Shown here in pieces: positions 1-64,000 of a stretch of DNA of 64,000 nt. The stretch comes from Rapana venosa. Lineage: Eukaryota > Mollusca > Gastropoda > Neogastropoda > Muricidae. The translations under genes and the position numbers were made by a program. Within the stretch, counting starts at the first letter, position 1. Each line of letters opens with the position of its first letter. The notes beneath the pieces are model-generated. The model was not told where the DNA came from. It did not search any database and saw only the letters and a program-made list of their open reading frames with translations. The stretch is from positions 44,958,421 through 45,022,420 of the forward strand of contig CM054155.1 in the NCBI GenBank assembly GCA_028751875.1, written 5' to 3'.

Positions 1-360
1 CATTGAGCGTGGGTTGCCTTGTGGATGAGTGACTGTTCATGCACCTTGGTTTTAGTACAGTTCACCCAGCTGTAAATGGGTACCCACCCTCTCTAGGGTA
101 AGGGAAGTTAAAGCAGCTATGGAGAAGAGATGGGTGTGATGCACAAGAAACTAGCCCCTAAAGAAGCTGAGATCTCTGACACCTCTCCAATGATCACATA
201 AGTTATGGGTCATAAATGGGTACCTGCCGTCTTTAGGGACAGGGAAGATAAAGCAGTAAAGGAAAAGAGATGGGTACCACCGACAAGATGCTGGCCCCTA
301 AAGAAGTTGAGATCTCTGACACCTCACTGCCCAACGACCACATAGGTTATGGGACACCTT
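1..360 (+). repeat. SINE-5S family: one copy plus a second partial copy
   Basis: The start resembles the 5S box C region (GTGGATGAGTGACTG). The body runs through 'AAATGGGTACC...AGGGAAG..AAAGCAG' to 'ACCACATAGGTTATGGGACACC'. The body is repeated from about 205, giving a tandem double 3' half. It lies in a VWA8 intron. Confidence 0.75.
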
Positions 361-397
361 TTTCCCTGCTATCAGTTTGATGAAGATGTGATGAGTA

Positions 398-401
<4 letters not shown>

Positions 402-463
<62 letters not shown>

Positions 464-475
464 TGTGTGTGTGTG
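402..475 (+). repeat. (TG)n microsatellite ending at VWA8 exon 1 acceptor
   Basis: An almost pure TG run directly precedes GCAG at the exon 1 acceptor, replacing the usual pyrimidine tract. Confidence 0.95.
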
Positions 476-478
476 CAG

Positions 479-556
479 GGCAGTGGGAAGAGTGTGGTGG
501 TCAAGCAGTTTGCTGACATGCTGGGCTACCATGTGGAACCCATCATGTTGTACCAG
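479..556 (+). CDS. VWA8: VWA8 exon 1 in window: Walker A of an AAA+ module
   Basis: This 78-bp, phase-0 exon starts with GSGKS, the end of a P-loop whose leading residues lie in an upstream exon, and continues to EPIMLYQ, a VWA8 signature. The acceptor CAG directly ends a 70-bp TG run; the donor is GTATGG. Confidence 0.92.
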
Positions 557-3500
557 GTATGGTGTCGTCCTTCTTCTCCCTTTTCCAGTGTTGTTGTTGT
601 TGCACTCATAATTTGGCAGCCTTTGTTAATGCTACTGATTTTGTATTGCTCATTCTTCGTTTCTTTTGTTAATGCTATTTTTGTTTGCCCCCTTTTTTGT
701 TGTTGTAATGATTTTATTTCTGTTGCTAGATGATGATTAGGATGGTGATGGTCCATTGTTGTTGTTGTCATGATTGTTACGTTCTTAGATGATGATGATG
801 GGGGCTTATAGTTGTGGTGGTTCAGTCTTATTATCTTTGTTGTTATGATTGTTATTATTGTTATTATCATACCTATGTTTTTAAATGATTGTGATGGTGG
901 TGGTGGTTGGTTATTTCATGACAGTGGTTTGCTTTTCTTTTGTGCGTAGAGCTCACAAATTTGTCAATAAAGTATGTGTGTTTTTATTGCAAGAATAAGT
1001 AAGAAAACATTCTTATCACATACGTGAATGTTTGCTGAACATGAGCCTAAATACCTCTAAACCTGCTGTACCCCCAGAAGCTTTTGCATACCCATTCAAC
1101 ATTTTTCATTTTCTCTTAAAAAAAACAAACCACCCTCAAACAAACAAAAATAAACATGAAAAAGCTTCGTGGACGATACTAAAGTTTCAGCATGCAGTTT
1201 TACGCTCTCTGTGTTCTCAGGACATGACGTCACGTGACCTTCTACAACAGCGAACCACTCTGCCCAATGGGGACACCGTGTGGCGACCTTCACCCCTGGT
1301 CACAGCAGCACTGGAGGGCAGTTTGGCCGTGCTGGATGGCGTCCATCGCATCAACCCTGGATCCTTCTCCGTCCTGCACAGGTCAGCTGGTCATGGTCGT
1401 CTTGGACTTGATCTTGTCAGCGGGGAGTATCATTCTGCCCCTGTGCTCAGCGGTCTTCATTTACACCTGTAGTAGGAAGGAGGGTGGCAGGATGGTTATT
1501 AAGACGTTCGCCTGCCAACAAACAAATTGTGAGATTCTGGGTTCGATTCCCAGCCTCGCCCTAGTTTGACCACCAAAAAAATTAAACTGAATGTCAAAGT
1601 CCTTGGGATGAGAGTAAAAAATGTGTGAACATATAGAGAACATCTTGCAAACACATTAAAAACCTGTTTCGCCTTTTGGAAGAGTAGGCCATTGTGTGCT
1701 GGTAGGAACGGATGGAAAAAAAAACAACCCAAAACCAGCGTACACATAGGTGTCATGTTTGACACAATCCCCAAAAGGGGAATGTGACTAGCTAATTGGG
1801 GCGGGGGGGGGGAGGGGGACTGCACAAAAAATCTCAAAATTGCTTTAAGAAAATAATTCAATCCTTTTCTTTTTGTCTGTAGTTTTCCTTTTTACTTTTT
1901 TTTGTTATTTTGTTGGTTTTTTGTGTGTACTAATTGTTTTAGTTATTAATTCAGTTATCTGTCATGCATCTGGAAAATGTTTCTCTTTATAGATCTCAGA
2001 TTTGTACATGTAGGGTGTGAAAGTTAAAGGGTCGTGTGTGCCTTGTTTTCTTTTTAAAAGCATTTTTGTAAAAAAAAAAAGTTTTAATGTTATACTTTTA
2101 AACTTGTGTTTTCAGGATAAGGAAAGTAGACATGTCTCACAATGCACAAATCCAGCATAACTCAAACCAAGGGTCCAGTGCTAAAATTAGCGCACCCCTT
2201 CCTCTTAACCAGGTCCAAGTGTGGTCAGCTCCTGCTATCATCAGCGCTGGTCAGCTGGGCTGGGCTGGAATGGATAGCAGCTGAAAGCTGGGGAAACTGA
2301 CGTCTGTGTGTGTGTGTTGTTGTTGTGTGGACAGGCTGATCAACGAGCGAGAACTGCAGCTGTTTGACGTCTGTGTGTGTGTGGGTGTTGTTGTTGTGTG
2401 GACAGGCTGATCAACGAGCGAGAGCTGCAGCTGTTTGACGGAACACGGCTGCTGGGGGCAGAGCGCTATGAGGGCGTGAAGGAGGAGACGGGGCTGACCG
2501 AGGGCCAGCTGGCTGACAGTGAGTGAAGTCTGCACTGCACTGCACTGCACCGTACTGTACTGCACTGCACTGCACTGTACTGCACTGCACTGCACTGCAC
2601 TGCACTGCACTGCACTGCACTGTACTGCACCGTACTGTACTGCACTGCACTGCACTGCACTGCACTGTAGGTATGCAGGCAGGCAGTAGGCAGGAAGCCA
2701 AGTAGGCATACAGCAGGCATGTACACATACATGCTTGCATGTACACACACACACACATGCGTGCGCACACACTCACTCACCCACACGCACGCACGCACTT
2801 ACACACACACATACACACACGCTAACACACATACTCTCTAACACACACACATTACATACACATACACACACATTGTGTGCCGGTGGGAGCAGATGACAGA
2901 ATTTACAAAAACGCATACACACGGGGACTGGATGTAAAAAAGCACATAAGCGCTTATTCCATTATCCTCGATATAAAAGAATAAAATAAATAAATAACAA
3001 ATAAAGAAATACATACACTCTCTTTCTTTTCTTTCTCTCTCTTCTCTCTCTCTCTTTCTCTCACACACACACACACACACACACCCCACACACATACACA
3101 AACACTCAAAAACTTGCACACGCCACTGTATCGTAACTAAGGCAAACATTTTTAATTATATTTTTTCTACACATAAGTATTTGTATTCATATTTTTCTGT
3201 GCAGAAATATGTTTGTTCACATTTCTTGTCTGCAAAAATATTTTTGTTTGTATTTCTTCTCTGCAGAAATATTTTTGTTTGTATTTCTTGTCTGCAAAAA
3301 TATTTTTGTTTGTATTTCTTCTCTGCAGAAATATTGTTATTGATATGCTTGTAATTATTCATATTCTGTGCAGAAATAGTTGTATTCATGTTTTTCTTCT
3401 ATGGGAATATTTATTTTAATGTTTTGTATGTGTAGATTTTTTTTAACAGATATTCCTATTTTTCTTGGTAGAAATATTCTCATTCATATTTTTTTCTCTG

Positions 3501-5055
3501 CATAGATATTTTTATTTTTCTTCTCCAGATTATTTTCATTCATAATTTTTCTCTGCTGAGATATCTTTATTCATATTTGTCCTATCCAGAATTGTTTTTA
3601 TTCATGTTTTTATCTGTGGAAATTTCTTTTTCATATTTTGCCTCTTGATAATAATAATTTTCAATTTTCATACTTTTTCTTTACAAAGATATTTTTGGTT
3701 TATAATTTTCTTCTCAGCATAAATATTTTAGTCCAGCAGGTGGACAAAAATCTCGAACAGTCTTAGGTTCAATTCCACCCCAACATACACACACACACAC
3801 TCTTCTCTCTTGTTGTCTATATTTCTCTCTATTCCATCTCTCTCTTCTTCCCTCCTCATCACCCTCTCTCCTCTCTCTTCTCTCTCTCTCTCTTTATATA
3901 TCCCTAAGGGCGGGGACTGGATGTAAAAAAGCACATGGGTGCTTATTCATTATCCTCGAAATAAAAGAATTTGTCATTGTCATTGTCACTCGCATTAAAT
4001 AAATTTTCTTCTTAGAAAAAAAAATGTAACTCTGTTTCTCTGCCGAACTAATTTTCACTCTTTTTTTCTTCTTCTGTGCAGGAATATCCTTCCCATCCAC
4101 CCGTCGTTCCGCATCGTGGCGTTGGCAGAGCCCCCTGTGGTGGGCAGCAGCAAGCAGCAGTGGATGTCGCCGGAAATGCTGACCATGTTCCTCTATCATC
4201 ACTTACGGCCCCTGTCCCGAAAAGAAGAGTTCAACGTCATTGCAAAACTGGTTCGTTTTGTGTGTGTGTGTGTCTGAAGGGGAGGTGTGTGTGTGTGTGT
4301 GTGTGTGGCTAAGTCTGTGTGTGTGTGTGAGTGTGTAAGCATGTGGCTAAGTCTGAAGGGGAGGTGGGTGTGTGTTTGGAGAGGGGAGTTCATGTGGTGT
4401 GTGTGTGTGTGTTTGGTTTTTATATTCTTTTATTTGATATGCAAAACCTTTCTGAACCACAACCCCACGCGCACACACACACGCACTTATTATTCCGTTA
4501 TCCTTGAAATGAAAGAATAAAAAGAAAACACACACACACATTATTACCACAGAACATCTTGCGCACACGTTAAAACTTGTTCTGCCTTTTGGGAAAAAAG
4601 GCCTTTGTGTGCCGGTGGGAACGGATGACAAAGTTGACAAAACTGCATGCACTTTTGGACTAAATGTATATAAAAAAAAAATTTAACAAGCATATGAATG
4701 TTTATTCATTATCCTCAAAATGAATTGAAGATTTAAAAAAAAATTCACTCATAGATCAAGGCTCACAAAAAAAAAAAAAATCAAGGCTCACATTCATACA
4801 CAGATACAACGTTTTGCCCTGTGCAGAACAATCATATTTTTAAGCATTTGTGTTCTTGTGTAGATATTTTATATGCTTGATAATTATTATTATGAGATAA
4901 TTATTATTATGTCTGTTCTTCTGTCTGACAGGTGCCCAACATTCCTGATCTTGGCAAACTCTTTGACTTTGTTCACAAGCTGAGAGACTCCAAAGATGGA
5001 ACGGTCAGTGTGTGTTTGTGCGTGTGTGTATGTGTGTGTGTTTGTGCATGCGTGC

Positions 5056-5087
<32 letters not shown>

Positions 5088-8000
5088 GAGTAAGTGAGTG
5101 AGTGAGTGTTTATAGATTTGTATATATTTCTTTGATTTGGTATGATTGTGTGCATTTCTGTGATGGATTGGTGTTCTAGAGGTAACGCGCCTGCCTAGAA
5201 AGCGAAAAGTCCCGGTCAGAAGTGTGCGGTGGTTTGATCCCCGTTTGGACCCGAAACTTTTTCCCCATCCTTTAGACCATGAGTGGTAGTCTGGGCGTTA
5301 GTTTTTCGGATGAGACAATAAACCGAGGTCCCGTGTGTTAAACAAAAATTATTTAGCGCACATCAAAGAACCCACGGCAACAAGAGAATTGTCCCTGGCA
5401 AAATTTTGTAGAAAAAAGCCACTCTGATAGGGAAACAAATGTAGTTGTAGACAGAAAAAAAAAAATTGGTGGCACTGCTCTGTGGCGACACGCTCTCCCT
5501 GGGAAGAGCAGCCCGAATTTCACGCAGAGAAATCTGCCGTGACTTAAATTGGTATAAATATTAAAAAATTAAATAAAATGTGGCTTGAATATACACATGT
5601 GTTTGTGTGTATGTACAGTTATGTATCCATGCTTTGCTTTTTATGCATACTTGCAAGTGCACACACATTTGTGTACTTGCACAAAATATTCAAAGTAGCA
5701 ACATCAATAACAAAATCTAAACAATAGAGAAAAACGAACACAGAACCCCTTACATATTCCTAAATTCTGCAATATAATTTTTTTTTTTTTTACAGCTGAC
5801 AAAAACAACAATAGAACAAAAAAACAAGCACAAAAGAACCCTAAACATTCAGGAACATAATACAATTTTTGGTTATAATTTTTGTACAGCTGACGTCTTT
5901 AGCAGCGTCGTTTTCAACACGGCAGTTGCAGCGCATCGCTCGCCGCCTGACCAACTACCCAGGGGAAGATTTGAACGCCATCCTGCACAAAGCTTGCCTG
6001 GCCAGGTCAGATGAGGCAATATCCTCTCCACCTTTATTGTCCTGTGTGGGTTTGCTAGATGCTTTGGCTGGTTCTATCTTAAAGGCTGTGTGTGAGTGTG
6101 TATGCGTATGCATTTCATTTGTTTCTGTATGTGTGTATCGCATACACACATGCATGTTTGTGTAATGTGTGTAGAGGTGTGTTTGTGTGGTGGGTAAAAT
6201 ATTATTGCATCTTGTATTTGCGATAGGGTAACCATTATTGCACTTTGTATTTGCGATGGAATATCATTATTGCACTTTGTATTTGTGATAGGATAAGCAT
6301 TATTGCTCTTTGTATTTGCAGTTGGTCATGGTCAGGTCAGAGACTCCCTCTGCTACTGGTAACCATGTAACCCAGTACCACCTGCCACATGTGGGGAGTA
6401 AACCCAACCCAAAAATCCGACCTGGAGAGGGATGGGCTCCGCCAGGTTTGATTTGCCCAAGATACACCAATGACAAAGACAGCCAGAATCTCCATACCGG
6501 ATCGGTCGTCGCCCGGGTTACCAAGGACCGCGCCTTCTGTTGCTCATCAGGACAGATGTCGAAAGTATGCTACTGATGTAAAACGCAGCAAAATTCGTGC
6601 CAGAAACAACACCATCATTGGCACATGGAATGTACGGACACTAAGAGCTGCAGGCAAAGTGGAAGAACTGACACATGAGATGTCCAGATATCAATGGCAC
6701 TACTTGGGCTCTGCGAAGTCAGGTGGAAAAACATGGGAGAAACAACGACCGGGAAGACCACAAATTATACTACAGTGGAAAACAGGATAAATATGAACAC
6801 GGCGTGGGTTTTCTCGTTCACAAAGACACCGTGAACACCGTCATGAGCTGTCAGCCTGTGTCCAGCAGACTTATTACCATCCGCCTGAGAGCAACCCCCT
6901 TTAACATAACTGTAGTACAGGCATACGCCCCTACATCAGACTGCACAGATGAAGCCGTAGAAGAATTTTATGACCAGTACAGGGGTTCTGAATCAAACAC
7001 CCAAGAAAGACATCCTCGTTGTGCAAGGCGACTGGAACGCCAAGGTAGGAGAAGATGCATGGAAAGACTGGGAGGGCGTTTGTGGGCCACATTGTAATAA
7101 CCAATCAAATGAAAGAGGCTTGAGACTCCTGGAGTTTGCCCAGTAACAACCCTCCAGTTAGTGAATACACTTGGCCCACACAAGAAATCCAGAAAATGGA
7201 CATGGCATAGCCCAAATGGAGAACACCACAACCAAATAGATTACATCATGGTGAAAAGACGGTTTCAGTCTAGCGTTAACATCGCACAGACACAAAGTTT
7301 TCAGGAGCAGACATAGGGAGTGATCATGATCTTGTGATGATGACTTTCCGACTACGTCTAAAGAAAATCCACAAGCGGAACAACATCAGGATCAAATTTG
7401 ACCTCGAGAAGTGAAGGACCCAGAGGTATTAGAAATTTTTCAAGCAAGGATAGGTGGAAAGTTTGCAGCACTCACTGTGATAGACTCAGACATAGATACA
7501 CTGACGAATAGTTTCAATACAGCGGTGACTGAAACAGCAAACGAGCTTCTTGGCAAACGCCGACCAGTCAAAAAACCATGGGTCACACCTAACATCCTAC
7601 AACTATCGACAAGTGTAGAGAGTTGAAGAAAAAGAAAAATGAAACAAAAGAAAGAGCAGAACAATATAGGGCAGTCAACAAAAGAATCAGGAAGTCCATG
7701 ACGGAGGCAAAAGGAAATGGATCGGTGAACAGTGCCAAGACATTGAAGAGAACATCAGAAAAACAATAGCAAGAAAGCATATCAGCTGGTGAAAGACCTG
7801 ACTAGCACGAAACAGAGAAAAGGTTTAACAATCCAAGACAAAAATGGGAAGTGTCTCACTGACGACCAGGATATTCTGAACAGATGGACAGAATATGCTC
7901 CGACCTGTATAACTATAGAACCGCAGGAGATCCAGAAGTCCTTAATGTACCCGACAGCAAAGACACAGACAGTCACCCTATCCTCCGAGAAGAAGTGGAA

Positions 8001-11000
8001 ACAGCAGTCAGATCGCTGAAAAGGGGAAGTCAGCAGGGGCTGACAACATTCCAGCTGAGCTGGTCCAAGCTGGAGGGGAAGCCATGATCAGCGCCCTACT
8101 AAGAATCTGCAACAAGATCTGGCAGACAGGAAAATGGCCAACACCATGGACGCAGTCACTCATCATCACCCTCCCCAAGAAAGGAAATCTACAACAATGC
8201 CATAATTACCGCACAATCAGCCTCATATGTCACCCAAGCAAGGTCATTGCTGCAGATAATATTGAATAGACTGAAGCCACAAGCAGAGACCATCATTGCT
8301 GAGGAACAAGCAGGTTTCAGAGCAGGGCGCAGCACAACAGAACAGATATTCAACCTCAGAATACTATGTGAGCGATACCCTTTAACATCAACAAGACCTT
8401 TACCACGTATTTATCGATTTTAAGAAGGCATTTGACAGGGTGTGGCATGCAGCTTTGTGGGCAACCATGAATTTGTACAGCATCAATGCAAACCTGATCA
8501 GAGTCATCAAACAGCTGTACAGCGAGGCCACCAGTGCAGTGTACTACAACAACAACATTGGAGAATGGTTTCGAACAACAGTTGGAGTAAGGCAGGGCTG
8601 TCTACTCTCACCACTCTTTTCAACATCTTCCTTGAGAGAATCATGGCTGATGCACTGGAACATCATGAAGGATCAGTCAGCATCGGTGGCAGAACGATCA
8701 CAAACCTCCGCTTCGCAGATGACATTGATGGAATAGCAGGATCAGAAAAGAGCTTGCCAGCCTAACAGAACACTTGGATAAGGCCTCCAAAACATACGGC
8801 ATGGAAATCAGTGCAGAGAAGACCAAACTGATGACTAATAACACCAACGGCATTAGCACTGATATCAGGGTTAATGACCAGAAGCTGGAAACAGTTCAAA
8901 GCTTCAAGTACCTGGGAGCCATTGTATCCGACCAGGGATCCAAGCCAGAAGTAGTATGCAGGACTGCACAGACAATAACAGCTTTGTCAAAACTAAACAC
9001 CATCTGGAGAGATAAGAATATCTCACTTATCTCCAAGATCAGACTAATGCGCTCCCTTGTCATATCCATATTTCTGTATGCCTGTGAATCATGGACCCTG
9101 ACTGCAGATTTGGAGAGAAGAGTACAGGCAGTGGAGATGAGATGCTTTCGGAGACTCCTTGGCATCTCCTACAAAGACCACATAAGCAACGAAAGCGTGC
9201 ATAACAGAATCCAGCAAACCCTTGGACCCTATGAGAACCTTCTAACGATCGTGAAAAAGCGTTAAACTTAAGTGGTATGGCATGTCACAAGATCCCAAGG
9301 AATTACAAAGACAGTTTTGCAAGGCACTGTCCAAGGAGGAAGAAGAAGAGGCAGACCAAGGAAGAGCTGGGAGGATAACATCAGTGAATGGACAGGCCTA
9401 GAACTCAACAAAACCCTGAGAAAGGCAGAACAGAGAGAGGAATGGAGGGAACTGGTTGCTGAGTCTTTGAGGGTGCCCCCACGGTCGTCAGACTACGGGA
9501 CAGATAGATAGATTTGCAGTTGATTAATTATTATTGCACTTTGTATTTGCAGTTGATTAATTATTATTGCACTTTGTATTTACAATAGAATATCATTGTT
9601 GCACTTTGTATTTGCAATAGAATATCATTATTGCACTTTGTATTTGTGATAGGATAAGCATTATTGCACTTTGTATTTGCAGTTGATTAATTATTATTGC
9701 ACTTTGTATTTGCAATAGAATATCATTGTTGCACTTTGTATTTGCAATAGAATATCATTGTTGCACTTTGTATTTGCAATAGGATAATCATTGTTGCACT
9801 TTGTATTTGCAATAGGATAATCATTGTTGCACTTTGTATTTGCAACAGGATAATCATTGTTGCACTTTGTATTTGCAATAGGATAATCATTGTTGCACCT
9901 TGTATTTGCAATAGAATAATCATTGTTGCAATTTGTATTTGCAAATAGGATAATCATTGTTGCACTTTGTATTTGCAATAGAATAATCATTGTTGCAATT
10001 TGTATTTGCAAATAGGATAATCATTGTTGCACTTTGTATTTGCAATAGGATAATCATTATTGCCTTTGCAATAGGATTATCATTGTTGCACTTTGTATTT
10101 GCAATAGGATAATTATTGTTGCATTTTGTATTTGCAATAGGATAATCATTGCACATTTTTGTCTCCTCCTCTCTCCTCACTGGGTCAGGTTTCTCCCTCG
10201 TCTGGCTCGCTCTGCTCTGGACCAGACGCTGAACGAGACAGGAATCGTTGAAAGTCAGCAGGACACAGGACTTGACAACTATGACAGCGCTGTGACATGT
10301 GAGTGCTTTGTTTCCTTACTGAAAGATGGTTGGTTTCAGGTTTTTTGTGTTGTTTTTTGTCCTTCCTCGGCTAGACCTCCAAGGTTCACCGATGGTGAGA
10401 TTTTTGTGTATGCAACCATTCCCTCCTACCACCCCCCATCATTTAGGCAGCTGCATTCCGACTTCAGGGATGGTGTCTAAACATGACACCCAGTGTGTAT
10501 GTGTTTTTTATTTTGTCTTCCATTCCTCCCAGCACAGAATGGCCTACTTTTCTGAAAGCAGGAGCAGGTTTTTAATGTGTGCACAAGATGTTCTGCATGC
10601 GCATACACACAGGGCTTTGATTTATAGTCTCATTTGAAGAACTTTGACATTCAGTTCAATCAATGTCAAACCTCCCCTGGGAGAAACATGACAAAAAAGG
10701 AATAAAAAGAAGAAACTGGGAAGAAAGGGCGAGGCTGGGAATCAAACCCAGAACCTCTCAGTTTACTTGTTGGCAGGCAAACATCTTAACCATCCTGCCA
10801 CTTTCCTTCTCTGTTATTTCATTTGAGTAATAAAAGAACAGAAAAACCATCACCTCCACCAACCGATCACTTTTATCTACTTACCCTGCTACAGACACTT
10901 TCAGATCATCACGTCATGTTCTCTTACGTCATAATGAGCAAAAAGGAATGATGCTGCACTGTTTGAGGTACCTCACATGATGAAGATGGTAAAGGTGTTC

Positions 11001-14000
11001 TTTACAGGTGAGGTGAAGGACGGCACACTGAGACTGGGCAACACCTCTGTACCTGTCTACAACCCTGACAACAGAACCAAAGTGCCGGACATCCTCTTCT
11101 ATGAAAACCCTCAGGTAAAAAAAGCAGACAACCAACCTGACCCTGACCAAAAGTAGTTCAGTGTCTGTCTTTATTCATCTGGCTGTCAGAGCAGTGCACA
11201 GGCCATGGTGGTGTTGTCCAGTAGGGTGAATACACACATTGTGGGAATGAAGTGATAGTAACTGTGTGGCACTGTGACCGACTTTTTGCTTAGACACACA
11301 TTTTGAATGAAGAATCTCTCCCTTTATGGGAACGAGATAGCTCAGTGGTCAGAGCACTCGCTTTCCTCCAAGCCAAGGTTAAGCAGCATGGAGCGTGGTT
11401 ACCAAGTGGATGGGCGACCGTTTGCGCATCTTGGCTTAAGTACAGTCCCCTAGTTCACCCAGATGTAAATAGGTACCTGCCTCTTTAGGGTCATGGAAGG
11501 TAAAGCAGCGAGGGAGAGGAGATGGGCGCCGCCCTCAATATGCTGGCCCCAAGAGAAGTGAGGTCTGATGCCTCGCTCCCCTACAACCACATAGGTTATG
11601 GGACACCTTTACCTGTACAGTAGTAGGATGAACTCTTTGGTAGGAGGTCAGGAGTTCGAGCCCTGTCAGAGGCTAATGTTGGCGTGATGGTTTTTTGTGT
11701 GTGTGGATCTTTTCTGGGGAAAAAGGCAGGAGACTGGACCAAGAAAGCAGAAAAGTAGACAAGGAAAAAGTGACAGGAAGAAAAAAGGTACAAGACAGAA
11801 ACAAACAGAGGGCAGAGCACAGAAGTCACTGGTCATTATGGCGCATGCACGAGTTGTGTGTGTTTACTAGTCAATAGTCTTTATAAAATTGTGTTCATAT
11901 ATTGGTGTATGCGAGTGTGTGCGTGTGTGCATGCGTAAATAATAAGTTTATATGTCTTTTCCAATCAATGGTTTTACAACATTGTATTCCTTAATTGGTA
12001 TGTGTTTGTGTGCGAACGCTGTGCGTGTGTGCATGCGCGCCTGGGTTTGTGTGTGTGAAGAAATTTTGTTTTTAAGCTATCTTGGAATGTTCATAACAAT
12101 TTGAAATGTATTTTTCTTGTGTCTTTTGAGATAATTATATGTATCAACATGCCTGTCAGTATTGTAATTGCCCTTCATGGGATGATTAAAGTGTTTTTGA
12201 CTTGACTTGACTTGAAGGTGGAGGATGCTATTGATACTGACAGGCCCCTGGAAGCCCTACAGGGGAGTCGATACATAATGAACATAATGTATAGATAGTT
12301 TTATTTAGTTTATTTATTTATTCTTTTATATCAAGGATAATGGAATAAGCACTCAGTGCTTTTTCACAACCAGTTCTTGTGAGTTTTGTAAATTTTGTCA
12401 TATGTTCCCACCAGCACCTTATGGCCTACTCTTTCAAAAAGAGGAACAGGATTTAACATGCGCGCAAGGTGTTGTGGTAATGTATGCTGTGTGTGTGTGC
12501 AGCACCTGACGGTGATGGAGGACATGGTGAAGGACTTCACCCTGGGGGAACACCTGCTGCTGGTGGGGAACCAGGGGGTGGGCAAGAACAAGATCGTGGA
12601 CAGGTTTCTGCAGCTGCTCAACAGACCCCGCGAATACATCCAGCTCCACAGGTACACAGGGGCTGATGGGTAGATTGGGGTGGGGGGGGGGGCGTTGGGG
12701 TTGGTTGGTTGGTTGGTTTTGTTGTTTTTGGTGGTTGGTGGTTGTTTGGTTTTTTATTGTTGGTGGCGGGTTGTTTTTTGTTGGTGGCATTTCATTTGCA
12801 GTCAGAAGGCGGCTACCTAAATAGTGTTGGAGGGGAGGGGGGAGGAATCGGTCTCATACGCATAAGTCTCACCATTGGTGAACCTAGGAGCTCTATCCAA
12901 GGAACGGACAAAAAAATAGATAAAATGAACTAAGCCATCAAGTTCTCTGCTGTTGCTGCTGTTGTTGATGATTGTGATCGGAAGCTGCCCTGGTTTCCCC
13001 GTGCAGAGACACCACAGTGCAGACGCTGACGCTGCAGTCCACCGTGCGTGAAGGGGTCATCATGTACGAGGACTCGCCGCTGGTGAAGGCCGTGAAGAGC
13101 GGGAGTGTGCTGGTGGTGGATGAGGCTGACAAGGCCCCCACCCACGTCACCTGCATCCTGAAAACCCTCGTGGAGTCCGGGGAGATGCACCTGTCAGACG
13201 GACGGCGCATTGTGTCAGGTGAGTGGGTGGGTGGTGAGTACTACTACCTGTGTTAGAGGTGATGGAAACTTTAGTAGGATGAACAATTTTTTTAATTTTG
13301 TATTTTTGAAATTTTTTGTTATTTTTTAAATAAACAATTTTTTTTTTTTAAAAGAAGAATATTTTGAATTAATGTTTGTAATCGTCTTACTTGTTGACTT
13401 CATGAATGCTGTTATTATTTTGACAATCCCTGAATTTGGAATGTGGCAGCCTAAGTGGTGGGGTGGTGGGGTGAATGTCGCATATGTGAAAGTCTCACAG
13501 CTTGTGAGTCTTGGAGCTCTAGCCGAGGAATAAAATAAGAAAAGAGTAACTGTTATCATTAATGTGAGTCGCAGCAAAATGAATATTGATATTCTTCGTT
13601 CCTGTTGTTGTTACTTATCTCTGCGCTTGTTCTTTGTGTCAGTCTTATGTGTTTTTGTATCTGCTGCTGTTGTCATGACAGTATTGAGCAAGATGTAAAA
13701 TAAAAGGATTCAGCCTGAAATAGTCTTAAGATACCTCATACATCCCTCATACATCGTTGCAGAAGACTTCTAAGTTACTTGCTATGGCATCTTTAAAAGG
13801 GATTATGTATTTTTTCCATTGCTGAATGTCTTTTCTTACATGTTAGAAACCAAATTTCAACTTGTTTAGAACAAGGCAACACAGCTAATTACAATATGAC
13901 ATGACACAGCACAACACTGTTTAACAATTTAACAGCTTAGCGTATCACAGCTGTTAGTTTCCCCCACTTTCAGCTACTATCAGCTGCTGTCCATCCCATC

Positions 14001-14688
14001 CCAGCTGGTGCTGATTATATTAGGAACTGACCACAATTGGACTGAGTAAAAGCAAGGGCAGGCTGATTTTACCTCTAGGCCTGGACCCTTGACTGAGTTA
14101 TGCTGAATCTTTGCACTGTGATATGATTTGCGCGCTGTCAAGTCAAGTCAAGTCAAAGTTTTATTTCCAGATGGTACATTGAATAAGCAATGCATTTGCT
14201 TTTTTTCATTGTGACATGTGACATTTTTCGCTGTGACATGACATGTTGATTAATGGCAGTGCTCCATGTTCCGTGTGTCTGACAGCCACGTCAGGAATAC
14301 CGGCCAGCGACACCGTCATCGTGTCTCACCCAGACTTCCGCATGATTGTGTTGGCCAATCGGCCGGGCTTTCCCTTCCTCGGCAATGACTTCTTCGGAGC
14401 CATGGGTATGTCTGCGTCGCAACAGATTAGGATAGTTGTTTTAATGTGTTCTGTGTACAAGTTTGTGAAGGAGTTTTACCTGTTTCATTTTAGTAAACGC
14501 TATACTTGTATGGGAAACTGCTTGTGTGCTTTTATGCTGAAATATGTTGATGTGGATTTGTGCGTATTCATTCTTGTGGGCATGCACATATAGATATGCA
14601 AGAATATGTGCAGAATGCCTATATGTGAAGGAATACATGTATGTGCATGTGTACACAAACACACATGCACACACACCACATACACATG

Positions 14689-14724
<36 letters not shown>

Positions 14725-14898
14725 CATATAGATAGATTAGATAGATATAGGCCAAGCATCCCCCAGGGCTGCAGCACATAAGGACTGTGTTTGTGTACAC
14801 AAACACACGCGCACACATGCACGTACACATGCACACACACGCGCGCACACACGCACATACACATGCACGCACACGCACACACACACACACACACACCC

Positions 14899-14938
<40 letters not shown>

Positions 14939-16466
14939 ATATATCCCTTGCCCTTCCAAACATCACCACCACAACACACACTCTGCCATGTCACAGGGGA
15001 CATGTTCAGCTGCCACGCCATCGACAACCCTGACGTCGAGTCGGAACTGGCCATGCTGCGTCAGTACGGGCCTGGCGTGCCGGAGAACATTCTGCGTAAG
15101 CTGGTGCTGGCCTTCGGGGAGCTGCGGGACATGGCCGACCAGGGGCTGATCAACTACCCCTACTCCACGCGAGAGGTCGTCAACATGGTGCGACACCTGC
15201 ACGTAAGTGGACAGAAGTCTAGTTTTTCAGCCTGCTAGAGTGTTTGGGCGGGTGTTTCGCCTGTTTTTTTGTTTGGGGGTTGTGTTGTTGTTGTTGTTGT
15301 CGTTGTTCCTCTGCTAGAGCTCTGAGGTTTACTAATGGTGAGATTTTGTGTATGTGACTGTTTTTGTCCACCATTAAGGTAGGCCGCATTCTGACTACAA
15401 GAATGATGTCCAAACAAGACACCAGTGTGCATTCTAAAAGAAAAAAATTGTCACCTGTTCCTACTGGGACTCAATGGCCTACTCTTCCACATGGCGGAAT
15501 AGGTTTTTAACTTGGTGCAAGATGTTCTGCGTGTGTTCGCACTCAGGGTATCGGTCTATAGTGTAATTTTAAGGAATTTTGGGGGAGTGGCGTCAGTACT
15601 GACGTTAACTTCAGGGTAAAGTTCCCTGAAATGGGTGCCTCTGTGGTGGCTCGATCCTGGGCCTTCAGGTCATAATAATAATAATAATAATAATGTATAG
15701 AATTTATATAGCGCTGAATCTTGTAAAGCAACAAATCAAAGCGCTCAGATGACTTTTTTTTTTTTTTTTTTGCGCGTGTGTATGCGGTTTTTTAAAATTT
15801 TGTCATCTGTTCCCACCGGCCTACTCTTTCGAACAGCGGAACAGGATTTAACGTGTGCGCAAGATGTTCTGCATGCATTCGCACACGGGGCCTCGGTTTA
15901 TAGTCTCATCCGAAGGTCATGAGTGCAATGCTCTGATCACAAGGCTATTTCCCTCCCCCCCCCCTTACACCTTGTGGGAAGGCCTAGTGGTTAGGGTGTC
16001 TGACCTGTGGTCTGATAGTTACAGATGGTGTGGTTTTAAATCTCTGATGAGGTGTGTGTTCAAGAGGATTTTCACCATAATATTGGTACTTCAAAACAAA
16101 AAGTCCCCTAAAAATCCCTCATAGGAATGTAATCTGCATAGCAATGCATTGCTTAATTAAGAATTGTATTACGCCCAACATCGGACATTTATTTTGAGGG
16201 TGGCCCGTGGCAGCAAAGTAGGATGCCTTGCCGTTACCTCAGTCCCTAAATCGGATAACTCCATTGAGACTATGACATAACCAAAACAAAGCCCCCTAAA
16301 AAGTCCCTCAGATGAGACTATAAACTTAGATTGATTTTGAACACACAGAGAACGTCTTGCATTTAAAGCCCCACAGAAGAGAAGGCCAGGTGTGGTCTGT
16401 GGTATGGATGGTAGAAACAACTATAACTCTGCTTCATGGAAAGAGATGGGTTCTCACGCATGCGGC

Positions 16467-16505
<39 letters not shown>

Positions 16506-19500
16506 TTGTCTAATATCACTTAATGTGAAAAGACGTTAAATTAAAAAAGAAGAAAGAGATGGGTTCTACCAGGTTCAACTGGCCACAGTCACATTGTTGC
16601 CTGAAAACTTCAGTGCAGTGCCCCAGTGACTACTTAAGAAGTTAAGGGAGAAGTCATTTCAAGTCAAGATGCCAAATGTTATAGACAAAAATATCATTTT
16701 TTGACACTTAATGGTCAGATCGTTTTCTTTTCCTCTTCTTTTTTTTCATTATTCAAAAAGCACTGAAAGTATCATTGAACATTCAGAACCTGTTTTAGAT
16801 CGTTATTTGGACATATAAGCTCGTGCGTCATTTAAGTCTAAGACTATTTTATCAATCGTTTCAGCAATTTCCCAACGAGGGCCTGACAACAGTTGTGAAG
16901 AACGTATTTGACTTTGACCAGTACAACCAGGAGCTGAAAGAAACGCTGATGGAGACCATGCAGAAACATGGCATCCCTCTGGGAGCCTCCGAGGCGTCCG
17001 TCAAGCTGGCCACAGAGTAAGACGTTGGGAAGGGCTGAGTGATGTTGAATCTTGTGGAGAAATATGGGACGTAACTGTGGGTGGGAAAGGCATGAACACA
17101 ATATTTTGGAAGATTTGTGACAAAAGAGTGTACAGTGGGGAAAAGGGTTTTAAAGGAATTGTATGAATGCTTGTGTCTTTAGGAAGCTTGCATTAAAGTT
17201 TAAATGGAAGTTTATGAAGTGTGTGTGTAGGCAGCTTGAATATAATATTTTCAAGGAATTTGTGACATAAGGATGTGTGTAAGGATTTTGTGGCATGTGT
17301 CTTTATGTAAGGGCCTAGATTTTACTGTTGTGAAGGAATTTGTGATGATGTGTTTGTGTGTTGGTAGTTTCAGTGTAATATATGAAGGAAATTGTGTGTA
17401 TGTGCGTGTGTGTGGTGTGGTGGGTGTGGTGTGTGTGTGTGTGTGTGTGTGTTGTGTGTGTGTGTGTGTGTGTGTGGTATACCCTCAGAGTAATTAGGAT
17501 TGCTTGCTGTATAAAATAAAAGGAGATGTAACAGAGCAGGGAGTGTCTTTATTCTCTTCATGTACAGAAGAGAATCATGACTTTTCAAGTACATTACTTG
17601 ATCTCAATAATGTGAGTTGTTCAATAATTCTATGTAAGATTGTTTATTGCTGTTATGTAATATTTCAGTAGATTGCTGGTCACTGTATCTAAGCTCAGGT
17701 AGATGTATGCCAGTGAGTTGACTGTACATGTGTGTGATAAAATGTGAAAGTGTATTGATGTCTGGCAAATTCTGAACCCAAAAAAATCCTCCAAGCAAAG
17801 CTCTCAGGAATTCTGTTCTGATGACTGATGCACAATTGAAAATTTTCCTGTTTGAAAACAAAATAAACATGGTGCAGACAAAACACGTCGTCAGCGTGGT
17901 GTTTGTGTATTGTGTTGTGCATGTGAAGTGGACAAAAAGGGGCGTAAAGAGAAAAGTGAACATGGAAAAAGAAAATGCAGGGTTTGAATTTGCCAGGCAT
18001 CAAAGGCTGGTGTTCACAGTGTCAGAAAATGTGTCATGACATTGAAATCTTCTCTCAAAATTGAAATCTTCTTTATTACACCATTAGATGTGTTTGGGAG
18101 ATGCAGTGGCAAGTCCTTTCCAGCTCCTCTCGTGGGCTGTACAGCTTGGTTATGTTACTTCTGTTGGCCACACATTCCTTACTACTTACTACCTGTTCTG
18201 CAAAGATTCATTCTTTGGTCAGGGACTCCATAGTCACACTTTCACGCCTCATTAATGAGGGTGTTCTCTTGTTGGGGACATGACATGGGGCAGCAGGGTG
18301 TGAGGGCACACAGCCTCCAGCTGTGGAGAATGCAGCACAGGCACAGACAACCAGCGTGTTAACAAGACTAGTTCTCTGCATCCTCCACCAAGAGGGGTCA
18401 CAGGCTAGACTGGTCATGAACTGCTCTGAAGGCAGAATGTGTCAGCTGAGGCCAGCAGCGGGAAGACCTGCTGCAGAGTGACAAGCACAGGAGAAGACCA
18501 GACACTACACACCCCAGCCAACATGGCCATACTACGACTATTTTCTTTTTTTAGGAGGGGAGGGTGGAAGGGGGTCATAGAGTGAAAGGGGAGGGAGGAG
18601 AATGACAGGAAGTTTGAACAGTTAATAAACATCTGCATCTTAACTTCCAAGGTTTTGTTTTCGTTTTTGTTTTACCTCAGCTAGAGTTCCGAGGTTTACC
18701 AGTGGTGAGATTTGCATACATGACTGTTTGCCCATGACTAAAGTGGCTGCTTTCCTGGTGTGGGAAGTTGGGATATAAGTGTCAGCATCCTATGAAAGTA
18801 TGTCGCTCTAAACTAAAAAACCTAGAGGATCCACAAAACTCAGCACCCTCAATTCACCAAAAGCCCTGCCAAGATTCGAACACACAACTTCATGGAGTCA
18901 TGGGATTGAAGTCAGATGGTCCTAACCACTTGGCTGGAGGGTCTATCTCAGTTCAGGTCAATATTGCACATTGTAATACTGGTCTGTGGAGTTTGTATAG
19001 CACAGACCACTCCACTGAGTTACAGTACTTGCATAATGATTTAGTATAATCCAGTACAGTGGAATACATCACATCAAGCAATAAAGCAAAGTGGAGAACA
19101 GTGCTATTAAATATCACACAATATAGTGCAGTGTAATATAGTGAGCACATGCAGGACAGGTGTGTGTGTGTGTGTTCCTCAGTTAGACCTGTGCACCAAT
19201 GGTGAGATTTTTGCATGTGCGACCATCCCCCCCCCCCCCCCCCCCCCCCCCCACCACCACCACCACCACTTAGGTAGCTGCATTCTGACTTCAGGGAGTA
19301 CTAGAGAATGAAATTAGTAAAGTTTGTTTCAAAGAAATCTTTCAATTTACACTTCATAGTTCTTGGCCCAGACCAACTGTGTCAGTTATTGATGTAAGCT
19401 AAGTGCCCAGGCCTACGTTAAAAATAATGTTGTTATGCTGAAACCATGTTCACATGATCATCAGCCATGACAAGCTCTTGGCTCAACAACCTGCACTCTC

Positions 19501-19596
19501 CTTTTAGGAGCAACAAAAATGTGTCTGGAGTCAGAGTAAGGATGCTTACTTTGAGAAGCATTTGAAAAGAGTCATACATATGCACGCACACACACA

Positions 19597-19635
<39 letters not shown>

Positions 19636-22600
19636 CACATCCAGTGTGCACTAAAATCTCACAGTGATTCCCAGGTGGGATGAATGAGTCAAAGAGCATA
19701 ATCTGGGTGACACCCACAGTGTTAAGGTGGAGAACTACAAACAACTTTACAGTTCAAGCTAGGTGGAAACATCTCTAAGAAGGAATGATAGCTGGTGAAA
19801 GTAACCACAAGACTGCAGAAAGTATATATTTCCATTACAATGATAGAGTAAGATAATCTTCATCGTGATTGTATATGCTGTTGTCATCTGTAGCTGCATG
19901 AAATTGTATGTTATTGTTGATGGTATGGTATAGTCTTTAAGTATGCTAGTAGTTTGTCATAGTACATTATTGTTGATCGTATGATATAGTCTTTCATTAT
20001 GCTAGTAGTTTGTCATAGTACACTATTGTTGAACCGATACAGAGTGGACCTGCCCAAGTTTGAGGTGGTTGGACAGTGGTCGGTGGCCAGTCAGGGTTTG
20101 CGACAGAAGACCGCTCTCATGCAGCTTCCCGTGCAGACGCGCAGACTACAGGTCAAGGTCAGTAGACAGGATCGAGGTGACAGCCCTGATAGGGCTTTCA
20201 TGGTCAGTAGGGCTGTAGACAATATGAAAGGTAGACAGGAGCTCTATACACAACAGCTAAACTCACTCAGCAACAAATAAAAAACCATCGATAGCGGAAC
20301 AAACCAACAGTGAACAACGCCACAGATGCCTTGTAAAGGATAACTTGACTAGAGTCAACAGAACTAGACATTTGCATTGTCCCACATTCAGGCTGTTGAC
20401 AGAGAAAGAACAGAAACAAAATCTTGGATCACTATTTTTTTTTTGGTAGGGGGGGTACTGGAAACGGAGCAGAAAAGGTAGGGAAGGGTAGTGGATTGCC
20501 TAATGGGGATTTAGGGTGGGGGCAGAATAGCCAGTGGTATGCGTGTAGATTTAGGATCTGATGGTGACTGACGGCTTGCCTGAGTCTCCTGTGAAGTGTC
20601 TGTCAGAGAGGATTTTTATCCTGGACTGACATCACTTTTTAACTCCGTTCTCTTGCAAGTTCGCCAGGTGAGACTGAGGTACCATGTGTGAACACGTGCG
20701 TGACTCTTGCACATGCATAAAAAACACACCTGTCTTTTTTGAAAGAGAAAACCAAGTATAGTCAGTGTCGTGGATGATACAAACACCCCCATCATTCAGC
20801 CTGCAACATGGAGAGGGATGGGCTCCACCAGATTCAAGCAGTTTGAAAATTGTTAGTATAGTGCCCCAGTTGTTACGGGAGAAGTCAGACCTGAGGAGTG
20901 TGACATGGTGTAGAACACAGTTCTTTGCAGTCTCCCAACACTACTGTGCAAAACTTGAACTGACATTTTTTTGTTTCTTTGTTGTTGTTTTCTTCCCTAT
21001 TCTTGTTTTATTTTGAGGATAATGAAATAAGCACTTGTGTACTTTTTTACATCAAGTCCCCGTGTGTACACACTTTTGTAAATTTTGTCGTCCATTCCCA
21101 CCGGCACACAATGGCCTACTCTTCCAAAAAGCATAACATGTTTTAACAGGTGTGCAAAATGTTCTGTGTGCATTCGTACATGAGACCTTGGTTTATAGTC
21201 TCATCCAAAGGACTTTAGGGGTGGAGTGGAGTTGGTACTGATGTTAACTCCAGAGGAAAATATCCCCTTGAACGGGATTCAAACCCGGGTCAGGAGATTA
21301 CAAGCACAGTGGGCAAAACTGTAACCAACCAGGCCATCCTGTCCCCCCTCCCATCCCCTATTTGCAAACTCCTAACACTACTATGCAAAAGTTGAAACTT
21401 TTAAACAAGGCAGTGTGTTTGTCTTTTTGCTAGTTGTTTGTGTATACGAATATTTTGAGATAGTATATTTGTTTACATGTGTTTGTCTTTTTGCTAGTTG
21501 TTTGTGTATATGAATGTTTTGAGAGAGTATATTTGTTTATATGTGTTTGTTTTTTGCTAGTTGTTTGTGCATATGAATGTTTTGACATAGTATATTTGTT
21601 TATGTGTGTTTGTCTTTTTGCTAGTTGTTTGTGTATATGAATGTTTTGAGAGAGTATAATTATTTGTTTATGTGTGTTTGTCTTTTTGCTAGTTGTTTGT
21701 GTATATGAATGTTTTGAGATAGTATATTTGTTTATGCGTGTTTGTCTTTTTGCTAGTAGTTTGTGTATATGGATGTTTTGAGAGAGTATATTGTTTATTT
21801 TCTGCTACATCCAGGGTCCTGTGCCTATGTACCTGTCTCACAAAAAGCTGGACCGCACGGAGACCAGAGCGTCTGTGTTCACGGAGCAAGAGGCGTACTG
21901 GAGCCTGCCTCTGGAGGAGAGCAATATCGTGTGTGACGTTGCTGTCAGCAGAGGTGGGCTGTGGGGTGTGTCTGTGTGTGTGTGTGATTGTAAAGTGAGT
22001 GTGTGAGGTGTGAGGGGTAGATGTTTAGGAGGATGGAAGTGTGAGTGTGTGTGTGTTTGGTGTGTGTGTGTGTGGTTGTGAAGTGAGTGAGTGTGGTGTG
22101 CGTGCATGTGGTGTGTGTTGTATGTATGTATGTGTGTGTGTGTGTACATGTGTGTGTGTGTAAGTGTGTGTGTATGTTTCCATGCATGATACATGCATGT
22201 CTGCATGGTTACATGCATATGTGTTTTTAGTGTAGAGTAGTGTAATGTTCTGTGGGGATTATTTAATTTTCAAATCCATGACAAATACCTGATGGAAAAG
22301 AAAACCCTTGTGGGGGCTTAGTAGGCGGTGTACCAGCTCAGAACAGGCAGCACTGCACACCACTGAAGTGACCCAGCAGCGGTGTAGAGTATGTCATAGC
22401 TAGTTGCCTCTTGGCAGCCTGATATTGTAACTCCCTGTGATCTCATGCAGGAGGGATGTGCCCTAGTGTGGCTGTGTCATTGACATCTGAATGAGCAGTG
22501 TGAAAACAGTGACAGGTATATCACTAAAGGTAAGGCAGCAAAAGGAAAGAAATAAAATCAAATGAAATTTTAAAAATATTTTTAAAAAGGAAGAGGTAAC

Positions 22601-25347
22601 CCCCCACACTTCCAAAAATAGGAATGTTATACCCCTTTCCAAATAGCACATATTTCTAGCATACTTCTTTTCATGGTCAATTTTTTTTTATTAACAGAGG
22701 ACCCGACAATAATTTATAAAAAATAATATCATATTCCATCAAAAATACATCTAAAGAAAGAATAACTTTCTTCTCTCTTTCGCTTTACACCATCAGATGT
22801 GTCAGGGGAAAAATAATGGCTGTATGTCCTTTCTTTCCAGCTCCTGCAGTGGTCCGCACAGCTTGGTGGTGTGCAGTGTTACCTGTGTCAGAATAACAAT
22901 AATATAAACACCCTGTGTGTTGTTCTTCAGCTGCAGATCGAAGCCCGGGCCAGAACAAGCATGACATTGTCCACGTGGCCACAGCCAGCCCCATCTGTCT
23001 GTACAGCGTCAACCCTCGCTCCAGTGCCTGCAACGTCATCGACCTGTACGACGTCTTTCCCTCCACTGCCGGTGCCTACCGGCCCCGCGTCAAAATCACG
23101 GCCCTGGGAGCCCCCATGGACGATTCGGTCGTCATGCACGAAGAAGTGGTGAGGGGGTCGGAAAGAAAGGGGTGGTGGTCGTGGTTTGAGTGTTGTGGTT
23201 TTTAATGGATCAGTGTATATTTATTTATTTATTCTTTTATATCGAGGATAATGGAATAAGCACTCATGTGCTTTTTTACATCCAGTCCCTGTGTGTATGC
23301 AGTTTTGTAAATTTTGTCATCTGTTTCCACTGGCACACAACGGCCTACTCTTCCAAAAAGTGGAACAGGATTTAACGTGTGCGCAAGATGTTCTGCACGC
23401 GTTCGAACACGGGGCCTCGGTTTAAAGTCTCATCTGAAGTGTATAAATTCGTACAGATGATACAGTTGACTTCAAGAATTGGAATGTATGCAGAGGGAGC
23501 TAATTACGTGACAGGTTTTTTAACAAACTTTTTCCGTTTTTTAATGTTATTTTCCTGTATCCTGCATGGGCAATCAACCCCTGAAAGAGTCTAATCAAAG
23601 TCATTCACAAAAGACTGATCTACCTAACTTTGGAAGTTGATTTGTTGTTTATGTGATTTTTTAAATTTCCAGCCCTAAAGGCATTTACACTATGTACTGT
23701 TTTCAAAGAGTTCGCACAAGCAAATAGAAACATATTCATGGTTTAATTTTCAAATCATCAAAACAAAATTATTGACACAAACATATGGCATTCACAGGCT
23801 GAGTTCATTTTAGGTTTGGAGACTCTTTTTTTTTCTGAAACTCTGTGAACAGTATCTGCAGATAATACTCAGGGTTTTTTTGTTTGTTTGTGTGTCTGTG
23901 TTTTTAATCTGTTTGGAGGGTGAGGACATTGAGAACATGCTTTTTTCAGTCTCTGTATCTTTTGTTTGAAAAACAGTAAATGATACATGTATGGTTTGAC
24001 CAGCTAACAATAACACAAAGTTGATTTTGGTCCTCGGCTAGAGCTACAAGGTTCACTGCTGGTGAGATTTTGTGTATGTGATGGTTTTTTCCCTCCCATC
24101 ATCAAGGTAGCCACATTCCCACTTCAGGGACACATGGAATATAAAGCTGATTACTATGTTATAAACCAACCAGCTCAAAGTGATGATAATCTATACACCT
24201 CACAGCTCGTTAGAGCCAATTTGGAGGTCAACAGCCCTCTCATTTCAAAATAAGCTTCGGATCTACAACACCAATGTCAAATCGGTCCTACTTTATGGCT
24301 CAGAAACCTGGCGGGTAACAAAAACCAACACCCACAAACTCCAGTCTTTTACCAACAAATGCCTCAGGTACATCCTCAACATCAGGTGGCCGGAAGTCAT
24401 ATCCAACAAACAACTGTGGGACAGGACCAGACAAACCCCAATTGAGTCCACCATTAAACAAAGGAAGTGGGGATGGATCGGCCATACACTCCGCAAGCCT
24501 GCGTCAAATGTCACCAGACAGGCCCTTGACTGGAATCCACAAGGGAAGCGGAAAGTTGGTCGACCAAAGCAGACCTGGCACAGAAGTGTTGACGAAGAAA
24601 CGAAGGCAGCCGGAATGACATGGGCCGAGCTGAAGAGGATCTCCCAAAACCGAGTTCGTTGGAGGGGTGTTGTTGCAGCCCTATGTTCCCCAAGGAACCA
24701 AGAGGCATAAGTCAAGTCACAGCTCGTTAGAAAGGTCGTCTTGTTAAAAACAAAAAGAAAATCTACAACTTAAACTTTCCCCAAATACCAGAAAGGTGAT
24801 TTAGTTTTCTGACAGGAAAAAGTAGTTTTGATCATGTAGGAATAAAGATCATGGTGTGTCAACATTTTTTAAGCTTAATTTCTTTTTTTTTCTTTTTTCT
24901 GATATAAAAAAAAAGAAAGCTGTACTGAGGAAATTGTAGTGGAGGAAAACATACATATATATATATATATATATATAAAAGAAAGGTTTGAACTAATTGA
25001 TATGTTACAGACCTGTGTAATTTGCACAATTTTGTGTTTATTTATTTCCATTTTGTCAACACAGAGAGAATCTGTGACAGAGTGATAAGTTATCGTTGAA
25101 TGTTCTTAATTATTGTTTATCTGTTACATACTATGCTGTGAGCTCTTGTTTGTTATGAAGTATTTTAAAAGTTGTCATTTGTTACAGAATGGGTTGTGAG
25201 TTGTGTTGCTTTCTGTTACAGACCAACGTAGTTCTGATGGTGAACGTGGAAAATGGAGAAATCACTCGTCTGCTCAGTGAAGGTTTGCCAGAAACACCGC
25301 CAGAGAAACGTCGATTCACCACCGTGATGCCCCAGATCAAGGTTTGT

Positions 25348-25406
<59 letters not shown>

Positions 25407-25918
25407 TAAATGTGTGTGTAAACGTGTGTGTGTGTGTGTGTAAACGTGTGTGTATGTTGTGTTGTGTGTGTGTTTGTTGTGTTGTATTGTGTTATGTTGT
25501 GTGTATGTGTGTTGTGTTGTGTGTGTGTAAATGTGCATGTGTACAAATGTGTGTAAACATATACTTTTCAGTCAAATTGAGTATAGAATCAAAACAAACA
25601 AGAACAGTAATAGTAGTAGCAGCAGCAGCAACAGCAGCAACAACAAAAAAACCTACTTCAACAGCAAAACAAAGAAAGATGGTATGAAAGAAAACTTTTA
25701 GTGGGCATTCATTTGAATTATATCATTTAGGAGATATACTGGTGTTGTTGTGTCTGTTTATATTGATTTTTTATTGTGTGTTATTGCAGAATCCATACAG
25801 GATGTGCACAAACTCCAAGGCTGACCCTCGAGGAACTGTGGTGTTCTACAAACTCAACGAGTGAGTTGATTTCTGTTTAAGACACAGAGAGAGATTTTAA
25901 GATACATTGAGGTATTGA

Positions 25919-25951
<33 letters not shown>

Positions 25952-27535
25952 TGAGAGATAGAGAGAGAGAGAGAGAAAGCAAAAGCTTGAATTTAAGAAA
26001 AGTGGCTGTAAGAGACATACAAAATGTCAAAATACAAGTATGCTTGTTAATGACCTTATATTGTATGTCATCGTGGTGTGTTTGTGGGAAAACAACAAAA
26101 CTCGGAGGCTTCAACAACACATCAAGTTATGAAGCTGATGAAACGTCTCTGTCTCTACAAAGTCTCACCTGTCGGCATCACCGCGTACTCTGGCAGCCCT
26201 CACACCCAATGACACCTACACAGTACAACATGATAAATTCATTTTACCAATGTTTCAAGAAAATCCCCTATTTCTGTTGGATCCTATGACATATTTTACA
26301 AGGTATAAAGCTGTATGAGGTTTTGTTGTTGTTGTTGTGTGTGTTACTCGATTAGAGCTCCAAGGTTCACTAATGGTGAAATATTTGCATGTACAACCTT
26401 TTTTTTTTAACCCACCATTAAGGTAGCCACATTCTGACTTCAAGGATATAACATATCTGATTTAAACAGGACTGGAAACAAAATTGTAGTTGTTGCTGGG
26501 CGTTCCCCAGCTTTACACCCTGGGGGTCACCCAGAACATGCACTCTGACTCGCTCATCCCACCTGGGAATCACTGTGAGATAGGAAGTACGCACTGGATG
26601 AGAAGTTTGCGTATATGACTGTTTTTAAGTACCTCGCCATATAGGCAGCCATTCTCTGACTTAAGAGGATGAAAAAAAGGGAAATGTTGTATGTGTTGAT
26701 TTATTGGATCAAGCAAAAATGTGGGACTTTTTAAAAAAAAAACTGTAGAAGTTGTGTACTATAGCTCTACCACAACTTGGATTTACAAGTGCAGGAGAAG
26801 ACCAGGCGCTATGCATCCTACCCAGTGAAGGAACACAGAGAAGAAGAGAGAACTTTGGAAAATGGAGAGTATGTGTTGTACCACAAAGGGGAAGATCTGC
26901 TGTGCAAATTTTTTGGCAGATGTGGTTTTCTTCTTCGTCGTCAAACGCTCAGACAGCAACTATTGTTGTCCATTGTATGAGCGAAAATGCGTCATGCTGC
27001 TGTTAAGCGCCTGACAAGTCAGGCCCAGCGCATTCAACTTCTGCACAGGAGAGAATTGTTACCTTTTAAGTCTTTCTGGGGAAAAAAGGCAGGAGGAGAA
27101 TGGACCAAGAAGGCAGAAAATAGGCAAGAAGGAGGTGACAGGAAGAAAGGAACAAGGCAGAAACAAAGAGAGTGATAAAGAAGAGGGAATTTCTAGCACA
27201 GAATTTCCAGAAGGTGGGGATGCTATTTATACTGACAGGCCCCTGGCATTCCCACGGGGGTTATGATGTGGTTTTGAGTTATGGAATAGTTCAGATGTTG
27301 TGACGACACCTTGAAAATTATTCTTAAAAAAACCCTGGAAACGTTTGGGTTTTTTAAACCAAAAAGATGGTTGCAGGAGCAGTATGGAGGTGTTCAACAT
27401 CTTGGAAGGGATGTCACACTCCATCTCACTGCCAGTCAACCTTCAGGCTTGTCATGCCATTGACAGCGACAAGTGGCTGCTGTCTGAAGTGGACACTAAC
27501 AGGTGTGTGTGTGCGTGTGTGAGTGTGTGTGTGAG

Positions 27536-27590
<55 letters not shown>

Positions 27591-30500
27591 TTGTGTGTGT
27601 GTGTGCGTTGTGTGTTTGTGTGTTTTTGTGTATATGTGAGTGTGTGTGTTTGTGTGTGTGTGCGTGTGTGTGTGTGTGCATGCCTGTTGTTGTTATTGTG
27701 GGGTCTGTGTGTTCATGTATTTCTTTTATTTATTTTATTCCTTTATTTCAAGGATAATGGAATAAGCACTCATGTGCCTTTTTACACCCAGCCCCTGTGT
27801 GTATGTGATTTTGTAAATTTTGTCATCCATTCTCACTGGCACTCAATGGCCTACTTTTCTGAGAAGCGGAACAGGTTTTAACGTATGCACAAGATGTTCT
27901 TTATGCATTTGCGTGCAGGACCTCGGTTTATAGTCTCATCCGAAGGACTTTTGGGGGAAGAGGGGAGTTGGCATGATGTTAACTCCAGAGGAAAAAATCC
28001 TCTTGAATGGGATTCAAATCCAGGTCAGCAGACCACAAGCGCAATGCGCAGTGCTCTGACCACCAGGCTATCCTGTCCCCCTGTGTGTGTGTGTATGCGT
28101 GTGTGTGTGTGTGTTCTCACATGCATGTGCTTATAGGTGTGTGTCTGAGTGAATGTATGGATTCGTGTATGTGTGTTTTGATGTGTATGAAGATATATAT
28201 GTATGTTGCAGCTGCCAATTACTGATATTTACAATGCCTTTGTTGCCCTGATTAGAACCATTCTCTTCTGTTATTTTGAATAGAAAAAAGGTTTTCTCTT
28301 TTTTTGCAGATATTTTGATTTTTGTTGTATTTTTTTAACAGTTAACTCAGTTGAAGTCATTTTAGCCTTTGTTTTTCTATTTGAAGCATTTTTTTGGACA
28401 TGATTGTGAGTCAATAAATGAAACTTCCTTCACAAAGAAAAAACATATTCCTTCCCAGCCCCACCCGCCCCTCAAAAAAAAAAAAGAATGATGAATACTT
28501 TTTTGTTTTTGGCACTATACTGAACATTTGCACTGGATATTGACTTAAAAGGAAAAAAAAATGTGTTGCAGCAAATACTTGATGGAGAGAAAAGCAGAAG
28601 ACGAGTTTGTGCTGAAGCCTGTAACAGAATCAGGAGGTGAGTGCAAGAAGCACCTGGAAAACCTGGTATCAGTTATATCAGTTAACGTCCCCAGGGTCTG
28701 TTAGAAAATACACTCTGTCTCACTTCATCCTACCTGGGAATCCCGGTGAGGCTTTAAGCAGACTCTGGATGATAAATTAGCAAGTATGATTGGTTTTATG
28801 CGTGTGTGAATGCAGACCACATCATAAAAAGAGCAATGAACTTCGTAGTGGATGGAAAGAGACCAAAGGGAAGACCTAGCAAAACCTGGGCTACCTGTTT
28901 TGCAGATGATCTTAGAGAAAGGGGCATAAATAAGGAGGAAGCTCCAAACAGAGAGAGATGGAGAAGGCTCATCAATGTCAAACCTCCCCTGGAAGAAACA
29001 TGACAAAAAAGGAAGAAGAAGAAGATGTGAATGCAGAGAGTCAATGACTCTTCTTCTTTGTCGAACGCTCAGACAGCAACTATCACTGTCTGTTATATGA
29101 GCGAAAATGCGTCATGCTGCTGTTAAGTGCCTGACCCAGCGTATCCGACTTTGGCATAAGAGAGAATTGTCAATAATAATAATAATAATAATAATAAATG
29201 GAATTTATATAGCGCTGTATCTTGCAAAAACAAATCAGAGCGCTTTCATTCATCCTACTCATTTACATGCAGCCAGTTACGATTAAATTCAAATGTACAC
29301 ACACACGCTCGCACGCACGCACGCACGTACACACACACGCACATAAATGTTGTACACTCCGCAGGGTGATGGGATTTTGGCTGTTGAGGGCAGGACAAAA
29401 ATGACTCAAGGAGTTACAGGGAGAAGGGAAGGCAAGACAAGAAAGATGTGTGTGAAAGTGCGTGGAGCTGCAGACGTTGAAAGCCGTGGCATTTTTCTGC
29501 GGCCTTACAGGTTGTGGCATTTTTCTGCGGCTGATGCAGGTTGTGGCATTTTTCTGTGGCTGATGCAGGTTGTGGCATTTTTCTGTGGCTGATGCAGGCG
29601 GCGGCATTTTTTTTCTTTCTGTGGCTGATGCAGGTTGTGGCATTTTTTTTCTTTCTGTGGCTGATGCAGGTTGTGGCTTTTTTTCTCTCCGGTGGCTGAT
29701 GCAGGTTGTGGCTTTTTTCTCTCCGGTGGCTGATGCAGGTTGTGGTTTGTTTGTTTTTTCCGGTGGCTGATGCAGGTTGTGGCTTTTTTCTTCTTCTGTG
29801 GCTGATGCAGGTTGTGGCATTTTCCTGTGGCTGATGCAGGTTGTGGCATTTTTTTTTCTGTGGCTGATGCAGGTCAGCATTTTTCTTTGGCTGATGCAGG
29901 CTGTGGCATTTTTCTGATGCAGGTTTCGGCCCCATGAAGATTACCCAGACGACCACGTCCCCGATGTCGGACTCTGTGCTGAGCAAAACTCTGGACCAGA
30001 AGATCAGTTCTCCCAACCGTCTGGCCGTCACTCCCGACAGCTACGCCTCCATCGCTGTCGGATTTCCTGACCTGGTGAGTTGCTGAGCTTTTGTCACAGG
30101 TCAATGAATAAAGCGAAATGAAGTGAAATAGGAGAAGTAAGTTAAAGCAGAATGAATAAATAAGGTGAAATAAAATAAAATAAGATAACATGAACTAGAA
30201 TAGAATAAAGTAAAATAAAACAAAAATGAAATCAGAAAAAATGAAATAAACATTTTTGAAAAAGAGCAGAAAACAAACAAGAACAAAATTCAAAGTATAG
30301 TAAAATCTATACATCATTTTCATGTTTCATTTAAGTTTCTTAATTTCAGGACATTCATGTTCTGTAATGTTCTCTGTGGTTTTATTTAATTACTGTAATT
30401 GAATGGAGGTTTATTTCATCACCAAGAAACTGTTCATTTTTTTAAAAGTATACAGATATTATTTTCTATAACACTATCAGAGAGAGCGCACACACATACT

Positions 30501-31006
30501 CCCACACACACAAACAACACAACACACAACACAACAACACACACACATACACCCACACACACACACAAAACATACACAAACACACACAAACAACACACAC
30601 ACACAACACACAACCTACCCCTCCTCCTCACACATCTTTACTTTGACATGAACGCTCTTCTTATCAGGGAACCAGTGAAGTTCACGCTGCCCCTAGAAAC
30701 CCTCTGCCCGTCTCCAACGAAATCAAGAAAGCCGACCCTTTCTTCGGGCTGGTCTCCAAACCTGCCTCCCCCAATCCTGGCCGCACCATCGCCTACCTGC
30801 CCGACTCTGGGCAAGTTGTGCGAGCCCTGCCAGCCTGGCAAGTGCCCAAGGAGGTTGTGCCCGAAGGTAAGTTGTTGTTGTTACTGCTCTTGTGCGTTCC
30901 TCAGCTTAACTCATTCTCTACTGGCTGAGTTTTACTATGTGCACCATGCGGATATAGCGCTATATCAAATCCATTTAGTAGTAGTAGTGGTAGTAGTGGT
31001 GGTAGT

Positions 31007-31041
<35 letters not shown>

Positions 31042-34000
31042 TAGTATCTCTGTATACTGGCCATTTATGTTGATTAGTAAAAAATATTGGTAACTGAAAA
31101 GACACTCAACACAAGTACATGACATTTTTTTAGGGTTTATTGTTGACATGTAGGTGGAAGGTTAAAGTTGAAAACCAGCTGCTGGATTATTTCAAACAAA
31201 AGTTGACATGAGCTTAAAAAATTTTTTTTTTTTAATTCTGAAGGTCAAATTCTGCAATCGCAGAGGTTCATAGGGAGTGAGTCAACACCCTGGGGGTCAC
31301 CCAGAATATGCACTCGGTCTTATTTGTCCCAGATGGGAATTACTGTGAGATGGTAAGCACACACTGGATGAAAAGTTTGTGTGTACGACTGTTCTCAACT
31401 GTCTTCCTATGTAGGCACCCATACTCTGCTTTCAGACAACTTTTTCCCCCTTTAAAGGAGAGTGCAGGTTGTTATGCAAAGAGCTCGTCATGGCTGAAGA
31501 CCATCTCGACATAACATTGTATAACATAACAATGTAATAATGTAGGCCTAGGCACTTGGCTTACATCAATAACTGACGAAGCTCTTGGTGTGGGCCATGG
31601 CTGTTCTATGAAGATCAGAGCATAGACCCCCCAAAAAACAATTCACCCCCACCCCCCAAAAAAAACCCTTGCTAACCCTTCCACTTGTCAGAATCTGTTG
31701 CTCCAGATTTAAACCCTGTAAAACAAAACATGGCTCATGATCTAATGTCAATCCCATTCAAGTGAATTTTATTTCTTGAGGGTTATGGAATAAACACAAA
31801 AGTTTTATATTTTTGGACTTTGAAGAAAGAAAGAAAGAGAGAGAAAGCAAGAGAGAGAGAGAGAGTGTATGTGTGTGTTTGTGTGTGTGTGTGTGTCTTT
31901 TGATCTTAATGCAAAATGTGTATGTTTTTGGAACATTTGTAGATGTTCAGGCATATATATATACATCATATATATTTACTCTCTCTCTCTGTCTGTCTCT
32001 TTCTCTCTCTCTCCGCATTCCCTTTCTGGTTGGGGTGCGTAGTGCCTGGTTTTCTCCTGTGCTTGTCACTCTGCAAAAGGTTTGGCAGCAGTCGACATAT
32101 TCCATCTTCAGGCACCTCATTTTTTGTACAGGATGTATGTTCACATCTTCGTAACCTACAGGATGCTGACATGAATTACAGGATCTTTCATGTGTATGTT
32201 TGATCTTCTGCATGTGTAAACACACACGAAAGGAATTAAGATCTCCACCTTTAATTCATTAGATGCTGCTACTGAGATTTGAACCCATGAGTACATGGAT
32301 TCACAAGATTGACGTCCAAACTTCTTAACCACTCAGTAGCTTCAATCTTGTGTGTGTGTGTGTTCTTTTTTTAAAAATAAAAATACCCACTTTTATATCA
32401 AGGATAATGGAATAAGCACTTATGTGCTTCTTTGCATCCAGTCCCTGTGTGTATGCGGTTTTGTAAATTCTGTCATTTGTTCCCACCAGCTCACAATGGC
32501 CTACTCTTACAAAAAGTGGAACAGGATTTAACGTGTGTATGTGTGTGTGTGTGTGTTTATATATATATATATATATGTTTGCATTGCAGCCAGCGGCAAG
32601 ACTGACATGAGTGGGTTTCTGGAAGTATCTGACCTGGCTGGACACAAACTGAGATACATACCTGTCCCTGGGTAAGTGGACTGTGTAGGGGTGGTTTGTG
32701 TGAGTTTTTGTATGTCTGTCTGTCTGTGTGTGTTATGCATGCATGAGAGTGTGTGTATATGTGTGTGTGTGCATGTGTGAATGAGTGTGTGTGTGTGTGA
32801 ATCAGAATCAGAAGAAATTTTTTTGTAAGTGTGAGTGAGTGAGTGAGTGTGTGTGCTTGCTAAAAATGTTTCCGTCATACTGCGTACAATATAGACTCTA
32901 AGCTTGTTGTTGTTCTTGGTGATGTGTTGCGTCATTGTGGTAGTGTTTCTCAGGCATAGACAGACATGTTTCCACCAGGTCTCGTCATGTGTCGCCCTAC
33001 ATGTCGTGGCTGCTGAGCGCCTCGGAGGTGAGCGTCTTCATCGCCCCGCTGTCGGACGACGGCCTGGTGTCTGTGGATGTGGGGGGCTGTCTGCGGCTGT
33101 GGGAAACCTCCGTCGTCAACCTAGAGCGCTCGCTGCAGGAGTGGCGCAACATGATTGGCTACGAGGACACCAGGCCCCTTCAGGTTGGTTCCTGTTCCTG
33201 TGAGGGATCGTTGGTGAAACCTTAGTCGCTGGCTGGAAAACCTGAAAAATCTGATCTCAAAAGAAAAAAGAAAAGTTGTTGAAATTTTTTGTTTGTTTTT
33301 AGTTTTGAAGACATTGCTGTGACATTTTTGTCTGTTTTTTGTGATAGCGCAGTGGTCAGAGCACCAGAGTTGTGATCTGAGGGTGCAGGGTTGAGTCTCT
33401 ATTGAGGCATCCTTTTGAGGTTCACCCCCCACCCCACCCACTCCACCCCACCCCAGCCCCCTTGGAGGTAAAACATTGGCACTGATAAAAGTGGAGGATT
33501 ACAAAAACAGACATTGCCTGATGTGTTGATCAGCTTAGCTACATACTGATTGTGACATGTTTTTGTGCTGCTTACTCAACACAACTACTTAATTATTGTG
33601 TTGGTTTTTAAAAAATATTTTCTTTGTTTTCTGTTATTTTCCCCCATTTTTGGTTGTTGAAAGATGAGGTTCTGTTTAAACAACAGTGTGGTTTGTAAGA
33701 ATCGTCATCTTCTTCTCTCACTCGCTTTTTACACCGTCAGATGAGTTTGGGAGAAATGGTGGCAAGTCCTTTCCTTTCAAGCTCCTCTCATGGGCCGTAC
33801 AGCTTAGCTTGCAGGGTTATGTTATCTCTGTCAGCCACACAGTCTTCCTCAGGTTGCTGAATAGCGTGCTGCACCTGTGAAGGATGTGCTCGCCAGTCTG
33901 GTTTTGTAAGAATGTCAGTCATACTGTTTCCATTATCCCTAAGACATGCAGACGTCTCAACACCTTTGCTCCTGTTGGCTGGCAGGTGAACGAGGAGCGG

Positions 34001-37000
34001 GAGAGCGGGCGTGACCACGACAACATCGACCTGAAACACGGAGAGGTGGATCCCCAGAACACGCCGCATGTTGGAGGGGGGAACTGGGCAGGAGGCACAG
34101 GTACGTCCACTGGGGTCACAAGGATGCCTGACCTACTGCACACCCCACAGTGCACAAACCCATCATCACACAGTCAGTCAGTCAAAGAGTGCTGAGCTTA
34201 GCGCACCCCTTCCTTTTACCAAGTGTGGGGGTCAGTTCCTGCTGTAATGAGCACCAGCTGGTCTCAGCTGGGTTGGACTGGACAGCAGCTGAGAGCAGCT
34301 GAATGTGGGGAAAACTGACAGCTGTGACTCCGGTTCTTTGGGTTCATCTCAGAATGCATACTTGGTCATTTTGTGTGACTACTTTAAGTGGTCGGGGATG
34401 GGGTGGTGGTGGTGGGAGGTAAAGACTAGTGGTCAGAATGAATGTCACACTGCTGATTTTTTGGTAACTGTGAGGTTGAGGTGTTGTTTTAAGATTTGGG
34501 GGGAAGATTTTTTTTTCAACTTTCTGTTTCCTAGATAGTTTTTCAGAGGAGACCATAATTGAAGGTGCTGTGTGTGAGTGCTTGAATAACATCTTACACA
34601 CTTGTTAAACACCTATCTACCTTTTATAGAAGAGAGCTCGCGTGTGTGACTGACTGCTTTCAAGAGATTTACCATATAGGCAGCCATGCTCCAGCTTCAG
34701 AGGGTTCTGTTCTCCTTTTAAAGCAGAGTGCGTGCGGGTTGTTGCGCTTAGAGCTGGTCATTGCTGAAGACAGTCTCAGGATAAAATGTTAATGCAGGTC
34801 TCTGCACTTGGCTTACATCAATAACTGACTAAGCTTTTGGCCTGGGCCAAGTCGTGAGTGAGTGAAAAATAAAAATAATAAAATAGAAAATGAAAGTCAT
34901 CATGAGTGAAACATAAAAATAATAAAATAGAAAATAAAAGTCAATCATGAGTGAAAAATAGTAATAATAATAAAATAGAAAATGAAAGTCAATCATGAGT
35001 GAAAAATAGTAATAATAATAATAAAATAGAAAATGAAAGTCAATCATGAGTGAAAAATAGTAATAATAATAATAAGATAGGAAATGACAGTCACCATGCG
35101 TTGCTGTTGCAGGGGGCAGTAACACGGCCGGGCTGGGAGGGTTTGGAGGACCGTACCGTCTGGACGCTGGTCACCAGGTGTTCCAGGTGCCGGACTGGGA
35201 GAAAGAGGCCGTGCCCCAGCATGTAAGACTGACCGCTGGTCATGGTACACAGTACAGTACAGTGGTGAATGATGATTTACTGCATGTAAGGCTGACCGCT
35301 GGTCATGGTACACAGTACGGTGGTGAATGATGATTTACAGCATGTAAGACTGACCGCTGGTCATGGTACACAGTACAGTACAGTGGTGAATGATGATTTA
35401 CAGCATGTAAGACTGACCGCTGGTCATGGTACACAGTACAGTGGTGAATGATGATTTACAGCATGTAAGACTGACCGCTGGTCATGGTACACAGTACAGT
35501 GGTGAATGATGATTTACAGCATGTAAGACTGACCGCTGGTCATGGTACACAGTACAGTGGTGAATGATGATGTACAGCATGTAAGACTGACCGCTGGTCA
35601 TGGTACACAGTACAGTGGTGGTGAATGATGATTTACAGCATGTAAGACTGACCACTGGTCATGTGACACAGTACAATGATAAATAATAACTCATAACATA
35701 ACCACATACACAATAGGACTGGATGTTAAAAAGCACATCGGTGCTTATTCCATTATCTTTGAAATAAAAGAATATAAAAAAAATCAAATAAATAGATAAA
35801 TAAATAAAATACAGTGCAGTGGTAAAAAGCTGATTGACAACATGTTTGATAGACAGCTGGTCACACGCTGTCAGAGGGGGTGCAGACTAGACACTACATC
35901 CTGAATTATCGTCCTCAATCCACCTGAGGCCACAAACTGACAACAGTGCTTCTTATGATTATCACTCTGGACAAAGACTTTCAGACTAGTTGAAAGCTGA
36001 CACAGAGAGCCAATTTGTCAGGGTTGCAGATGGAAGGATTCATGTTTATTGATGACGTTTTGTTGTTTGTTTGTTCTGATTACTGATGCCTTGAATCTTT
36101 TTCTCTCTTTGTTCCCTTACTGGTTTTGGTGCATAGTGCCTGGTTACATCATGTGTGTGTGCGCTCGCGCATGTGTTTGTGTGTGTGTGTGATTTTATTT
36201 TTTTGGGAAGCCATGGGGTGCATAGTGCCTGGTTACATCATGTGTGTGTGTGTGTGCGCTCACGCATGTGTTTGTGTGTGTGTGATTTTTTTTTTTAAAT
36301 GGAAGCTGTCTTGGAATGTTTATACCAATTTGAAATGTATTTTTCTTGTGGCTTTTGAGATAATTATACGTATCAATGTGCCTGTCAGTATTGTAATTGC
36401 CCTTCATGGGATGATTAAAGTGTTTTTGACTTGACTTGACCTGGTCTTCTCCTGTGCTTGTCATTTTGCTGGAGGTCTGCCTGCTGACCTCACCCAACAC
36501 ATTCTGACTTAAGAGCAGCTCATTTCATTGTACAGGCTGCATGCTGGGTATGTTCATGTCTCCATAACCCACCAAAGCCTGGCATGTAATACAGGATCTT
36601 TAACGTGCATATTTCATCTTCTACATGTGTATATACACGATGTGAATGAAGGAATTGGGAGATCGTAAAAGTCACCACACTTGCTTCACAAGACACTGCG
36701 GGGATTCGAACCTGTAACTTCATGGACCCAAGGGATTGAAGCCAAGTGGTTTTAACCACTCAGCCACAGCGTCTGCCTGATGCCTGGAGTGTTGTTGTTT
36801 GTTTGTTATTTGTTTGTTGTCTGTTTGTTTGTTATTTGTTTGTTACTTGTTATTTGTTTGTGCAGATCACAGAGGCAGCTCGGGCCATGGCTCAGAAGGC
36901 CTACAGGGAAAGGTCAGTTGTAGTGTAGAGGGCTTTTTTCTTCTGGTTCTTTTGTGAAAGTGATTGGTAGATTGTGTGTGTGTGTGTGTGTGACAACAGC

Positions 37001-38501
37001 TGCCTAGGAAGTCTGTCTTCAGTATCAAGCTGCGTGTGTGGTGTGTGTAGTGTGTGTGTTTTGTGTGTGTGTAGTGTAGTGTGGTGTGTGTGTGTGTGTA
37101 AGTGTGTGTGTGTGTGTGTGACAACAGCTGCCTGGGAAATCTGTCTTCAGTATCAATCTGCATGTGTGTATTGTGTGTAAGTGTGTGTGTAAGTGTGTGT
37201 GTGTGTGTGTGTAAGTGTGTGTGTGTTTGTGTGTGTAAGTGTGTGTGTGTAAGTGTGTATGTGTGTGTAGGAGTGATGTATCATGTAAATAATTAGAGGT
37301 TTGCTGTATACCTGATTTTGTCACCCATTTATATGAATGTAATGCAAGTGATCTATTTTATTGCTCAGAGAAATACTTAAAGTGTAGCATATAGAGGAAC
37401 ATTTCTGCCTTTAAAAAAATCACAGTGGTGTAGGGTTTTTTTTGGTTGTTTTTTTTTTCCATTCCTTGGTTAGAGCTCTGAGGTTCACCAGTGGTAAGAT
37501 TGTGCATACACAACCATTTTTACCCACCATGAAGCTAGCCCAACTCCAACTTCAGGGATTGGTTTAGGTTATGACAATGGAAGCATGCTTAATGAATAAT
37601 GTAACTGCTGAATATATGAGAGCCGAAAGTAGCCACAAAGTAATATCAGAACGTTTGGCCCTGGCCAGAAGATTTTATCAGTTATTGATGTCGGTCATAT
37701 GCCGAGGCCTACATTAAAATGTTATCCCTGAAGTCGGAATACAGGTACCTTAAGAATGGGTGAAAACGATTGCATACTCAAACTTTTACCATAGGTGAAC
37801 CTCAGAGCTCTAGCCCTCTCCCCCCCCCCCCTTCCCCCACAAGAAAAACAACTGTTGTAACGCTTTAAAACACTATGTAAAATTGTCTTCAGCCATGACA
37901 AGCTCTTTTCTTAACAACCTGTGCTCTCCTTCGAAAGAGAAAAAAAATCATCTGAAGCTGAAGTATAGCTGCCTGTGTATCAAGGTGCTTAAAAACAACC
38001 ACACACTTAAACTTTTCATGCCAAAAACCCCCAACCCAACAACAACAAAAAACATTTTTTTTAAACCTCTTCATACAGTATGATACAGTCTCACAGTCAT
38101 TCTCAGGTGTGGGATGAGTGAGACAGAGTGCACATTCTGGGTGATAGACCCCCAGGGTGTTAAACTGGGGAACGCCCGACATATATCAGAACATGATTGG
38201 GTTTTGGTTTGATTTGTCAGACAGAAAGATTGCCACAGACTGGTCAAATGCATTGTTGTTTCAGACTGCGGGAGATAGAGATGAGTGAGTTTGATGGAGA
38301 AACCTACGAGAAGTTTGCTTCCAGCGTGCGACGTCAGGTTCAGTCACTGCGAGTTATCTTGGATGCCCTGCAGGTGGGTTATCTCTCTTTGTAAGTCTTT
38401 CTTTTCAGTAGTTCGTAGGGTTTTTGTTTTCATGTGTGTGTAGTTGAGGGTGTGTGTATATTTACATGCATGTGTGTGTGTGTGAGTGAGTGAGTGTGTG
38501 T

Positions 38502-38569
<68 letters not shown>

Positions 38570-41500
38570 TATGAGGGGATCTACCCCCTGCAGTGATCAC
38601 TGGTTTGGACTTCATTGGCCTGCAAACTTTTCAAATGAGATTTTTTTCCGTTCCTTGACTAGAACTCAGAAGTTCACCAATGATGAGATTTTTCTGTATG
38701 CAATCATTCCTCCATCCTCCCCACCATTTAGGTAGCTGCATTCTGACTTCGGGGATGGTGTCTAAACACGACACCTGTGTGCATGGTTTTTTTTTTTTAA
38801 TTTGTCATTTTCAACTGGCATGAAATGGCCTACTCGTCCGAAAGGCAGAACGGGTTTTTAACATGGGTGCAAGATGTTCTGGGTGCATTGGCACATGGGG
38901 CCTCGGTTTATATTCTCATCCACTGCTTATTCAATGTACCACCTGAAAATAAAACTTGGACTTTGACATAGGCATTCAGTTTGCTCATCAAACTGGGAAG
39001 GAAGGGCAAGGCTAGGAATCGAACCCAGATCCTCACAGTTTACTTGTTAAGCAGGTGAATGTCTTAACCATCCCGCCACCTTCCTTCTTACTTGAGATTT
39101 GAAACTTGGGTTCTGCTTGCCAATGCATGCCATTTTCCACTTGCATTAAAACCCCAGCCATCATTTGTAGAAGAATAGGCCAGCTATGGCCAATGGCATG
39201 GATGAATGATGCTTTGATTTGTCTTTGCAAGATATAGCGCTATATAAGTTCCATTTATTACTATTATCATAAATGAAGAACATACTCAGCATGCAGTGTG
39301 CGACCTGGGGTTGGATGGGCTCCGCCAGGTTGAACTTAACCCACAACACTGTGCCTGAAAGACTCAGTGTAGCACACAGCTGTCAGTTTCCCCCACTTAC
39401 AGCTACTATCTCAGCTGCTGTCCATTCCATCCCAGCTGGTGCTGATTATAGCAGGAACTGATGGCACTAGGACTTGGTGAAAGGAAGGGGCTAGTTTTAG
39501 GCTTTGAACCCTTATTTATTTATTTATTTATTCATTCTTTTATTTCGAGGATAATGGAATAAGCATTCTTGTGCTTTTTTACATCCAGTCCCCGTGTGTA
39601 TACAGCTTTTGTAAATCATCCGTTCCCACCCGGCACGCAATGGCCTACTCTTCCAAAAAGCGAAACGGGTTTTAACGTGTGCGCAACATTTCTGCGTGCG
39701 TTCGCACATGGGACCTTGGTTTATCGTCTCATCCGAACAATGAGAGCTAGGACTGAGCTATGCTGGATTTGCTTGCTGTGGGTACCCCCAGCAACCCCTG
39801 AAGGAGGTGAAAGAGAAGTCAGAATGGAAACAAGATAAAGACAGCAACCAGTAGAACAGGAGGGGTGTGTGGGTGGTGCCCAGGCTAAAGGCAAGGAGCG
39901 GCAGTGGCTGAAGAACCAGCCCTATGGAGACCTGGACGACGCCAAACTGATTGAAGGACTGACAGGAGAGAAAGCCATCTACAAGCGCCGCGGAGAGAAG
40001 GAACCAGAGGTGGGAGATTGGTGTGTGTGGTGTGGTGTGTATGTGTGTGGTGTGTGTGTGTTGGTGTGGTGTGTGTGTATGTGTGGTGTGTGTGGTGTGG
40101 TGGTGTGTGTGTGTGGTGTGGTGTGGTGTGTGTGTTTGTGTGGTGTGTGTGGTGTGGTGTGTGTTTGTGTGGTGTGTGTGGTGTGGTGTTGTGGGTGTGG
40201 TGTGGTGTGGTGTGTGTATGTGTGTGTGTAAGTATGTATGTGTGTTTGTCTCTGTGTGTGTGTGTTTGTGAATGCATTCATGCATGTGTGCATTCGTGCC
40301 AGCGTGCAAGCACGAAGTGAGTGTTGCAAATTGACGTAAGCTGTACATCAACACAGCATTAGGGGGGGAAAAAATTCATGACAGTGTCAGAAGCCAAAAC
40401 GCAGTCAAAAGGTTCAGCACAAGACTTTTTTGTTTTATTATTATGATCATCAGACATTAGTTTACGTGGAAACTGTTGGTTGCAGCTGGGAACACCGCAG
40501 GAGTTGCCCAAGAGAGTTCGTCTGCTTGTGGACGTGTCTGGCAGCATGTATCGCTTCAACGGCCATGACGCCCGCCTCACCAGAGAGATGGAGGCCACGC
40601 TGATGATGATGGAAGCCTTTGAGAACTATGAGCAGAAGATCAAGGTGATGAGAAACAGAGAGAGAGAGACTGAGAGAAAGAGAGAGGGTGTGGTGAAGGG
40701 TGTGTGAGAAGGAGAATGCTGAATGCCACATTACTTTCAAGATCTTATTGTATGAAATCTTTTTGTCATAAGCTGGTATGGTAGGCTATTGTTGTGGAAG
40801 TTATTCCCCTAGAATGTAGGAAAGGGGGTGGAATACCAGTGGCTGGAGTATCAAACTCATGATCTTCCCCCAAGGGATGCTGGGGGCCTGTCAGTATAAA
40901 TAGCATCCCCACCTTCTGGAAATTCTGTGCTAGAAATTCCCTCTTTTCTTTCCCTCTCTTCATTTCTGCCTTGTTCCTTTTCTTCCTGTCACCTCCTTCT
41001 AGTCTATTTTCTGCCGTCCTGGTCCATTCTCCTGCATTTTTTACAGAAAGACTTTAAAGATAACACTTCTCTCCCACACCGGATGTACTGGGCTTGACTT
41101 GTCAGGCGCTTAATGGCAGCGCGATGCATTTTCGCTCATATGACAGACAAGAATGAGTTGCTGTGTGAGCGGTCGAGGAAGAAGAAGAAGCTCATCATCT
41201 GACAGACACTGAAAATAAAAGCCCAAGTCTCCAAGAAGTGCATGTTTGAGGGGATTTTTCCTTGAAGGCTGTGTGCTCCCATCCCCAGCAAGTCTTTCAG
41301 CTGAGACTATCCTCTGAGGCCCTGCTGGCCTCAGCCCACTCATTCTGATTTCAGAGCAGCTCATTTTTGGGGGGTACAGGATGCATGCTGGGTATTTCAG
41401 GTTTTCATTAACCCACCAAACACTGACATGAATTCTAGGATCTTTAACGTGCATATTTGATCTTTTATATTTGTATAGACACTAAGATAATTAAGACACT

Positions 41501-42050
41501 GGCAGGTCTGTGTTTGAAGTTGACATGGGGGATTGTAAAAATACCTACCACAGCTGTCATTTTCCCCCACTTTCAGCTACTCTTAGTTGCTACCCATTCC
41601 AGCCCAGCCCAGCCCAGCTGGTGCTAAGCACAGCAGAAACTGACCACTCTTGGACTTGGTAAAAGAAAGGTGCAAGCTTATTTTAGCACTAGGCTCTGGA
41701 CCCTGGACTGAGTTATGCTGGATTTACACACTGTGCTAGCCATCATTCACCAGATTGTACTGCCGAGATTTGAACCCACAACTTCATGGACACACAGGAT
41801 AGAAATCAAACAGTTTTAACCACTAGGCTATAGTGTCTGTCTGTCTGTCTGTCTGTCTGTCCAGAGTGTGTTTGTTCATGTTGATTCATCGGAACATGGT
41901 GTGTGTTGTGTTGTGTTGCAGTACGATATTGTGGGCCACTCTGGGGAAACCTATGCAGATGAGATTGTGAGAGCAGACAAACCACCCAGAAACAACAAGG
42001 AGAGGCTGAATGTGCTGAAGGTTAGTGTGGGTGTACGTGTGTGTGTGTGT

Positions 42051-42102
<52 letters not shown>

Positions 42103-44519: not shown

Positions 44520-44734
44520 ACCTCCCTCCCCTGCACCCCTCACCCTCCCCTCCCCTCCCTGTGCTCCGTGGTCTTTACAGTAAGTGACCCTTTGACAACG
44601 CATCATTTGGTTTATTGGAAAAATCAGCTCTGAACAAGGTTTTTTTTGTGGAGAGCTAGTTCTGAGCTTTTACTGTATGGATTTTGAGCTCAGATTGGGC
44701 CAGTCCTTTGGAGATAATCAAAATGTCCAAATTT

Positions 44735-45785
44735 GGATGACGGCAGGGGGAGGGGGGTATTTGTGCTGTGCTTAATGCATTCTGCAAAGACAAACTATTA
44801 TTCTGGTCAAGTTCTTGATGCAACGACCATGAAATCTCTTTTTTGCCCTCACTTCAACTCTCCTGCAAAGGCAATCCCTCTGCCTGCTGTCCACAGCCAC
44901 TCTGAACTTTCTGCTATATTCTCTTCATTCTTCTCTGACAAAGTCCACAACATTCGCTCCAGACTGGATCAGACTCTTTTCCACTCTGCGCCTCCTGATC
45001 CCCTATTCACTGGCATTCCTCTTCTTTTCTTTCATCCAACAAGTAAGAAAGAAATCAAGACAATCCTGAATAAAATGACATTAAAATCATGTGATCTTGA
45101 TCCTATGCATGCTTCCCTTTTCACTCAGTGCCTTCCACAGCTTATACCCACCATCACAAACATTGTAAATTCATCACTTCTTTCAGGAATTTTCCCAACA
45201 GCTCTCAAAACTGCAATAGTTACACCTCTACTCAAAAAGCATGACCTCGACCCTAACATTCTGAAGAATTACAGACCTGTTTCTAACCTACCGTCATCTC
45301 TAAAGTCCTTGAAAAAGTTGTTCTGAAACAACTCAACAGCCATCTTCATTCCAACAATCTCCTTCCCCTTTTTAGTCTGCCTATCATGTCAATCACAGCA
45401 CCAAGAACCACCCTAAACCACACAGTCTTTCTCTGTTTCTGGTCCATCGATCTGGAATGACCTCCCTCTCTCCCTTCACCAAAAACCTACTTATGACAAT
45501 TTTAAATCCAGCCTCAAGACATATTTATTTCAGACCTAAGTTCCCCCCCTCTTGTTTCATCTCATTTCTGTCCTTGCTCTCAACAGTCAAAACCCCCATC
45601 ACCCTGCCAAAGTGTATGGCCTCTATGAGTGTGCATGCGTGTGTGTGTGAGTGTGTATACATTTGAATTGGTAAAAACTTTTAATTGAAACACGATGCAT
45701 GTGCAAGAGTAGAATGAATGCAAGCGCTTTGATTTGTTTTTGCAAGATATAGCGCTATATAAATTCCTTTTATTATTATGATGTG
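44735..45785 (+). mobile_element. Internally deleted LINE with RT N-terminal part and 3' tail
   Basis: An open frame of about 195 codons contains FFSDKVHNIRSRLD, TLKSCDLDPMHASL and PTALKTAIVTPLLKKHDLDP, then NYRPVSNLP, the RT entry region of CR1/L2-like LINEs. After 45380 it jumps to a domain end (LPLSPFTKNLLMTI-like). The catalytic core is missing. The tail reads GCAAGATATAGCGCTATATA and TTATTATTA. Confidence 0.8.
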
Positions 45786-45955
45786 GAAAACGATCACTGT
45801 ATGACCAGTTCATCATGAGAATGCACAGATGGATATTTGTTGTTTGTTCATGGCCATCCAGTGTACAACCTAATTCTAGCTGTCAAATCACTTTGTGAAG
45901 ATGTGGATATGTGATGAAAATGACTGCAAAACTTTGCAAGGAAGTATTTTTCTGA

Positions 45956-45961
45956 AATAAA
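45956..45961 (+). promoter_or_regulatory. Candidate polyadenylation signal AATAAA
   Basis: AATAAA lies about 1.4 kb after the VWA8 stop. Position alone supports it, and the intervening LINE makes use by VWA8 uncertain. Confidence 0.25.
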
Positions 45962-46184
45962 TGTGTAACTGGATTTTGTGAGGGTTGGGGTGGGGCTTCT
46001 ATACAACTGGTCAGTCCTAGTAGAGTCAACATAGCTGCAGTAACACAACTGAAGCCTTTTATCTTGCTTTTGAGTAAGAAGTACGACCGTTGAAGTGTGC
46101 TGAATATTGAATGTAGATTTCGGTACTGGTTGCAAATGAAAGAGGGAAATATGATATGCTTGAGGGCAGGCAGAAAGAACTCAT

Positions 46185-46262
46185 GTGTGTGTATGTGTGT
46201 GTGCGAGCATGTGTGTGTGTGTGCGTGTGTGTGCGCACGCGCCTGTGTATGTGTGTGCACGC
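46185..46262 (+). repeat. TG-rich microsatellite
   Basis: TG and GCGTGTG repeats; the following 46300-46860 is T-rich with no recognised element. Confidence 0.9.
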
Positions 46263-46899
46263 AAAAAGGTTTTGACTGAGGTTTTTTGGGGTTTTTTTTT
46301 TCGTTGGTGTGAAAAAGTGTGTATGACTCAAGAGGAGAATGTGGTGTTGACAGTACACTCTGGCTATCCTACACTTGTGATCATCAGAGCTGTTTACAGC
46401 ACTGCTGTCAACACCTGTCATCTCTAAAGTTAGAGTGACATTATACAACGGCAAACAATGGCACACTCAGGCAGGCAGATTGTATAGACCAACAAACAGA
46501 TAGGGTTGTTTTGTTGTTGTTGGTTGGTTTGTTTTTTTTTGGGGGGGGGGAGTCTTATCCTTTTTTCTTTTCTTTTTTTTTTTAGGAGGTGGTGATGGTG
46601 ATTTTTTTATTTAAAGTTTTTGCCTGGTTTCTTTTTTGTTTGTTTTGTTTTTTATTGGGGTTTTGTTTTTAAATTTTTTTTTAAAAGACTGTACAGCTTG
46701 CTCCAGAATTCAGAGGCAGGTAAACAGACACAAAAATATCTAGGCAAATAGATAGATAAGGTACGTAGATAAATAAGTAGATAGATGTGGTTTATATGTT
46801 TGTTTGTTTGACTCTTTGTTTGTTTAATATTTATGCCTGTTTTGTTTGTTCTTAAAATAAAAAAAATCTCCAACATTTCACGGGTTGCTTCAACAAGTA

Positions 46900-47255
46900 T
46901 TTATTTATTTATTTATTCTTTTATATCGAGGATAATGGAATAATCACTAATGTGCTTTTTTACATCCAGTCCCCGTGTGTATGCGGTTTTGTAAATTCTG
47001 TCATCTGTTCCCACCGGCACACAATGGTCTACTCTTACGAAAAGCGGAACAGGATTTAACGTGTGCGCAAAATGTTCTGCATGCATTCGCACACGAGGCC
47101 TCAGTTTATAGTCTCACCCGAAAGACTTTTGGGGAGAGTGGAGTCTGCACTGATGTTAACCCCAGGGGAAAATATCCCTTTGAACGGGAATCAAACCTGG
47201 GTTGTCAGATTGCGAGCGCAATGTTTTGACCACAAGGCTATCTCGTCTGTGTGGT
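46900..47255 (-). repeat. SINE-1 alpha, best full-length copy
   Basis: (ATTT)n, TTTTATATCGAGGATAATGG, alpha tail, core, pre-head (ACTGATGTTAACCCCAGGGG) and a tRNA-like head at 47180-47250 with GGGAATCAAACCTGGG and TTTTGACCACAAGGCTATCT. Read on the minus strand it is a Pol III head-to-tail SINE. Confidence 0.9.
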
Positions 47256-47689
47256 GGAGCAGCAGCAAGTACAGAATGTTTAGCATGCACTGTCAGCATC
47301 TTGAGAAATGGGAACGACAACTGTTTGGTCTATGGTATTGTATCGTGTCGTGTCATATTGTGTCATATCGTGTCATATTGTAGAGCGCAACTCCAAACTC
47401 TTCTGAGACTGAAGGATACCCATCATCATGTATTGTATTGTATTGTATTGTACTGTATACAACTTTCAGATTCAGCAGATTTTCTCTGCAATAAATTCAG
47501 GCTGCTCTCCTCAGAAAGAGCGCATTACCATGAGAACAGCCCCACCTTTTGTTGTTGTTGTAATTTGTTGTTGTGATTGGTGTTTTTTTTCATTTTCCTG
47601 TCTGTATTTCTATCATTTTACCTACAAGAGTGATTTTTTTTTCCTATTGAAGTTCACCAGGGACAGCTCTCTTATTGTTGGGGTTCCTT

Positions 47690-47860
47690 CACATGCGCTA
47701 AATTTGTGTTGCATACAGGATCTCAGTGTAATTATCATCTCATCCAGAAGACTAGCACCCAGACTGTTACTCAAGTGGATTGGGTTCAAACGGGGATTGA
47801 ACCGGTGACTTCTCGCTTTCTTGACAGGTTTAAACCACTGATTTATCTGTGTAGAAGTCT
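47690..47860 (-). repeat. tRNA-like SINE head, family H
   Basis: AGAAGACTAGCACCCAGACT, TCAAACGGGGATTGAACCGG and GGTTTAAACCACTGATT. Related sequence lies at 62750-62920. Confidence 0.65.
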
Positions 47861-47947
47861 CCAGTTTGCCAAAGTTTTTGCGTTTTATTTAGGTCCTTTT
47901 AAAAAAAATATCTTTCATGATGTTTTGGTAGGTGTATAAATAACTTT

Positions 47948-48200
47948 CTCAGAGCGCTCGCTTTTTCCCAGCATCGAGCGAGGTTACAACTTAGATGGGT
48001 GACTGTTTGCGTGCTTTGCTTCAGTATAGTTCCCCCAGCTGTAAGTGGGTACCTGCCTCTTTAGGGTCAGGGAAGGTAAAGCAGCGAGGGAGAGGAGATG
48101 GGCGCCACCCTCAATATGCTGGCCTCTAGAGAAGCTGAGGCCTCTGATGCCTCGCTCCTCTACGACCACATAGGTTATGGGACACTTACCTTTTTATAAA
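47948..48200 (+). repeat. SINE-5S family copy
   Basis: TCAGAGCGCTCGC, GATGGGTGACTG (5S box C-like), AAGTGGGTACCTGCCTCTTT, AAGGTAAAGCAGCGAGGGAG and ACCACATAGGTTATGGGACA. Confidence 0.85.
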
Positions 48201-48312
48201 TAACTTTCAGTGCTTTTTCTTCTTCTTTCTTTTCTTCCTTAATGTAGACAGAAACACTTTAGATTGCTGATATGTAATTCATGATGGTGGGTGTGTTGAT
48301 ATTTGCGATGTG

Positions 48313-48317
<5 letters not shown>

Positions 48318-48346
<29 letters not shown>
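48318..48346 (+). repeat. (TA)n microsatellite
   Basis: An almost pure TA run. Confidence 0.9.
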
Positions 48347-48355
<9 letters not shown>

Positions 48356-48609
48356 TTTGTAATTTTTCAGTGCTGGGTTTTGGGAAAGAGAGAGAGAAAA
48401 GTGAGAGTGCTGCAATATTATTATGATAGTTGTATTGATTTTGTATGTTCATGTGGATATCTGGGGGGGGAGGGGGGGGGGAGGGTTGGTAGGTTTATTT
48501 TAAATCACTAGATTCTTTTAACATTCAAAAAGAGAAAGAGAAAATCAATTGTGGATATTTATTAATGTGATTGTATGTTATGTGAGTGTGTGGGTATGGT
48601 ATGTATATT

Positions 48610-48830
48610 TTGATTTTATTAATTCTTTTATTTCAATGATAATGGAATAAGAATCCATGTGCCTTTTTTTACATCCAGTCCCTGTGTGTATGCAGTTTTG
48701 TTAATTTTCAATGTTCCCACTGGCATACAATGGCCTGCTCTTCCAAACAGCGGAACAGGCTTTAACGTGTGCACAAGATTTCTGCGTGAGTTTGCATGCG
48801 AGACCTCAGTTTATAGTCTCACATGAAGGG
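48610..48830 (-). repeat. SINE-1 alpha, headless
   Basis: TTTTATTTCAATGATAATGG through CAGCGGAACAGGCTTTAACG to GAGACCTCAGTTTATAGTCT. Confidence 0.85.
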
Positions 48831-49084
48831 AGAGAGAGTGTGTGTGTGATGGTGATGGTGATGATAATAATGCATCTGATAATCAATTAATTGTTTGTTT
48901 TTTTATTATGTGTGTTCTGTTTGGGGTTTTTTGTTCATTTTTTTTAATGCTTAAAGAATCGAAAGATTTATGAAGAAATTTTTTTTTTAAAGTAACGGAA
49001 AAGATTGAGTCTCAAGTGTGATGCGCAAGATACAGAGACCATATTCTGGGCAACACCAGGGTCCTGCTGTCTGTCTCTCTCTCA

Positions 49085-49265
49085 TGCACAGCGCACAAAT
49101 CCAGCATAACTCAGTCAAGGGTCCAGGGCCCAGTGCTAACATTAGCACGCCCCTTCCTTTTACCAAGTCCAAGTGTGGTCAGTTTCTGCTGTAACTAGCA
49201 CCAGCTGGGCTGGGCTGGACAGCTGCTGAGAGTAGCTGAAAGTGGGGGAAACTGACAGGTGTGAT
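49085..49265 (-). repeat. Element D copy
   Basis: GCACAAATCCAGCATAACTC, ACGCCCCTTCCTTTTACC-like sequence and GTGGGGGAAACTGACAGGTG. Confidence 0.85.
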
Positions 49266-49424
49266 ATATCCATGCTCATGTATGTACAGTCATGTACACA
49301 CACGCATGCGCATGCATGCACACGCATGTGCACACACACACATGTACACACACACACACAAACACAGATATACATGGTCTCTCCCTCTCTAACTTTTTTT
49401 GTTTATTTATTTATTCTTTTATAT

Positions 49425-49645
49425 ATCTTTTTATTTATTTTATTTCGAGGATAATGGAATAAGCAGTATTGTGCTTTTTTACATCCAGTCCCCGTGTGTA
49501 TGCAGTTTTGTATAGTTTGTCATCCATTCCCACCGGCATACAATAGCGTACTCTTCTGAAAGCGGAACAGGTTTTACAGTGTGCACAAGATGTTGTGCAT
49601 GCATTTGTACACAGGACATCAGTTTAGTCTCATCTGCAATAATGA
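49425..49645 (-). repeat. SINE-1 alpha, headless
   Basis: TTTATTTCGAGGATAATGG, 'ATCCAGTCCCCGTGTGTATG' and reversed core. Next to it lie GAAGAA-rich (49680-49770) and CCACCA-rich (49795-49870) simple sequence. Confidence 0.85.
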
Positions 49646-50064
49646 TGTGAAGAGAGCTGGAAGAAAAACTGATAAATAGAAGAAGGAGAAGAAGAAAAAG
49701 GAGAAGAAGAAAAAAAGAAGCAGGAAAAAAAGCAGAGAAGAAGAAAAGAAAAAAAAAGAATAAGAGCTACATCAAACAAATACAAAACAACACTACCACC
49801 ACCACCATCACAACAACAATACCACCACCACCATCACAACAACACTACCACCACCATCACCACGGCTACAACAACAAAAGTGAACTTCCCAGAACATGTA
49901 ATTCTGACTAGACTGCCAACTCAACTGACGGGAATTTGCAACGTGATAGCAGTGAGTCATTGATTTTTTTCTTCCTGGTCCGTTATCAATAAACATGAGA
50001 GTGAATGCACACGCCTATGAACCAGCACCCATGCATGCATATTGACACAATGCATACATGTGTG

Positions 50065-50087
50065 TGTGTATGTTGCATACACACACA

Positions 50088-50122
<35 letters not shown>

Positions 50123-50273
50123 TTCTCTTGTAGCTAAGAGAGAGAGAGAGACTGGGGCGGGGAGAGAGACAGCTAGGAAAACTGTGATATAAAAACCAAC
50201 ATAATAAATGAAACAGACCTTTCATTTCTTTTATTTTGCAGTAAATGAAGTAGACATTTATAATCTTCAACTG

Positions 50274-50319
<46 letters not shown>

Positions 50320-50320
50320 C
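50065..50320 (+). repeat. Two CA microsatellites
   Basis: CA runs lie at 50080-50119 and 50276-50318, with GA-rich sequence between. Confidence 0.9.
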
Positions 50321-50334
50321 ATATCACACAACTG

Positions 50335-50775
50335 TACACACACTAAAAGCTGCTCTGCCTTTTTGAAAGAGAAGGTCATTTATACTGGTGGGAATGGATG
50401 ACAATATTCACAAAACTATATAATAATGATAATATATGGAATTTATATAGCGCTGAATCTTGTAAAGCAACAAATCAAAGCGCTCAGATGACTTTTTTTT
50501 TATATCGAGGGTAATGGAATAAGCACTCATGTGCTTTTTTTTTTACATCCAGTCCCTGTGTGTATGCAGTTTTGTAAATTTTGTCATCTGTTCCCACCGG
50601 CACACAATGGCCTACTCTTTCGTAAAGCAGAACAGGATTTAACGTGTGCGCAAGATGTTCTGCATGCATTCGCACATGGGGCCTCGGTTTATAGTCTCAT
50701 CCGAAGGACTATATGCACGCAGGGACTGGATGTAAAAAAGCACATGAATACTTATTCCATTATCCTCGGGGGAAA
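50335..50775 (-). repeat. Cluster of SINE-1 fragments and a LINE tail
   Basis: A plus-strand core fragment (50340-50415) is followed by a reversed LINE-type tail (TTTATATAGCGCTGAATCTT, 50430-50490). A reversed SINE-1 alpha is at 50500-50705 and a plus alpha tail at 50710-50770. Confidence 0.75.
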
Positions 50776-51173
50776 AAAATCATACTATTAAAATTTGTGT
50801 ACCTCTTGTGGCAAAATAAAAGTAGGCTAATGTCTTGAAAAATAAACATGGTAAATAAAATGACGAAAAGCTTTGAATAAAACGAGCCCTTTTTATGGGA
50901 AAAAAAATTAAAGAGTTTTAACAATTGTATACACTAAATTGTGGCAAAAATAATAAAATCTGAATAAGAAAAGGCCATAGCAGGGTAAGGGAGTGGGAGG
51001 TTGGAGAAGGTGAATCAAGATTTCAACCGTTGTTTAATTAAAAACACTAAACATCCAGCGACACTTGGCCTATAAATTACTTGTGAAAAAGACCACACAC
51101 ACACACACACTGAACAAGCCAAAACAAAACCCCCATCGAAATGAAACAAAATTATATAAAAGATAAAATCTTG

Positions 51174-51174
<1 letters not shown>

Positions 51175-51221
<47 letters not shown>
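51175..51221 (+). repeat. (TA)n microsatellite
   Basis: About 23 AT units. Flanking 50780-51560 shows nothing recognised. Confidence 0.9.
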
Positions 51222-51223
<2 letters not shown>

Positions 51224-51573
51224 TGAATGATGATTTATGTTCTTCTCTCCTCTTTGAAAGATACTTTTGGGGGTTGATTGAAAAATCGTTTGGTGATCAG
51301 TTTACTCACTTATTTTAGTTTGTTCTTTAAATCTTACACTGTTCAATAATATCATACTTATCTGCTTTATTCTAAAGATGAGTTTATTGGTTGTGATACT
51401 ATAGATAACTAGTGAAGAGACATTCATCACATTTTGTGTAGTTTACATCTAGACAGATCTTTAATTAGAAGATTATTTGTTGTCATGTGAAACAAATCAT
51501 AAATGTTCCTGCTTGATGACAGCATTCAAACTAAATTCAATATTATATAAGTAAAAAGATAACCTGTAAACAC

Positions 51574-51997
51574 GAAGATAGCACGTAAAGCCGGGCAGAT
51601 AACTCTCAACCAATGATGTAGGGTATGCTTTCCCTTGTATAGCATGCAGTATACGGTAGATCTATATAGAAAAACAAAGGAAGACCTGATCCTATTAAGC
51701 CACTGACAGAAAAAAAAATTTCCTTTGTCTTTATCAATGTTTTCACCTTTGATGAGGTTTTCTCTCTCTCCGCCAGGTTCCACAAGAAGATAGCACGTAA
51801 AGCCGGGCAGATAACTCTGAACCAATGATACAGGTTATGCTTCCCCTTGTATATGGTACAGTATACGGTAGATCTGTATAGAAAAACAGAAACTTTTCCA
51901 AGCAAGCCACGGACAGGGAAAAATACAATATTGTTTTTTGTCTTCATTAATGTTTCCCCCTTTGAAGCGATTTTCCCTCTAGCTCCCTCTCCGCTAA
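51574..51997. repeat. 212-bp direct tandem duplication
   Basis: 'GAAGATAGCACGTAAAGCCG' begins both units, at 51574 and 51786. Shared later blocks include AGTATACGGTAGATCT and AGAAAAACA. The units have diverged by point changes and small indels. Confidence 0.9.
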
Positions 51998-52116
51998 GTT
52001 TCCTCTCTCTCTCTCTCCCAAGCACCCGAGGATGAAATACATTTTGTGTTGTGCTGTCCAGTATTAGAGGATGTTAGGCAGAACTACATCCCTGTTAAAT
52101 ATAGTAGACAGCCTTA

Positions 52117-52122
52117 TTTATT
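52117..52122 (-). promoter_or_regulatory. Candidate polyadenylation signal for the TNF ligand
   Basis: AATAAA on the minus strand lies about 460 bases past the stop. No other evidence supports it. Confidence 0.3.
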
Positions 52123-52473
52123 TAGACTCTGTTTACTCCTGGCATCAAGTCATCCTGAGGTTGTGCACCGCCTCACTTTATATTCGTGTAAAGCTTTCAG
52201 AATAAGAGAGATGTTGTTATCCTAAGTCATATTTTTGTAGCTGACTTTTTGTTATACAGTAACATTTTGTCGTTACTATTGCTTTTACCCCCACCAAAAT
52301 ACTACTAAGCAGTTCGGCAACCCCCTTCATGTATGGGCCAATGGCCTTTTTGTGAATAAATCGTTGAGTTCGAGTTCTCTCCACATGGCGTCCATCACCA
52401 AGAACCCTCCAGTTGGAGAATGATGGCGTTGTCTGATCAAGCATGCAGATCTATACAAGCCAATCTATCCATC

Positions 52474-52604
52474 CTCAGACCATATGAAGGCCCAGATAGT
52501 CAGACCATAATATGAAGGCCCAGATAGTCAGACCATAATATGAAGGCCCAGATAGTCAGACCATGTGAAGGCCCAGATAGTCAGACCATATGCAGGCCCA
52601 GGTA
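52474..52604 (-). repeat. 25-28-bp tandem repeat overlapping the TNF ligand stop codon
   Basis: Five units on the minus strand read TA(C/T)CTGGGCCT followed by CATATGGTCTGA or similar. The first unit encodes YLGLHMV and the real TGA at 52583-52581; four copies follow in the 3' UTR. Confidence 0.95.
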
Positions 52605-52800
52605 GGAGGCGGCTGCAGACCTGTGGAGCAGCCTGTGGTGACTGGTAAAAACGCTGATCTCCTCGCCTGGCCTCAGCAAATATATTCCCGCCATATGCAG
52701 GGACACCGGCCCCTTGACGTCACCACCACGCGTCCACTTGCACGACGATTCCCGTGACATCATCAGTTTCTTCTGACTCTCTCTGGTACCATTCACGTGT
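52581..52800 (-). CDS. TNF ligand exon 4: C-terminal TNF strands and stop
   Basis: The exon completes the Arg codon of exon 3 and encodes HVNGTRESQKKLMMSRESSC, VSLHMAGIYLLRPGEEISVF, LLHRSAAASYLGLHMV and TGA. These match the family's E-H strands and the terminal Y-[FL]-G-hydrophobic ending. Acceptor CTTTCCCAG is strong. A repeat carrying copies of the terminal codons and stop follows directly. Confidence 0.92.
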
Positions 52801-52917
52801 CTGGGAAAGATCACAGAGAGAAAAGGGTAGAATGAGGTGGCTGATGTACTTGATATAATTATGAGTAAGAACATGTGCTGGTGTATGCGTGCACATGCAT
52901 GGGTGCACATGTGTATA

Positions 52918-52948
<31 letters not shown>

Positions 52949-55199
52949 GTATTCATAAGCTAGACATATAGGTAAAAGGTAAAGGTGTTCCCATAACCTA
53001 TGTGGTAATAGGGGAGGGAGGCTTAGAGACCTCAGCTTCCCCAGGGGCCAGCACATTGAGGGCGGTACCCATCTCCTCTCCCTCGCTGCTTTACCTTCCC
53101 TGACCCTAAAGAGGACAGGAACCAAATTACAGCTGGGTGAACTTGGAGACTGTACTGAAGCCAAGGCGCGCGAATGGTCACCCATACACTTGATAACCAC
53201 GCTCAATGCTGCTTAACCTTAGCTTGTTCGGGTAGTGTAGTTAGGGTTAAGCCAGTTGCTGTGCGATTTACTCTGACAGTAAGTGTAATATCAACTGTAC
53301 AGTAAGCCTACAATACAGATAGATACAGTACCCTACAATGTGATGCAAAACAGAACAATGAAATGAAAAAATTTGTACAGTACAATACACTACTACACTA
53401 CACTACACTGCATGACTGCACTACACTGCATTATTGTACTACACTGCACCACACTACACTACATTACTTCACTACCCTACACTGCATTACTACACTACAC
53501 TGCACTACACTACACTGCATTACTGCACTACACTACACTGCATTACTGCACTACGCTACACTACACTGCATCACTACACTACACTGCATTACTACACTAC
53601 ACTACACTACACTGCATTACTACACTACACTGCATTACTGCACTACACTGCATTACTGCACTACACTACACTGCATTACTGCACTGCACTACACTGCATT
53701 ACTGCACTACACTGCATTACTGCACTGCACTACACTGCATTACTGCACTGCACTACACTGCATTACTACACTACACTGCATTACTGCACTGCACTACACT
53801 ACACTGCATTACTGCACTACACTGCATTACTACACTACACTGCATTACTGCACTACATTACTACACTACACTACACTGCATTACTGCACTACACTACATT
53901 ACTACACTACACTGCATTACTACACTACACTGCATTACTACACTGCACTACACTACATTACTACACTACACTACACTGCATTACTACACTACACTACATT
54001 ACTACACTACACTGCATTACTGCACTACACTGCATTACTACACTACACTGCACTACACTGCATTACCGCACTACACTGCATTACTGCACTACACTACACT
54101 ACACTGCATTACTACACTACAATACACTGCATTACTACACTACACTGCATTACTACACTACACTGCACTACACTACACTGCATTACTGCACTACACTGCA
54201 TTATTACACTGCACTACACTACACTGCATTATTGCACTACACTACACTACACTGCATTATTACACTACACTATACTACACTGCATTACTGCACTACACTA
54301 CACTGCATTATTGCACTACACTACACTACACTGCACTGCATTATTAAACTACACTACACTGCATTACTGCACTACACTACAGGGGGCATGACCAGCACAC
54401 ACAAAAAAGCTGAAGCAAAAACAAACTTAAACAGAACCTAACACGAAACAAAAGAAACAAAGAAGTACCTTACCGAAAAAGGAAGGCCACAATAGTTAGT
54501 GTGGATGACCTCTCAGGACCTATGGTAAACTGAAGACCAGTATAGACATAATAGAACCCGGTCTTGTTCACGATGAGTCGATCCCCTCCGTGAATCACTC
54601 CCCCGGACACAAACGACAGTTCGCCATTTCTTTCCCAGTGTAGGCGAAGATTTTCTGGATCTGTCATTTATCAAAAAAAGAGTACACGTAAGATATGCAA
54701 TTTTCAAGATTATTTCCGGCATTAGAGGGGTATGTCCAAAGCTGTTACGCACGAATGTGTGTAAACAGTGTAGGCTTGTGCACACACTTGCATGCATCCA
54801 AACACACTCACACTTATACCATAAAAACACACGCGCTCACGGACGTGGGAGGTCCAGCTAGATTTGATATTGTGTGACAAGGCTGTATTGTATGTACCTC
54901 TCTTTCATAGAGCCAGTTACCAGGCCCAAGAGCTACAGAGCGTTGACTGAAGAGGGCAAACCTGAGCAATGCTCTCAACACTGCTCGTGAAGTGGGTGAT
55001 GCTCGACTGTACGGTCCCAATAGTTCCAATCAGCCCTTAACAGACTCATTTCTGGGCCACCAGAGTCCCCCAAACCCCTGCCTGTGATGGGACTCAAACC
55101 CACCAACTTCCAGCCAGTACTTCACAGCACTGACCACTGTCCCATGATGGCTACATTATGCTTTTTAAGGTAACAATGATAGTGCTCAAGATGATCTCT

Positions 55200-55257
<58 letters not shown>

Positions 55258-57414
55258 GTCTCTCTGTCTGTCTGTCTGTCTGTCTACTCCCTGAAGAGTC
55301 ATTGGTGCACTGGACTTAAACTGTCATGCAGTGTTTTGGGCAAGCTGAATCTTGGTGGATCCATCCCTCTTCAGCTGCTAGTAGGTATGCAACGTGCTGG
55401 GTATGATGTGTCGTGCATACCACTGGCCATGATTGGCCTGCAAAATGAGCGATGCTATGCGTACCTTTGCATAGTTATGGACATTGCCGTGTTGTCTCCT
55501 TTGAAGACTTGCAGGAGAATAGTCAGAGTCCATCAGTGTTATCTCAAGGGAAAAGTTCTCTCAGATCACAGGTCATCAATGAATAAAACCCACACCCTCA
55601 GACTGTTTCAGATGAGTCCGGCTCTCTCTACCCACTCTGTGATTCCGCCCCTTATCAGAGAACGTGTCAGTATTTGACAGACAGGTAGACAGACATTCAA
55701 ATAGACAGACAGACCGGAAAATGTCTCAAACTGCACAAACCTGATTCGGTGAGATTCCCATTTGACAGAATTCCCACATGGGCCACAGGTCGAAATTTTA
55801 CAGCCATGGAATCATGCTGAAGTTGAGTGATGTACTTCCTCACTTCACCCAGGTGTAGCTCTGTACAGTCATTGACAACTTTTGACTCCATTCATGCTGC
55901 ATACAACTAGCCTAGCATGGAAGGCTCCTTCTTAATACATAAATAGAACAACGCAGAGAAACAAAGGTATGTTAAAGATAGTGCTCAGTGGGTTACGCCA
56001 GATTATGAATATACCCCCAACACACCCTCCAGGCTTCACAGATTATATATTGACAACGTATTTTAAGCCCTCAAGAACCCCTTCTTGCAACAACGAAAGG
56101 AAGCGAGCTTGTGTGGTTTGGACATGTGGCTCACCCCAGAGTCCAAGACCATCCCCCCAGTCCAGGCTACACTCTAGAGGAAGCCATCACCAGGGACAGC
56201 AGAGAAGCTGGGCATAAACGTCAAGGAATGGACACAAGGCAACCTGCCACAGCTGCCCAGCAGACTGGAAACGAGATCCCTTGCTAAGTCTGCTGTGGAT
56301 GTCCAGTTCCCTTCAAGACCAAAATCCGTCAGGGGACTGAGTGAATGAGAGACGCATTCAAGCAGGGTTTCTCGGTAAATATGGCGTAACGTTTATAAAC
56401 TTTTCTAAACATGGTGTCTCATATTATACAAATTGGAAAAAGGTCAGAGATACGTGATCAGTATAGACCAACAGTATCAACTCAAGAAAGTACTAATTCT
56501 GCAGTAGGGCTACTCTACTCTTTGGTAAGTGACATTTCCCTTTTGTTGAATTGTTCTCTTGTCTCTTTTTCTGTGGTGTTCCAGATCACAGCCCTCTCGC
56601 TGCACCCCCTACTTTAGCCACGCACACAGCCACAGCTAGGCTTGTTATGTAGCATCCTCAGAGCCAGCAGTCCACACTGAGTCATCAGTATCAGGCTGCT
56701 ATCAGGCCACCCATTAGAAAAGACCCTGCACTGTTGCTGCCTTACGTCAGAAGTGGTGTCTGCTCTGATCCAACATGCTCAGGATACCCCCCATGTAAAA
56801 CTGACCCCCCAGTGACGGCAATGATAACTAAATAGCGGAGCCAGATTGCCGTGAGATGTCCACTCTGCTGTGGTGACGTCCCCACGTCCTTCCAACGACA
56901 GTTCTTGAATCTTGACATGAACTGACTTCTCTTGTTGCTCCTTCAAGAGTCAACTGTGTTTTTCGGGCAGTCTGTCTTGGGCAAGTTGAACACGGCAGAG
57001 CCATCCACCTCCAAGTGGCAGCAGGGTGCTTACTGGTATGTTTGTGTCACCCGTCCATCCACCCGCCACACCTGGCCTGCTCTGCTACCAAAGTCGTGTT
57101 CTCCGTGTGTTCACATGCAGGACCTTGGTTTACAGTTTCATCTAGAGGACTTTAGGAGGGGTGGAGTGATTACCAATTGTAACTCAGGGGGGAAATCCCT
57201 TTCAACAGACACTTCAGAGGAGAATCAAACCCACACCCTTATTTACTGACAGGTCAGGAGGACGACACTCTAACCACTAGGCTCCCCCCCCCCCCCCCTA
57301 CCATTTGGTTATTCTCTATCCCCTTGAACCTAAATAAGCTAAAGATAGAAATGAACTCATCGTATGTTTGGAAATGGAAAAGAAACCAGAAGTAAGGTTA
57401 TCAAAAGACATAGG

Positions 57415-57496
<82 letters not shown>

Positions 57497-59819
57497 AGTT
57501 CACATATGTTATTATTGCTTTGCTTGTCACCTTTTCTGGCATCCGATTTCAGCCTTCCCGAGATGGCCTAGAAGAAGAAGAAAAAAAAAAGCACGATAGA
57601 CTAAATGAATTATACATCTAAAGAGACAAAAACTGTGATTGGTATACTTTTAGTCATGGCAGATTTCTCTGTATGAAATGGCACACAGGACTTCGGTTTA
57701 TCGTGTCACCCGAAAGACCGGTCCTCAGCTGAAGGTCTAGAAATTGGGAAACGCTAGGGCTCAAACCCACATATCCGGATTTCTAGGTGGGTGTGTTACC
57801 TTTAGACCACCAATCCACTCTGTGCCCCCTGTGTGTGTGTGGAGGGCGTTAATCTAACTGGTAGGCCCTGCTCTATGGTGGAATTATTTTCTCAGAAATG
57901 ATATCAGTTTATGAAGAACCCATAGATAACAACCCCCTCCCCACCTCCTCTGACCCATGTTCCTCTCTTCCTGATTCGCTATGCCTTTATCTTCTTCCTG
58001 ACTGGATGCATACTAATTTTGTTTTCATAACAGTCAATCAGATGGTGACATGAATGTATGTATACATATATCAATAAATTTACTCTGTAAGCATATACAT
58101 TCGAAAGACGCCAAGGCATTGGAAAGTCTGCAGCAACATAAGAATACCCAGGAGTTTGTAAAAAACACACAAACAAAACCACCAAATAAAAAGCAAGATA
58201 CCATCGAGATTCAAACTCATGACCCCAGCCATTGGGAATAGAGGTTTGTTGCTTATCCATTTGTATATGTTGCACCATTAAGTCAGCCAACTGGAATTTA
58301 AGAGTTAACCGACATGGAGTACAGTGTCTAGGAAGCATGAGTCGACAAGTCGGTAAAAAATCGTTTCATATGCCCTTCCTCCCCCCTCTGCTCTTTTTTA
58401 CTGAGAGCGAGAGAGAGAGAGAGAGAGGGGGGGGGGGGGGGGGATGTATCGTATCACAAGGTGTGGGTTGGGTTGGATGGCTCCCCGCTCAAGAGCAGCG
58501 CCATCTGTGTGTGTGTGTGTGTGATATTATGCACATTTTCAAGGACAGTGCTTTTTTTCCCCTCCATAATTCAGTTTTGTCAGCTCTAAATTCAACTTTA
58601 AATACTCAGTCTAGGTCACCTATTCTTTCCCACTGTGTCCTGTTTTTTCAGAAATGAAGTCAGCTGGCAAATAATCTATAGATTGCTCCCCCCCTCCCAC
58701 CTCCAACCGCCCTGCCCCTCCACTCAAACCCATTTCTTACTCTTCTCTGGTTGACTATCTCTGTCCTTATTCTACCCCCAACCCCCTCTTCTTCCCACCC
58801 ACTTTGTGGGCTGCACGAGAGTGTCAGTTCGTAGCAGGATGTGGTGAACAGAGCGGGGGAAAATCCATCAAGACTTGAGTTTGCTGTTAATACTTCAGTT
58901 TGTGCCTGAATTTTCCCCCCATCCACTAGACCTTGACTGGCGTTCTGGGTACTTGTTTCTTGGCTGAGAAGATAACTCCAATTCCGTGTGCAACACGCAT
59001 TAAGTGCACGTAAAAGAACCCATGGCAAGGTTATGTAGAAAAAAATCCACTCTGGTAGGGAAACAAATAGGCCTTCACATACATACAGGGGGGAAAAAGT
59101 TGTATTGGGTAGTGCCTCTCTTGCAGGCAACTACTCTTCCCTAGTAGTCCAGCACACAGATGAATCTGCCGTGACTCAAAGCAGAATACAACACGTTACG
59201 ATACGATAGGATAACATGACAGACACAGTACCATGCAATACTATACAATACATTGATCTTTGTGGGAAAAGTGAAAACTGGCATGATGAAACATGAAAAA
59301 CGCAACCATAGCCATTGTCTGTTAATGTTGTATCAGTAGGGTGTAGGCTACATACATAAAAAGTAGGGTATACACAACTTAGTAAAGTAGTATGTTCTTT
59401 CGAGCCAGAAGGCCCATAGAGCCGGAGCTTATCCCGGTTTCTGTAGTGTTAAGCGAACTGATGGTTTTTCACCACCCCTGTGACAGGACGCTAGTCTGTC
59501 GCCAGATACTTCCCCAGCAGAGCTGGTACCCACTTGTACACCTGGGTGGAGTGAGGAAAATAGGAGTGAAGTGTCTTTCCCAAGGACACAACGCCGAGCC
59601 GAGCGGGGATCGAACCCGCGACCTCTGGATCACGAGTTGACCGCCTAAACCACTCGACCACGGTGCCTCCTTATACACAACTTAGACAGTCAGTCATGTT
59701 TCAGCCATCTGTGCATCAACAATGTCAGCAACATCGTCAAGAGAATATCATGGAGACATAAATGCACACTCGCTCTCCCTCGTGAATACATGTATGCATC
59801 CACAGTGGGAGCAACACAC

Positions 59820-59859
<40 letters not shown>

Positions 59860-60270
59860 TCCGCGCCGCGTACCCCCCATCCCCACCCACCCACCCCCTC
59901 AGAGAGAGAGACAGACAGACAGACAAATAGAGTAACTTGCCTCTGACATGACACTGTACAGATGCTCATTAGATTTTCCACAGCAGACGGTTTGGTTGTT
60001 TGTTTGTTTTAAGTCGAATCCTCTATCCAGACATTGTCGTTCGCCAGAGCGAAAGCAGTATCTCCTGTAGTAATTTTGTTTCATCAAGTTCTTCTCCTCT
60101 TGTGGAGTGTCTTCCTCCCGGTGTTTCCAAAATGTATGGATATGCGAAACCACAACCACCACAGAGACAATCAATGTGATGTTTAAGACCATCAGTGCAA
60201 TTAAAGTTTTGTCTTTTATTCCTAGTCTTGTTAAAGTCATGCAGTACCCCATCTTTTGAGGCCGACCCAT
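52581..60270 (-). CDS. TNF superfamily ligand-like type II membrane protein, 4 exons
   Basis: Exons in coding order are 60270-59941, 55885-55741, 54660-54474 and 52800-52581. They total 882 bases, giving 293 aa plus TGA. The model has a short cytoplasmic tail, a membrane anchor at about residues 22-43, a stalk with paired basic and Cys residues, and a C-terminal TNF homology domain from about residue 140. Diagnostic pieces are RPVAHV at the domain start, DRLIVNKTGFYYVYTGLQF in the central strands, and YLLRPGEEISVF plus YLGLHMV at the end. Family members trimerise and signal through TNF receptors. Only one Cys is seen in the domain, so the TNF disulfide pair is absent. The exon 3-4 and exon 2-3 junctions are frame-perfect GT-AG. 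The exon 1-2 junction is less certain because it needs a GC donor and a weak acceptor. The ligand subtype cannot be named. Confidence 0.85.
52915..52950 (+). repeat. CA/CG microsatellite in TNF ligand intron
   Basis: ACACAC passes into GCGCGCGC, a potentially Z-DNA-forming alternating tract. Confidence 0.9.
52970..53235 (-). repeat. SINE-5S family copy
   Basis: On the minus strand it reads TTAAGCAGCATTGAGCGTGG, then GTGTATGGGTGACC (5S box C-like), and ends with the ATAACCTATGTGG complement and AGGTAAAGG. Confidence 0.85.
53388..54381. repeat. ~1-kb CACTA/CACTG/CATTA satellite in the TNF ligand intron
   Basis: The block is built from five-base units CACTA, CACTG and CATTA with a recurring CTG, forming an irregular higher-order pattern. 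It makes long open frames in all three plus frames, which are artefacts. It lies about 90 bases from the exon 3 donor. Confidence 0.97.
54474..54660 (-). CDS. TNF ligand exon 3: core of TNF homology domain
   Basis: The exon encodes PENLRLHWERNGELSFVSGG, DRLIVNKTGFYYVYTGLQF and STLTIVAFLFR. The tryptophan strand and the G-[FL]-Y-Y-[IV]-Y motif are the TNF fold signature. Acceptor AATGACAG and donor CG/GTAAGG are both canonical. Confidence 0.92.
55080..55145 (-). repeat. tRNA-like SINE head fragment
   Basis: GGGACTCAAACCCACCAAC (box B) and CTGACCACTGTCCCATGATG (box A) in reverse. Confidence 0.6.
55195..55285 (+). repeat. (CT)n and (TGTC)n microsatellite
   Basis: A long CT run is followed by CTGT units. 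Confidence 0.95.
55290..55445 (+). repeat. Element I copy
   Basis: TCCCTGAAGAGTCATTGGTG, GGGCAAGCTGAATC and GGTGGATCCATCCCTCTTCA. Confidence 0.65.
55741..55885 (-). CDS. TNF ligand exon 2: stalk end and start of TNF homology domain
   Basis: The exon encodes SKVVNDCTELHLGEVRKYI, an amphipathic stretch, then VKFRPVAHVGILSNGNLTES. RPVAHV is the typical first strand of TNF ligands. The donor TCAG/GTTTGT leaves one base that fits exon 3. Upstream acceptors are excluded by an in-frame TGA, so the start at 55885 after GGAG is preferred but weak. Confidence 0.75.
56085..56355 (+). mobile_element. Decayed LINE C-terminal fragment
   Basis: Broken frames give LVWFGHVAH and, further on, LGINVKEWTQGNLPQL with RLETRSLAKS, a LINE C-terminal pattern. 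At least one frameshift separates the pieces. Confidence 0.65.
56920..57290 (-). repeat. Element I fragment and SINE-1-like pre-head with tRNA-like head
   Basis: Element I (GGGCAAGTTGAACACGG) is at 56930-57020. A reversed SINE head region spans 57105-57290 with GAATCAAACCCACACC and TCTAACCACTAGGC. Confidence 0.6.
57415..57497 (+). repeat. (TA)n then (TG)n microsatellite
   Basis: About 30 TA units pass into GTGTGT. Confidence 0.95.
57655..57830 (-). repeat. tRNA-like SINE head
   Basis: GGGCTCAAACCCACATAT and TTAGACCACCAATCCACTC in reverse, with a GGACTTCGGTTTATCGTGTC pre-head. Confidence 0.6.
58080..58265 (-). repeat. tRNA-like SINE fragment
   Basis: GATTCAAACTCATGACCCC is a reversed box B-like motif. 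The rest is weakly defined. Confidence 0.4.
58880..59195 (+). repeat. SINE-3 copy, headless
   Basis: AAAAGAACCCATGGCAAGG, CCACTCTGGTAGGGAAACAA and ATGAATCTGCCGTGACTCAA match the copy at 5160. Confidence 0.85.
59395..59675 (-). repeat. SINE-4 with near-perfect tRNA-like head
   Basis: The minus strand starts GGAGGCACCGTGGTCGAGTG, has box A-like TGGTCGAGTGGTTTAGG and box B GGTTCGATCCC. The body follows ('CCTTGGGAAAGACACTTC'). The 3' acceptor strand of a tRNA is absent, so this is a SINE and not a tRNA gene. The low decay suggests it is recent. Confidence 0.8.
59818..59862 (+). repeat. CG/CA microsatellite
   Basis: GCGCGCGC passes into a CA run within the TNF ligand's first intron. Confidence 0.9.
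59941..60270 (-). CDS. TNF ligand exon 1: cytoplasmic tail, transmembrane anchor, stalk
   Basis: One hundred and ten codons start at ATG 60270, with A at -3 and G at +4. The residues LIALMVLNITLIVSVVVVV form the signal anchor. A charged stalk with Cys residues, NYYRRYCFRS and an NQT sequon follows. The frame closes soon after 59941. The best donor there is AG/GCAAGT, the GC-AG consensus, giving phase 0. A second Met at codon 7 could also start. Confidence 0.75.
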
Positions 60271-60329
60271 GATAATAGTCTTGCTTCAGGTGACTTGGTT
60301 TTTTTTTCTGTTTTGAGATTTCAGATATA

Positions 60330-60398
60330 TAATATATATATATATATATATATAATATATATATATATATATGTGTATAGTGTGTGTGTGTGTGTTTA
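60330..60398 (+). repeat. (TA)n and (TG)n microsatellite upstream of the TNF ligand
   Basis: Two TA runs and a TG run lie 60-130 bases upstream of the modelled start codon. Confidence 0.9.
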
Positions 60399-61900
60399 TT
60401 TATTCAGTTTCATGTACTAAGACAACTGAACTTTTTCCTATCTTTTAGAGACAACTGAACTTAATCTGCTGTGTTCTTGCCTGCATTGTGTCATCTTCTA
60501 AACCTACTATATATGTATGTAGATACAGTTTTCAATCCCTATGTAGGACTGAAATTTATGGAACAAGTGTACTGCTGAGCTTTTTGGACTTGTGATCCGA
60601 AGGGAGAACGTTCGAGTCTCTGAAACGCAGTCTTTTTCTGCCTTTTTTCCTTCTAGCTGTTGTCTCTTTCCAGTTCACTTTCTGTCTTGAAGACCCAGAT
60701 GCCTTGATTTTTTTTGGCCATGAAATTGTTTCCTGTCCTGGACACTGAGAGTTCTCAGGTTACATGTATCACCTGCTTAAGATGTGACAACTTTTCACAT
60801 GCATTTCCAGAATGTGATCTTGTTTGCGTGTATGTTTTTCAGTATCTTATATAACAATCTTTGAGGAGTGATCCACAAGTGAAAAATGTTGATCTTGGTG
60901 TGTCCATGGAAGGACTGAGAATATTCCTGATTTAATTGCTTGAAAGTAAGTGTACTTTGCTCTACATTTTTTCCAAGCTTATTTCGGGCTGGTTGACTCT
61001 TTTGTAGATCTGCTGAGTAACGCCCTGTAAAGCAGCAAAACTCCCGCAACTGCCGTTCTGTCTATATCACTCACACACACGCACCCTGGCAGGGTATTTT
61101 CCCAGTGGCTCAACAAACTGTGCAACACTCCTCTCCGCCTTAAATTACCTACTGAACCGCAGAGCGAGTGTGGAGCTGTTTTACATGAGCGTGCTTCTGA
61201 TAATTTTTTTGGGCTACGTTGTTGACCCAGTTAAGCGTTCCGAAAAACCAAGCTGAAAAATCCCCTTGGTAAATCCCCATATTTTTTCAAAATGTCGAAG
61301 GGGGGAGGGGGCAGAGAGACAGAGACAGAAAGGGGCAATCATATGCGTGGCAATCTAATCAATTCCTTTGTAGCACACACACACACACACACAACACACA
61401 CAATTGAGCGTGCAAGTAACATAAGCTATGTTCATGATATTTTAAAAATGAATATAGTCTACAAATCATATGCAAATTTATATTTCAAAGGTAGATATGC
61501 CATTCAACTAATAAAGGACAAAATATTTTGACCATAAAAGCATGCCAACTGACATTATTAGATCACATAATTTTCTGACTCGAAACGAGAAATCATTGCT
61601 TGACTATTTTCCATGTTGTTGTTGTAATAATTTACATGCAGGAGTGAAAAATACAAAACAAAACACGGTGACTGATCAGTAATTGAAGACCACGAAGTCC
61701 TCTGCACATAAAAGTTTGAGACTGACAAGGGAGAGAACACAGTGAAGCAAATTCAGTTCTCCCTGAATTAGTCTGCCAGATATTACGTCCCTTTTCTTGC
61801 GCACAAAAATCGTTCAGGGCTCGCTGTGAATAAGTTTGCAGTCTTCAGCCAAGCAGAGGGTCAGCAACAGATACCCCCATTACATTTTGTTATCCCCCAA
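60399..61900. other. Upstream flank, no recognised gene
   Basis: It holds a tRNA-like fragment near 60575-60640 (GAACGTTCGAGTCTC), a CA tract at 61375-61400, and otherwise unrecognised AT-rich DNA. Promoter elements for the TNF ligand could lie here but none can be assigned. Confidence 0.55.
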
Positions 61901-61904
61901 ATTC

Positions 61905-62040
61905 ATTTTTTGTTCCTTGGCTAGAGCTCCGAAATGGTGAGATTTTGAGTATGTGATTGCCCCCCCCCAAACCCCCCCCCCCCCCCCCCGGTAGTTAAGG
62001 TAGCCGTATTCTGATTTCGGGGATACCCGTATCTTCTGAC
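61905..62040 (-). repeat. SINE-1 beta tail with poly-C
   Basis: TTGGCTAGAGCTCCGAAATG, a poly-C tract at 61960-61990 and AAGGTAGCCGTATTCTGATT. Confidence 0.75.
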
Positions 62041-62099
62041 ACAGATGACCTGACATGACTCCTCGCTTTACTCTGTGAGGAGTCTTTGGAACACTGCAC

Positions 62100-62410
62100 T
62101 GTTGGGATCATAGTAGCGAAAATGTGTTGCGCTGCCGTTAAGCGCCTGACATTTCAGGCCATGCACATCCATCTTCCGCGTGGGAGAGAATTGTTGTCTG
62201 CAACGTCTTTTTCTGAAAGAAAAAAAAGCCAAGGAGAATGGACCGAGACGGCAGTAAAAAAAAAGACAAGAAGGAGGAGGTGACAGGGAGAAAAGGATCG
62301 GGTCAGAAACAAAGAGATGGGTAGAAAAGAGGGAATTCCTAGCACAGAATTTGCAGAAGGTGGCGATGCTGTTTACACTGACAGGCCCCCAGCACTCCTA
62401 TGGGGAAGAT
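62100..62410 (-). repeat. Element E, near full length
   Basis: GCGAAAATGTGTTGCGCTGC, TTAAGCGCCTGACATTTCAG, GACAGGGAGAAAAGGATCGG and TTTACACTGACAGGCCCCCA. Confidence 0.8.
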
Positions 62411-62439
62411 GAGGTTTTAAGGTGTGTGCAAGATTGATG

Positions 62440-62995
62440 TTCTGTTTGTGTTCATTTTACAGGACTTCAGTTTATTGCCTTACCCAAAAACCTTGCAGGG
62501 GAATGAAGTCAGAACTTATGTTAACTCCAGGAGGACTTGAAAATCCCTCAAAACGAACTCTTGCGAATTACTTTCAGTCAGATTCCTTTGCCTAAAACTC
62601 AAGCTGCTTTCCAAAGGGAGAGCACGCCGCCACAAGAACAGTGCCACCCGTTTTTAACTGTCTGCATATTATGTACTTGTTTCATTATGAAAGTGGCTTT
62701 TTCACACAATATTGCCAGGAACAACTTTCTTGTTTGTTTTGTTTTGTTTGTTTAATGCGATGAATACATGTTGCACACGGGACTTGGTTTAAGGTCCCAT
62801 CCAAAAGACTAGCACCCAGACCACCACTCAAGAGCTAATAGATGGAGGAAGAGTTCGGGCTCAAACTGGGATCGATCCCACACTTCTGGCTTTTCTAGAT
62901 TCAGCGATCCACGGTGTAGACTCGAACCCACGTCGTTAGCTACCACTGGATCACCAGTTCCACGTTCTAACCACTAGGCTTTCTCTTCCCCCGGC
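62440..62995 (-). repeat. SINE pre-head fragment and family H tRNA-like heads
   Basis: Reversed SINE-1 pre-head at 62440-62560. Family H follows at 62750-62920 ('AAAAGACTAGCACCCAGACC', GGGATCGATCCCACA). A second reversed head is at 62915-62990 (ACTCGAACCCACGTCG, TCTAACCACTAGGC). Confidence 0.65.
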
Positions 62996-62999
62996 TTAC

Positions 63000-64000
63000 G
63001 AAACAGATCTAGCCTATACCAGTGTCCGAGTCAACGGTCAGCTGTTTCTTATCGCTGGTCATGCTGCCGGCCAGCCATATGCATTTCCCGTTCATGGTGC
63101 TTGACCTTGGGATCCAGTCTTTACAACATCACGATCCATGAGATAACGACCTGGTCAGCCAAAAGAGATGTCCATATTAGGGTGTGTGTGTGTGTGTGTG
63201 TGTGTGTGAAGATAAGGAAGTTTTCCTGGTGGTATGGACGCAGACTTACAACTGAGGGGCCCTACAGCGTCCTCAATCAAAGCACATGCTCACAACAAAA
63301 CTACCTACTGACCTTGGGGGGGTATACGCTTTTGTGTATGGCCACCTGTCTATCGTACCTTAACGAGAACTGTACTCTATGAGAACTCGAGGGCAGAAAC
63401 ACCTAAAAATAGGCCTTCTTCTCTGAAGACTCCCTGACATCCAGGTGCTCCTGTTCCTTCTTTTCTTTCTTAAAAAAAATATATTGTGTGTCTTCGAAAA
63501 ACCTTTTCTTTAAACAGAAAAAAAGGACAGGTGAAATGATATTGGAGACAGACACAGAAACCTAGAAGAAAGATTGCATGACAAGTCGAGAGGAACGGGA
63601 CTTCAGCTACAAGCTACTGCAGTTCCAGAATTGGCATGGCCTTTAACCTCAGAGTCCGCCATGACCTATTGCAGGGTCAAATAAGGGGACGGTATTCAGT
63701 ATCTAGGAGAAACCATCTGTCGGTGGTTGGTATGCATCGCTTGATTATTTTTTATTGAAATAATATTATTCTTTCCACACATGTATAACTTTCTGTCCCT
63801 GACTTCATCGTGTATGATCTCACTCCCGTGTGTGATATTCAATTCTTCTTCATAACGTAAAAACGTTTCTTTTTCCACCATATAATCATAATTTTTTACC
63901 ATCCTATCTCAGTGTAGTGATAATTAACTGTGTATAATTATCTCCCTTTCCGCTCTTCTGCTTTTGTCCGATGCTCGTGACGTCACAACGGTACTGTTTT
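63000..64000. other. Right flank, no recognised gene
   Basis: A TG tract lies at 63182-63209 and a palindromic TGACGTCA at 63978-63985. No coding exon or transposon is recognised. Confidence 0.55.

Follow-up and report, generated by a model that had tools for sequence, protein, structure and literature searches.

A minisatellite repeats the 3' splice site before an exon of VWA8 in the snail Rapana venosa

VWA8 and the array before position 29923

The DNA analysed here, referred to as the window, is a stretch of 64,000 nucleotides from Rapana venosa (contig CM054155.1 of assembly GCA_028751875.1, positions 44,958,421 to 45,022,420 of the forward strand), and positions are counted from its first letter. 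It carries VWA8 on the forward strand. Spliced alignment to the VWA8 protein of Babylonia areolata placed 32 introns in the window, and the coding exons, once joined, give an open frame of 1456 amino acids with 91–92% identity to the VWA8 proteins of Nucella lapillus and Babylonia. Ten further coding introns, one of them doubtful, were called upstream of the window, so that the exons numbered 21 and 26 in the initial annotation, labels that are right for a count within the window, correspond roughly to exons 31 and 36 when the whole gene is counted. The introns range from 307 to 4183 nt and the exons from 47 to 239 nt, except for one doubtful call of 447 nt. One junction upstream of the window (65138/65750 of the joined region) is probably wrong, with a frame change in the exon, and was retained in the counts. 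A coding exon some 5 kb upstream of the window (about 5090–5140 of the upstream piece) has an apparent frame change, reading ..LDPPSGRGFRPGMFILFRS against LRSRFQARDVHPLPF in Babylonia, which is possibly a small assembly error in the form of a 1-nt frameshift. Fragments of non-LTR retrotransposon reverse-transcriptase open reading frames, named by eye from the sequence and its translations, lie in VWA8 introns at 6290–9510, 24165–24707 and 28830–29005.

The array lies between the exon at 28572–28636, which has its donor at 28637, and the 152-nt exon at 29923–30074, which has its donor at 30075; the positions of both come from the spliced alignment with the Babylonia protein, and that of the second from the protein alignment as well. 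TRF reports an array at 29486–29916 with a period of 29, 13.5 copies and a score of 321, and a second, overlapping row at 29580–29874 (period 36, score 357). The full array, 29484–29922, comprises 14 units of 23–37 nt, the last of which (29900–29922) holds the true 3' splice site, with its AG at 29921–29922. The 13 upstream units (29484–29899, forward strand) are 27–37 nt long, and their CAG ends fall at 29510, 29539, 29568, 29597, 29633, 29669, 29704, 29738, 29775, 29810, 29839, 29872 and 29899. Twelve of them end in CTGATGCAG, the first bases after the AG being 29540, 29569, 29598, 29634, 29670, 29705, 29739, 29776, 29811, 29840, 29873 and 29900; the earliest ends in CCTTACAG, with 29511 as the first base after its AG. 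A stray CAG within the array has its junction position at 29878, 5 nt beyond 29873. The hexamer TGGCTG is present in 11 of the 13 upstream units and absent from the true-site unit, in which the pyrimidine tract is consequently nearer the AG; tract length differs from unit to unit. The TRF array, the table of units and the homology-placed junction bear out the claim of the initial annotation that a minisatellite repeats the 3' splice site before this exon. Its count of twelve extra copies is correct for the CTGATGCAG ends and becomes thirteen extra units once the CCTTACAG unit is included; similarly, its statement that the units are the same as the true acceptor applies to the 12 of 13 with the common end, but not to the first unit, nor to the hexamer that the true site lacks.

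The spliced alignment places the true junction at donor 28636/28637 and acceptor 29922/29923. The spliced peptide there reads ..TESGGFGPMKIT.., and in an alignment of 16 VWA8 proteins, 15 of them assigned to gastropods, none has an insertion or deletion of three or more residues within 10 residues of the junction; gaps of 1–2 residues occur near it in 6 of the 16. On this evidence from sequence the position of the junction is firm, and we infer from protein homology that the acceptor at 29923 is the one used.

The segment from −40 to −6 relative to 29923, made up of most of the last unit and the end of the one before it, aligns to the other units with a score of 58, against a shuffled mean of 15.6 and with none of 400 shuffles as high. 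On the exon side, the 8 bases that follow the CAG match the start of the exon at 6 of 8 positions in nine of the 13 upstream units, at 5 of 8 in three and at 2 of 8 in one, although the units are copies of each other and the match therefore counts as one observation, not nine. A match of at least 6 of 8 is found at 0.64% of 779 other intronic CAGs. As the exon part of the unit at 29923 is at most 6/8 identical, the spanning of the boundary is weak on the exon side here, whereas it is clear-cut at 2406 and 35222. The AG-free stretch before the true site is 23 nt, and it is as short or shorter at 20 of 88 junctions (29923 included), and so is not unusual.

One unit of the array, at 29840–29872, is followed by a strong donor-like CAG/GTCAGC (score 9.73) and could act as an in-frame microexon of 33 nt. 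The 50-nt intron that would be left between this microexon and 29923 is probably too short.

Strength of the copies and outcome of a wrong choice

When a position score is trained on the remaining 31 acceptors in the window, the upstream unit ends reach 7.7–11.2 against 9.33 for the true site, and 5 of the 13 lie above it. The median real acceptor, left out of the training, scores 6.7, and the unit ends rank in the top 0.2–1.9% of 2352 intronic AGs. A score built from 83 acceptors of three genes gives 8.1–10.6 for the 12 matched copies, all of which keep the AG, and 9.3 for the true site; the CCTTACAG unit is unmatched at 6 mismatches of 16 and hence lies outside these 12.

The comparison was extended to seven boundary arrays in VWA8, KCTD3 and PRPF8, described in the next section. 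All 67 in-phase copies found in them keep the AG or GT, with the qualification that copies were located by similarity (up to 6 mismatches of 16), and those lacking AG or GT are harder to detect; 17 out-of-phase matches in the 50-bp array of KCTD3 are excluded from the 67. The true site is equalled or exceeded in score by 48 of these copies, from which it follows that strength alone does not mark the true site in most of these arrays. PRPF8 is an exception, its true site being the strongest of the array (12.1 versus 5.8–10.8). In every one of the arrays the true site is the copy that adjoins the exon, as the protein requires.

What would result from the use of an upstream copy was read by joining 15 AGs between 29480 and 29900 to the preceding exon: the AG that ends each of the 13 units, that of the stray CAG (29878) and one before 29484. 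The intron has 68 more AGs upstream of this interval. A premature stop is reached 14–170 nt past the junction in all 15 cases, including the three in which the frame is kept. Joining at the copy 23 nt upstream of the true site puts the exon out of frame, with a stop 35 nt beyond the junction, just as the initial annotation had anticipated, and its contention that the exon-proximal copy is needed for a normal protein holds against all 15 AGs tested in this interval.

In NAGNAG sites and other closely spaced tandem acceptors, the rival AGs are separated by 3 nt, or by as much as about 9 nt. The VWA8 array is like them in setting several competing AGs before one exon, but its spacing is 23–37 nt, each copy has a pyrimidine tract of its own, and most copies shift the frame while all those tested meet a stop; only the stray CAG at 29878 comes closer, following 29873 by 5 nt. 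In poison exons and other alternative splicing coupled to nonsense-mediated decay, use of the wrong site gives a premature stop. The upstream copies of VWA8 would be alike in this respect at each of the 15 AGs tested in 29480–29900.

A branch-point model for the choice of site was considered and rejected. AGs within 12–15 nt of a branch point can be bypassed (PMC1431707), and, as read from the sequence, every CTGAT precedes the AG of its own unit by 5 nt and that of the next unit by 28–42 nt, so that it could serve the next copy. The geometry thus fits the model, but the enrichment test failed: the CTRAY motif shows no excess upstream of the other 31 acceptors (found at 1, versus 10.5% of controls), and a loose branch motif is near the control level (16 of 31 versus 44.8%).

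Arrays at other splice junctions

Two further arrays in VWA8 span a splice junction. At the donor of the exon at 35113–35222 (exon 26 of the initial annotation), a 58-bp unit is repeated over about 35217–35675 (7.7 copies by TRF), with eight GTAAG donors on the forward strand; the first copy is the true donor, 35222/35223, and includes the last 6 exon bases. The parallel drawn earlier between this donor array and the acceptor array is a sound one. At the acceptor at 2406, a 71-bp segment made up of the intron end, the AG and the first 35 exon bases occurs twice on the forward strand (2305–2440), with the true junction at 2405/2406 and its copy at 2334/2335.

The second donor of the donor array, at 35285, scores 7.4 against 6.6 for the true donor. 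Its use would add 63 nt in frame and free of stops (35223–35285; 21 amino acids, VRLTAGHGTQYSTVVNDDLLH), and the six donors beyond it run into a stop.

Other VWA8 arrays, all on the forward strand, abut junctions from the intron side. A 56-bp array (19911–20032) stops 10 bp before the acceptor at 20043, a 64-bp array (21413–21798) stops 16 bp before that at 21815, and a 51/99-bp array (34859–35093) stops 20 bp before that at 35113; the segments −40 to −10, −40 to −16 and −40 to −11, respectively, align to the array unit. The 31-bp arrays of CTGCAGAAATAT units at 3190–3638 resemble the acceptor at 4082 (..CTGTGCAG/GAATAT) but are 444 bp away from it and make a weak case (shuffle P 0.0075), and the array before 10189 is unlike its acceptor (P 0.38). 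A predicted VWA8 protein of Nucella lapillus contains two 30-residue imperfect tandem copies, at exon starts that match 13007 and 32979 (junctions 12651/13007 and 32671/32979). Judged from the predicted protein, these duplications, which are at other VWA8 junctions, look as acceptor duplications would if they were translated as part of the exon; they could also stem from the assembly or the gene predictor.

The arrays recur in two other genes of the same genome. A genome search with the array DNA returned the array itself and at least one other place, on contig 4, which is also an acceptor array and belongs to KCTD3. An exon of that gene begins, at 45709 of the joined region, where a 28-bp array of 19 copies ends, and the core GGCTGATGCAGG is common to this array and that of VWA8. 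Having been picked by similarity, it is a biased find; it lies outside the span of the clustering test given below and is not among the five KCTD3 arrays of that test. The same gene has a 50-bp array of 18 copies at the acceptor at 43984 and a 44-bp array of 10 copies at the donor at 37823. At 1138–1701 and 2862–3195 of the KCTD3 piece L014, on the reverse strand, exons of the gene follow long acceptor-type arrays, one of these arrays having the common core. In PRPF8, which was chosen before its sequence was seen, a 22-bp array overlies the acceptor at 52835. Both types of boundary are thus affected, with acceptors at 29923 and 2406 and a donor at 35222 in VWA8, and a donor at 37823 and acceptors at 43984 and 45709 in KCTD3.

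Boundary-spanning arrays occur at 3 of 42 introns in VWA8, a count that includes 29923, where TRF stops 6.5 bp short, and, relative to the junctions kept, at 1 of 32 in PRPF8 and 3 of 14 in KCTD3. In KCTD3, 14 of the 16 junctions called were kept; in PRPF8, 32 of 33 were kept at an alignment score of at least 100, among them a doubtful one at 79218 with an acceptor ending in AAAG. Among TCP1/CCT genes, six of 47 exon hits were read, picked among the better ones with their open-frame lengths known and so not fully blind. TRF arrays span a junction in none of the six, and in three (L038, L039 and L040) a non-simple array starts or ends, by eye, about 30–45 bp from the junction.

The region is very rich in tandem repeats, with 119 TRF rows in the window. 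A first clustering test on hand-picked TRF rows (17 and 12 arrays) was replaced by a selection by rule, which takes arrays with a period of at least 20, a score of at least 80 and a self-match at periods 1–6 below 0.6 and drops those that are microsatellite-like; placements allowed either no overlap with exons (strict) or up to 40 nt (permissive). Over the whole VWA8 gene, a junction is no more than 25 bp away from 6 of 14 arrays, where 0.70 would be expected under strict placement (6 reached in 0 of 5000) or 1.71 under permissive placement (P 0.0054). Within 15 bp there are four arrays against 1.45 expected under permissive placement, which is borderline (P 0.053), and the strict overlap of arrays with junctions, 2 of 14 against 1.04 under the same placement, is not significant (P 0.28). 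For VWA8 and PRPF8 together, the expected number within 50 bp is 2.55 or 4.01, and the 11 of 27 arrays observed there were reached in 0 and 1 of 3000 placements; strict overlap under permissive placement (3 against 1.94, P 0.31) is again not significant. Of the 13 arrays of PRPF8 alone, four come within 50 bp of a junction, where 1.15 or 1.65 would be expected (P 0.019 or 0.07); one comes within 25 bp, which does not differ significantly from the 0.74–1.27 expected. A self-copy test on 64 junction-spanning 37-mers of the window was negative (6 of 64, against 13.5% of 1500 random intron points, at a score of 34), and the microsatellites that fill the VWA8 introns are the likely explanation.

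Origin of the arrays and choice of the splice site

Minisatellite-like duplications of intron–exon boundaries are known in amphioxus as mirages, in Adh3, the globins BflGb6 and BflGb9, PGBD5 and troponin C, and the suggestion there is that regular splicing goes on undisturbed by them (PMC3087553, PMC3902484). The VWA8 array shares their features, being a minisatellite-like tandem array in which the authentic boundary is one copy and splice signals are present in the copies. As far as those sources go, the mirages of amphioxus and the arrays of the snail alike consist of tandem units over the exon–intron boundary, at 5' and 3' sites, with AG or GT in many copies and the array adjoining the authentic site. 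The snail differs in being a caenogastropod mollusc, in having up to 18–19 copies and three boundary arrays in one gene, and in having additional arrays that abut junctions without spanning them; moreover, splicing behaviour and instability have been examined in amphioxus, whereas the snail is represented here by the sequence of one assembly. No report of mirages in molluscs was found in the open-access literature searched, and the available portions of gastropod papers on Conus introns (PMC3862624) and on abalone (PMC6905558) describe no boundary-spanning repeats. Intron 3 of a TSSK1-like gene in abalone contains, according to the same portion of the latter paper, a 27-bp minisatellite whose copy number differs between individuals (PMC6905558); it is alike in being intronic and in having a unit near 27–29 bp, and differs in not being described there as touching a splice site. 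What is apparently new is the occurrence of mirages in a mollusc, with three in a single gene and with a strength that in most copies matches that of the true site. Routes to new introns by tandem duplication have reportedly been set out by Rogers in 1989, by Zhuo in 2007 and by Gao and Lynch in 2009. In those routes, as here, a duplicated splice-site segment supplies new sites; they differ in that the snail copies lie within an existing intron, and no new intron or exon is seen.

We consider it likely that the array before 29923 is a mirage, that is, a tandem duplication of the boundary segment which has grown into the intron and of which the exon-proximal copy is chosen by exon definition. 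The segment first duplicated would have taken in the last 25 or so bases of the intron, 3' splice site included, together with some 8 bases of the exon; unequal exchange or slippage would then have extended the array into the intron. Such a duplication would be tolerated because one intact boundary remains beside the exon. The spliceosome would pick the exon-proximal copy, most likely because exon definition, acting through contacts that bridge the 152-nt exon and through the enhancers of that exon, gives the advantage to the acceptor closest to the donor at 30074. The upstream copies would be spare sites, whose use would lead to premature stops and presumably to decay. The intron and exon sizes of VWA8 given above fit with exon definition. 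A transcriptome study reports that, where introns are long, preference goes to the sites that are nearest to each other across the exon; in the human data of that study, however, the preference for upstream 3' splice sites in long introns is reduced and not reversed, which counts against a choice made by exon definition (PMC9225289). Recurrence at other VWA8 junctions and in other genes suggests a mutational process rather more than a device particular to VWA8.

Other origins of the array can be weighed against this one. An ordinary intronic minisatellite might look like an acceptor merely through its T-richness and its CAG end, and the abundance of TRF rows, the negative self-copy test and the imperfect exon part of the unit at 29923 would all suit such an origin. 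It is nevertheless unlikely, for the true junction is itself the last unit, exon bases lie within the sister arrays (35 at 2406 and 6 at 35222) and the arrays are concentrated near junctions. Misassembly of a repeat is harder still to credit, and we regard an artefact of this kind as very improbable: the units vary in sequence and length, the exons on either side are intact, and independent loci, on contigs of 57–87 Mb, show the pattern again. The 30-residue duplications in the Nucella prediction speak against an artefact as well, unless they are themselves a product of assembly or prediction, while the possible coding frameshift 5 kb upstream of the window hints that residual errors do exist.

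The copies might alternatively be kept as a switch, such that choice of an upstream site yields nonsense transcripts and lowers VWA8 output. This regulatory reading of the array, put forward in the initial annotation, is unproven, and we think it very unlikely. The early stops that it draws upon are to be expected whenever intron sequence is read, and the likeness among units, seen in their acceptor-like scores and in the AG kept by every matched copy, would be expected from homogenisation without selection. Arrays of the same kind are found at acceptors and donors of unrelated genes, and the suggestion of harmlessness made for amphioxus in the available text (PMC3087553, PMC3902484) also weighs against it.

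A wider proposal can be made, which is tentative and to which we give a little less than an even chance. Boundary-spanning minisatellites would be a genome-wide feature of the snail lineage and not a cephalochordate oddity; duplication would repeatedly start at splice sites, and the spliceosome would routinely pick among near-identical sites by position alone. Some copies may leak into proteins, as the Nucella duplications suggest, and would be a running source of new exons or introns. Were the arrays genome-wide in gastropods, mirages would represent a recurrent mutational process near splice sites, in place of an amphioxus curiosity, and a candidate route to new exons and introns. The seven boundary arrays, in which 48 of 67 in-phase copies equal or outscore the true site, separate splice-site strength from position in natural genes. 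The set amounts to a series of natural competition experiments on the choice of splice sites by position, in which RNA-seq could test across-exon preference directly.

Two observations on the TCP1-family genes were made in passing. In L040 (489–807), a 29-bp array of 10 copies starts about 33 bp after the donor, and its diverged first copy seems, by eye, to take in the donor GTGAGTGTGG. On contig C6 (48383965–48387318), four exon hits share a single open frame of 1166 amino acids; the intervening introns appear to be free of stops and are possibly long in-frame arrays.
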